Positions 1-43,871 of a stretch of 43,871 nucleotides of DNA are shown here, piece by piece. The stretch spans positions 515,390 to 559,260 of the forward strand of contig CP086218.1 in the NCBI GenBank assembly GCA_020844795.1, given 5' to 3'. Origin of the DNA: Methanothrix sp. (GTDB lineage: Archaea; Halobacteriota; Methanosarcinia; Methanotrichales; Methanotrichaceae). Position numbers and translations under genes: made by a program. The notes below the pieces were generated by a model, which saw only the letters and a program-made list of their open reading frames with translations, was not told the DNA's origin and searched no databases. Each line of letters begins with the position of its first letter. Within the stretch, counting starts at the first letter, position 1.

Positions 1-1
1 C

Positions 2-2422
2 AACTGGTGCTACATCGACTTCGTCGCACGGTACAAGAGGATGAGGGGGTACAACGTCATGTTCCCCCAGGGGTGGGACTGCCACGGCCTCCCCACCGAG
101 GTGAAGGTGGAGGAGATCCACGGCATCACCAAGAACATGGTACCAAGGGAGGAGTTTCGCCGCCTCTGCGAGGAGCTGACCGCCGGAAACATCGCCAAGA
201 TGAGGGTGACGATGCGGCGGCTCGGCTTCTCCAACGACTGGTCGAACGAGTACGTGACGATGGACCCGGATTACTACTCCAAGACCCAGAGGTCCTTCGT
301 CCGGATGTACGATGACGGGCTGATCTACCGGGAAGACCACCCCGTCAACTGGTGCCCACGATGCGGCACCGCCATAGCCTTCGCCGAGGTGGAGTACGAC
401 TCCCGGACGACGACCTTGAACTACCTCCAGTTCGCTTCCCCCCTGGGAGACCTGGAGATCGCCACCACCCGTCCCGAGCTCCTCGCAGCCTGCGTAGCCG
501 TCGCCGTCCACCCGAATGACGAGCTGCGGAGGAAGTACATCGGCAGCGAGGTCCGGGTTCCCGTCTTCGACTACCCCGTCCCTGTCATAGCCGACGAGGC
601 CGTCGACCCCGCCTTCGGGACCGGAGCCGTCATGATCTGCACCTTCGGCGACAAGCAGGACGTCCGGTGGTGGGTCGAGCACCACCTCCCCCTCCGCCAG
701 GCGATAGATCGGGAGGGGAGGATGACGGAGGCGGCCGGCAACTTCGCCGGGATGAAGATCTCCGACTGTAAAGACGCCATCATCGATGAGATGAGGTCTG
801 GGGGGATCATATTCAAGGAGGAGCCCCTCGACCAGAACGTCGGCCTCTGCTGGAGGTGCAAGACCGCAATCGAGATCCTATCCGAGAGGCAGTGGTTCGT
901 CAAGATCGACCCCGGCGAGATCGTCGAGACCTCCGCCGAGATCCGCTGGGTCCCCGAGCATATGGAGACGAGGCTCTTAAACTGGACGGGGACGATGGAC
1001 TGGGACTGGTGCATATCCCGCCAGAGGATCTTTGCGACCCCCATACCCGTCTGGTACTGCGAAGGTTGCGACGAACCCCTCGTCGCGAAGGAGGAGTGGC
1101 TCCCCCTCGATCCGAACCTGACGGGTCCGCCGGTCCCTTGCCCGAAATGCGGCTGCTGCGACTTCGAACCCGAGACCGACGTCCTCGACACCTGGATGGA
1201 CAGCTCCATATCTGTTTTGAACGTCACAGGATGGCTCGGCCTCCACGAGCCCCGCTACCCCGCCCAGCTCCGCCCCCAGGGGCACGACATCATCAGGACC
1301 TGGGCCTTCTATACCATCCTCAGGGCGAAGGCCCTGGTGGGGACGAGGCCCTGGGACTCGATCCTCGTCAACGGAATGGTCCTGGGGGAGGACGGCCGGA
1401 AGATGTCCAAATCCCTGAACAACTTCATCGCCCCCGAAGAGGTGGTGGCGAAGTACGGCGCCGACGCCTTCCGGCAGTGGGCGGCCGTCGGCGGAAGCCC
1501 CGGAAGCGACGTCATGTTCCGGTGGAAGGACGTAATAAGCGGCGGAAGGTTCCTCCAGAAGATCTGGTCGATGTACCGATTCTCTGCACCCCACGCTGTA
1601 AGATCCGATGACGCAGCTCCAAACCAGGTCGACCGGTGGCTCCTCTTCGAGCTCTCGGCGATGATCGAGGCGGTCACGGAATCTATGGAACGGTTCGCCT
1701 TCGACGAGGCCTTCAGGGCGATCAGGTCCTTCGCCTGGGAGGTCCTCGCCGACCACTACATCGAGCTCGTCAAGGCCCGGCTCTACGGCCCCGAAGGCCC
1801 CGAAAAGAGGGCCGCCCAGGACACTATATATAAAGCCCTGGAGGCCCTGACCGCCCTCCTCGCCCCCTTCACCCCCTTCATCGCCGAGGAGATCCGAAGG
1901 AACCTCTCCGGGGAGTCGGTCCACACCGCCTCCTGGCCGGAGACGCTGCCCATAGAACCCCAGCCCGAGGGCCTCCTGATCAAAGAGGTGGCCTCCGCCG
2001 TCAGGAGGTACAAGTCGGACCGGGGGATGGCCCTCAACTCCCCCCTGGCGGGGATCGAGGTATACTGCGACCTCGACCTGGAGACGGCGGACCTCTCCGG
2101 CTCCACCGGCTCCTCCGTCTCGGTGAAGAGAGGCGGTCCCGAGATCGAGACGAGGGCCGTCGAGGTGAGGCCTCAGATGAAGGCGATAGGTCCGATCTTC
2201 AAGGAGAAGAGCGGCGAGATCATCGGAGAGCTGAAGGAGATGGACCCGGCGGTGGTGGCCCGAATGGTGGAAGCGGGAAGGATCGAGGTCGATCTGGGGG
2301 GCGATCTGGTGGAGGTCAGCCCTGCGGCGGTGGAGATCGTAACCGAGACCCTCTCCGCCGGGCGTGCTGTCGATATGATCTCCCTCGACGGCGCCACCGT
2401 CCTCATCGGAACGGGGCCATGA
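2..2422 (+). CDS. valS: valine--tRNA ligase, 5'-truncated by window edge
   Basis: Class I aminoacyl-tRNA synthetase that charges tRNA-Val in the cytoplasm. The reading frame is open from base 2, so the N-terminus with the HIGH motif lies outside the window; the ATG at 41 is internal. Visible features are the [14 protein letters not shown] block of ValS, a zinc-ribbon NWCPRCGTA, an editing (CP1) region with ATTRPELL, the [10 protein letters not shown] block, a second metal site (CEGC...CPKC), [10 protein letters not shown] and the catalytic KMSKSLNN loop near base 1410. The C-terminal anticodon-binding helical domain follows. The stop overlaps the ATG of the next gene in an ATGA, so the two are probably translationally coupled. 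The family call is firm; the full length cannot be judged here. Confidence 0.96.
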
Positions 2423-2943
2423 TCGAGGTGGAGGTGAAGGCCCGGGCCCCGCCGGGGATCGAGGAGAAGATCATCGATCTCGGCGGAGCAAAGATCGGAG
2501 AGGAGACCCACCACGACCACTACTTCAACTCCCCATCCCACGACTTCGCGAAGAGCGACGAGGCGCTCCGGATCAGGATAAAGGAGGATGGTGCGAACCT
2601 CACCTTCAAGGGGCCGAAGCTCGATCCCGATACGAAGTCGAGACGGGAGGTCCGGGTCAAGATCGCCGATCCCTTGGCCATGGAGACGATCCTGGAGTCT
2701 CTCGGCTTTTCGCTGGCCGCCGTCGTCAAGAAGAGGAGGACGAAGTACTCCCTGGAGGAGGCGGTCCTCTGCGTAGACGATGTGGAGGGGCTCGGGACTT
2801 TCCTGGAGGTGGAGCTCTCCGGAGGCGCCGACTGGCAGGTCCAGAAGAGGACCGCCCTCGATATCATGGCGAGGCTCGGGATATCTGAATCGATAAGAGA
2901 GTCCTACCTGGAACTTCTGGCGGAGGGGAGAGATGGCCGCTGA
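2419..2943 (+). CDS. CYTH-domain protein (class IV adenylate cyclase / triphosphatase-like)
   Basis: A 174-residue protein of the CYTH superfamily (CyaB-type adenylyl cyclases, thiamine triphosphatases and inorganic triphosphatases). The diagnostic ExExK signature is at residues 3-7 (EVEVK). It is followed by HHDHYF, the charged RIRI strand, LTFKGPK, and a late acidic strand (FLEVELSGG) that helps form the metal-binding tunnel. The length matches archaeal CyaB homologues. The start overlaps the valS stop and the end overlaps the presenilin-like gene by 11 nt, so it sits in a tightly packed operon. Archaeal members are often annotated as adenylate cyclase, but many CYTH proteins are triphosphatases. 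The sequence does not decide between these activities. Confidence 0.88.
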
Positions 2944-3814
2944 AACGGTCCGGGAGAGGATCTCTCCGATGTTGGTGATGATCCTATTCCTGGCCGTCGT
3001 CCAGATCCTCTCCATAGCCCTGATGGAGCCCCTCTCGGCGACGGAGGTGAGGATCTTCGACGATCCCGAATCGGCGGCAAACCCCTTCGGCTACATCCTC
3101 CTCGTCCTGGGGTTCACCCTCTTCATTCTGATGGCCCTGAGGCTGAAGAAGGGGTGGGTGGTCAGCGGCGTCGTCCTCCTGGCCGTAGCCATAGGGGTCT
3201 ACTACGTCCTCTCTGCCTTCCTCTCCCCACCTCTCGCCCTGATATCGTCCCTCGCAGTCATCGCCCTCCTCCACCTCCACCCGGAATGGTACGTCATCGA
3301 CGTCGTCGGCCTCATCGTCTGCGCAGGGGTCGGTACCCTCTTCGGCCTGAGCATGACCCCCATCCCTGCCCTCATCCTCCTCCTCATCCTGGCGGCGTAC
3401 GATGCCATATCCGTCTACAAGACCAGGCACATGGTCACCCTCGCCGAGGGGGTTATGGAGATCAAGGCCCCCCTCCTCTTCGTCGTCCCGAGGAGGAGGG
3501 GTTACAGCTTCCGGCGGGAGGGGATGGGGTCGGGGGAAGATCGGGGAGCTTACTTTCTCGGCCTGGGGGACGCCATCATCCCCACGGTTCTGGTGATCTC
3601 CGCCAACTGGTACTTCGACCTTCCCGCGATGGAGATCTTCGGGATCGGGGCAAACCTCCCTGCCCTGGGGGCGATGGTGGGGACATACCTGGGCTTCTCC
3701 CTCCTCTCCTTCACCAGCAGGGATAAACCCCAGGCTGGCCTGCCCTTCCTCAACGGCGGGGCGATCCTCGGATTTCTCGCAGGGGTCGTTATATCGGGTA
3801 CGCCCCTCTTCTGA
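2933..3814 (+). CDS. presenilin-family intramembrane aspartyl protease (PSH type)
   Basis: A 293-residue polytopic membrane protein with about nine hydrophobic segments. It resembles archaeal presenilin homologues that cleave transmembrane helices inside the bilayer. The two catalytic aspartates are visible: the YD motif (AAYDAISVYKT, Asp157) and the GxGD motif (GLGDAIIP, Asp213). The C-terminal QAGLPFLNGGA stretch corresponds to the PAL region, written AGLP rather than PAL. A hydrophilic loop with RRRGYSFRREG separates the two active-site helices, as in PSH proteins. Translation overlaps the CYTH gene by 11 nt. An eight-T run soon after the stop probably ends the transcript. The substrate is unknown. 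Confidence 0.9.
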   Translation: MAAETVRERISPMLVMILFLAVVQILSIALMEPLSATEVRIFDDPESAANPFGYILLVLGFTLFILMALRLKKGWVVSGVVLLAVAIGVYYVLSAFLSPPLALISSLAVIALLHLHPEWYVIDVVGLIVCAGVGTLFGLSMTPIPALILLLILAAYDAISVYKTRHMVTLAEGVMEIKAPLLFVVPRRRGYSFRREGMGSGEDRGAYFLGLGDAIIPTVLVISANWYFDLPAMEIFGIGANLPALGAMVGTYLGFSLLSFTSRDKPQAGLPFLNGGAILGFLAGVVISGTPLF

Positions 3815-3829
3815 GGGCTCACCGACAAC

Positions 3830-3837
3830 TTTTTTTT
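3830..3837 (+). terminator. oligo-T terminator after presenilin-like gene
   Basis: A run of eight T on the + strand, 16 nt after the presenilin-like stop. Archaeal RNA polymerase terminates at such U-runs without needing a strong hairpin, and none is obvious here. Confidence 0.55.
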
Positions 3838-3873
3838 GGCAGCGCCTCATCTCAGTTACCGGAGGTCATCGAG

Positions 3874-4071
3874 GTGGACGAGAACGACGTCGTTTTGGAG
3901 TCGCAGTTCCTCCCCTTCTGCCCGAAGTGCGGGACCGAGTGCGAGGCGAGGGAGCTGCGGAGGGCTCTCGACTCAGAGAACTGGAAGAAGGTGGTGGTGG
4001 AGGCGATCTACTACTGCCCGAGATGCGACAACTACTGGAGCGAGGGGCTGGTGGAGAAGGGGTACAAGTGA
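3874..4071 (+). CDS. small zinc-ribbon protein, function unknown
   Basis: A 65-residue protein with two CxxC knuckles, CPKC near residue 16 and CPRC near residue 48, spaced like a zinc ribbon. Between them lies a charged segment and a hydrophobic strand (VVVEAIYYC). It starts at a GTG preceded by GGAGG at 3861-3865 with 8 nt spacing, which fixes the start. It ends 6 nt before trm1, so the two are probably cotranscribed. That suggests a link to RNA modification, but the link is positional only. I do not recognise a named family beyond zinc ribbon. It could bind nucleic acid or a protein partner. Confidence 0.75.
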   Translation: MDENDVVLESQFLPFCPKCGTECEARELRRALDSENWKKVVVEAIYYCPRCDNYWSEGLVEKGYK

Positions 4072-4077
4072 GCTGAT

Positions 4078-5157
4078 ATGGGAGAGATGGTAGAGGAGGG
4101 CTCCATCACCCTGAACGTCGAGGGGGCCTTCTACAACCCCAAGATGAGGCTTTCCCGGGAGATCGGGGTGGCGGTGACGAAGGCCCTCGGGGTCACCGAT
4201 TACCTCGACGCCCTCGCCGCCAGCGGTGTCCGGGGGCTTCGGGTGGCAAAGGAGGCGGGGGTCGGCAGAGTTGCATTGAACGACGTCAGCCCCAGGGCCG
4301 TCGCCCTGATCCAGGAGAATGCGAGGCGTAATGGCCTGGAGGCGTGCGAGATCCTCAACTGCAACGCCAACGTCCTCCTTCACGAGAGGAGGTTCGAGGC
4401 CGTCGACCTCGACCCCTTCGGGTCTCCGTCCCCGTTCCTCGCAGCAGCGGCCCGGTCTGCCATGGGGTACCTCTTCATCACCGCTACCGATACCGCCCCC
4501 CTCTGCGGAGCCCACCTCAAGAGCGGCATAAGGAAATACATGGCGGTCCCCGTAAAGGCCGAGCACCACCGGGAGATGGGGACCAGGATCCTCCTCGGGA
4601 CCGTCGCGAGGGAGCTGGCGAGGGTCGACAAGGGGATGCGGCCCCTCCTCACCTACGCCTCCGACCATTACGCCCGGACATACGTGAAGATCGAGAGGGG
4701 AGCAGAGAGAGCCGACGAAACCCTAGGCGGCGTCGGCTACCTGGAGGTCTGTCGTCTCTGCGGACGGTGGCGGCCAGCCCCGGGGATCGGCTGCAGATCG
4801 AGGGGAGTATGCTCCTTCTGCGGCGAGAAGGCGCAAGTTGCCGGCCCCCTCTGGCTCGGTCAGATCCAGGATCGGGAAGTGATAAGAACAGCCCTGACGC
4901 AGCTACAGAAGTCGCCGGCCAGATCCGATCGGGCAGTCCGACTTCTCCAGCTCTGCGCCGACGAGATCGACGAGCCGATGTACTACGACCATCATAAACT
5001 TTGCAGGAGATTCAAGGCCACTCCGGGGACGGCCGACGACCTCGTCGATAGGCTCCGGATGATCGGCTGGAAGGCCTCCAGGACCCATTTCAGCGGTGTG
5101 GGGATCAAGACCGACGCCCCCATAGAAGTCCTCGGGGAGATGATATCCTCAGTTTAA
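4078..5157 (+). CDS. trm1: tRNA (guanine(26)-N(2))-dimethyltransferase Trm1
   Basis: SAM-dependent enzyme that makes N2,N2-dimethylguanosine at position 26 of tRNAs. Family marks are the N-terminal VEGAFYNPKM block, the SAM-binding DALAASGVRGLR region, NDVSPRAV, and the catalytic motif VDLDPFGSPSPFL. A C-terminal cysteine set (CRLCGRW...CSFCG) forms the Trm1 zinc-binding insert, and the HHKLCRRFKA segment is typical of the C-terminal domain. At 359 residues it is slightly shorter than the usual archaeal length of about 380. It lies 6 nt after the zinc-ribbon gene. A 370-nt gene-free stretch follows. Confidence 0.95.
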   Translation: MGEMVEEGSITLNVEGAFYNPKMRLSREIGVAVTKALGVTDYLDALAASGVRGLRVAKEAGVGRVALNDVSPRAVALIQENARRNGLEACEILNCNANVLLHERRFEAVDLDPFGSPSPFLAAAARSAMGYLFITATDTAPLCGAHLKSGIRKYMAVPVKAEHHREMGTRILLGTVARELARVDKGMRPLLTYASDHYARTYVKIERGAERADETLGGVGYLEVCRLCGRWRPAPGIGCRSRGVCSFCGEKAQVAGPLWLGQIQDREVIRTALTQLQKSPARSDRAVRLLQLCADEIDEPMYYDHHKLCRRFKATPGTADDLVDRLRMIGWKASRTHFSGVGIKTDAPIEVLGEMISSV

Positions 5158-5292
5158 CCGTTTGAGGATCAAGAGAGACGCCCCCCCACCTCGTCGAGAT
5201 CGCCGCCTCATCTCCGGCTTGACCCGAAAGTTAATATGGGATAAGAGAGATAATCTGGCTTGACTGCTACACCAAGGAGTGCAGCGGTAATG

Positions 5293-5352
5293 TGGCACGA
5301 GATGATGAAAATTACCCCCTTCATTGCTACTCCCTTACGTCACCTCGTGCCA
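5293..5352. other. long imperfect hairpin in trm1-npdG intergenic region
   Basis: The 371-nt gap 5158-5528 has no convincing ORF. Inside it, 5293-5307 pairs with 5338-5352: 15 positions with one mismatch (5302/5343), one G-T wobble and a 30-nt loop. Just upstream, 5265-5285 can form a smaller hairpin (GCTACAC against GTGCAGC, one mismatch). A TATA-like TTAATATG lies near 5231. This may be a structured RNA or a leader element. No known class was recognised. Confidence 0.4.
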
Positions 5353-5494
5353 ACCCTTCATTGAAGAGATCATATTCAGAGGGATGGCCCCATCTGCGGG
5401 GGCTTCCGCCTCGAATTTCAGCGGTCGCTCATCCCAGGTCAATTTTATAGCCCGGCAACATACGTCCTTTGTTAATCTCTACTGATCCCGAAAT

Positions 5495-5504
5495 GGTAAA
5501 ATAG
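5495..5504 (+). promoter_or_regulatory. TATA-like box for npdG
   Basis: GGTAAAATAG is centred about 30 nt before the npdG ATG. There is no clear Shine-Dalgarno before that ATG, so a leaderless or very short-leader mRNA is likely. Another AT-rich box (ATTTTATAG, near 5443) lies further upstream. Confidence 0.4.
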
Positions 5505-5528
5505 GATGACCTATGACAGGCCTTTCCT

Positions 5529-6233
5529 ATGAAGATCGCAGTTCTTGGCGGCACTGGCGATTTCGGCGTTGGACTTGTGATGCGGTGGGCAGGGGAGCAT
5601 GAGATCATCATCGGATCGCGAGGGGCTGAGAGGGCCGAGAAGGCCGCCGAAGAGATCATCAGGATTCTGAGGGAGAGGGGCGTTGACGCCAGTATAAGAG
5701 GCATGAAGAACGCCGACGCCGTCGCTGAGAGCGATCTCGTCGTCTTGAGCATACCTTACAACTCCGCGAAGCCGATGGTGGAGGAGCTGAAAGGTAGCTT
5801 CAACGATCAGATCGTCGTCTCTCCCATAGTCCCCATGAACAGGGTGGGGAAGCGGTATATGTACACACCTCCAGCTGAGGGGAGCGCAGCCCTTCTGATA
5901 CAGAAGATCCTGCCGCCTTCGGTCCGCGTCGTCTCTGCCTTCCATACCGTCTCCTCCAAAGCCATCAGGGACATGGACAACCGATTGATGGGAGATGTCA
6001 TCATCGCGGGGGATGACCCCGAATCGAAACGGATCGTCGCCGACCTGGTCAGAGCGATAAGAGATCTCCGCCCCCTCGACGGAGGAGACCTGAAGGTAGC
6101 AGCCCAGATCGAAGGACTTACCCCGCTCCTTCTGAACCTGGCCAAGGTCAACGGCAACGCCATCAAGTGCCCTGGTATCGCCGTTGTCCTCAGCTGCCCC
6201 ACCGAAAAGAAGATCGAAAGCTGCCATCTGTGA
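5529..6233 (+). CDS. npdG: F420H2:NADP+ oxidoreductase (NADPH-dependent F420 reductase)
   Basis: A cytoplasmic enzyme that passes a hydride between coenzyme F420 and NADP, the main source of NADPH in methanogens. The 234-residue length is typical. The N-terminal Rossmann dinucleotide motif GGTGDFGVGL is at residues 8-17. It is followed by IIIGSR (NADP phosphate-binding Ser/Arg region), VVLSIPY, and the F420-site segments IVVSPIVPMNR and VSAFHTVSSKA. It converges on the NuoEF-FrhB cluster, another predicted F420/NAD(P) enzyme, which places two pyridine-nucleotide/F420 systems side by side. The start is supported by a TATA-like box about 30 nt upstream rather than by a ribosome-binding site. 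Confidence 0.94.
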   Translation: MKIAVLGGTGDFGVGLVMRWAGEHEIIIGSRGAERAEKAAEEIIRILRERGVDASIRGMKNADAVAESDLVVLSIPYNSAKPMVEELKGSFNDQIVVSPIVPMNRVGKRYMYTPPAEGSAALLIQKILPPSVRVVSAFHTVSSKAIRDMDNRLMGDVIIAGDDPESKRIVADLVRAIRDLRPLDGGDLKVAAQIEGLTPLLLNLAKVNGNAIKCPGIAVVLSCPTEKKIESCHL

Positions 6234-6380
6234 GCCTCGCCTCCTCTTCGGATCGGAGGGAAAAGGCCCACATATCGTCAAGAGATCCGCCAGGAGGCCG
6301 CCACGAGAGCATCCGGGCGGGGGGGTTGGGCCATACCCCTGACCGTCGATATACCGGACTGCGGGGGGCGATCAGGGCTG

Positions 6381-7793
6381 CTATCTTCCCAATCCATCGA
6401 TTATCAGAGCAAAACGCTTCTCTGCCCTCCTCCTCTTGATGGCGCATAGCTTACTTATATCCCCGAGATCGACCTCTCCCCTGGAGAATTTAGCCGTCGA
6501 AAGAAGCCTCCTCCCCCGATCGGATCTGACGATCACCGTAGAGTAACCCTCGGGGCTTCCCACGGATCCTATGGATAGATCAGCGAGCCTGGAGACGAAA
6601 TCTCCGCAATACTCGCAGCCTTCCCTCACATCATCCTCCAGGTCCGATATCCTGCAGGAGTATTCTTCGTCGCCGATGAAGATCGAGAACCTCCCCCGAG
6701 AGATCTGTACGCGCTGCGCCTCATCTAAATCGATGGAGAATAGATCCCGCATGTGCCGCTTCAGCCTGGCTGGATCGAAGCTCTCAAAACAGAAGAGGCC
6801 GACCAGGACTATCTCGGCGCCGGGAAAAGCCTCCCTCAGGTACCCCCCCGCCTGAAGCTTCCTCACCGATCTGATCGCGCAGGGGGTACCCACCACGGCG
6901 ATCCTCCTCTTGCCGCTCCCGAGCGCCTCCAGAAGCTTCGGGACGAGGGGGACCCGGACGTATTTGGTACCCGCTGACGCCATGACCCCGTCCAAATCAT
7001 CGACCATCGACGCCGATGCCCTGTACTCATCCTCCGGCATGACGACGATGGCGGCATCGATGGCCCCTCCCTCGATCGCCGAGGCAAGGATGGAGGTGAC
7101 CGCGCCCCCATCCTGCCCTTCACCGTGGGCCCTGGATCCGAAGATCTCACTGTAGACTCCGATCTCTTCATCGGCGTCGCCCTGGAGGAGACTGCCCTCG
7201 ACCTCCATCGCCTCGTCGGATGTTAGAGGATATATATTTTTCATTTTATTGATCGCTGTAGTCGGACAGACGAGGGCGCAGGCGCCGCAGGCCATGCAAT
7301 CCTCTGAAAAATCCCGGTACGGCGCGTCGACGGCCCGCTCGACGCCCCGCAAGATGGGGCTCATCGCCGAGACGCCCACCAGCTCCTGGCAGACCCGGGT
7401 GCACAGCCCGCAGAGGATGCAGCTCTCATCGGCGAGTTTGAACCTCGGAGTTGAGACGCCGTATTCCTTCGCCAGGGCCGCGATCCTCGCCTCTCCCAGG
7501 GACCTGGCGAGGAGAAGCTCGAGGATCATGGACCGTAGACTGAAGATATCAGGAGAAGAGGTTTCGACGACAAGACCCTCTTCTACAGGGTAATTGCAGG
7601 AGGTGACCACCTTTTTTCTGCCATTCCTTTCTATCTCCACAGAACAGAGCCTGCAGGCGCCGATGGGGGTCAGGGCTGGGTGATGACAGAGGGTAGGTAT
7701 AATAATTCCCGCATCCTTAGCAGCCTCCAGAAGGGTCTTATCGTCATCGGCCTCTAAATCCCGACCATCTATCCTCAACATCACCTTCGCCAC
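6381..7793 (-). CDS. HoxU/NuoG-like iron-sulfur protein fused to FrhB/FdhB F420-binding domain
   Basis: A 470-residue fusion. The N-terminal half resembles HoxU/short NuoG: a plant-type [2Fe-2S] domain (Cys36, 47, 50, 66) and two ferredoxin-type [4Fe-4S] motifs (C125ILCGLC with C135; C166MACGAC with C176). The His-ligated cluster of full NuoG is not seen. From about residue 225 to the end it matches FrhB/FdhB, the F420-reducing flavoprotein: GGAVTSILASAIEGG, VVGTPCAIRSVRKL, LVGLFCFESF and CEYCGDF with SVGSPEGYSTV. Such a protein could link NuoEF-bound NAD(P)H to F420. It is the last gene of a three-gene run (nuoE, nuoF, this). Start is GTG 7793 or ATG 7781. No hydrogenase or formate dehydrogenase subunit is adjacent. 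The domains are secure; the reaction is inferred. Confidence 0.88.
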   Translation of the reverse strand: MAKVMLRIDGRDLEADDDKTLLEAAKDAGIIIPTLCHHPALTPIGACRLCSVEIERNGRKKVVTSCNYPVEEGLVVETSSPDIFSLRSMILELLLARSLGEARIAALAKEYGVSTPRFKLADESCILCGLCTRVCQELVGVSAMSPILRGVERAVDAPYRDFSEDCMACGACALVCPTTAINKMKNIYPLTSDEAMEVEGSLLQGDADEEIGVYSEIFGSRAHGEGQDGGAVTSILASAIEGGAIDAAIVVMPEDEYRASASMVDDLDGVMASAGTKYVRVPLVPKLLEALGSGKRRIAVVGTPCAIRSVRKLQAGGYLREAFPGAEIVLVGLFCFESFDPARLKRHMRDLFSIDLDEAQRVQISRGRFSIFIGDEEYSCRISDLEDDVREGCEYCGDFVSRLADLSIGSVGSPEGYSTVIVRSDRGRRLLSTAKFSRGEVDLGDISKLCAIKRRRAEKRFALIIDGLGR

Positions 7794-7853
7794 TCCTGAA
7801 TCGCCTCCAATCCCATACCTATTCTCATCTTTCTCGGCAAAATGGCCGCCATC

Positions 7854-9767
7854 TCATGGGAGTTGTTGGGGGGCCGATCTGCCTGAGGTCCTGGCCACAG
7901 CCATCACCTTCGACGGACATACATGAAAGCATATCCCGCAACGAGAGCATCTCGATTGATCGATGACCATGAAGGTATCCTCGCCCTTCCCTACCTCCGC
8001 TTCAGATATCGCTCCTTCAGGGCAGTTCCTCTCGCAGATGCCGCAGGCTATGCAGAGGTCCGGCCGGATGAAATAGGATATGAGACCTTCACATACCAGG
8101 GCAGGACACCGCTGGTCTTCGATATGGGCGAGGTACTCATCCTTGAAGTAGCGGATGGTGCTCAAAACCGGATTGGCCGCCGTCCGACCCAGAGCACATA
8201 ACGAGGCGGCCTTCATTAGATGCGCGATCTCCCTGAGGACCTCGAGGTCCTCGCCCTTTCCCCGTCCCGCCACGATATCGCTGAGGATATCCCTCATCTG
8301 TCGGAGACCCTCCCGGCAGGGGACGCATTTTCCACAAGATTCGTCGCATAGAAAGTCGACAAAGTACCGGGCCAGGTCGACGGCGCAGGTATCCTCATCC
8401 AAGACTATGATGCTCCCCGACCCCATCATGGAGCCGAGCCTGGTCAGCTCGTCGAAGTCCACCGGGGTGTCCAGGTGCCCTTCGGGTATTATCCCCCCGG
8501 AGGGGCCCCCTGTCTGGACCCCCTTCACCCTCTTCCCTCCCGGTATCCCGCCGCCTATATCAAATATTATCTCCCGGAGGGTCATCCCCATGGGAACTTC
8601 TACAAGGCCGGTGTTGTTAACCTTCCCCACCAGAGAGAAGATCTTGGTTCCCTTGCTCCGCTCCGTCCCGATGGAGCTGAACCAGTCTGCCCCCATGTTG
8701 ATTATCAGGGGTATGTTCGCCCAGGTCTCGACGTTGTTCAGGAGGCTTGGGCGGCTCCATAACCCCCTCTCGGAGGTGTGGACGTATTTTGGCTTCGGCT
8801 CGCCCACCTTCCCTTCGATGGCGTTCATCAGGGCGGTCGACTCCCCTGATACGAAGGCTCCCGCCCCTCTATGGAGCCTGACGTCGAAGTTGAACCCCGA
8901 CCCCAGGATATCCTCTCCCAGAAGGCCGTACTCCCTCGCCTGAGATATGGAGACCCGGGCGTTCTCCACCGCCAGAGGATATTCCGCCCGGACGTAGATG
9001 AACCCCTCCACCGATCCGATGGCGTAAGCCCCGATGATTAAACCCTCGAGGACGCTGTGAGGATTACCTTCCATCAGCGCCCTGTCCATAAAAGCTCCCG
9101 GATCCCCCTCGTCGCAGTTGACTATCACGTATTTGGGGCTTCCTTCTGCCTTCCTCGCCGACTCCCACTTCAGGCCGGTGGGAAAGCCTCCGCCCCCCCG
9201 GCCCCGAAGGCCGGAGCTCTTAACCTCATCGACGACTTCCTGGGGGGTCATGCTGGAGAGAGCCCTGGAGAGGGCGCTGTACCCTCCTTCAGATATGTAA
9301 TCGTCTATATTCTTAGGATCTATTTTAATGTTTTTATTTATTAAAACCCTCGTCTGGTGTTTATAGAAGGGGATCTCCTCCTCGTGGACGTCCCTTCCCC
9401 CCGTGACCGGGTCCACATACAGCAGACGATCTATCAGCCTCCCCTTTACTATAGTCTCCTCCACGATCTCAGGGACGTCGGCAGGATCGACCTTTATATA
9501 GTGGACCCCCTCAGGGTACACCACGACTATCGGCCCCTTTTCGCAGAATCCGGGGCATCCCGTCTCCTTGAGGACGACCTCCGTCCCCAGACCCCTCCTC
9601 CGTAGCTCCCCCCTGAAGGCGTCGATCACCTTCTTCGCCCCCAGGGCGAGACACCCCGTCCCGGCGCAGACCGCTATCCATGGCTCTCTTGACCTTTTGG
9701 CATCTCTGCGAGACCTCAACGTCTCCCTCAAGAGTTCGAGGTCTCCAACCGAGGCAACCCTGGACAT
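7854..9767 (-). CDS. nuoF: NuoF/HoxF-type NADH-binding flavoprotein with C-terminal ferredoxin domain
   Basis: A 637-residue NAD(P)H-oxidising subunit like those of HoxF, HydB and complex I. An N-terminal thioredoxin-like [2Fe-2S] domain has Cys34, Cys39, Cys71 and Cys75. The flavin/NADH core has GLRGRGGGGFPTGLKW and VNCDEGDPGAFMDR. An SLBB region and a [4Fe-4S] motif (CGKCVPCREG, near residue 476) follow. The C-terminus adds two ferredoxin [4Fe-4S] motifs (CIACGICERNC near 570, CSRCGICFHVC near 609). This domain order is that of soluble, often bifurcating, NADH dehydrogenases. It lies 9 nt after nuoE and 60 nt before the HoxU-FrhB fusion. NADH versus NADPH preference cannot be read from sequence alone. 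Confidence 0.94.
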   Translation of the reverse strand: MSRVASVGDLELLRETLRSRRDAKRSREPWIAVCAGTGCLALGAKKVIDAFRGELRRRGLGTEVVLKETGCPGFCEKGPIVVVYPEGVHYIKVDPADVPEIVEETIVKGRLIDRLLYVDPVTGGRDVHEEEIPFYKHQTRVLINKNIKIDPKNIDDYISEGGYSALSRALSSMTPQEVVDEVKSSGLRGRGGGGFPTGLKWESARKAEGSPKYVIVNCDEGDPGAFMDRALMEGNPHSVLEGLIIGAYAIGSVEGFIYVRAEYPLAVENARVSISQAREYGLLGEDILGSGFNFDVRLHRGAGAFVSGESTALMNAIEGKVGEPKPKYVHTSERGLWSRPSLLNNVETWANIPLIINMGADWFSSIGTERSKGTKIFSLVGKVNNTGLVEVPMGMTLREIIFDIGGGIPGGKRVKGVQTGGPSGGIIPEGHLDTPVDFDELTRLGSMMGSGSIIVLDEDTCAVDLARYFVDFLCDESCGKCVPCREGLRQMRDILSDIVAGRGKGEDLEVLREIAHLMKAASLCALGRTAANPVLSTIRYFKDEYLAHIEDQRCPALVCEGLISYFIRPDLCIACGICERNCPEGAISEAEVGKGEDTFMVIDQSRCSRCGICFHVCPSKVMAVARTSGRSAPQQLP

Positions 9768-9776
9768 CCTTCCGCC

Positions 9777-10238
9777 TCAACGAAGATCCTTCAGCACCTT
9801 CTCCGTCCCTTCCAGGGTGACGCCTCCGTGGTACTCACCGTCCACGGTCATCACCGGGCCCATGGAGCAGCACCCCAGGCAGTTCACCTTCCTCAGGCTG
9901 AAAGCCAGGTCCGGGGTCGTCTCCTCCGGCCCTATATCCAGCTTCGAGGCTGCATAGTCCAGGACCTTCTGAGCCCCCCTGACCTGACAGGCGGTCCCCA
10001 TGCAGACCTGTATCATATGCCTCCCCACGGGGGTGAGGTTGATGGCCTTGTAAAAACTTGCTATCCTGTAGATCTGACTCTTGGGAACTGCGAGCCTCTC
10101 GCTCAGGTGGCTGATAACCTCCCTCGGTATCCAGTGTAGCTCTCCCTGGAGGTCTAAAAGCAGCTGGATCAAGAAGCCTTCTTGACCCTGATATCTCCCA
10201 ATTATCTCATCCACCTTCTCCTGATAAAACGCATCCAT
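9777..10238 (-). CDS. nuoE: NuoE/HoxE-type [2Fe-2S] subunit
   Basis: A 153-residue thioredoxin-fold [2Fe-2S] protein of the 24-kDa complex I family. The cluster ligands are visible as CMGTAC (Cx4C) and CLGCC (Cx3C). The N-terminal helical part includes LLDLQGELHWIPREVI, typical of NuoE, and SQIYRIASFY. It is the first recognised gene of the NuoE-NuoF-(HoxU/FrhB) set. The ATG is preceded by a purine-rich GGTAGAGGA. It probably relays electrons within the complex or supports the flavin site of NuoF. No membrane arm genes are present, so the complex is predicted to be soluble. Confidence 0.93.
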   Translation of the reverse strand: MDAFYQEKVDEIIGRYQGQEGFLIQLLLDLQGELHWIPREVISHLSERLAVPKSQIYRIASFYKAINLTPVGRHMIQVCMGTACQVRGAQKVLDYAASKLDIGPEETTPDLAFSLRKVNCLGCCSMGPVMTVDGEYHGGVTLEGTEKVLKDLR

Positions 10239-10261
10239 TCCTCTACCAGCCTTCTAATATG

Positions 10262-10507
10262 CTAATGGAAATCGACATCGACCTCATCTCTCCCCCCCGA
10301 CCTCCCAGGTATAGAAGATCGATAAGAAAGGGGATCGATACCCATGTATGATAATCCGGGGGAGATAAAGACGAGCACCGCTTGGGGGTCATCGGCAGAT
10401 ATCCTGGCGAGGGGCGAAGAGACCCCTGGGGCTCCCTTGCGCCGGAAGGCGCCATATAAAGCCGATCCCAACTCCCTCAAGGAGATATTTATGCCCATAC
10501 CATCCAC
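10262..10507 (-). CDS. possible small protein upstream of nuoE
   Basis: An open frame of 81 codons (GTG at 10507, or ATG at 10498) ending 23 nt before nuoE on the same strand. The middle (AVLVFISPGLSYMGIDPL) looks protein-like, and third positions are fairly GC-rich, as in real genes here. The C-terminus is charged (GGRDEVDVDF). No family was recognised. It occupies most of an otherwise empty 520-nt gap, so it may be a leader peptide, a small subunit of the operon, or chance. Confidence 0.3.
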   Translation of the reverse strand: MDGMGINISLRELGSALYGAFRRKGAPGVSSPLARISADDPQAVLVFISPGLSYMGIDPLSYRSSIPGRSGGRDEVDVDFH

Positions 10508-10610
10508 ACCGGTTGAGATGTAATTGGGTAGAGAAGTAGTTTACGGGGGAGACGAGCGATCCATCCCGGAAAACGTCCTTTTCAAAGGCTTCCCGAAAAC
10601 TTGAAGGTAA

Positions 10611-10622
10611 ATTATAGCATAA
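10611..10622 (-). promoter_or_regulatory. candidate promoter of the nuoE operon
   Basis: On the minus strand an AT-rich TGCTATAATTTA sits just past the presumed traB terminator. It is the best TATA-like sequence in 10239-10759. Transcription from it would give a leader of about 350 nt before nuoE that includes the small ORF. Confidence 0.3.
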
Positions 10623-10630
10623 ATCGTGAT

Positions 10631-10704
10631 AAAAAATGTTTCAAAATGTAGTTCAAGCAGCCCAATCGGGGGGGACTGAAGGCCCCCACCGCCGCCGGGG
10701 GGGA
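10631..10704 (-). terminator. terminator after TraB-family gene
   Basis: Read on the minus strand, a GC-rich hairpin (CCCCC against GGGGG, 10683-10703) is followed by T-rich sequence including T6 (10631-10636), starting about 55 nt past the TraB-family stop. Confidence 0.4.
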
Positions 10705-10759
10705 GGCGCCGGTCCAGCACCGCCATCCATATCACGGTCCGGCGATATACCCACCGCCT

Positions 10760-12046
10760 TCAGAAGAGCCCGCCGACTAGATCCTGAGGGCTGAGCCCCG
10801 ACATCTGGAGGATCAGATACGCCCCGATCACCGTTCCCGCCACGCTCCCTATATTCGCCATGGCTGCCACCAGGATCACCCGGAAGAGGGGTATCGCCAT
10901 CATATCTTTGAAGGTCTCCGCCTCGGCGAGCCTCTTGGTATCGACCATCTTCGGTTTCCTCTTCCAGGCCTCCACGATCCCGGCAAACCAGCCTGCGGCC
11001 ATCAGGGGGTTTAGGCTCGTCAGCCAGGCGATCATGAAAGCGGTCAGGGCAGAGATGGGATGGCCCCGGGCCAGGATCACCCCCACTGCGCTGAGAGTCC
11101 CGTTCACCAGAAACCAGATCTTGAAGGCGGTGAAGAGGTTCGCGGTGCTGTTGGCGGATAACAGGACGGCGGCTATGGTGATGAGGACGAGCAGAGTCAG
11201 ACCGGCTCCGAAGAGCTTCGGGACGGAGAACCGCCTCCTGGTCGGTCGGGCCATATCTTCGAAGGGGGGGATATTCTCCGGGCTGGCGAGATATCTGGTT
11301 ATCCCCTCCCGGTGGCCTGCGCCGACGACGGCCACCACCCTCGCATCTCCTCCGAGCCGGATCAGGTTTCGGGCGATGTAGGCGTCCCGCTCGTCGATGA
11401 GGACCTGGGCTGCCCTGGGGGAAACCTCCCGGAACTCCTCTATGATGGCGGAGACTACATCCTCCTCGGTGACCTTATCGATCTCGATCTCCTCCCCCTT
11501 CCCGAAGGCGGCGGGGATGAGGGAAGCCACCAGCTTCGCCTTCTCTATGAAGGTCATCGCCGACCAGAACCTCTGGATGGTGACGCCGATATCTCTGTCG
11601 ACGAGGGCGACCCTGGCTCCCATCTTCTCGGCCGCCTCTATGGCGGCTATCATCTCAGAGCCGGGCTTCACTCCGAGATCTGAGCCGATCTTCTTCTGGA
11701 CGTAGGAGAGGAACCACTGAACTAGAAGGAGGTAGAGCTTGCCGTCCTTCAAGATCTCCTTTATCTGGATATCTCCCGTCTCCTCCTGCCCCGTCAGGGC
11801 GCGGTACCTCCCCTGGCAGAGCTCCACGGCTACGACGTCGGGGCGGAGGTCCTCTATCGCCCTTATCACGTCCTGGACGCTCTTCTCCGATACGTGGGCG
11901 GTCCCCACGATCACTATCTCACCCTTCTTCCCCTCAGTCTCGGAGGGGAGAGGTTCCGCCCCCATCGCGGTCGCCGATTCCGAGCCGCCCGATCCTATAT
12001 CATCCAAATCGATTACCTCTCCGCTGGCCATCCCAGGGACGACCAC
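10760..12046 (-). CDS. TraB/PrgY-family membrane protein
   Basis: A 428-residue member of the TraB family (PF01963), widespread in archaea and related to the enterococcal pheromone-shutdown protein. The conserved GTAHVS motif lies near residue 48, followed by PDVVAVELCQGRY, the ALVDRDIG block and VVAVVGAGHREGI. The C-terminal third holds several hydrophobic segments (TLLVLITIAAVLL, IWFLVNGTLSAVG, FMIAWLTSLNPL, ILVAAMANIGSV), so the soluble domain is membrane-anchored. The start may be GTG 12046 or, with an AGGTGG upstream, ATG 12031. It lies 54 nt downstream of the site-2 protease gene on the same strand. The archaeal function is unknown; a proteolytic or regulatory role has been proposed for the family. 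Confidence 0.88.
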   Translation of the reverse strand: MVVPGMASGEVIDLDDIGSGGSESATAMGAEPLPSETEGKKGEIVIVGTAHVSEKSVQDVIRAIEDLRPDVVAVELCQGRYRALTGQEETGDIQIKEILKDGKLYLLLVQWFLSYVQKKIGSDLGVKPGSEMIAAIEAAEKMGARVALVDRDIGVTIQRFWSAMTFIEKAKLVASLIPAAFGKGEEIEIDKVTEEDVVSAIIEEFREVSPRAAQVLIDERDAYIARNLIRLGGDARVVAVVGAGHREGITRYLASPENIPPFEDMARPTRRRFSVPKLFGAGLTLLVLITIAAVLLSANSTANLFTAFKIWFLVNGTLSAVGVILARGHPISALTAFMIAWLTSLNPLMAAGWFAGIVEAWKRKPKMVDTKRLAEAETFKDMMAIPLFRVILVAAMANIGSVAGTVIGAYLILQMSGLSPQDLVGGLF

Positions 12047-12100
12047 CTAGAAAACCCTTTTTCCCGCGGTCGATCCGATATCGAGGAAGCTCCGTTGAGA

Positions 12101-13231
12101 TCACCGTCCGGAGCAGATCTCTATGGCTCTGATCAGGTCAGAGCGAGAGACTATACCGACGAGCCTCCCGTCTTCCATCACCGGAAGCCTCCGGATCTGA
12201 CGCTCCATCATCTTATTCATCGCTCCGGCTGCTTCGTCCTCCGGCCCGATGACGTATATCTCCTTGATCATGATATCGCCGACGGAGGTCGTCCCCCTCT
12301 TCTCTTCGGGGACCTTCTGGACGTTGGATATCGTCACGATCCCCCCAAGCCTCCCGTCGACCATCACAGGGTATCCCCGATGCTTCTCCCGAAACATCAG
12401 GTTGATGATATCCGGGAGGGGCATCTCAGGGGTGACGGTCTTGATGTTCCGGGACATTATGTCCTTCACCTTCACCCCCTCCAGGGGGACGACGATGGAG
12501 GTAGACCTATCCTCCTCGGTGGCGGCTATGTAGACGAAGAAGGCGATGAATATCAAAAAAATGCCGCCGCCGAAGAGCCCCAATAGACCCATGATGATGG
12601 CGAAGATCTTGCCTATATTTGCGGCTCGCCTCGTCGCCTCGACGTAGGGCATCCTGGACGCAAACCAGGCTCGAAGAACCCTACCACCGTCCATGGGGAA
12701 GGCCGGGAGGAGGTTGAAGATCATCAGGATGACGTTGATCACCCCCAGGGTCCACAGGAGGGTGGTGAGGGGATGAATCCCCCCCAGGAAGAGGGCAGAC
12801 TGGAAGCTCAAGAGGATCGCCCCCGCTCCGATGATGCCGCTGACGGTGGGCCCCGCCACCGCCATCCTCGCCTCCATCCCCGGATCTCTTGGGATATCCT
12901 CCATGGAGGCGACTCCCCCGAAGAAGTATAGGGTGATGGACCGGATCTTTATCCCGTAGCGCATCGCGACGAAGGAGTGGCCCAGTTCGTGGAGGGCGAC
13001 GCAGAGGAAGAGGAGGATGGCGAAGGCGAAGGAGTAGGCCCATCTCGCCTCGGTGGGCTCTACGTCTCTGAACCCGTAGGAGAGGTCGTAGACCTGGCCG
13101 AAGAGGTCAAAGCTGGTGGTGGCGGTGAAGGTCGAAAATAAGTAAGCGACTATGGGTATGATCGCGAGGAAGGTGAAGTGGAGCCTTATGGGGATCCCGG
13201 CGATCCTCCCGATCTGGAAGGCGGAGCTCAT
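12101..13231 (-). CDS. site-2 protease (M50) with two CBS domains
   Basis: A 376-residue intramembrane zinc metalloprotease of the S2P/SpoIVFB family. The HELGH zinc motif is near residue 67, and the third ligand region NLLPAFPMDGGR lies near 170. About six hydrophobic segments form the membrane core. The C-terminal 150 residues are two CBS domains (VKDIMSRNIKTV and VGDIMIKEIYVI repeats) that usually bind adenine nucleotides and regulate the protease. On the minus strand a TATA-like GATATTAAC lies about 27 nt before the ATG with no ribosome-binding site, suggesting a leaderless transcript. The substrate is unknown. It is one of two predicted intramembrane proteases in the window. Confidence 0.93.
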   Translation of the reverse strand: MSSAFQIGRIAGIPIRLHFTFLAIIPIVAYLFSTFTATTSFDLFGQVYDLSYGFRDVEPTEARWAYSFAFAILLFLCVALHELGHSFVAMRYGIKIRSITLYFFGGVASMEDIPRDPGMEARMAVAGPTVSGIIGAGAILLSFQSALFLGGIHPLTTLLWTLGVINVILMIFNLLPAFPMDGGRVLRAWFASRMPYVEATRRAANIGKIFAIIMGLLGLFGGGIFLIFIAFFVYIAATEEDRSTSIVVPLEGVKVKDIMSRNIKTVTPEMPLPDIINLMFREKHRGYPVMVDGRLGGIVTISNVQKVPEEKRGTTSVGDIMIKEIYVIGPEDEAAGAMNKMMERQIRRLPVMEDGRLVGIVSRSDLIRAIEICSGR

Positions 13232-13442
13232 GAACTGAAACTCGCCCTGCCCGTTAATATCTTTTTTGAGGGTTTAGGACGCAGCCTCCAGAGAGATCTC
13301 CTCTCCCCTCCTATCTGCCGGATCTTCCAATTCGCCGACTTCAAGACCCTTTGTAACACTTGAATAGAAATTGTTATAACCGCCCGGAGATCTCCTATCC
13401 TCTGGCGGCGGAGGACCGCCGCTATATCGGAGGTTCATGAAT

Positions 13443-14693
13443 ATGAATAGAAGATCGGGATTTATGATTTCATCGTTGATCTCATCATCGATCATATTGA
13501 TCCTGGCGGCGTCGCCGGCGGCGGGATACACCCTTCAGATCTTCGGCAACGCCAACATGGACGGCACCATCGACGAGCTGGACATCGCCGCCCTGGAGGG
13601 GATGATCGACGGCTCCTTGGCGAAGACTTACCTCGCCGACGCAGACGGCGACGGCGAGATCGACGGGGACGATCTGGACCGGATCCGAAATATCCTCCGA
13701 TCCGATCCGGGGGAGATCGCCCTCATCGACGGGGCGGGTAGGATAGTGACGATTAAGACCCCGGTCTCGAGGATAGTCCCCCTCCACATGCGCCACGCCA
13801 CCGCCGTCGTCGTCCTCGGCGGCGAGGAGGCCATCGTGGGGGTCGGGAGCACCGTCCTGGAGCGGGAGGGGCTCTTTCCGGATCTGATGGACAGGCCGTC
13901 GGTCGGATCTCATCGAGAGCCAGACCTGGAGGCGATCCTGGAGCTCTCCCCTGACCTCGTCATCGCCTTCACCCAGACGGGTGCTCTGGACCAGCTGGAG
14001 GATAAGCTCCCTTCCGAGGTCGCCCTCCTCCGCTTCGACCTCTCCAGGTCCGATGATCTCTTGGAGGAGATGACCCTTCTCGGAATCCTCATCGGCGATC
14101 GAGAGGCGGCCAGGGCTTACGAAGAGTGGTACGACCTTTATATGGGGCAGGTGGCGGAGAGGGTCGAAGGCATCCCCGAAGAGGAGAGGGTTAAGGCCTT
14201 CCTGGAGCGGGAGAAGACCGAGAAGGAGGCCTCCACCCGGTGGGCATACGCCAGCGATACCGGGTACACCGACCTATGCGACGTCGCCGGCGGCGTCAAC
14301 ATAGCGAAGGGGAAGATCGACTATCACGGGGACGTCGAGGCGGAGTGGGTGATGGAGGCGAACCCCGAAGTCATCATCGGCCTATCTTACAGCGGCGGCT
14401 ACGGAGCCGATGACGACACCCTCCTGAAAGCCTATAGAGACGGCATAATGAAGGCTCCAGGCTTTGATCTCGTCGACGCCGTAAGAGACGGCCGGATCTA
14501 CGTCATCTCCGGCGACTTCTCCCTCGGACCCCAGATGACGATCGGGGCGGTAGTCGTCGCCAAGTGGCTCTACCCCGAGCTCTTCGCCGACCTCGACCCC
14601 GAGGCGATCCACCGGGAGTTTCTCATGGAGTTCATGGACGTCGACCCCGACCTCGCCGGGAGCGGGGCCTTCGTCTACCCGCCGGCAAGTTGA
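13443..14693 (+). CDS. secreted TroA/BtuF-like substrate-binding protein with N-terminal dockerin
   Basis: An exported ABC-type binding protein (iron/siderophore/cobalamin class). After a signal peptide (ISSSIILILAASPAAG) comes a dockerin-like module: two calcium loops, NANMDGTIDELD and DADGDGEIDGDD, about 30 residues apart. The binding-protein fold follows, with RIVPLHMRHATAVVVLGG, LEAILELSPDLVIAF, GGVNIA, and WVMEANPEVIIGLS near the hinge. GGAGG at 13429-13433 lies 9 nt before ATG 13443 but only 3 nt before an upstream ATG at 13437, so I prefer 13443. A TATA-like TTATAACC lies near 13374. No permease or ATPase gene is adjacent. The ligand is unknown. Confidence 0.85.
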   Translation: MNRRSGFMISSLISSSIILILAASPAAGYTLQIFGNANMDGTIDELDIAALEGMIDGSLAKTYLADADGDGEIDGDDLDRIRNILRSDPGEIALIDGAGRIVTIKTPVSRIVPLHMRHATAVVVLGGEEAIVGVGSTVLEREGLFPDLMDRPSVGSHREPDLEAILELSPDLVIAFTQTGALDQLEDKLPSEVALLRFDLSRSDDLLEEMTLLGILIGDREAARAYEEWYDLYMGQVAERVEGIPEEERVKAFLEREKTEKEASTRWAYASDTGYTDLCDVAGGVNIAKGKIDYHGDVEAEWVMEANPEVIIGLSYSGGYGADDDTLLKAYRDGIMKAPGFDLVDAVRDGRIYVISGDFSLGPQMTIGAVVVAKWLYPELFADLDPEAIHREFLMEFMDVDPDLAGSGAFVYPPAS

Positions 14694-14776
14694 TCGAGGC
14701 AAGAGGCTCAAGAGCCGCTTTGAAGGAGCTCCTCCCCCGTGGAGAAGAGCGGTCTCGAACGGGAGCACCCCCTTTT

Positions 14777-15325
14777 TTATCCGACGCTGACGAGCCGCCT
14801 TATGGTGGCGCTGTGCTCCACCATCGAGGCGACGATGTACGCCTCCTCGAGGGTCGCTCCGACGGCGAAGACCCCGTGCCCCCGGACGATGCAGGCCCTG
14901 TGCCATATGAGAGCTGAAGAGGCGGACCAAGCCAGCTCCGGGCTTCCCATATCTCCATCGACGATGGGAACCGTACCGAGAAACCGAGATCCTTCGCCGT
15001 CCATCGGCTCGAAGGGGCCCTCCTCCAGGATCGATGTGGCGACGGCGTAGGGGGAGTGGGTGTGGATGATGGCCCGGGCCTTCGTCCTCCCGTAGATGGC
15101 CCGGTGGACGGGAGCCTCGCAGCTGGCGAGGGCGTCCTCAGGACAGGGGGCCCGGTGGTCCACCTCGATCAGACCGCCCTCCCCTATCTCGTCGAGCATC
15201 GATCCCGTCGCGGTGATCAGGATCTTCTCATCGGTCAGGAGGCTGATGTTTCCAAAGTGGGCGTAGGTGAGCCCTGAAGCCACCAGCTTTCTTCCGAACT
15301 TTGATATCTCATCCCTTGGGTCCAT
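14777..15325 (-). CDS. class II aldolase (fuculose-1-phosphate aldolase family)
   Basis: A 182-residue zinc aldolase of the FucA/RhaD/AraD family. The zinc-binding HTHSPYA motif, the catalytic acidic residue in SCEAPVHRAIY and the third histidine in RGHGVFAVG are all visible, as is NISLL and the phosphate-binding ITATGS. In Methanocaldococcus a related enzyme (MJ1418) makes lactaldehyde for F420 side-chain synthesis, a plausible role here. The frame stays open further upstream to 15469, but ATG 15325, preceded by GAGGAG, begins the conserved domain. It lies 38 nt after the subtilase gene on the same strand and converges with the dockerin protein gene. Confidence 0.88.
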   Translation of the reverse strand: MDPRDEISKFGRKLVASGLTYAHFGNISLLTDEKILITATGSMLDEIGEGGLIEVDHRAPCPEDALASCEAPVHRAIYGRTKARAIIHTHSPYAVATSILEEGPFEPMDGEGSRFLGTVPIVDGDMGSPELAWSASSALIWHRACIVRGHGVFAVGATLEEAYIVASMVEHSATIRRLVSVG

Positions 15326-15363
15326 CTCTGATATCTCCTCGCCTGGGTCGATGGGCCAACCCC

Positions 15364-17253
15364 TCAGGCCAGGACGAGGGAGGTGGAGTCCGTCCCCGTC
15401 CCGCCGAACTGATCTTTCGCCTCCACTACGACGGAATAATCTCCGGGGCCCCAGAACCTGGTCTCCCATCTCCCGGTATAGACCCCGTTCCTGTCGAAGT
15501 CGTGCATCGGTATTATCATCTCCCCGTCGCCGCCGACTATCCTCATCTCCACAGAGGCGATATCTCCTGATATTCCGGCGTGTACCATGACGGGATCTCC
15601 GGATTTGGCGACGTATCTGCTGAGAGCCAGATCACCGACCTCAGGACCCGACCTCGCCTCGGGGAGGTCTACGAGGTCGAGGGCTGCCTTCAGGTTCAAC
15701 AGGCCGTAGCCGAAGGTGTAGTCGGGGCCCGGCGGTCCGATATCGTCGGCGGACCTGAGGAGAACCCTCTTCGCCTCTATAGGGTCGAGATCGGGCTGCT
15801 TCTCTTTGAGGACGGCCACCGCCCCCGCCACCTGGGGGGCTCCCATGGAGGTCCCGCTCATGGTGATCTCACCCCGGAGGGTACCATGCCTGGCGGAGGC
15901 GACGTCCACCCCCACCGCCACCAGGTCGGGCTTGATCCTGTCGTCGGGGGTCGGCCCCCGGGAGGACCTCTCAAAGACGTTCCCGAGAGGGTCTACGGCG
16001 CCGACGGTTATCACCCTCTCGGCGGTACCCGGCGTCACTATCGACCTGGTAGAGGGTCCGAGGTTGCCGGCGGCGACGGCGACGGCGATCCCCGCCTCCA
16101 CCATCCTGTCGCAGGCAGCATCCAAGAGGGATGAGCCCTCGCTCGCCTCCTCACCGCCGACGCTGAAGGATATCACGTCTATACCAAGCTCATCCTTATT
16201 ATCAAGGATCCAGTCGAGGGCGTTTAGGGCGTCGGAGAGGTAACAAGCCCCGTACTCGTCCATCACCTTCACCACCACCAGCTTCGATCCGGGGGCGATC
16301 CCGGCGGCGTCGCCGGTCCCGGCGATGAGGCTGGCGCAGTGGGTCCCGTGGCCGTGGTCGTCATAGGCCTCCTGTCTGCCGTTTACGAAGTCCTTGAAGG
16401 CGACGATCTTCGGATCCCGGGCCATGATCCCGCCGAGGGACCTGTGGTTTGGATCGGCGCCGGTATCCAGGACCGCCACCGTGACACCCCTCCCGGTATA
16501 ATCATCGACGGCGAGACGGGGATCGTCCCTCGGCCGGTATCCCTCCGTCACCTCTCCGAGGATCTGGAGCTTCTGATCTCGATAAACCCCCTTGACGCCG
16601 TCGATGTTAGCGATGGCCTCAAGCTGAGACCCCCTGACGACCATGGAGGCTCCCGTAAGGACCTTGAACTCGTCTCCCACCTTATCCGCCAGGGAATCTT
16701 CTCCCCTCAGGGAGAAGTCCACCTCGGTGAGGACTATCACCCTCAGGTCCTGATCGCCCAAATTCTCGAGGCTGTCCTCGATCCGGTTGCCGTTCAGGTC
16801 CAGGGGGTCGAGGACCCGGAGGACGAGGTCGTCACAGACGGCGGCGTTCCCCGCCCTGTCGACGGCGACGATGGTGATCCGGTGATAGCCAGGAGGGAGG
16901 TTGGAGCTGCAATGCCCCACGTACTTGCCGTTGCGGCTGAGGTCGATGAGAGGAGTCTGCCGCCCGCCCACCTCGGCGTAGACGGTATCGACGGAGACGT
17001 CGTCTTTCACCCAGGCGGTGATCCTGACCTTCGGATCGCCCCGCTTGATTATCATAGGCGATACGTGGGCGTTGAAGATGACGGGGGGCTCGAGGTCCTC
17101 TCCGGGGTTGATCGCCGCATCGATCCTCTGGAGGAACCAGCGAGGAGACGGATCCTGGGGTGTTTTTAAAGAGATGGAGATGGCCGCGCCGCTGAAGGCG
17201 ACCGCGGCGATCGCCAACAGGGTGATAAAAAATAAGAGGCTATTGCGGCTCAT
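15364..17253 (-). CDS. secreted subtilisin-like serine protease (S8)
   Basis: A 629-residue exported protease. A signal peptide/anchor (SLLFFITLLAIAAVAFSGAA) leads. An Ig-like N-terminal domain (about 55-140) includes NGKYVGHC and HRITIVAVDRAGNAA. A propeptide-like region precedes the S8 domain. The catalytic triad is visible: Asp in VAVLDTGAD, His in HGHGTHCASL and Ser in MSGTSMGAPQVAGA, with the oxyanion Asn in AVAAGN. The C-terminal Ig-like domain (NGVYTGRWE, GDYSVVVEAKDQFGG) resembles the C-terminus of the NosD-like protein two genes upstream. It is cotranscribed in direction with the rhodanese and NosD genes, suggesting a surface-protein processing or turnover set. Confidence 0.93.
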   Translation of the reverse strand: MSRNSLLFFITLLAIAAVAFSGAAISISLKTPQDPSPRWFLQRIDAAINPGEDLEPPVIFNAHVSPMIIKRGDPKVRITAWVKDDVSVDTVYAEVGGRQTPLIDLSRNGKYVGHCSSNLPPGYHRITIVAVDRAGNAAVCDDLVLRVLDPLDLNGNRIEDSLENLGDQDLRVIVLTEVDFSLRGEDSLADKVGDEFKVLTGASMVVRGSQLEAIANIDGVKGVYRDQKLQILGEVTEGYRPRDDPRLAVDDYTGRGVTVAVLDTGADPNHRSLGGIMARDPKIVAFKDFVNGRQEAYDDHGHGTHCASLIAGTGDAAGIAPGSKLVVVKVMDEYGACYLSDALNALDWILDNKDELGIDVISFSVGGEEASEGSSLLDAACDRMVEAGIAVAVAAGNLGPSTRSIVTPGTAERVITVGAVDPLGNVFERSSRGPTPDDRIKPDLVAVGVDVASARHGTLRGEITMSGTSMGAPQVAGAVAVLKEKQPDLDPIEAKRVLLRSADDIGPPGPDYTFGYGLLNLKAALDLVDLPEARSGPEVGDLALSRYVAKSGDPVMVHAGISGDIASVEMRIVGGDGEMIIPMHDFDRNGVYTGRWETRFWGPGDYSVVVEAKDQFGGTGTDSTSLVLA

Positions 17254-17278
17254 CTCCTGATACTACGTCTCTATCCGA

Positions 17279-19042
17279 TTAATAGCTTCCCAGCTTTCTT
17301 ATCCGTGAGGTGGCGGCGGTCGTAGTCGCCGTCTCCTGGACCGGCGCCGAGGAGTCGATCTCTACCGTCAGGACGTCCTCGAAGTAGGAGGTCCTCGACC
17401 CCGCCGTCGCCGCCAGGGTGACGGTGTAGAACCCATCGGGGGCGCCGGAGGCGTCCCAGGTCCCCAGATGCTCATATCCCAGGGTGGGGACGAGCTCTAT
17501 GGTGGCCATGATCTCGCCCTCCTCGTTCTGGATCAGAGCCCCGGCGGCGGTGATCGCCCCTGCCTGCGTCCTCCCCACCGAGCCGAGCCTGACGCCGCCT
17601 GTGATCGAGGAGGGGTTCCCCCCTGAGGCGTAGAGGGCTACGGGGTCGAAGCAGGCGACGCATCCCATAGTCGTAACCACAGGCCTCTCCAGGGAGGAGG
17701 CCTCCTCGATCAGCACCTCGATATCGTCGATGGTGAAGGTCGATCCCTCCATCTCATCCAGGAGGGCTTCCATCTCCGGCAGGTCCCCGGATGGGGCCTG
17801 CGCCACCGGGTCCTCCGAGAGGGGCTCTTCGACGGCCGACGTTTCTCTGGAGGTGACGATCGGACCGAATAGACCGGCGTCTGAACCTGCCTCGTCGGCG
17901 ACGACCTCAAAGGTGGCGAATATCTTCACCGGACCGGGCCTGGCGGGGTTAGGCTCGGCCCTGGCGGACTTGAAGACCGCCTTGACGGGGGGCCTGTTGG
18001 CCTCCCAGTCGTTCCAGGTGTAGAGGCTCGAATCGTACCCCATCAGCTGGAGGGCGTACCATACCATGGAGGCCCTGGCCCCGGCGTTGGAGTAGATGAC
18101 GACGGGATCGGCCTTGTCAAGGCCGGAGAAGACCGCCGCCAGCTCCTCGCCGCCCTTCATGCGGCCGTTGGCCAGAACGGCGCTGTAATCTATGTTCACG
18201 GCGCCGGGGATCTTGTCGGCGGCGAACTCCCGGAAGGTTCGGGCGTCGACGATCTGATACCTCCCGGCGGCGACGGCGTCGTAACCGGCCAGAAGCCCCG
18301 ACCTGGGTCGGGGGGAATAGGTGACAGCTGACCTCTCGTTCGCCGTCCTCTCCGTCGGAAGCCCTCCTTCGACCCAGCCGTCGAGGCCGCCGTCCAGGAG
18401 CTTGACGTCGTCGTGGCCGACGTACTTCATCGCCCAGAAGACGAAAGGAGCCACGGATATGCCGTCACAGGTGGCGCAGTCGCCGTAGATCACCACCGAG
18501 TCCTCAGGGGAGATCCCGGCCCTTCCCAGGATCTCGGCGATCTGCGATGCCGACCTGGGGTTGTTATCATCGTCAAGGAACTCCTCCCAGTAGAGGGGGA
18601 TCGCCCCTTTGATATGGACCGTGGCATACCCCGTCCCCACGTCCAGGATTACGTCCGATCCCTCCACATCTTTGGAGGAGGCGAGGAGCTCTCCCCGGAC
18701 GAAACCGCCCGCTGTTCCGGAAGCCTCGGCCTCCACGGAGGCCCTAGCATCTCTCGGTCCCGGCGGCGCCTCCCCCGCGGCCTCTACCCTCGTCGGGTCG
18801 CGGCCGAGGAAGTCGAAGATGCCGAGCTGAAAGCTGCTCTCGCCCTTGCATTCGGGGCAGTCCCATTTATCCAGTTTCTCTTGAGGGACAAACTGGTCCG
18901 CACCTGTAGAGACGATCAGCCCCAGTATGAGGAAGACGACCGCTAACGTCCTTCCAACCTTCGAGCCGATTCCTCCTGACCTTGAGCCAGCCTTCTCGTC
19001 GGGCTGGCGGACCGAATAACTCTTTTTCCTAACCCCTAACAT
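17279..19042 (-). CDS. exported tandem rhodanese-domain protein
   Basis: A 587-residue protein with a basic N-terminus and one hydrophobic signal/anchor (LAVVFLILGLIVSTGA), so most of it is probably extracytoplasmic. A CPEC pair follows the anchor. Residues about 130-370 form a thiosulfate sulfurtransferase-like tandem rhodanese: KLLDGGLDGWVEGGLP closes the first domain, and YQIVDARTFREFAADKIPGA opens the second. The expected catalytic cysteine loop of domain two reads VIYSNAGARAS (near residue 317), so the usual cysteine is Ser. Domain one has DCATCDG at the equivalent place. The C-terminal part has MGCVACFDP and an Ig-like fold (GTWDASGAPDGFYTVTL). Sulfur transfer is therefore uncertain; a binding or structural role is possible. 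Confidence 0.83.
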   Translation of the reverse strand: MLGVRKKSYSVRQPDEKAGSRSGGIGSKVGRTLAVVFLILGLIVSTGADQFVPQEKLDKWDCPECKGESSFQLGIFDFLGRDPTRVEAAGEAPPGPRDARASVEAEASGTAGGFVRGELLASSKDVEGSDVILDVGTGYATVHIKGAIPLYWEEFLDDDNNPRSASQIAEILGRAGISPEDSVVIYGDCATCDGISVAPFVFWAMKYVGHDDVKLLDGGLDGWVEGGLPTERTANERSAVTYSPRPRSGLLAGYDAVAAGRYQIVDARTFREFAADKIPGAVNIDYSAVLANGRMKGGEELAAVFSGLDKADPVVIYSNAGARASMVWYALQLMGYDSSLYTWNDWEANRPPVKAVFKSARAEPNPARPGPVKIFATFEVVADEAGSDAGLFGPIVTSRETSAVEEPLSEDPVAQAPSGDLPEMEALLDEMEGSTFTIDDIEVLIEEASSLERPVVTTMGCVACFDPVALYASGGNPSSITGGVRLGSVGRTQAGAITAAGALIQNEEGEIMATIELVPTLGYEHLGTWDASGAPDGFYTVTLAATAGSRTSYFEDVLTVEIDSSAPVQETATTTAATSRIRKLGSY

Positions 19043-19072
19043 GTCTTATCCCCTTTAATGAATCATCAAACT

Positions 19073-20572
19073 CTATCGGCCCATGGCCGACGATAAGGCC
19101 TCGTTGAAGTCCCGGCCGGACCTGGGGAGGATCTCCACCTCGCCCATCTCCTCCACCAGCTCAAAGCCCCTGGCGTCCTTGGCCGTCAGGACGATGGCGT
19201 ACCTCCCGGCCCCCATCAGGGCGGTCTGGAGGGTCCCGGCGTAGACCCCCTCCCCGGACTGGTACATGGTTATCGGGCGTATCGGGTCCGAGGAGACGAG
19301 GAGGTTCCTCGCCCTCGCCGATACCTGGGCGAAGCCGTTCACCGATTCGAGGGCGACCTCCACCGTCACCGGGGTCCCTATCTGGGCCCGGGCCGGATGG
19401 ACGGAGGCGCGGACGATCTGGATCGGGTGGACCGATTCCCCCATGATCGGATAGATGTCCCTAGCCCTCTCGTTTATGACGTAAGGGAGGTCTCCAAAGC
19501 CATCAGGCCCCGATATGTTCTGGCCTGGGCCGGACATCTCGTCGGTACCGATGTAGCTGCCCCAGAAGTTTCCGCCGACGGGATAGGCCGCATACCACTG
19601 GTTCACCCCCCGGTCTTCGGCGGGGATGACGGCATCGAAGATCCTGTTGTTGTAGATATGGTTACCGTCGGTGTTGACGACGACACCCCGCTGGCCCCCG
19701 GAGATGTTGTTCTCGAAGATGGTATTGTTTCCGGCGGGGCCCTCCAGGATCTGGACGCCGAAGAGCTGGTTTTTGGCGATCTCGTTTCCTCTAATAATGT
19801 TATATCCCGAACCTGTCTGGAGGAATATGCCCACCACCCCGTTATCCGAGATCTCGTTCTCCAGGATGTGGTTATTGATGCAGCCTCCGATCAGCTTTAT
19901 CCCGGCGATCTCATTATTATCCAGCCGGTTTCTCGCGATGACGTTGTCGTTGCAGTCGGTGAAGGCGTAGACGCCATATTTGTTCCCCACCGCCACGTTG
20001 CCGGAGATTACGTTATCAGAGCAGCTGGGAAATAGGCAGATCCCGTACTCGCCGTTGTGGCTCGCCACGTTGTCGAGGATCTGGTTTCCGTTCGATCTGG
20101 ATAAGTATATCCCGTACCATCGGTGGGGTCCGAGGCCGTTATAGTTCGCGACGTTATCCTTTATCGTATTCCCGTCGGAGGAGATGAGGCCTATCCCCCA
20201 CTGGACGGCTCCGGTGACGGTGTTGTTGGAGACGGTGCAGTTTTTGGAGCCCACCAGGTGGATCCCGTAGAACCCCCCCTCGACGGTGAAGCCCGAGACG
20301 GTGACGTCGTCGGCCGCGATCCTTATGCCGATGTTCCTATCCCCCGGTCTGATCCTGGCGCCGTCGCCGATGAGGGTTATGCTCTTGGTTATCTCTACCT
20401 TATCGTAGACCCCCGGCCCCACCAGGATGGTGTCTCCCGGCATCGCTCCGTCCACGGCCGCCTGGAGGTCTCTACCCGCCTGGTACGTCGCAGAAGATGC
20501 GGTCGTCACCAAAAGCAACGCCAGGATCGCCGTCGCGCCCAGGAGGGGGCGCAGATCCGCTGAACTTCTCAA
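19073..20572 (-). CDS. secreted NosD/CASH-type parallel beta-helix protein
   Basis: A 499-residue exported protein: signal peptide (LLGATAILALLLVTTASSA), then about 12 parallel beta-helix repeats rich in N and G (for example NTIKDNVANYNG, NVISGNVAVGNKYG, NIIRGNEIAKNQLFG). The NosD-type opening DLQAAVDGAMPGDTILVGPGVY is present. After the helix comes an Ig-like domain (GEGVYAGTLQ, GRYAIVLTAKDARGFE). Such proteins are common in the envelopes of methanogens and may bind or cleave surface polysaccharide, but no catalytic residues can be assigned. It begins at a TTG; an inverted repeat just upstream (20573-20593) can fold over the presumed ribosome-binding region. A second paralogue is at 32269-33660. 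Confidence 0.9.
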   Translation of the reverse strand: MRSSADLRPLLGATAILALLLVTTASSATYQAGRDLQAAVDGAMPGDTILVGPGVYDKVEITKSITLIGDGARIRPGDRNIGIRIAADDVTVSGFTVEGGFYGIHLVGSKNCTVSNNTVTGAVQWGIGLISSDGNTIKDNVANYNGLGPHRWYGIYLSRSNGNQILDNVASHNGEYGICLFPSCSDNVISGNVAVGNKYGVYAFTDCNDNVIARNRLDNNEIAGIKLIGGCINNHILENEISDNGVVGIFLQTGSGYNIIRGNEIAKNQLFGVQILEGPAGNNTIFENNISGGQRGVVVNTDGNHIYNNRIFDAVIPAEDRGVNQWYAAYPVGGNFWGSYIGTDEMSGPGQNISGPDGFGDLPYVINERARDIYPIMGESVHPIQIVRASVHPARAQIGTPVTVEVALESVNGFAQVSARARNLLVSSDPIRPITMYQSGEGVYAGTLQTALMGAGRYAIVLTAKDARGFELVEEMGEVEILPRSGRDFNEALSSAMGR

Positions 20573-20593
20573 CCTAACCCACCGGGGTTAAGG
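20573..20593 (-). repeat. inverted repeat adjoining the NosD-like start codon
   Basis: CCTAACCC (20573-20580) and GGGTTAAGG (20585-20593) are complementary apart from one bulged base, with a 4-nt loop. The right arm on the minus strand touches the TTG start and covers the only purine-rich stretch, so it could restrain translation. Confidence 0.35.
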
Positions 20594-20754
20594 AGGATCT
20601 TCAGTTAATAAAGGTAACGTGGCTCTCTGCCCTGCAGATCACCCCAAAATCGGAGGATTTTATCTCCACAGGGCTCTTGTAGGGGTCATGTAGGTCAAAG
20701 ATGAAGGCAAGTCTTTTTATTTATCCCGATTTTATGGATGTTGAGGTGAAGAGT

Positions 20755-21351
20755 TTGAAATATAAATTCAGATCGGCCTTCTGCATGGCCTGCGCCCTCC
20801 TCCTGGTGGGGGCCGCCTTCGCCATGACCTGGACCTCTCCCAAGGGGTTCTTGACAGACGACACCTACATCGACAAGAGCCTGCCGGATGAGAACTTCGG
20901 GACCGAGGAGATCCTCTGGGTCACCTCCGAAGGGGGCGACCCCCAGAGGGAGGCCTGGATCTCCTTCAACACCGTCGTCATGATAGAGTCTCTTAAGATA
21001 AAGTCCCTGGAGGAGGTCTCCTCTGCGACCATTAGGGTCTACGCGACAGAGGTGGAGAACCCTGGAGAGATGGAGCTCCACTTTTACAGCTCGGGGTTCT
21101 TCGAGGAGACCGTCGTCTGGGACGGCAAGCCCGATTATGACGTCGATGTCGAAGGAGTCATCGATGTCGATGAGGAGGGATGGTACGAGATCGACGCCAC
21201 GAGCCTCATAAAGAAGGCGATCCTCGAATGCAAAGACTGCCCCTTCTCCGCCGTCCTGGTGGCAAAAGGTGACGCCTCCGTAGGCTTCGCCTCCAAAGAG
21301 GACCCCGAGGGGAACGGGCCGGTGTTGAAGGTAACCACCATCACCGCCTGA
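20755..21351 (+). CDS. secreted DNRLRE-domain surface protein
   Basis: A protein of about 198 residues: signal peptide (FCMACALLLVGAAFA) followed by one DNRLRE domain, a beta-sandwich module frequent in archaeal and bacterial surface proteins. Marks are TDDTYIDKSLPDENFGTEE at the start, AWISFN, ATIRVYA, ETVVWDGKP and VGFASKEDPEGNGPVLKV at the end. The frame opens at ATG 20701. However, TTG 20755 is preceded by GAGGTGA (20743-20749) at 5 nt and gives a normal signal peptide, while the upstream 18 codons are AT-rich and include a TATA-like TTTTTATTTA. I therefore prefer 20755. It is divergent from the NosD gene. The function is probably structural or carbohydrate-binding. Confidence 0.8.
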   Translation: MKYKFRSAFCMACALLLVGAAFAMTWTSPKGFLTDDTYIDKSLPDENFGTEEILWVTSEGGDPQREAWISFNTVVMIESLKIKSLEEVSSATIRVYATEVENPGEMELHFYSSGFFEETVVWDGKPDYDVDVEGVIDVDEEGWYEIDATSLIKKAILECKDCPFSAVLVAKGDASVGFASKEDPEGNGPVLKVTTITA

Positions 21352-21369
21352 TCCCTCCGACGATTGGGA

Positions 21370-21421
21370 GAGGGGCGGACCCTCCCACCCCCTCCAACTC
21401 CATTTTTGCGCGCCCTTTTTT
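21370..21421 (+). terminator. hairpin plus T-runs after DNRLRE gene
   Basis: GAGGG (21370-21374) pairs with CCCTC (21380-21384), followed by T5 (21403-21407) and T6 (21416-21421). This lies shortly after the DNRLRE stop and well before fae-hps. Confidence 0.5.
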
Positions 21422-21530
21422 GTCAATCCGATATCATTGAGCTGCGGCCGTATTGGGGGAGGGCGGTAGTATGAAGCCTGTGCAAAAGGATTAATACCGG
21501 CGAGACGTCTTCCGATTTCGAGGTGAACGC

Positions 21531-22721
21531 TTGTTTTTGATAGGAGAGGCGCTGATAGGGGAGGAGCCGGAACTAGCTCACATAGATCTGTTAATTGGAG
21601 ATAAGGACGGGCCTGTGGGGACGGCCTTTGCAAACGGCCTCGCCCAGCTCTCGGCTGGCCACACCCCCCTTCTGTCCGTTATAAGGCCGAACCTGCCGGC
21701 GAAGCCCGCCACCCTGATAGTACCGAAGGTGACGGTGAAGAATATGGACCAGGCGGCTGTCATATTCGGTCCCGCCCAGACCGCCGTCGCCAAGGCGGTG
21801 GCGGACTGCGTCGCCGAGGGGGTCATCCCGAAGTCCGAGGTCGAGGACCTGGTCCTGATCGTCAGCGTCTTCATCCACCCCCAGTCCCGGGATTACGACG
21901 CCATATACAGGTACAACTACGGGGCGACGAAGCTCGCGATTAAGAGGGCGATGGAGAGCTTCCCGGACATCGATACCGTCCTCTACGAGAAGGACAGGTC
22001 GACCCACCCGGTGATGGGCTTCCGGGTCATCAGGCTCTGGGACCCCCCATACCTCCAGGTGGCTCTGGATCTGGTGGACCTCGCCGTCGTCAGAAAGGTC
22101 CTTTCTCAGCTTCCGGATAGCGACCATCTCCTCATCGAGGTGGGCACCCCCCTCGTCAAGAAGTTTGGCGCCTCGGTCGTCAAGGAGATCAGAAACGTCC
22201 GCCCCAGCTCCTTCGTCGTCCTGGACTTAAAGACTTTAGACACCGGAAACCTGGAGGTGAGGCTAGCCGCCGATGCCACTGCCGACGCCGTAGTCATATC
22301 CGGCCTCGCTCCGACCAAGACCATGGAGCTCGCCATCCGGGAAGCTAGGAAGACGGGGGTCTACTCGGTGATCGATATGCTGAACGTCCCCGACCCCCTG
22401 GCGGTCCTCCGGTCTCTATCGGCTCTCCCGGACGTGGTGGAGATGCACCGGGCGATAGATCAGGAGGCGGAGAAGCACAACTGGGCGGTGATAGCCGAGA
22501 TCAAGAAGATGGCATCCGGATCTGACAGAAGGCTCCTCGTAGCCGTAGCTGGCGGGATCAGGGTCGATACCGTTGCCGAGGCCCTCAGATCCGGCGCCGA
22601 CATCGTGGTGACGGGGAGGGCGATCACCGGCTCCAAGGACGTCAAGGACGCCGCCGAGCAGTTCCTTTCAGAGCTGAAGCAGACGGAGATAGATCAGTAC
22701 AGGGTGATGACCGACTTCTGA
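21531..22721 (+). CDS. fae-hps: bifunctional formaldehyde-activating enzyme / 3-hexulose-6-phosphate synthase
   Basis: A 396-residue fusion found in methanogens. Residues 1-160 are Fae, which condenses formaldehyde with tetrahydromethanopterin: AHIDLLIGDKDGPVG contains the catalytic histidine, with NGLAQLSAGHTPLL after it. Residues about 170-396 are Hps (orotidine-phosphate-decarboxylase fold), which interconverts hexulose-6-phosphate with ribulose-5-phosphate and formaldehyde: VALDLVDLA, LIEVGTPLVKKFG, VVLDLKTLDTG and VAGGIRVDTVAEAL. Together the halves supply pentose phosphate while feeding the released formaldehyde into the C1 pathway. It starts at TTG 21531 behind GAGGTGAA. A TATA-like ATTAATACC lies about 40 nt upstream. 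The next gene follows directly. Confidence 0.95.
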   Translation: MFLIGEALIGEEPELAHIDLLIGDKDGPVGTAFANGLAQLSAGHTPLLSVIRPNLPAKPATLIVPKVTVKNMDQAAVIFGPAQTAVAKAVADCVAEGVIPKSEVEDLVLIVSVFIHPQSRDYDAIYRYNYGATKLAIKRAMESFPDIDTVLYEKDRSTHPVMGFRVIRLWDPPYLQVALDLVDLAVVRKVLSQLPDSDHLLIEVGTPLVKKFGASVVKEIRNVRPSSFVVLDLKTLDTGNLEVRLAADATADAVVISGLAPTKTMELAIREARKTGVYSVIDMLNVPDPLAVLRSLSALPDVVEMHRAIDQEAEKHNWAVIAEIKKMASGSDRRLLVAVAGGIRVDTVAEALRSGADIVVTGRAITGSKDVKDAAEQFLSELKQTEIDQYRVMTDF

Positions 22722-22722
22722 G

Positions 22723-24078
22723 ATGCGCCTCATATTAGCCCTCTTCGTCCTCTCCATCCTGGCAGGCCCCGCCAGCCCCACCACCGAGGTCCGGGTGGGG
22801 GAGGCGGCCTCCCCCCAGGGAGCCGTCATCCTCGTCGTCGACGGGATGGGATCGGCTTACGTCTACCCAGAGCTGAAGCCCCAGGCCGCCGACGGCACCC
22901 CCCTCGCCTCCGCCATTCTATTCAACCTGACGGCGAAGGGGGCACGGGTCCTAGACGTCACCGTCCCCGTCCCGGAGACCGGGCCGTCCCACTCGGTCCT
23001 GGTGACGGGATGTTCCTGGATGGACTCTGCCATAATCGGAACGCCGGGGGCGACGATCTTCGATGCCGCCCGGGAGGAGGGGCTCCTCTGCATCGCCCTC
23101 CTCCAGCGGGGCGACGCCGTCAGCATCCTCCTGGAACAGGATGGGGTGGTCTTCTTCGACGACAACTCCCTCTGGGGAGCAGAGCCCCTGGCAGGCTCTG
23201 GAGGCGACTTTCCTGCGGACTTAGCCGGACTCCTCCAGGCCTGGAGGGATATATTCCCTCAATACAACCAGGTGAGAGGGGTCCCCGGATACGTCGGCTA
23301 CAACGCCTGGGGGCTGGACGCGGCCGCCGACCTGGTATCGGCGATGGGAGAGCGCCCCTTCCTTCTGATGGTGAACGTCGGCGCCGTCGACAGCGCAGGC
23401 CACAACCTGGGGGCGGAGGGTTACTTAGAGACGATATCGGGCCTCGATGCGCCCCTGGGCAGGCTCGTCGAGGCCTGCGAATCGGAGGAGATTCTTCTTC
23501 TCATCACCGCCGATCACGGGATGTCCTTCCCCTCCGGAGAGGGGAAGGGTGGCCACTCATCTTCCAAGTACTCAGGCCAGCCGGAGTCCCTTTCGGTCCC
23601 GGCGGTATTCCTGGGGCCGGGGGTCGACGATATGCTCATCTCCGGCCCCTGGTCGCAGGTGGACCTCGGACCGACCATCCTCGACCTTCTGAATATCAGA
23701 ACGGCTCTTCCGTTCTCCGAGGGGAGGGTGATCCCCGTCTCGAATCTATCCGACCTCTCGGTCGACGTCGGGAGGGCGGGGGAGGTGGAGGTCCACAAGG
23801 ACGGGGGACTGGTGGCCCGGGCGACCGGGGATTCGAGGTACATCTTCAAAGACCTGGAGAGGGGGACCTACTCCGTCGAGGCGGGGGAAAGGGTGGCCCA
23901 GGTCCACCTATCCGGCGATCAGACGATCGATATGTCGGAGAGCGAGCCAGCCAGCCTCTTTGATCTCATATCACCGATCTTCGAGCCGGAGAAGAGGAAG
24001 TACGTCGCCGCAGTCCTGATCCTGGCGGTGAACGCCGTCGGCGCCGTCCTGATCCTCCGGATAGCGAGGAGAGGATGA
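22723..24078 (+). CDS. membrane-anchored alkaline-phosphatase-superfamily protein
   Basis: A 451-residue exported metalloenzyme. A signal peptide (LILALFVLSILAGPASP) and a C-terminal transmembrane helix (YVAAVLILAVNAVGAVLIL) with RIARRG at the end place the body outside the cell. The alkaline-phosphatase/sulfatase fold is shown by VILVVDGMGSAYVYP (first metal Asp), PSHSVLVTG (candidate nucleophile Ser region), NVGAVDSAGHNLG, and LLITADHGMSF with GGHSSSKYSG (Asp-His and His metal ligands). A small beta domain follows the catalytic part. It may hydrolyse phosphate or sulfate esters at the surface; the exact substrate is not evident. It starts one base after the fae-hps stop, so the two are probably cotranscribed. 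Confidence 0.85.
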   Translation: MRLILALFVLSILAGPASPTTEVRVGEAASPQGAVILVVDGMGSAYVYPELKPQAADGTPLASAILFNLTAKGARVLDVTVPVPETGPSHSVLVTGCSWMDSAIIGTPGATIFDAAREEGLLCIALLQRGDAVSILLEQDGVVFFDDNSLWGAEPLAGSGGDFPADLAGLLQAWRDIFPQYNQVRGVPGYVGYNAWGLDAAADLVSAMGERPFLLMVNVGAVDSAGHNLGAEGYLETISGLDAPLGRLVEACESEEILLLITADHGMSFPSGEGKGGHSSSKYSGQPESLSVPAVFLGPGVDDMLISGPWSQVDLGPTILDLLNIRTALPFSEGRVIPVSNLSDLSVDVGRAGEVEVHKDGGLVARATGDSRYIFKDLERGTYSVEAGERVAQVHLSGDQTIDMSESEPASLFDLISPIFEPEKRKYVAAVLILAVNAVGAVLILRIARRG

Positions 24079-24103
24079 TATTTATCATCGATTTTTTGGC
24101 CAA

Positions 24104-24112
24104 CTTTAAATA
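24104..24112 (+). promoter_or_regulatory. TATA box for thiC
   Basis: CTTTAAATA, centred 39 nt before the thiC ATG, is close to the recurring box seen before the DUF373 and DUF167 genes. No structure resembling a TPP riboswitch is seen in the 68-nt gap. Confidence 0.55.
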
Positions 24113-24146
24113 CGACCTTATCTGGACAGATCCGATGGGATGATTC

Positions 24147-25430
24147 ATGGGACTTATCGAAGATGCCAGAGCCGGCCGGCTCACCCCTGAGATGAAGATC
24201 GTAGCAGAGATGGAGGGTAAGACCCCCGAGTTCATCAGAAGGGGGATCGCCAGCGGGACGATAGTAATTCCCGTCAGCCCCTACCGGGACGTCCGGTTCT
24301 GCGGGATAGGAAAGGGGCTAAAGACGAAGGTGAACGCCACCGTAGGGACGAGCAGCGACATCGTCGACGTCGAGATGGAGGTGGCCAAGGCGAAGGCCGC
24401 CGAGGAGGCGGGGGCGGACACCCTGATGGAGCTATCGACGGGTGGCGACTTTTATGATATCAGAAGAAGGGTGATCGATTCTACCCATCTATCCGTCGGT
24501 TCCGTCCCCCTATACCAGGCCTTCATCGAGGCCATAAGAAAATACGGCGCAGGCGTCGATATGACCGAGGACGACCTCTTCCGGATCACCGAGGATCAGG
24601 CGAAGCTCGGGACGAACTTCATGGCGATCCACACCGGGATAAACAGGATCTGCATCGAGAGGATGAAGAGACAGGGTGGGCGTTACGGAGGCCTCTGCAG
24701 CCGGGGCGGCGCCTTCATGGTCGCCTGGATGCTCCACCACGACAAAGAGAACCCCCTCTACAGCGATTTCGACTACCTCCTGGAGATCTTAAAGGAGCAT
24801 GAAGTAACCCTGAGCATGGGCAACGGCTTTCGGGCGGGAGCTGTCCACGACGCCACCGACCGCGCCCAGATCCAGGAGCTGATAATAAACAGCGAGCTCT
24901 CCGACAAGGCCCACGACTTCGGGGTCCAGACGATCGTCGAGGGGCCGGGGCATATCCCCATCGACGAGATCGAGGCGAACGTCAAGGTGATGAAGAGGCT
25001 CTCGGGGGAGAAGCCCTTCTACATGCTGGGGCCCCTGGTCACCGACGTCGCCCCCGGCCGCGACCACATCGTGGCGGCCATAGGCGCGAGCCTCTCCAGC
25101 GCTTACGGCGCTGACTTCATCTGCTACGTCACCCCCGCCGAGCACCTCGCCCTCCCCAACGTCGAGGACGTGAGGGAAGGGGTGATGGCCTCGAGGATAG
25201 CGGCCCACGTAGGGGATATGATAAAGAACGGCAGCCGGGACCAGGATCTGGCCATGGGCCGGGCCCGGCGTGACCTCCTATGGCCTGAGCAGTTCGACCT
25301 GGCCCTGGACCCGGAGACGGCGAAGAAGATGAGGTCGGAGAGGGCGCCGGCGGACAGCCAGGTCTGCACCATGTGCGGCGACTTCTGCGCCCACAAGATA
25401 GTGGCGGAGAACCTGGATATCCGCAAGTAA
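24147..25430 (+). CDS. thiC: phosphomethylpyrimidine synthase ThiC
   Basis: A radical-SAM enzyme that turns aminoimidazole ribotide into hydroxymethylpyrimidine phosphate for thiamin. The 427-residue length is that of the short archaeal/anaerobe form. Typical blocks are MEVAKAKAAEEAGADTLMEL, STGGDF, TVPLYQ-like SVPLYQAF, SRGGAFMVAWML, VEGPGHIPIDEI and the cluster motif CTMCGDFCAHK at the C-terminus. In that motif the spacing reads Cx2Cx3C, one residue shorter than the Cx2Cx4C of bacterial ThiC. The upstream TATA box and lack of a riboswitch suggest transcriptional control. It converges with a small secreted-protein gene across a GC-rich hairpin. Some archaea carry two ThiC paralogues; only one is visible here. 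Confidence 0.95.
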   Translation: MGLIEDARAGRLTPEMKIVAEMEGKTPEFIRRGIASGTIVIPVSPYRDVRFCGIGKGLKTKVNATVGTSSDIVDVEMEVAKAKAAEEAGADTLMELSTGGDFYDIRRRVIDSTHLSVGSVPLYQAFIEAIRKYGAGVDMTEDDLFRITEDQAKLGTNFMAIHTGINRICIERMKRQGGRYGGLCSRGGAFMVAWMLHHDKENPLYSDFDYLLEILKEHEVTLSMGNGFRAGAVHDATDRAQIQELIINSELSDKAHDFGVQTIVEGPGHIPIDEIEANVKVMKRLSGEKPFYMLGPLVTDVAPGRDHIVAAIGASLSSAYGADFICYVTPAEHLALPNVEDVREGVMASRIAAHVGDMIKNGSRDQDLAMGRARRDLLWPEQFDLALDPETAKKMRSERAPADSQVCTMCGDFCAHKIVAENLDIRK

Positions 25431-25434
25431 GCCA

Positions 25435-25457
25435 CCCACCCCCCAAAGGGGGATGGG
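25435..25457. terminator. bidirectional hairpin between convergent genes
   Basis: Five C (25440-25444) and five G (25448-25452) flank an AAA loop. The stem extends with one C-A mismatch, one A-T pair and CCC/GGG. It sits in the 31-nt gap between the thiC stop and the stop of the facing gene, so it may shield both 3' ends. Confidence 0.45.
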
Positions 25458-25461
25458 CTGC

Positions 25462-25926
25462 TTACTTTCCGAGAAGGCTGGCGAAGAACCGGAGGGCAGG
25501 GGTGCTGGCTAGGGCTGCGGAGACCTTGAGCCTCGCTGAGAGGGTCGTCCCGGTGATGGAGATCTCGCCCAGGGCCCTAGCCTCCTGGAAGGCCGCCGCC
25601 GGATCGTCGGATGCTAGGACCCTTCTGATCGCGTCCTCTTCGGCCACCACCACGATCGTCGGATCCGTGATCCCCCCTTCCACCGTCTTCACCACGACGG
25701 CGTTCTTCGTCTCAAGGCCGGCATAGAGAGCCGTCCCATCGGCTCTGGATATATTTATCTCGATCCTCTCGTCTCCGAGGAGGGCTTTTACGACCGAGGG
25801 GGCGTTCTCCACCCCCAGATTGTACTTCTCCGCTGCATGCTGAATCTCTTCAAAGCCGATGGCAACGGCAGGAGCCGAGGAAGCGAAGGCCATGGCCGCC
25901 GCCAGAATAAAGAGGAGCTTCATCAT
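25462..25926 (-). CDS. small secreted protein, possibly SCP2-like
   Basis: A 154-residue protein with a clear signal peptide (KLLFILAAAMAFASSAPAVA). The frame is open far upstream to 26472, but ATG 25926 has a GGGGTGAT ribosome site just before it and begins the signal peptide. The mature part has an alpha/beta pattern (IEINISRADGTALYAGL, TIVVVAEEDAIRRVLASDDP, GEISITGTTLSARLKVS) loosely like an SCP2 lipid-binding fold; that match is inference from the pattern. Paralogues or a function are not recognised. It shares a 124-nt divergent promoter region with the DUF373 gene. Confidence 0.65.
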   Translation of the reverse strand: MMKLLFILAAAMAFASSAPAVAIGFEEIQHAAEKYNLGVENAPSVVKALLGDERIEINISRADGTALYAGLETKNAVVVKTVEGGITDPTIVVVAEEDAIRRVLASDDPAAAFQEARALGEISITGTTLSARLKVSAALASTPALRFFASLLGK

Positions 25927-26015
25927 AATCACCCCATTGTAGGATATCGATAAATATCCTTTGGGGCTTCTTTGGGACTTTAGAGCTTTATCGCCCCCCC
26001 TCACCTCCGGCCAAT

Positions 26016-26024
26016 CTTTAAGTA
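26016..26024 (+). promoter_or_regulatory. TATA box for DUF373 gene
   Basis: CTTTAAGTA is centred about 31 nt before ATG 26051. With no ribosome-binding site near the ATG, a leaderless or very short leader is expected. It is nearly identical to the box before the DUF167 gene. Confidence 0.5.
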
Positions 26025-26050
26025 CGTTCTTCACCGATGGTAATTCCAGT

Positions 26051-27136
26051 ATGGATATCCTAGTCCTCTGTATAGACAGAGACGACGACCTGGGCCGGAA
26101 GGCCGGGATAGAGTCACCCATAATCGGGAGGGAGGCTAACGTCGAGGCGACCCTCGCCCTCGGCCTAGCCGACCCCGAGGACTCGGACGTCAACACCATC
26201 CTCGGCGGGATCCAGGTATACGACGATCTCGCCTCCCAGGGGAAGGCGGTCGAGATCGCATCGGTGACGGGAGACCCCAACGTCGGCCTCGTCTCCGACG
26301 GGAAGATCGCCCACCAGATCGACGGACTCATAGAGAGGTTCCGGCCTGCGGGGGTGGTCGTCGTCTCCGACGGCGCCGAGGACGAGGCGATCCTGCCGAT
26401 AATCCAGTCCAGGGTCAAGGTCAACGGCGTCCGGAGGGTTCTAGTAAAACAGAGCCACAACCTGGAGAGCACCTACTACCTCCTCAAGCAGGTCTTCAGG
26501 GACCCGAAGATCAGCCACACCTTCTTCATCCCCATCGGCCTCGCCCTCCTCATATACTCGACCTTCAGCTTCATCGGAAGGTCGGACTTCGCCGTCATGG
26601 CGATCCTAGCCGCCATCGGGGTCTACCTCCTATTCAGGGGCCTGGGCCTCGACGACTTCATCGACAGCACCAAGGAGACCTTCAAGGGGAACCTCTACCG
26701 GGGGAGGATCGCCTTCATCACCTACGTCCTGGCAGCGGTCCTGGTCGTCATAGCCACGATCCAGGGGTCTACCAGGTTCTGGGATTACTACACCGGGGAC
26801 ATATGGTACGGCTACCTCGTCCTCCTGATGGTCTTCATCAACCAGAGCGTCTGGTGGTACGTCGCCGCAGGGATCTGCGTAAACCTCGGCAAGATCCTGG
26901 ACCTATACCTGGAAGGGGTGGGAGACGAGAGGGCCTACTCTTATCCCTTCTTCATCTTCGCCACGGGGCTTATATTCTGGTCCGCCAGCGTCTTCATCCT
27001 GGCCAACAGCGCTGACATGGACTTCCCCCTCATATCTGGAAAATCCGCAGGATACCTCGCCGCCTCGGCGGTCCTGGCTATCCTCGTCGCCCTCGTAGGG
27101 GTGAAGGTATCCCGGAAGATGGCGGCCCGCCGATGA
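26051..27136 (+). CDS. DUF373 family membrane protein
   Basis: A 361-residue archaeal protein of the DUF373 family. The soluble N-terminal half (about 1-150) has LVLCIDRDDDLG, ANVEATLALGLADPEDSD, and VVSDGAEDEAILPI. The C-terminal half has five or six hydrophobic segments (HTFFIPIGLALLIYS, ITYVLAAVLVVIATI, GYLVLLMVFINQSVWW, AVLAILVALVGVKV). An in-frame ATG at 25961 exists, but the TATA box and the conserved start place initiation at 26051. The biochemical function is unknown. The family is almost confined to archaea. The next gene starts about 25 nt downstream. Confidence 0.9.
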   Translation: MDILVLCIDRDDDLGRKAGIESPIIGREANVEATLALGLADPEDSDVNTILGGIQVYDDLASQGKAVEIASVTGDPNVGLVSDGKIAHQIDGLIERFRPAGVVVVSDGAEDEAILPIIQSRVKVNGVRRVLVKQSHNLESTYYLLKQVFRDPKISHTFFIPIGLALLIYSTFSFIGRSDFAVMAILAAIGVYLLFRGLGLDDFIDSTKETFKGNLYRGRIAFITYVLAAVLVVIATIQGSTRFWDYYTGDIWYGYLVLLMVFINQSVWWYVAAGICVNLGKILDLYLEGVGDERAYSYPFFIFATGLIFWSASVFILANSADMDFPLISGKSAGYLAASAVLAILVALVGVKVSRKMAARR

Positions 27137-27161
27137 CGGCCCGACCTTCGGAGGGGTCGGT

Positions 27162-28052
27162 CTGATCGAGATCACAGCAGAGGGCGACGGCTGCCTCTGC
27201 GACTTCACCTTCGACTTCATCTGGCAGCATCAGGGGTCCCGCCTCGACCCCTACGAGGTCGTATCAGGCTCCGTCACCCGCAGGGAGCTGGTGGAGGCTC
27301 TCCGGCGAGGGGAGACGGTCAGGATCGAAGGCGACGTAGGCGGCCGCCTCGGCTCCAGCCTCGGGGTCGATCTCGCAAAGCTCGGCGGAAAGGGCGGCCC
27401 CATCGAGGAGACCGGCAACATCATCGTCGACGGAGACGTCGGCCCCCGAATGGGGATCTCTATGATCCGGGGGTCGATCTACACCAGCGGCTCCGTCAGA
27501 GCGCCCCTGGGAAACGTCGTCGAGGTGGAGTCAGACCTCTCAGGCTACAGAAAATTTGTATCTATAACCGAGGTCCTGGAGAGGGGCGGCCGCCTCCTCC
27601 CCCCGAACCGTCTCGAGGATGAGAGGCTAGTCCTGAAAGACCAGATCCTCCGGGAGACGCTGGCCGCCAGGAACAGATCGTATACGACATTGAGGGTGGA
27701 GGGGGACGCCGGGATGTCCACCGGGATCCTCATGAGGTCGGGGCTTCTGGAGATCGCTGGCGACGCCGGTAGGAACACTGGAGTTCTGATGAGAGGGGGC
27801 AGAATAGTCGTCTGCGGCAAGTGCTCCGATTTCACGGCGGCGGAGATGAGGGGCGGAGAGATCTTCGTCGCCGGGGACGCCGGAGGCTACCTGGGCGCCG
27901 GGATGACCGGAGGGGCGGTCTACGCTACGAGGGGAAAGCCCATACCCCCGGCGAAGGCCCAGCCTCTGAAGGGGGATGGGGTCGCCCTGGTATCCAGGGC
28001 CCTGGGAGTCCCCTCCTTTCAGGCTATGATCTACAGAAGGTTCGGCCTCTGA
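27162..28052 (+). CDS. FwdC/GltB3-like GXGXG-repeat protein, apparent CTG start
   Basis: A right-handed beta-helix protein of the family shared by formylmethanofuran dehydrogenase subunit C and the glutamate synthase C-terminal domain. Repeats such as RIEGDVGGRLGSS, NIIVDGDVGPRMGIS, LEIAGDAGRNTGVLMRGG and IFVAGDAGGYLGAGMTGG are visible. A GTG at 27291 would start in mid-domain. The frame upstream reads coherent sequence from 27162 (LIEITAEGDGCLCDFTF, then SRLDPYEVVSGS), yet between the stop at 27102 and 27291 there is no ATG, GTG or TTG. A CTG at 27162 sits 5 nt after GGAGGGG. The 296-residue product stands alone, without fwdA, B or D. Its function is unknown. Confidence 0.82.
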   Translation: MIEITAEGDGCLCDFTFDFIWQHQGSRLDPYEVVSGSVTRRELVEALRRGETVRIEGDVGGRLGSSLGVDLAKLGGKGGPIEETGNIIVDGDVGPRMGISMIRGSIYTSGSVRAPLGNVVEVESDLSGYRKFVSITEVLERGGRLLPPNRLEDERLVLKDQILRETLAARNRSYTTLRVEGDAGMSTGILMRSGLLEIAGDAGRNTGVLMRGGRIVVCGKCSDFTAAEMRGGEIFVAGDAGGYLGAGMTGGAVYATRGKPIPPAKAQPLKGDGVALVSRALGVPSFQAMIYRRFGL

Positions 28053-28107
28053 TCTGCGAGATCGGATTGATAGAATTTGACCGAATAAGTCTAATTATGC
28101 GAAGAGG

Positions 28108-29211
28108 TCAGTAGACCTCCTCCAGATCCTCTATGTAGGCGAAGGCGTCGTCGAGCTGCTTTTTGGCCTTCGTCTTCCTGCTCTTCTCGTCCTGGATCGC
28201 CTGGGCTGCCTGGGAGTAGAGGAGCTCGAGGTCGGGTACCTGACCGAGGGTGAAGACGGAGAGGACCTTGGGCCTGCCCTTCTTTATGACGATCCCCTTG
28301 AAGACCTGGCCTATCTTCGTCGAGAGCTTCTCGACCGCCTTGGTGATCTCGTCGACGTCGAGGTACTCCCTCGACCCCTGGATGATGATCATCGCCCGGG
28401 CGGCGTCCTCGTAGACCTCGGCGGGGTAGAGGAGACCGCCGGGCTTTATCGACCCCTCTATCGCCGAGGTGAGGGTGGAGGTCTTCTTGTCCGCTTCGAA
28501 GAAGCCGAGGGTCCCCATCCGCAGGCCTCCCCTCATCACCGTCTTGAAGTCGCCGAGGTCGGTGACCGAGAGCATCTCGCTATCCAGGGACTCGATGAGG
28601 AAGAGGATCCGCTCCGCCACCATCTCGTTGATTCTGTCGTAGGCGGTCTTTATGTCGCCGCTGAGCCTCTTTAAGTACTGGTTGTCCACCAGGATTATCC
28701 CGTCGCAGTCGACCTCCATGATATCCCTCATGCTGAAGGCGGCGTTCTGGAGGTATATCGACCCCTCCTCCCGGAAGGGGAGGACGATGACGGCGACGAT
28801 GGTGATGTTTTTGTACCTATTCTTAAGCTCATGGATGACGAGGGGGGCGAAGGAGGATCCGGTCCCTCCCGAGGCGGAGGTCATGACGAAGGCGATGTCG
28901 AAGTCTCCCCTCTTCTCGATCTCCTCCATGATCATCTCCCGGTTATCCCAGAACCCCTGTTTTCCCAGGCTCCGGTTCGCCCCGACGCCGTGGAGGTTTG
29001 GGACGTGGAACCTGTCCTTGGCGGCGGTGAACTTCAGCTCCTTCAGATCGTTGACGGCGGTGTTGATGGCCAGGGTCTCCACTCGGCTGGGAAATTTTTG
29101 TCTAGAATAATATTTCGAGAGCTTGGATGATCCCCCGAAGGATTGTCTGTTCACGGCGTCGAGGATCCTGTTCCCACACTGCCCTATCCCCAGCATCAGT
29201 ACGTTCAACAT
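28108..29211 (-). CDS. tubulin/FtsZ-superfamily GTPase (non-canonical, CetZ/FtsZ-like)
   Basis: A 367-residue GTPase of the tubulin/FtsZ superfamily. The N-terminal nucleotide loop reads GIGQCGNRILDAV (residues 8-20), close to the tubulin GQCGN motif. The signature T4 loop is SASGGTGSSFAPL, a variant of GGTGTG. LPFREEGSIYLQNA and IILVDNQYLKRL follow, and the C-terminus is a charged coiled tail. These differences from FtsZ1/FtsZ2 suggest a CetZ or other FtsZ-like group involved in cell shape or envelope function rather than the division ring itself; that is inference. On the minus strand TTAAATAAA (29231-29239) is about 24 nt before the ATG, with no ribosome site, so a leaderless mRNA is likely. 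Confidence 0.87.
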   Translation of the reverse strand: MLNVLMLGIGQCGNRILDAVNRQSFGGSSKLSKYYSRQKFPSRVETLAINTAVNDLKELKFTAAKDRFHVPNLHGVGANRSLGKQGFWDNREMIMEEIEKRGDFDIAFVMTSASGGTGSSFAPLVIHELKNRYKNITIVAVIVLPFREEGSIYLQNAAFSMRDIMEVDCDGIILVDNQYLKRLSGDIKTAYDRINEMVAERILFLIESLDSEMLSVTDLGDFKTVMRGGLRMGTLGFFEADKKTSTLTSAIEGSIKPGGLLYPAEVYEDAARAMIIIQGSREYLDVDEITKAVEKLSTKIGQVFKGIVIKKGRPKVLSVFTLGQVPDLELLYSQAAQAIQDEKSRKTKAKKQLDDAFAYIEDLEEVY

Positions 29212-29341
29212 ATATATCCGTCCTAAGGTCTTTATTTAACGGCGTTCTTAAGGCTGCCACCTGGCCTCCGGAGTGGGGTCCTCATCCTCACCCTTCCAGG
29301 AACCGATAGCCCTCTTCATCTGACTTGTCTCAAACACCAAC

Positions 29342-30541
29342 TTAATATTTATATTCTTTGTACCGTCGGTAGAGCCATACCCCGATGATGAGGACCGGGA
29401 CCACCGGGAGATAGTAGAGATACTTGTGCTCCCTCTCCAGGACGGCGACCTCAAAGGCGGTCTCCTCCTGCATCATCTCCCCTTCGCCCTGATATGTCGC
29501 CTTGAGGTCGACGACGTAGCTTCCTCCTCTGGCCCCCACCGCAGCGGCAGAATACACCTCTCCACTCCCCGGCGGTATCTCAAAGAATATCCTGTCGAGG
29601 GAACCCGCCTCCAGCCGAAGGCCGTCCCCGCCGGATCTCACCTGGCCCCTCACCTCGACCCTGTGAGCGGTGCCATCGCCGTCGTTTCGTATCGATACGT
29701 TGATTATCCCCTGACCGCCGTGATCTATCGGCCCCGGCGTCTGGACCTCCATCACCAGGTCCGGCCTTCTCTTCGGCTTTATATCGATCCTGACGTCCTT
29801 TGATCTATCCGAGTAGATCGTCGCTTTGGAGTCGGCGTACCTCACCCCCGTCGCCGGGATCGTCACCTCCCCCTCGGTGACCGCGACCATCGAGTAGATG
29901 GCCATATCTGACTCGCCTGGTTGAAGCTGGTTCTTTATCTTGGGGGGGTATCCTGCTATGTACCTGAACTGGGGGAGGGGCGGAAGCTCCTGTAAAGCCA
30001 CATCTCTTGCAGTATCGTTTCCGATGTTCCTGACGGTGATCGTCACCTTCACCTCCTCCCCCGACCTCACGGAGGACTTATCCACCCCCGTCGAAACCTC
30101 CAGCTTCGGGAGGCTTCTTGGAGCCATCGCCCTCTCGGTGATGTACTTCTCGGGGTATCCGTAATCGGACCTGTAAGTCGCCCTCATCCTGACGGTATCC
30201 CTATCGAAGATCTCCGTCACCATCAGAGTCAGGCCGCCCCGGTCCTGGCCTCCGTCGAGGTTCACATCCCGACGGCTCTCCATCACCCTCCAGTCTTCAA
30301 ACTGGCTCGCCCTCTTCCAGGCCTTAACCTCTATGAGACCGTCCATCACCGATACGACGTTCGTCAGCTCCACCCGATAGTCCCCGATCCTGACCCCTTC
30401 CCCCACCCGGAAGGAGAAATCCCTGGTGATCATCTCAGAATACTCCGTCTCATCTTCGAAGGCCGCACAAGCCATCGGCGCCAGCATCATCGAGACGGCC
30501 AGGAGCGCGAAGACCAGTATATAGATCAGACCCATTCCCAC
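29342..30541 (-). CDS. surface protein with CARDB/Ig-like domains and C-terminal anchor
   Basis: A 399-residue exported protein. An N-terminal signal (LIYILVFALLAVSMMLAP) and C-terminal transmembrane helix (YLYYLPVVPVLIIGVWL) with a basic RRYKEYK tail give a large external part. Two repeat domains of the CARDB/DUF11 type are visible: VDKSSVRSGEEVKVTITVRN with NIGNDTARDVALQE, and PGPIDHGGQGIINVSIRN with DGDGTAHRVEVRG. These beta domains usually act as adhesion or spacer modules. Function is not otherwise recognisable. It lies between the tubulin-like gene and nadC, all on the minus strand, with 62 nt between it and nadC. Confidence 0.8.
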   Translation of the reverse strand: MGMGLIYILVFALLAVSMMLAPMACAAFEDETEYSEMITRDFSFRVGEGVRIGDYRVELTNVVSVMDGLIEVKAWKRASQFEDWRVMESRRDVNLDGGQDRGGLTLMVTEIFDRDTVRMRATYRSDYGYPEKYITERAMAPRSLPKLEVSTGVDKSSVRSGEEVKVTITVRNIGNDTARDVALQELPPLPQFRYIAGYPPKIKNQLQPGESDMAIYSMVAVTEGEVTIPATGVRYADSKATIYSDRSKDVRIDIKPKRRPDLVMEVQTPGPIDHGGQGIINVSIRNDGDGTAHRVEVRGQVRSGGDGLRLEAGSLDRIFFEIPPGSGEVYSAAAVGARGGSYVVDLKATYQGEGEMMQEETAFEVAVLEREHKYLYYLPVVPVLIIGVWLYRRYKEYKY

Positions 30542-30603
30542 TCACCGAAGCTAGGCATGAATGATATATCTATCGATATAACGTTTTTCATCTCCCAATA
30601 TGG

Positions 30604-31419
30604 TCAGATCTCCATCTCGAGACTGAAGTCGATCCATCTCGCAGACCTGGTGAGAGCTCCCAGGGAGACGACGTCCACCCCTGCGGCGGCGTATTCAGAA
30701 AGGTTCTCGGGGGTTATCCCTCCCGACGCCTCGAGAAGGACGCGACCTCTCATCCCCTCCCGTATGAGAAGCTCTACACCCTCCCGGATATCGCCGGGGC
30801 TCATGTTGTCGAACATTATGATATCCGCCCCCAGGGACGCCGCCTTCAGAGCATCCTCTGCCCTCTCCACCTCCACCTCGATCTTCTTGGTAAAGCTGGC
30901 CGACGCCCTGGCTGCGCGAAGGGCCTCTTCCAGGCCCATCATCTTCAGATGATTGTCCTTGATCATCACCGAGCTCGATAGATCGAACCGATGGGGGTCG
31001 CCCCCGCCCACCATCACAGCCCTCTTCTCGAAGAACCGAAAGCCTGGGGTCGTCTTCCGGGTGGATGCTACCCGGACCTTCCCCGCCCTCTCGACGCAAC
31101 TGCTGGTCAGGGTCGATATGCCGCTCATCCGGCCCATGAAGTTAAGTACGAGCCTCTCGGCCTGGAGGATCGACCTCGCCCGCCCCCTGATGGAGAAGAC
31201 CTTCGACCCCGCGACGACCCGGGACCCCTCGGGGACGAGCCTCCCCCCTTCAAGGCGGAAGTACTTCAGGATCTCGTCCGCTTCATCCAGGCCAGAAACG
31301 ATGCACTCCTCACCGGCAAGTATCGAAGCTTTTACATTTATTTCCGGGACTATCGAGCTTGAGGCGTCCATCTCCCCCAGGTCTTCCTTCACGAACAGCT
31401 CCAGCTGAGATAGAAGCAT
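30604..31419 (-). CDS. nadC: nicotinate-nucleotide pyrophosphorylase (quinolinate phosphoribosyltransferase)
   Basis: Converts quinolinate and PRPP to nicotinate mononucleotide in de novo NAD synthesis. The 271-residue product shows NadC marks: FVKEDLGEMD at the start, LNFMGRMSGISTLT, VASTRKTTPGFRFFEKRAV (PRPP/quinolinate arginines and lysine), GGGDPHRFDLSSSVMIKDNH, EVEVERAEDAL and EASGGITPENL. The frame extends upstream, but a TATA-like GCTATAAATC on the minus strand centred near 31449 would place the transcript start close to ATG 31419, so I prefer that over ATG 31443. It is divergent from nadX, which supplies the previous step of the pathway. Confidence 0.95.
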   Translation of the reverse strand: MLLSQLELFVKEDLGEMDASSSIVPEINVKASILAGEECIVSGLDEADEILKYFRLEGGRLVPEGSRVVAGSKVFSIRGRARSILQAERLVLNFMGRMSGISTLTSSCVERAGKVRVASTRKTTPGFRFFEKRAVMVGGGDPHRFDLSSSVMIKDNHLKMMGLEEALRAARASASFTKKIEVEVERAEDALKAASLGADIIMFDNMSPGDIREGVELLIREGMRGRVLLEASGGITPENLSEYAAAGVDVVSLGALTRSARWIDFSLEMEI

Positions 31420-31459
31420 ACCGCAAAAGTTTTGTCGTACCATCGATTTATAGCCTGCG

Positions 31460-32272
31460 ATGGTTCTGAAGATAGGGTTGGTCGGCTGCGGAGCGATAGG
31501 GACCGAGATCGCAAGAGCGATAGACAGAGGCGATATCAAGGCCTCGCTGGTCGGGGTCTTCGATCGGAACGCGGAAAGGGCGGAGGAGCTGGGAAGGTCT
31601 CTATCGGAGCTGCCCCGGGTCTTTGAGCTGAAGGATCTGGTGGAGAGGTCCGATATCGTGGTGGAGGCCGCATCCCAGAGGGCGGTCCCCGAGGTGGCGA
31701 AGGCGACCCTCGAGAGGGGGCGGGACTTGATGATCATGTCCGTCGGAGCCCTCCTCGACGGAGAGCTCCGGGAGAGGGTGGAGGATCTGGCAAGATGTCA
31801 CAGGTGCCGGGTTTACATCCCCTCCGGCGCGATATCGGGGCTCGATGGGCTGAAGTCCGCAAGCTCGGGAGATATTGAGCTGGTCACCCTCACCACCATC
31901 AAGAACCCCCAGGGATTTGTCGGCGCCCCTTACATCGAAGAGAAGGAGATCGATCTCGACGCCATTACCGAGGCGAGGGTTATATTCGAGGGGTCCGCCG
32001 AGGAGGCGGTCGCCGCCTTTCCCGCCAACGTCAACGTCGCTGCGACGTTGAGCCTCGCGGCTGGAGGGGCGAAGGTGATGGTCAGGATAGTGGCAGATCC
32101 TGATACTAAGGTCAACATCCATCAGATAACGGCGGAGGGGAACTTCGGCAGGATCACCACCCGGGTCCAGAACGTGCCCTTCCCCCGAAACCCCAAGACC
32201 AGCTACCTCGCCGCCCTTTCGGCGATAGCCACCTTGCGATCGATCGCCGAGCCGATCAAGATAGGAACTTAG
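31460..32272 (+). CDS. nadX: L-aspartate dehydrogenase
   Basis: Oxidises L-aspartate to iminoaspartate with NAD(P), the first step of NAD synthesis in many archaea that lack NadB. The 270-residue protein has the Rossmann motif GLVGCGAIGTEIARAI, VVEAASQRAVPEVA, IMSVGALLD, YIPSGAISGLDGL, and the C-terminal catalytic block FPANVNVAATLSLA with VNIHQITAEG. It shares a 40-nt divergent region with nadC. NadA, the enzyme between them, is not in the window. Its stop codon overlaps that of the facing NosD-like gene by four bases. Confidence 0.96.
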   Translation: MVLKIGLVGCGAIGTEIARAIDRGDIKASLVGVFDRNAERAEELGRSLSELPRVFELKDLVERSDIVVEAASQRAVPEVAKATLERGRDLMIMSVGALLDGELRERVEDLARCHRCRVYIPSGAISGLDGLKSASSGDIELVTLTTIKNPQGFVGAPYIEEKEIDLDAITEARVIFEGSAEEAVAAFPANVNVAATLSLAAGGAKVMVRIVADPDTKVNIHQITAEGNFGRITTRVQNVPFPRNPKTSYLAALSAIATLRSIAEPIKIGT

Positions 32273-33660
32273 AACCAGAGCTTCCGGGGCTCTCTGGAAC
32301 CGATCACTATCGTCTGGTTCTCCACCTTGTAAGGGAGGTCGTCAGCGGGGCTGTAGGTGGCGTATCGGGCCAGGTCTTCCCACGCCCCCTCCAAGTCCAT
32401 CTCCCCCTCAAAGGGCTTCATCAGGGGCCTCCAGTCCACGGCGGTGCTGCTCCCTTTGGGGATCCAGTAGGGGTCGTCGCCGATCCCGTCGCCGTCCCGG
32501 TCTCGGCCCCGGTAGTCGTCATAGTAGTTGCCGACGGAGGCGTTCCAGAAGTTGTGGCTGGCGTTGTCGTAGCCGGAGATGAGGTTTCTCCGGAAGTTAT
32601 TCATGTATAAGAGGTTGTTCTCGTTCTTGTCCAGCCTTATACCGTTGCTGTTCTTCGATATCTCGTTGTAGCATATCAGGTTGAACTCTGCCCCCCTCGT
32701 CAGGTCGAGGCCGTTGAGGTTCTCCTCCAGGACGTTACCCGCCACCAGGTTGTAGCTGCTGTTCTCCTGGATGCTGATACCGATACCCCTGATACCGAGA
32801 TCCCCGCCGCCCCTCGTCGCCCTGTTATTCAGTATCGAGTTGTTGGAGCCGGAGGCTACTACCATACCGTAGTATACGTTCCGATCCAGGTTATTATCCC
32901 GAACCTCGGCCTTGGACGAGTTCCACAGGAAGATGCCCTGCCAGTTTTTAATCAACTCGTTTCCTGCGACCAGACAGCCTGCGCAGTCCTTCAGCATCAC
33001 CCCTGCGGCTGAGTTGTCGATGAAGAGGTTGCCCGCCAGGACGATCCCCTCGGAGCCTTCGATACGGACCCCGTATTTGCCGCTTGCCCTGAAGGTGGAC
33101 CCCTCCACCCACCCTACATCAGATCCCTGGAGGAATAGGCCGGTGTCGCACCTCTCAAAAGACGAGTTTAAGATGGTGAAGTTCCTGGACCCCGTGACCT
33201 GGACCCCCACCTCCGCCCCCTCCACCGCCAGATCATCGATGACGACGTCGTCGCCGTCGACGAAGACCCCGGAGTTGGGGAGGTTTAGGGTGTAGTGGGA
33301 CTTCCTGCTGGAGAGGTCCATATAGTAGCTGAACTTATCTTCCTGTTTCTTCTGCACCCCCACCACCTTCAGCCCCTGGATCCTGACCCCGTCCGCCCTG
33401 ATGTATACCGCAGGGTTCTGGGTCTGGGCTCTGACGGAAGGGTATCCCTCCCCCAGGATGATGAGGGGCTTGTCGACGGTGAAGGGGACGTAAACTCCGG
33501 CGGGAACGATCACCGTATCTCCTGGCATCGCCCCGTCGATCGCCGCCTGGATGTCGCCGGAGGCGAAGACGGGACCGGCTGACGCCGACCCTGCCAGGGC
33601 GAGGATCGATATGAAAAGATATAATAGAGCCCCGGCTCGATCCCGCCCGAAATTCTCCAC
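32269..33660 (-). CDS. secreted NosD/CASH-type beta-helix protein (second paralogue)
   Basis: A protein of about 463 residues: signal peptide (ALLYLFISILALAGSASA), then the NosD opening DIQAAIDGAMPGDTVIVPAGVY, nearly the same as in the paralogue at 19073-20572. About ten parallel beta-helix repeats follow (NFTILNSSFERCDTG, NSILNNRATRGGG, NLICYNEISKNSNG). It ends with a short region containing NYYDDYRGRDRDGDGIGDDPYW, a typical terminal motif of this family. The frame is open to 33750 inside purH, but GTG 33660, just after purH ends, gives a proper signal peptide and is my choice. Unlike the first copy it has no C-terminal Ig-like domain. Confidence 0.87.
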   Translation of the reverse strand: MENFGRDRAGALLYLFISILALAGSASAGPVFASGDIQAAIDGAMPGDTVIVPAGVYVPFTVDKPLIILGEGYPSVRAQTQNPAVYIRADGVRIQGLKVVGVQKKQEDKFSYYMDLSSRKSHYTLNLPNSGVFVDGDDVVIDDLAVEGAEVGVQVTGSRNFTILNSSFERCDTGLFLQGSDVGWVEGSTFRASGKYGVRIEGSEGIVLAGNLFIDNSAAGVMLKDCAGCLVAGNELIKNWQGIFLWNSSKAEVRDNNLDRNVYYGMVVASGSNNSILNNRATRGGGDLGIRGIGISIQENSSYNLVAGNVLEENLNGLDLTRGAEFNLICYNEISKNSNGIRLDKNENNLLYMNNFRRNLISGYDNASHNFWNASVGNYYDDYRGRDRDGDGIGDDPYWIPKGSSTAVDWRPLMKPFEGEMDLEGAWEDLARYATYSPADDLPYKVENQTIVIGSREPRKLWF

Positions 33661-33685
33661 CGGGCCTTCGCCGAACGATACCCTC

Positions 33686-35062
33686 TCAATGTCTGAAGTG
33701 GCGCATGGCTGTGAAGACCATGGCCATACCGTGTTCGTCTGCAGCTTCAATCACCTCAGCGTCCCTGATGGAACCCCCCGGATGGACGACGGCGGTGGCT
33801 CCCGCCTCGAAGGTCCTGTCGAGGCCGTCCCTGAAGGGGAAGAAGGAGTCGGTTGCCGCCACCGTCCCCCTGGTATCCAGGCCGTGCTCTTCCGCCTTCT
33901 CAGCCCCGAAGCGGGCGGAATCGACCCTGGAGACCTGCCCCGAGCCGATCCCTACCGTCTGGTTCGCCGTGGCGTAGACGAGGGCGTTGGATTTGACGTA
34001 TTTGGCCACCTTCCAGGCGAACCGGAGAGCCATCGTCTCTGCAGGGGTGGGGCCCCGCTCCGTCACCACCCTCCACTCCAATATGTCCCCTCGGTCGTAG
34101 TCCTGGACGAGATGCCCGCCGAAGACGCTCTTGGATTGGCTCCCCTGATAGAGGAGGTCACGCCCCTCCAGAAGCTCGGTGACGTCCAGGATCCGACGGT
34201 TCGGCTTCTCCCGGAGGATAGCGAGCGCCTCGGGGTCGTAGCCCGGTGCCAGGAGGACCTCGATGAAGTGGTCCCGCATCGCTTCCGCCAGCTCCACCCC
34301 CACCGGCTCGGAGAAGCCCATAACACCACCGAAGGCGCTCTTGGGGTCGGTGGATAGGGCCCTCCTGTACGCCTCCACCCCGTCCTGGCCGTAGGCGACA
34401 CCGCAGGGGTTTGCGTGTTTGACGATCACCGATAGGGACCGGTCTTCCTTCACGCGATCGTACTCCACCAGGTCAGCGAGCATCTCCAGAGCCGCCTCGG
34501 CATCGACGACGTTGTTGTAGGACATCTCCTTCCCGGAGAGCTTGGGGGCCCGGTGGAGGCCGAGCCCTCCTGGCTTCTGGTATAATGAGGCCTCCTGGTG
34601 CCAGTTCTCTCCGTACCGGAGATCCTGGACCTTCTCATAGGCGTGGACTAGATAGCGGGGGCTCTCTCCCTGGAGGACTGCAAGCCTCTCTGCATCCCTG
34701 GATATGGAGCGGTATATCGCCTCGGAGGCGAGAGCCCTCCTGACGCCCTCCGAGAGGTCATCTCCGGCAGTTATGTCGTCAAGGACCATCCCAAACCTTT
34801 CAGAGCCGACCAGTACGGCAGAGCCGTTCTCTATCGCCCCCATGACGACCGCCGATCCGAGGGGGGTGGAGCAGAAGCTCTGATCGCAGAGGACTAGGCG
34901 GTCAGCTCCACCCCATCCTCCCCCTCCGGCAGAGGCGATCTCTTTCAGGACTTCGGCGGGGCGGGACCTCTGGACGGCAACCCCCCTCTCCACCATTCGG
35001 CTGAGAAAATCGTTCATCTCTGAAGACTCGCGGGCCAGGACGACAACTTGCCTAATCTGCAT
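33686..35062 (-). CDS. purH: PurH-type AICAR formyltransferase with degenerate IMP-cyclohydrolase domain
   Basis: Catalyses formylation of AICAR in purine synthesis. From about residue 130 the 458-residue protein is a good AICAR transformylase: LRYGENWHQEASLY, SYNNVVDAEAAL, VIVKHANPCGVA, DPKSAFGGV, KSNALVYA with IGSGQVSRVDSA, and ATDSFFPFRDGLD plus HPGGSIRD. The N-terminal part is short and lacks the STGGTA and GRVKTLHPKIHGG motifs of the IMP cyclohydrolase (MGS-like) domain. IMP ring closure is probably done by another enzyme such as PurO; that is inference. A TATA-like TTAAAATAA and a palindrome lie just upstream, which makes ATG 35062 more likely than GTG 35086. Confidence 0.9.
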   Translation of the reverse strand: MQIRQVVVLARESSEMNDFLSRMVERGVAVQRSRPAEVLKEIASAGGGGWGGADRLVLCDQSFCSTPLGSAVVMGAIENGSAVLVGSERFGMVLDDITAGDDLSEGVRRALASEAIYRSISRDAERLAVLQGESPRYLVHAYEKVQDLRYGENWHQEASLYQKPGGLGLHRAPKLSGKEMSYNNVVDAEAALEMLADLVEYDRVKEDRSLSVIVKHANPCGVAYGQDGVEAYRRALSTDPKSAFGGVMGFSEPVGVELAEAMRDHFIEVLLAPGYDPEALAILREKPNRRILDVTELLEGRDLLYQGSQSKSVFGGHLVQDYDRGDILEWRVVTERGPTPAETMALRFAWKVAKYVKSNALVYATANQTVGIGSGQVSRVDSARFGAEKAEEHGLDTRGTVAATDSFFPFRDGLDRTFEAGATAVVHPGGSIRDAEVIEAADEHGMAMVFTAMRHFRH

Positions 35063-35068
35063 GAAAAC

Positions 35069-35091
35069 CTTGACCGTGATGGTCACAAGGT
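35069..35091 (-). promoter_or_regulatory. palindrome between purH TATA box and start
   Basis: TGACC (35071-35075) and GGTCA (35081-35085) are inverted around a 5-bp centre. They extend to CCTTGACC/GGTCA-C-AAGG with one bulged base. The element lies between the TATA-like box (near 35096) and ATG 35062, over the expected transcript start, where an archaeal repressor could act. Confidence 0.35.
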
Positions 35092-35220
35092 TATTTTAAC
35101 ATTGCCCCATGCCCCAACTTTCAAGATGGAGAAGGCGACTTGAGCCTTCTCTTTCCGCCTGTCCTCCGTCGAAACCCCACTCTTTTACGGACAGTCCTGC
35201 ACCGGGATCGAAGGGCAAAT

Positions 35221-35228
35221 CTTTAAGT
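35221..35228 (+). promoter_or_regulatory. TATA box for DUF167 gene
   Basis: CTTTAAGT is centred about 28 nt before ATG 35253. There is no ribosome-binding site before the ATG, so a leaderless mRNA is likely. Confidence 0.5.
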
Positions 35229-35252
35229 TCTACAGACAGCGCTTTTCTTACC

Positions 35253-35588
35253 ATGGAAGCCGCCGATCTCATCCGCAAGGCGATAGATCCCCACCCAAAG
35301 GGGGTTCTCATAAGGTTCGAGGTGGCGCCGGGGTCGAAGAGGCTCGTCCTTCCCTCCGGCTTCAACCCCTGGCGGAGATCCATGGAGGCGAAGCTCACCG
35401 AGGAGCCGACGGGAGGAAAGGCGAACCGGGAGCTGGAGCGGGCCCTCTGCGACCTCTTCGTCATCGGAGCCGACCGGGTCCAGGTGACTGCAGGAAAGAA
35501 GAGCCCCCGAAAGGTCGTCATGGTCCTGGGGGTGGACGCCGACGAGGCGGTGAGGGTCCTATCGGAGGCGGGAGAGGGGATGCCCTGA
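35253..35588 (+). CDS. DUF167/YggU family protein
   Basis: A 111-residue protein of the DUF167 (YggU) family, present in bacteria, archaea and eukaryotes. Family features are the strand VLIRFEVAPGSKR, the AKLTEEPTGGKANREL block (conserved G-K-A-N) and VQVTAGKKSPRKVV. The frame continues upstream to 35109, but the TATA box fixes ATG 35253 as the start. The biochemical function is unknown. It is followed by Toprim and NTPase genes on the same strand, which hints at a nucleic-acid context without proving it. Confidence 0.9.
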   Translation: MEAADLIRKAIDPHPKGVLIRFEVAPGSKRLVLPSGFNPWRRSMEAKLTEEPTGGKANRELERALCDLFVIGADRVQVTAGKKSPRKVVMVLGVDADEAVRVLSEAGEGMP

Positions 35589-35671
35589 CTCCTGGAGGGA
35601 GGAGAGGCGGCCGGAAGGGGCGCGAACCGAGGGGGAGGAGGGCCTGCTGCGACCCCGAATCCCTAGAGAAG

Positions 35672-36046
35672 GTGATCGAGGCTCTCCTGGAGGCCTCCGA
35701 TGAAGGAGCTGTCATCATAGTCGAGGGGGAGAGGGACGAGCGGTCCCTCCGGGATCTGGGGGTAGAGGGGCCGATCCTCCGGGCGGCGCGCCGTCCCGCC
35801 CTGGAGGTGGCGGAGGAGGCGGCCCTGTCCTTCAAGCAGGTCGTCGTCCTCACCGACTGGGACCGGGCCGGGGAGGAGCTGGCCCGCAAGATGGCTGAGT
35901 ACCTCCTATCCTCCGGCGCCAGGGTCGATCTCGACACCAGGGACCGGCTGAAGAAGATGGTCCGCCGGGAGATAAAGGACGTAGAGAGCCTCAGCAGGTT
36001 CGTCGAGAGGGTGAGGGCGGAGAGATGCCCGAAAGGGTTGCCATAA
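35672..36046 (+). CDS. small Toprim-domain protein
   Basis: A protein of about 124 residues with a single Toprim domain of the small-primase-like family. The conserved glutamate lies in VIIVEGERDERSLRDLGV and the DxD motif in VVVLTDWDRAGEELARKM. The C-terminus is basic (RDRLKKMVRREIKDVE). The first possible standard start is GTG 35672, but the upstream frame (CCDPESLEK) looks like a continuation of the first helix, so the true N-terminus may be a little longer from a rare start. It overlaps the next gene by 22 nt. A role in RNA or DNA processing is likely from the fold only. Confidence 0.82.
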   Translation: MIEALLEASDEGAVIIVEGERDERSLRDLGVEGPILRAARRPALEVAEEAALSFKQVVVLTDWDRAGEELARKMAEYLLSSGARVDLDTRDRLKKMVRREIKDVESLSRFVERVRAERCPKGLP

Positions 36047-36543
36047 CCGGCCCGCCCGGGTCGGGAAAGTCGACCCTGGTGAAGAAGGTGATCGACCTTC
36101 TCGGCCGCCGGGCAGGGGGCGTTCTGGCCCGGGAGGTCCGCCGCGGCAGAGAGAGGACGGGCTTTCTTCTGGAGGACCTCCTGACGGGGGACCAGGGAAC
36201 CCTCGCCTCCCTCGATGGGCCTGGACCGAAGGTCGGAAGGTACAGGGTATGCCTCCGGGACCTGGAGGAGGTCGGGGCGGAGGCGGTGGAGAGGGCGGTC
36301 CGGGAGGCAGAGGTGGTGGTCATCGACGAGGTGGGGCCGATGGAGCTACTCTCCGGGCCCTTCACCGGGGCGGTGGAAGCTGCCCTCGCCTCAGACAAAG
36401 CGATGCTAGTCGTCGTCCACGCCAAGTCGAGCCACCCCCTCGCCGAGAGGATCAGGATGGAGCTGCGGCTCTTCGTCGTCACCGAGGAGAGCCGGGACCG
36501 CCTCCCTGAGGAGGTCATCTCTGCCCTGGCCCCCCAACTCTGA
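36025..36543 (+). CDS. THEP1-type nucleoside-triphosphatase
   Basis: A 172-residue P-loop enzyme of the NTPase_1/THEP1 family, which hydrolyses nucleoside triphosphates. Walker A is GPPGSGKSTLVKK (residues 9-21). GGVLAREVRRGRERTGFLLEDL is the family's arginine-rich segment, EVVVIDEVGPMELLS is Walker B, and AMLVVVHAKSSHPLAERI follows. The length is standard. It overlaps the Toprim gene, so the two are translationally linked. The cellular role of the family is not settled. Confidence 0.92.
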   Translation: MPERVAITGPPGSGKSTLVKKVIDLLGRRAGGVLAREVRRGRERTGFLLEDLLTGDQGTLASLDGPGPKVGRYRVCLRDLEEVGAEAVERAVREAEVVVIDEVGPMELLSGPFTGAVEAALASDKAMLVVVHAKSSHPLAERIRMELRLFVVTEESRDRLPEEVISALAPQL

Positions 36544-36551
36544 TCCCAGCC

Positions 36552-37769
36552 TCAGGAGCCGCCGTGGATCTCTTCGAGCTTTGTGATCTTCTGGATCTCC
36601 TCTTTGAGGGCCGGGGGGAGGCCCTTGATCTCGACGTCGAGGAAGCCCCGGACGATGACGCTCGTCGCCTCATCGGTGGAGAGCCCCCGGGCCATCAGGT
36701 ACTCCAGCTCCACCTGAGAGATCTTCCCGACGGCGGCCTCGTGGGACATGTCCAGGCCTCCGCACCAGCCGTCGAGCTCCGGTATGGAGTAGATCCTCCC
36801 CTTCTCGGTGAGGATTAATCCGACGCACTCGACGTGGGCCCGGACGTCGGGGACCTTTCCGACCATACGCCCCCGGTTTATGATCTCGCCCCCGGTGGAG
36901 ACGACTCTGGCTATCGACTCGGCGCTGGTCCTCGGGGCCTCGAGGATCGTCTGGTTTCCGATGTCGATGTTGCCCCTCCGGGCGTACATGATGGTGTTGA
37001 AGCTGGCGACGGCCCCCTCCCCGGCGAGGGTGGCGGTGGGGAAGGCCTGGAGGCTCTTCACCGGAGTGAGGGTGATGTAGTTCTCGGAGATGGACCCCCC
37101 CGCCTCCACCCGGCTTGCGCCCCGGGGCCGGACCTCCACCTCTTCACCCCAGTTGTGGACCATGGTGAAGGTGACGTGGGCGTTCTTCTTGACGTAGACC
37201 TCCGAGACCCCCAGGTGCAGCCCCCTCCCGGCGTGGGACGGGGTGGTGCAGCCGGTGATGATGTGAAGCCGGGACCCCTCCTCGGCGATGACGACGTTGT
37301 GGACGCGCTGCCGCTTGTTCTTCCCTCCCATGAAGAGGCAGGTCTTGAGGGGGAAGGTGCTCACCGTACCGGGCTTCGCCCTGATGAAGTAGCCCGCCGG
37401 GGGGTGCATCCCCACGTCGGCGGTGTACTTGTCGGTGTCGATGGGGACGAGCTTCCAGTAGTAATCCGCGAGGTAGCTGTGCTCCCGCAGGGCGGTCCCT
37501 ATGTCCATCACCTCGATCCCCTCCACCGACGAGCCCCGATGGACCGCCGACTGATCGACCTGGAAGTAGTCGCCGGCCGACTCGCCGGTGAGGCTCACCC
37601 CGGCGCTGAGGGCTGCGGTCTGGACGTCCTCGGGGAGCATCTCCAGAGCCTCGATCTCCCCCATCTCCTCCGACTCCGCCTCATAGCTATCGATATCGAT
37701 ATCTGTCCCCAGAGCCGCCTCCTTATCCTTAGCCTTCTTCGCCTTCTCCTCTAGACGGGACATAGACAT
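36552..37769 (-). CDS. sufB: SufB/SufD-family Fe-S cluster assembly scaffold
   Basis: A scaffold subunit of the minimal SUF-type iron-sulfur assembly system of methanogens (often called SmsCB). The beta-helix core has RQRVHNVVIAEEGS, GRGLHLGVSEVYVKKNA, GNIDIGNQTILEAP and RAHVECVGLILTEKGR. The C-terminal helical part has ELDGWCGGLDMSHEAAVGKI and LMARGLSTDEATSVIVRGF, where an Asp/Glu-rich ligand region is expected. The ATG at 37769 has a purine-rich GAGGGG upstream and lies inside the end of sufC, an overlap of 19 nt, so the pair is coupled. No separate sufD, sufS or sufU is visible. Confidence 0.93.
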   Translation of the reverse strand: MSMSRLEEKAKKAKDKEAALGTDIDIDSYEAESEEMGEIEALEMLPEDVQTAALSAGVSLTGESAGDYFQVDQSAVHRGSSVEGIEVMDIGTALREHSYLADYYWKLVPIDTDKYTADVGMHPPAGYFIRAKPGTVSTFPLKTCLFMGGKNKRQRVHNVVIAEEGSRLHIITGCTTPSHAGRGLHLGVSEVYVKKNAHVTFTMVHNWGEEVEVRPRGASRVEAGGSISENYITLTPVKSLQAFPTATLAGEGAVASFNTIMYARRGNIDIGNQTILEAPRTSAESIARVVSTGGEIINRGRMVGKVPDVRAHVECVGLILTEKGRIYSIPELDGWCGGLDMSHEAAVGKISQVELEYLMARGLSTDEATSVIVRGFLDVEIKGLPPALKEEIQKITKLEEIHGGS

Positions 37770-38479
37770 CCAACACACCCCTCATATCCGTTGACCTTGA
37801 TCTGTTCCAGGATCTCCCTAGGGCTTCCCGAGCAGACGATCGTCCCCTCGATCATGACGTGGGCCTTGTCCGCCGACATGTAGTCGAGGATGTGGCCGAA
37901 GTGGGTGATGATAACCCCCGACTTCTTCCTCGCGCTCGGCTTCTGATCCTTCTGGGTGAGGACGTTTATCGCCCGACCGATCACCTTGATGTTCTCCAGG
38001 TCGACCCCGGAGTCGGGCTCGTCGAGCATCACGAAGTCCGGCTCCTGGGCGAGGAGCTGGACCATCTCCGACCTCTTCACCTCGCCGCCGGAGAAGCCCC
38101 TGTTAACCTCCCGGTCGGCAAACTCGACGAAGTCGAGGTCCTTCAGGATCTTCCCGGCGTCCGCCTGGGGGTTACAGAGCTTGATCATATCCGAGACCTT
38201 CAGCCCCCGGATGGTGGGGGGGTGCTGGAAGGCGATGCCGATCCCCAGCCTCGCCCGCTCGTGCATCGGCATCCTGGTTATATCGACGCCCTTGAACCAG
38301 ATCGTCCCCTCGTTCACTTGGTACCGGGGTATGCCGGCAATGGTGCTGAGTAGCGTCGTCTTGCCGCAGCCGTTGGGGCCGAAGAGGGCGTGGGTCTCAC
38401 CCTCCCCTACGCTCATATTCACCCCTTTCAGGACCTGCTTATCCCCTATGCTCACCCAGAGATCTTCAATCTTTAACAT
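37751..38479 (-). CDS. sufC: SufC ATPase of the Fe-S assembly complex
   Basis: A soluble ABC-type ATPase that works with SufB. Residues show Walker A GPNGCGKTTLL, Q-loop IAFQHPPTIRG, signature FSGGEVKRSEMVQLL, Walker B PDFVMLDEPDSGVDLE and the switch His in GVIITHFGH. ATG 38479 has GAGGAAGG upstream; the in-frame ATG at 38500 lies before this ribosome site. The C-terminus ends in GCVGCLCPV, three cysteines not found in standard bacterial SufC, perhaps a metal or cluster site. It is the first gene of the sufC-sufB operon. A TATA-like TGTTATTAC is found near 38553. Confidence 0.95.
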   Translation of the reverse strand: MLKIEDLWVSIGDKQVLKGVNMSVGEGETHALFGPNGCGKTTLLSTIAGIPRYQVNEGTIWFKGVDITRMPMHERARLGIGIAFQHPPTIRGLKVSDMIKLCNPQADAGKILKDLDFVEFADREVNRGFSGGEVKRSEMVQLLAQEPDFVMLDEPDSGVDLENIKVIGRAINVLTQKDQKPSARKKSGVIITHFGHILDYMSADKAHVMIEGTIVCSGSPREILEQIKVNGYEGCVGCLCPV

Positions 38480-38586
38480 GGGACCGCCTTCCTCTCGCAT
38501 CCTCTTGGCTTCAGCCTTCTTTATCCTCAGAACCTAATGGCGGTCGTCAGTAATAACATCTTCCCCCTGGGCCCGGATGAAAGCCT

Positions 38587-38685
38587 GTAGCCGGTTATCG
38601 CTATTGAATGGCGTAGACCGCCTCTCGAGACGGTCCGGCCCCTCCAGAGAGGAAGTTTGGGTCGAGGGGCCCCGAAACCGGCTAT
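38587..38685. ncRNA. candidate multibranched structured RNA in sufC-mtd gap
   Basis: The 344-nt gap 38480-38823 has no convincing gene. It holds a closing helix (38588-38596 with 38676-38684, nine perfect pairs) that encloses three internal hairpins: CGC...GCG near 38599-38613, GACCG/CGGTC at 38616-38635, and GGCCCCT/AGGGGCC at about 38637-38671. The strand is undetermined. No tRNA T-loop or other known class was recognised. On the + strand T8 at about 38769-38776 could end it; on the minus strand a TATA-like GGATATAATA abuts the closing helix. Confidence 0.4.
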
Positions 38686-38823
38686 TATATCCCGGCATCC
38701 GCCCTCGCCAAAATAGAAGATGGGCCTGGAGCTCGTAGGAAGCGCCAGGGCCATTATTTGCAGGACGTTTTTTTTGCGAACGGGATCTGGCGAACGCATT
38801 TGGGCTTCGAGGTCGAGATCCCT

Positions 38824-39648
38824 TCATACGGGCTCGGGCTTATCGAGGAGCCCCGTCTTCGCGAGGATCGCCCCGGACCGGGCGTGGGGCTTCCTGGAGA
38901 TCGAGTCCATCGACTTCTCCATCTCCCTCGCCTCGTCGGCGAGGATCGCCGCAGCCCGCATCACCTCGTGGCCGGCGGCGGCGGTGAGGGCGATCCGATC
39001 CAGCTCCTTCAGCCTGAAGCAGGCAGCAGCGTCGATCCCCGCCACCGTCTGGGCCATGTGAAGGGCTCCGATCGCCTTCGCCCGGGCGTAGGGGTTCTTA
39101 AAGTCCATCCTCTCGGTGCACTTCTCGGGGTTTGAGAGGATGGCCGGCAGCTTCGCAGATCCGGCGATGATGCTGGCCATAGCTCCGTCCAGCTCCTCCT
39201 GGACTAGCCTGACCGACCCGCAGATGCTGAGGACCTTGATGGCGTCGGCGTTGAAGAGGGCCATCTCCGCCGGGTCGAGGAACTCCCGCTTCGCCCCGAT
39301 GAGGGGGTCGAAGGGGAGGATGATGTACCCGAACCCTTCGGCCTGGAGCGCCTCCCTGGCCTCCTTCTTGGAGGGACCGTCGGAGATGACGATCGTCGGC
39401 AGGTCTCTGTACAAAGCCCGGGCCGCCGTCGGCCCCGGGGTGGCGGCATTGGGGCCTATCATCACCACCAGCTGGGGCCCCCAGCCCTTCAGCTCCGCCG
39501 ACATCTCCGCCTCCCTCTCCGTCATCTTGGCTCCGAAGGAGAGGGATCGGACCTCGATGTCGGTCCTCTCGGCGATCTCGTCCAGGGCCAGGTCTGCGAC
39601 CAGGGAGGAAGCGACGTTGCCGAGCTTGATAAAACCGATCTTGAACAT
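38824..39648 (-). CDS. mtd: F420-dependent methylene-tetrahydromethanopterin dehydrogenase
   Basis: Catalyses the reversible F420H2-dependent reduction of methenyl-H4MPT to methylene-H4MPT in the C1 pathway of methanogenesis. The 274-residue length is typical. Marks are IGFIKLGNVASSLVADL, SFGAKM, VVMIGPNAATPGPTAAR, VISDGPSKK, FGYIILPFDPLIGAKREFLDP, NADAIKVLSICGSVRLVQE, and NPYARAKAIGALHMAQTVAG. A TATA-like CTTTTATGA is about 37 nt before the ATG, with a palindrome over the expected start of transcription. It is the only H4MPT C1 dehydrogenase or reductase seen in the window. Confidence 0.97.
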   Translation of the reverse strand: MFKIGFIKLGNVASSLVADLALDEIAERTDIEVRSLSFGAKMTEREAEMSAELKGWGPQLVVMIGPNAATPGPTAARALYRDLPTIVISDGPSKKEAREALQAEGFGYIILPFDPLIGAKREFLDPAEMALFNADAIKVLSICGSVRLVQEELDGAMASIIAGSAKLPAILSNPEKCTERMDFKNPYARAKAIGALHMAQTVAGIDAAACFRLKELDRIALTAAAGHEVMRAAAILADEAREMEKSMDSISRKPHARSGAILAKTGLLDKPEPV

Positions 39649-39657
39649 GGCAATAAC

Positions 39658-39675
39658 CCGCCTCTGAGAGGGCGG
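39658..39675 (-). promoter_or_regulatory. palindrome upstream of mtd
   Basis: CCGCCTCT (39658-39665) and AGAGGGCGG (39667-39675) are inverted, with a single extra base in one arm. The element lies between the TATA-like box (39681-39690) and the mtd ATG, overlapping the expected transcription start, as an operator would. Confidence 0.35.
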
Positions 39676-39699
39676 CGTATCATAAAAGAGTTCCGATCC

Positions 39700-40104
39700 T
39701 CAATCCGCCCCTTCTACCCTCACCATCTCCCCGTCGGCGTCGACGGTCACCATGGTCCCATCTTCCAGGTCGAGGAGGCTGGCAGCGACCCCGTCCACCA
39801 GGGGGATGGCGCTGATGATGGCGCCGACGGCGACGATCGGCTCAGACTTTATGTTGATCATCGCCAGAGGCGCAGCCCCCCTCTTCTTCAGCTGGTAGAT
39901 GACGTAGGACCCGACGGTGGAGCCCTTCCCGCCGGGAAATATCAGGACCTTCGCTCCGAGGCTCCTCCCATAGAGCTGGTGGCCGGGATCGACGACCACT
40001 CCCGTCTCCGGGTCGACGGTACCGAGGAAGGATATCGGCTCCTTCGTGACGAGGGCAGGTCCGGTGGCCCTCCCCCCCGATATCCGGTGGCATCGGATCT
40101 CCAA
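39700..40104 (-). CDS. phosphomevalonate dehydratase small subunit (aconitase X swivel, DUF126)
   Basis: The small, swivelling subunit of archaeal phosphomevalonate dehydratase, which makes trans-anhydromevalonate 5-phosphate in the modified mevalonate pathway for isoprenoid lipids. The 134-residue protein has GGRATGPALVTKEPISFLG, VDPETGVVVDPGH, LIFPGGKGSTVGSYVIY and AIPLVDG, all typical of the DUF126 domain. A TTG at 40104, 2 nt after the large-subunit stop, gives the conserved LEIRCHRISGG start; the longer frame to 40137 lies inside the preceding gene. The pairing with the large subunit makes the assignment strong. Confidence 0.92.
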   Translation of the reverse strand: MEIRCHRISGGRATGPALVTKEPISFLGTVDPETGVVVDPGHQLYGRSLGAKVLIFPGGKGSTVGSYVIYQLKKRGAAPLAMINIKSEPIVAVGAIISAIPLVDGVAASLLDLEDGTMVTVDADGEMVRVEGAD

Positions 40105-40106
40105 GG

Positions 40107-41270
40107 TCAGACCCCCCCCGTCGCTCTCCCGACACACTCCTCGACGCTTCCGTAAGCCGCCTTCATCTTGCAGAGGGTGGGGACGTACGCCAGAGCCTTC
40201 CCGGAGTTGACCATCATCTTTCTGTACCTATCGCCAGCCGGGGATACCACCATGCATGTGTCGCAGAAGACCCGCGCCCCCGACCTCTCGATCTTCGCCA
40301 CCAGGTCCGCACGCCTCTCAGCTATGGCCCGGGCGGTGCAGATCCATAGCTCCCTCTCGACCTTTTTGCCCTCCAGGAGGCGGGCGACCTCGGCGAGCTC
40401 CCTCTCCGAGGAGTGGGGGCAACCGATGGCTATGACCTCCACCTCGTCGTCGGGGGCGAACCCTTCCCGGACCTCCTGGAGATCTTTATCGCTCACCAGA
40501 ATCTCCTCAGACCCCTTTGGAGCTGAGGGCGCGTCCTCATCGAAGTAATAGAGGGCGACGGAGCCGCTGGCGGCCATCGCCGCCCCCAGGGCCTTCAGGT
40601 CGTCGACATCGGGCCTTTTCCGGAATATGAACCGGGGAACCCCGTCCCCCACCTCCTTTCCGACGATGTAGCCCAGGATCCCATAGTCGGAGGCTTTCAG
40701 ATCGGAATCGACGGTGATTACGTGGGTCGGGATCCTCTTCTCCTCGAGGTGGTAGCCGTACCGGGGGGTCTTCCCCACCAGAGCCGCCGCCAGGGCCGAG
40801 GGCCCCCCCTCCCGGTTGGTCCTCGCCCCGATGACGGAGTTGGCGAAGGAGACGGCAGAGGACTCGCTCCAGGCGAGGTGGTCTCCCCTCCGGGCGAGGT
40901 CGGGCCTGATCTGGTAGGGCGTGCAGGTGCAGTCAGGGAATACGCCGAGGCGGCGGTAGGCCTCGACGATCTCCAGCTGCTTTTCGGCGAACCTCTCATC
41001 AATCCCCATCTCCCGCCACCGGGAGAGGTCCATCCCCGCAGGGTTGAGGACGGCCGGGACGACGACCCTCCCCCGAAGGTCTTTTATCCACTCCAGCCCC
41101 GCCTCCCCGATCGTCTTGAAGGAGACCCCCGCCACCTGGACACTCCTGACGGGGATCAAACGGTCGGCGCCGTAGATGTCGCCTAGGACCACCAGGATCT
41201 CCATCGCCCTCCGCAGACCGTCACCGAGCTCCCCCTGGTACGCCCGCTCCTCCTCCCGCGATAGATGCAT
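40107..41270 (-). CDS. phosphomevalonate dehydratase large subunit (aconitase X, DUF521)
   Basis: The catalytic, iron-sulfur subunit of archaeal phosphomevalonate dehydratase. The 387-residue protein has MHLSREEERAYQGE at the start, VQVAGVSFKTIGEAG, the cluster-binding region DCTCTPYQIRP, WSESSAVSFANSVIGARTN, and further cysteines in IAIGCPHSS and VFCDTCMVVSP. A strong TATA-like CTTTTTATATACCC on the minus strand is centred about 26 nt before the ATG, so the mRNA is probably leaderless; a G-run lies between. It is immediately followed by the small subunit gene. Confidence 0.94.
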   Translation of the reverse strand: MHLSREEERAYQGELGDGLRRAMEILVVLGDIYGADRLIPVRSVQVAGVSFKTIGEAGLEWIKDLRGRVVVPAVLNPAGMDLSRWREMGIDERFAEKQLEIVEAYRRLGVFPDCTCTPYQIRPDLARRGDHLAWSESSAVSFANSVIGARTNREGGPSALAAALVGKTPRYGYHLEEKRIPTHVITVDSDLKASDYGILGYIVGKEVGDGVPRFIFRKRPDVDDLKALGAAMAASGSVALYYFDEDAPSAPKGSEEILVSDKDLQEVREGFAPDDEVEVIAIGCPHSSERELAEVARLLEGKKVERELWICTARAIAERRADLVAKIERSGARVFCDTCMVVSPAGDRYRKMMVNSGKALAYVPTLCKMKAAYGSVEECVGRATGGV

Positions 41271-41289
41271 ACCCCCCCCCTGGGGCCGG

Positions 41290-41304
41290 GTATATAAAAA
41301 GGCT
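41290..41304 (-). promoter_or_regulatory. TATA box of the phosphomevalonate dehydratase operon
   Basis: On the minus strand CCTTTTTATATACCC is the strongest TATA-like sequence in the window, about 26 nt before the ATG at 41270. Confidence 0.6.
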
Positions 41305-41339
41305 GAGATCGAGGCGGATCGTCCGATCGGATCAGGCGG

Positions 41340-42263
41340 TCAGATCAGCCTCCCGATGGGGTGGCCAGCGGCAGGCCAGACGTCCAGATCCATCACCGCC
41401 TCCGAGACGAGGATGTCGGCCATCGCCGCCACCGGGAAGACCTCCCCGGACCTTTCGATGGGGCCGTAGAGGACGAAGTCGCCCCCCGCCAGGATCTCCA
41501 GGCCCGCGGAGGCGGAGTCGCAGGCGAGCCTCGTTCCCCTCTCCTTCGACCGGAGCCAGCGCCATGAGGAGACGGCGTTGTGGATCCCCGAGCCCGTCGG
41601 AAGGCCGAACCTCGCCTTTGCAAGTACGGTGGCCCGAAGGGACCTGCCCGCCCCGTCCCCCAGGGGGACGACGCCTGGATCGATGAGGAGGTTGTTCATC
41701 CCGAGGCGGCCTGCGAGGTCGATCAATCCTCCTGACCTCCCAGCACCCCCCTCCTCCAGGGCCTTTATCGTCCCCTCGACGGTGGAGTCGGCGGGGCTGT
41801 AGCCGAGGATGATGGCGGAGTCGATCTCGCAGTGGGCGAGGGCCTCCTCTTCGCGGGCCGTCGTGGCGAGGCCGATGCTGTTGTAGATGGAACGGTCGGC
41901 GAGGCCGACCTCTGAGACGATCTCCGCCATGGAGATCCTCGTCCCCGCCTCGGCGGAATCGAGGATGAGGGGGCCGGACCAGAGTCCTTCGACGAAGTCG
42001 AGGTAGCGGCCGAAGGCCTCCGGGGTCCTGGCATATATATGTAAAACGGCGGGGTTTCCTGTCTCCTCCGAGAGGGCCGTCTGCTGCTCGATCAGGCCGG
42101 CGGCCGCCTCCTCGTCGAAGGTCCCTTTCTTATCGTCCTCCACGATCCCGTGCCCCTGATAGAATATGGTGCCGCAGAGGGCAGTCGGATTCTCCCCCGG
42201 CTGCCCTCCGATCTTCACCCCGCCGACGTTCACAACCTCCTGATCTCGCGCAAACCTGAACAA
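41340..42263 (-). CDS. mtrH: MtrH-family methyltransferase, solitary and divergent
   Basis: Related to subunit H of the Na+-pumping methyl-H4MPT:coenzyme M methyltransferase, which moves the methyl group from H4MPT to the corrinoid on MtrA. The 307-residue protein has QEVVNVGGVKIGGQPGE, TGNPAVLHIY, ILDSAEAGTR, DRSIYNSIG, FGLPTGSGIHNAVSSW and DFVLYGPIERSGEVFP. It lacks the rest of the mtrEDCBAFG operon nearby, being flanked by uvrC and the dehydratase operon, and several family blocks are altered. It may be a paralogue acting with another corrinoid protein. TTG 42263 aligns with the usual N-terminus and has GAGG upstream; GTG 42269 is an alternative. Confidence 0.85.
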   Translation of the reverse strand: MFRFARDQEVVNVGGVKIGGQPGENPTALCGTIFYQGHGIVEDDKKGTFDEEAAAGLIEQQTALSEETGNPAVLHIYARTPEAFGRYLDFVEGLWSGPLILDSAEAGTRISMAEIVSEVGLADRSIYNSIGLATTAREEEALAHCEIDSAIILGYSPADSTVEGTIKALEEGGAGRSGGLIDLAGRLGMNNLLIDPGVVPLGDGAGRSLRATVLAKARFGLPTGSGIHNAVSSWRWLRSKERGTRLACDSASAGLEILAGGDFVLYGPIERSGEVFPVAAMADILVSEAVMDLDVWPAAGHPIGRLI

Positions 42264-42335
42264 CTCCACCGCCTCAGGGTCGGGTTTCTCCTGCAGGCTA
42301 AAAAGAGTTGGGATGGCGGATCAGGCGAGGAGGTT

Positions 42336-43871
42336 TCACGACGGTATCGCCTTCTTCTGGAGGAGCCGGTTGTAAGTGACGGCAAACCGGTGGGCCTCGT
42401 CCCTCATCTCCCGGACGAAGAGGGAGGCCTCGTCGTCCTTTCTGAGGGGGAGGGGCCGGATCCGGCCTGGGGCATAGATCTCCTCCTCCCTCTTGGCGAT
42501 GGAGATGGCGGGAATGGAGAGGCCGAGGTTTCGGATCTCCCGGGTGGCGGCGAAGAGCTGCCCCTTCCCGCCGTCGATGACGATCAGGTCGGGCATCTCC
42601 CCCCCCTCCTCCTTCAGCCGGGAATAGCGCCTCCGGACGATCTCGCCGATGGAGGCGAAGTCGTCGATCCCCTCGACGGTCCTGACCTTGAAGCGGCGGT
42701 ACCCCTTCTTATCGGGCCTGCCGTCCCGGAACGCCACCATCGACCCGACGGTGAAGGACCCGGCGAGGGTCGAGACGTCGAAGACCTCGATAACCTTCGG
42801 CGGCTCGGGAAGAGAGAGCGCCTCGGCGAGGGCGGCGAGCTTCCTCTCGCCCCCGAAGAACCGGATCAAGAGGTTCCTGTCGGCGAGGTCGAGTAGCTTC
42901 CTCTTCTCCCCCTGCTTTGGGACCGTCACCCTCACCCTTCTCCCCTTGACGTGGGATAGAAAGTCGACGAGGGAGCCGTCCAGGGCTTCGCCGACGATCA
43001 GCTCCTCGGGGGGGTCGTTCTCGGAGTAGTACTGGACGATGAACTCCTCGAGGAAGCTCTCGGTCCGGGGGAAGACGAACTCTTCTTTCCCCTCCAAGGT
43101 CCCCTTGTAGACCTTGAAGAGCATCAGGTAGACCTCCTCCCCATCGGCGGCGTAGGCGAGGACGTCCTCGTCGAACCTCTTATTCCGCTCGACGTTCTGC
43201 CGTTCCTGGAGGGTCTGGAGGGCCCGGATCTCATCGCGAAGCTCCATCGCCTGCTCAAACTCGCACCTTTCGGCGAGGTGGGCCATCTCTTCATTTAGCG
43301 AAGCGATCAATTCATTGGTCCTCCCCTTCAGGACCGCCTCGGCCCGCCCGACCCGCCGCCCGTATTCCGCCGCCGAGATCTTTCCGATGCAGGGGGCGCA
43401 GCACGCCCCCATGGCGTGGCGGAGGCACTCCCGCTTAGGAAGCCTCCTGCAGGTCCGCAGACCAAAGGTCTTCCTGACGACGGAGAAGACGAGGTCCCTC
43501 TCCCGAGCGGAGACGAAGGGGCCGAAGTAGCTCCCTGGAGCGGTCCTCTTTCGGGATAGGTGGATCCTGGGATACTCCTCGTCAGTGATGTGGATCGAGG
43601 CGTAGCGGGAGGAGTCCTTCAGCCGGACGTTGTACTTGGGCCAGTGCTTCTTGATGAGGGAGCTTTCGAGAAGCAGCGCCTCCACCTCGCTGTCGGTGAC
43701 GATGAAGTCGAGGCCCCGGGCGGCGCAGACGAGGGCCGCTGTCTTGGGGTCGGTCTCCCTCTTCTGGAAGTAGCTCCCCACCCTCTTCTTCAGGTCCAGC
43801 GCCTTTCCTACGTAGATCACCTCGCCCGAGGCGTCTAGGAAGAGGTAGCAGCCGGGGAGGTGGGGGAGGGG
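42336..43871 (-). CDS. uvrC: excinuclease ABC subunit C, short form, 5'-truncated by window edge
   Basis: The nuclease subunit of nucleotide excision repair. The frame runs to the window edge, so the N-terminus is missing. The GIY-YIG domain is visible (VIYVGKALDLKKRVGSYF, with PGCYLFLDASG just before). Four cysteines follow (FGLRTCRR, CLRHAMGACCAPC), then the UvrB-binding UVR region (LAERCEFEQAMELRDEI). The C-terminal endonuclease part has FDVSTLAGSFTVGSMVAF, YRRFKVRTVEGIDDFASI and LIVIDGGKGQL. The protein ends at HRFAVTYNRLLQKKAIPS, so the usual C-terminal tandem helix-hairpin-helix domain is absent. A T5 run lies in the 66-nt gap before mtrH. Confidence 0.94.
   Translation of the reverse strand, partial: PLPHLPGCYLFLDASGEVIYVGKALDLKKRVGSYFQKRETDPKTAALVCAARGLDFIVTDSEVEALLLESSLIKKHWPKYNVRLKDSSRYASIHITDEEYPRIHLSRKRTAPGSYFGPFVSARERDLVFSVVRKTFGLRTCRRLPKRECLRHAMGACCAPCIGKISAAEYGRRVGRAEAVLKGRTNELIASLNEEMAHLAERCEFEQAMELRDEIRALQTLQERQNVERNKRFDEDVLAYAADGEEVYLMLFKVYKGTLEGKEEFVFPRTESFLEEFIVQYYSENDPPEELIVGEALDGSLVDFLSHVKGRRVRVTVPKQGEKRKLLDLADRNLLIRFFGGERKLAALAEALSLPEPPKVIEVFDVSTLAGSFTVGSMVAFRDGRPDKKGYRRFKVRTVEGIDDFASIGEIVRRRYSRLKEEGGEMPDLIVIDGGKGQLFAATREIRNLGLSIPAISIAKREEEIYAPGRIRPLPLRKDDEASLFVREMRDEAHRFAVTYNRLLQKKAIPS

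Follow-up and report, generated by a model that had tools for sequence, protein, structure and literature searches.

MtxH, an MtrH paralogue outside the Mtr complex of a Methanothrix genome, and its likely corrinoid partner MtxA

Introduction

The MtxH protein was first recognised in the 1990s. The mtxXAH operon of Methanosarcina was discussed by Harms and Thauer in 1997 (cited in PMC4632066), and a role with methylated substrates was proposed for it there; subgroup II of the MtrH proteins in PMC4632066 is MtxH, and PMC3087415 also mentions mtxA and mtxH. The methanol/methylamine role is the one functional proposal for MtxH that we found in the open-licence literature, and in that literature we found neither a biochemical test of MtxA or MtxH nor a tested function assigned to them.

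Several relatives are better characterized. For canonical MtrH of M. mazei (PDB 9QTP), Asp5 and Arg211 are described as contacts with MtrB, Asp5 as a salt-bridge residue, and a basic patch is proposed to hold the tail of tetrahydrosarcinapterin, H4SPT (PMC12774963). The soluble MtgA of Desulfitobacterium (PDB 6SJ8 and relatives) and MtoA of Methermicoccus are MtrH-family proteins that act between corrinoid proteins and pterins, and MtoA is thought to pass the methyl of methylated substrates into H4SPT (PMC8630106). MtrAH pairs have also been described, with a role that is called unclear or hypothetical (PMC9635834, PMC11291895, PMC9723677).

Here we describe an mtxH gene in a window of 43,871 nucleotides, the whole stretch of DNA that was analysed, from a Methanothrix genome (single contig, 2.02 Mb, 87.7% complete). 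Methanotrichaceae are acetate-using methanogens. With the mtxXAH genes of Methanosarcinales the window gene shares its clade, an identity of 50-54% to the second MtrH of Methanosarcina (among the matches listed) and a soluble MtrA paralogue in the genome, but it is separated from mtxA, mtxX lies elsewhere, and the basic tail patch is altered. Canonical MtrH has the same Pfam domain (PF02007) and the same pterin-site residues, whereas the window copy stands outside the mtr operon and has changed at Asp5 and Gln75. MtgA is likewise a soluble corrinoid/pterin methyltransferase of the MtrH family, yet the window copy scores 204 bits against the MtgA NCBIfam model, for which the cut-off is 550. The two-subunit MtrAH loci of Asgard archaea resemble mtxA-mtxH in having MtrA-like and MtrH-like neighbouring genes, but the MtrH encoded there is not part of the MtxH clade. 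In these loci (L170, L172, L183, L185) the two genes are lined up with another MtrH gene, which is incomplete in L185; several also carry DUF2114 (by Pfam in L170, L183 and L185, by eye in L172) and MetF (by Pfam in L172 and L183, by eye in L170).

Results

The mtxH gene and its neighbours

The intact mtxH frame encodes 309 amino acids and may start at a GTG (42269) or at a TTG (42263). The TTG start yields MFRF..., the usual N-terminus in the family, and agrees with the end of the gene at 42263 given in an earlier note made from the sequence alone. The product scores far over the cut-offs of both PF02007 (Table 1) and TIGR01114 (338 bits, cut-off 271.4), and a chance match to the MtrH family is therefore excluded. 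Pfam matches bear out the neighbours named in that note, uvrC on one side, 66 bp upstream, and an isoprenoid operon on the other, where the aconitase-X pair begins 69 bp downstream and is followed by mtd. Because there is a T-rich stretch 5' of mtxH and a TATA-like stretch 5' of the aconitase-X gene, mtxH may be transcribed on its own. Aconitase X belongs to the archaeal mevalonate branch. It lies no more than 1.3 kb from mtxH in 16 of the 18 Methanotrichaceae loci fetched, the exceptions being L046 and L053 of genus g9; a functional link was rejected and the proximity taken as incidental, so that aconitase X, though a conserved neighbour, probably plays no role in the function of mtxH.

Table 1. 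Locations of mtxH, neighbouring genes and related features elsewhere.
Feature	Location	Strand	Evidence or remark
mtxH, MtrH paralogue outside the Mtr complex	41340..42269	-	PF02007 331.6 bits (cut-off 22.8); tree; His at MtrH Gln75 position
uvrC (runs past the window end)	42336..43871	-	PF08459, PF22920, PF01541, PF02151; at one of the junctions of the proposed inversion
Aconitase X large subunit	40107..41270	-	PF04412 490 bits
Aconitase X small (swivel) subunit	39700..40137	-	PF01989 115 bits
mtd, F420-dependent methylene-H4MPT dehydrogenase	38824..39648	-	PF01993 406 bits; nearby C1 gene
mtxA, MtrA paralogue	G000:C1:1383565-1384224 (= L058:7566-8225)		PF04208
DUF2114 near MtrA/MtrH-type pairs	L081:4597-5925, L084:4798-6117, L111:5435-6784, L082:10696-12018		
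DUF2114, Asgard loci	L170:3943-5361, L183:3949-5349, L185:2300-3721		

The gene is under purifying selection, with dN/dS of about 0.18-0.31 against five congeners. Canonical MtrH is under tighter selection (about 0.04-0.08), and MtxH evolves faster.

A second MtrH beside a complete mtr operon

A profile search finds two PF02007 genes in the genome. The canonical one (434 bits) closes a complete mtrEDCBAFGH operon, in which subunits E, D, C, B, A, F and G were assigned in order by Pfam and H by PF02007. The window gene is thus an additional mtrH that does not belong to the mtr operon, as the earlier note had supposed, and the reading in which it would be the only MtrH, its operon split, is ruled out. 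The two proteins are identical at 122 of 305 aligned residues (40%). The divergent blocks that had been noticed are real in the alignment to PDB 9QTP, TIFYQGHGIV in the window copy standing against TMFYARHKIV; the genome's own canonical MtrH reads TMFYSRHKIV there.

Such a pair is common in the family. PF02007 matches occur in 47 of 50 Methanotrichaceae genomes, exactly two of them in 34, and where both are whole one scores about 405-436 bits and the other about 303-360 bits. MtxH is present in 8/8 well-covered genomes of g1, the genus of the window; one Methanotrichaceae genome that is 97% complete (G027) has none. Among the Methanosarcina genomes (g31), 21 of 23 have two PF02007 matches, and in those listed the second MtrH follows the MtrA paralogue and MtxX, the latter assigned by eye and confirmed by TIGR03270 for L069.

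The window protein has about 39-44% identity to canonical MtrH of the class, among the matches listed. In a tree of 86 rows it falls in a Methanotrichaceae MtxH clade (support 100/100), which is next to the MtxH sequences from Methanosarcinaceae, from ANME-2 and from Mtr-less genomes and apart from canonical MtrH; the genome's own canonical copy groups with the latter. Support for a clade that unites all MtxH is modest (95/59). This placement agrees with subgroup II (MtxH) of PMC4632066. The window gene is MtxH, the widespread MtrH paralogue of the mtxXAH operon already known in Methanosarcina, so that of the oddity first remarked upon the divergent second copy stands, while its singularity does not. 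As the partner gene mtxA is in the genome, we retain the name on grounds of ancestry and not of operon structure.

Two genomes of the Methanotrichaceae genus g11 have yet another MtrH, their third and a very divergent one, in a second mtr-like cluster (L051:323-4955, plus strand; L052:7911-12543, minus strand). By Pfam the L051 cluster holds MtrE, MtrD, MtrC and an MtrA with an MtrF-like C-terminus, and the cluster adjoins genes for an aldehyde:ferredoxin oxidoreductase and for a luciferase-like oxidoreductase of the F420 type. Its products may form a second membrane complex that transfers methyl or other alkyl groups.

Pterin-site and MtrB-contact residues

Residues were taken from M. mazei MtrH and counted in 59 MtxH and 48 canonical MtrH sequences; the numbering follows the M. 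acetivorans protein, which is equally long. The pterin residues Thr32, Asp103, Asn129, Asp196, His229 and Asn230 are kept in 59/59 MtxH. Position 75 is Gln in all 48 canonical sequences and His in all 59 MtxH, the window copy included. The MtrB contacts have fared differently: Asp5 is Asp in 45/48 canonical MtrH (29/29 from Methanotrichaceae, 16/19 others) and in only one of the 56 MtxH that have a residue at this position (three further rows are gapped), whereas Arg211 is kept in 57/59 MtxH. The window copy has lost Asp5 and kept Arg211. With its pterin residues kept, Asp5 lost and Gln75 replaced by His, MtxH looks catalytically complete, yet not built for the Mtr stalk.

Position 242 is acidic (Asp or Glu) in 21/27 Methanotrichaceae MtxH, with Glu in the window copy, against Lys or Arg in 26/32 other MtxH. 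To judge from these residues the basic H4SPT-tail patch is weakened in Methanotrichaceae MtxH, and the pterin, or the recognition of its tail, may therefore differ.

MtxA, the candidate corrinoid partner

The genome has two MtrA-type (PF04208) genes, one in the mtr operon and one, mtxA, outside it and about 826 kb from mtxH. The earlier note had suggested a search for orphan corrinoid proteins, and its description of mtxH as solitary needs qualifying: the gene does stand apart from the mtr operon, but a likely soluble corrinoid partner is encoded elsewhere, and the two are split only in g1. Over 178 aligned residues MtxA is 46% identical to the MtrA of the same genome, whose C-terminal membrane helix it lacks. 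Among MtxA-like sequences the cobalt-ligand His is kept in 105/105, a set that includes Asgard and g11 rows, and a crude membrane-helix threshold is passed by 8/97, compared with 41/44 MtrA.

In ten other genera, mtxA and mtxH are at most 1.3 kb apart in all 33 genomes that have both genes, although for G034 the distance was read from a short fragment of MtxH; in g1 the genes are adjacent in none of eight informative genomes. A ninth g1 genome (G014) has fragments only and stands outside this count, as do eight more genomes without one or both second copies, seven of them less than 85% complete and the other being G027. In Methanococcoides (L127:2572-3933, L136:2572-3933) and a relative (L075:6671-8032), mtxA and mtxH are fused in a single 453-aa frame. 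Because of this adjacency and fusion, MtxA is likely the partner of MtxH, the pair forming one functional unit. The third gene, mtxX, is at G000:C1:389344 in the window's genome and is unlinked to mtxH by coordinates in this and three further genomes (G011, G046, G015).

A winged-helix (HTH) regulator gene and a GvpD/KaiC-like ATPase gene lie divergent to mtxA (L059:7675-9560 and equivalents) in 8/8 g1 loci and in most other genera; regulation of the mtxA-mtxH pair by these two proteins is possible.

How the pair came apart

What separated mtxA from mtxH in g1? There, mtxH adjoins uvrC in eight of nine genomes, with only a fragmentary locus in the ninth, and in five of eight loci (G000, G009, G011, G012, G013) uvrB comes after mtxA on the same strand, UvrB being confirmed by Pfam for L059. 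In two of the other three, G007 and G008, the contig stops less than 0.7 kb away; in G010 a stretch of 15 kb contains no uvrB. A rearrangement in the g1 ancestor, most simply an inversion with its ends between mtxA and mtxH and between uvrC and uvrB, would have split the pair. Reversing such an inversion predicts a same-direction uvrC-uvrB tandem, and this is seen in 5 of 15 sister-genus loci, directly in L088, L092, L094 and L098 and with about 1.5 kb between the genes in L097. The remaining ten loci, of which some are truncated and one is from the closest genus (L087), show no uvrB. With uvrB beside uvrC in only 5/15 sister loci and beside mtxA in 5/8 g1 loci, the inversion is likely, not proven.

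Discussion

The corrinoid/pterin methyl transfer first suggested for this gene is borne out as probable by the kept pterin residues, the family and the mtxA gene. We propose that MtxH is a cytosolic methyltransferase outside the Na+-pumping Mtr complex, with a predicted TIM-barrel fold after its relatives, whose solved structures span nearly the whole chain. It would move methyl groups between methyl-H4SPT (or methyl-H4MPT) and the cobalt of MtxA, most likely in the direction of MtxA, which, as a soluble MtrA paralogue with no membrane anchor, would be the methyl carrier. That MtxH is a methyl-H4SPT:MtxA methyltransferase is, in our judgement, quite probable; its paralogy, intact pterin site, partner gene and conservation are observed directly, and activity and partnership are deduced from them. 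MtrE is absent from 6/6 genomes whose only MtrH among the matches listed is MtxH-like, and in the four of them for which loci were fetched (L081-L084) MtxA lies beside MtxH; the pair thus does not need Mtr.

Other roles for MtxH can be considered. An alternative or spare H subunit, swapped into the membrane Mtr complex under some condition, would account for the shared fold family, the 40% identity to the genome's own MtrH, the retention of Arg211 and a score above the TIGR01114 cut-off; it is hard to square with the near-universal loss of Asp5, the invariant His75, the soluble MtrA paralogue that accompanies MtxH in all 33 other-genus genomes with both, and the keeping of MtxH where no MtrE is found, and we hold it to be highly improbable. 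A decaying remnant with no function is the least credible reading: MtxH does evolve faster than canonical MtrH and the operon is broken in g1, but dN/dS is well below 1, the pterin residues are intact throughout and no well-covered g1 genome lacks the gene. A bypass of Mtr, in which MtxA and MtxH make methyl-CoM from methyl-H4SPT with no sodium pumping, follows a role suggested for the MtrAH of Methanomassiliicoccales and Asgard archaea (PMC9723677, PMC11291895). Against it, inspection by eye of the fetched Methanotrichaceae loci revealed no CoM methyltransferase next to mtxH or mtxA, and through the bypass an acetate user with little energy to spare would presumably forgo the methyl transfer that conserves energy; we consider this reading unlikely.

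Does the pair instead feed methyl groups from methanol, methylamines or methoxy compounds into H4SPT, as the published proposal has it? MtoA and MtgA do work between corrinoid proteins and pterins (PMC8630106), and the MtgA structures are those of MtxH relatives. A search with PF02607, the domain of MtaC/MtbC-type corrinoid proteins, nevertheless gave no match in 4/4 Methanotrichaceae, namely the window's own genome, at 87.7% completeness, and three near-complete relatives, each with an assembly of no more than two contigs, as compared with 14 matches in M. acetivorans and 18 in a genome of genus g28. The extra methyl-donor route raised in the earlier note is accordingly not supported. Further evidence against the proposal comes from g28 and g29, which we take to be the methylotrophs Methanolobus and Methanomethylovorans: 26/26 genomes of g28 and 3/4 of g29 have a single PF02007 match, the fourth g29 genome has none, and those proteins among the matches listed are all of the canonical type. 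Because MtxH is widely kept with no MtaC-type protein in the four genomes, the methanol/methylamine proposal is unlikely to hold in Methanotrichaceae, and for MtxH as such we regard it as very improbable.

If MtxH charges MtxA, where does the methyl go? Our best guess for the final acceptor is the core methionine synthase, of the MesC type. MtxH, MtxA and this synthase might together amount to a split MetH, in which MtxH would charge MtxA from methyl-H4SPT and MesC (MesA in Mtr-less methanogens) would hand the methyl of MtxA to homocysteine; we offer this tentatively, as a possibility that may well prove wrong. MesA is predicted to take methyl groups from MtrA, and MesC, the type of Methanosarcinales and Methanotrichales, to draw mostly on CoFeSP (PMC7857596). 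In two Mtr-less loci, L084 and L081, a MesA-type synthase (NF002119, 329 and 333 bits) lies 2-3 kb downstream of mtxA-mtxH on the same strand, with a DUF2114 protein (methanogenesis marker 14) also downstream on that strand; by eye, L082 has DUF2114 and no recognised MesA, and in L083 neither was recognised. The window's genome has a MesC-type gene by NF004712, a model taken as MesC because three copies are found in M. acetivorans; PF01717 does not detect MesC, giving no match in the window's genome and missing the M. acetivorans control. Since NF004712 is present in 151/156 genomes of the class, including genera with no MtxAH, MesC does not depend on MtxAH, and co-occurrence of the two was set aside as uninformative.

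A link to MetF and tetrahydrofolate, suggested by the Asgard and ANME-2 loci, was also considered and rejected, as MetF (PF02219) is found in 0/34 Methanotrichaceae genomes compared with 118/156 genomes of the class; the MtxH-less g28, g29 and most of f5 carry it. The ANME-2-type loci (L076:628-4650, L077:7679-11705) have folP-, folD-, glyA- and purN-like genes, by eye, about 2-3 kb from mtxA-mtxH.

Both in Mtr-less methanogens and in Asgard archaea, DUF2114 is repeatedly encoded close to pairs of the MtrA/MtrH type (Table 1). Its repeated ELGNTTTKC motif is suggestive of the ASKHA corrinoid activators, and DUF2114 could be a reductive activator of MtrA or MtxA.

The MtxH family itself was already known; what is new here is family-wide evidence against the methanol/methylamine proposal. 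Automatic annotation would call mtxH an Mtr complex subunit, because its product passes the TIGR01114 cut-off, and in Methanotrichaceae surveys that count mtrH as a marker of methanogenesis may arrive at inflated numbers. The wide retention of MtxH in this family, with no MtaC-type protein in the four genomes searched, points to house-keeping methyl transfer. The split MetH, if true, would supply the in-vivo methyl donor that is still missing for archaeal methionine synthesis and would explain why an acetate specialist keeps mtxA-mtxH.
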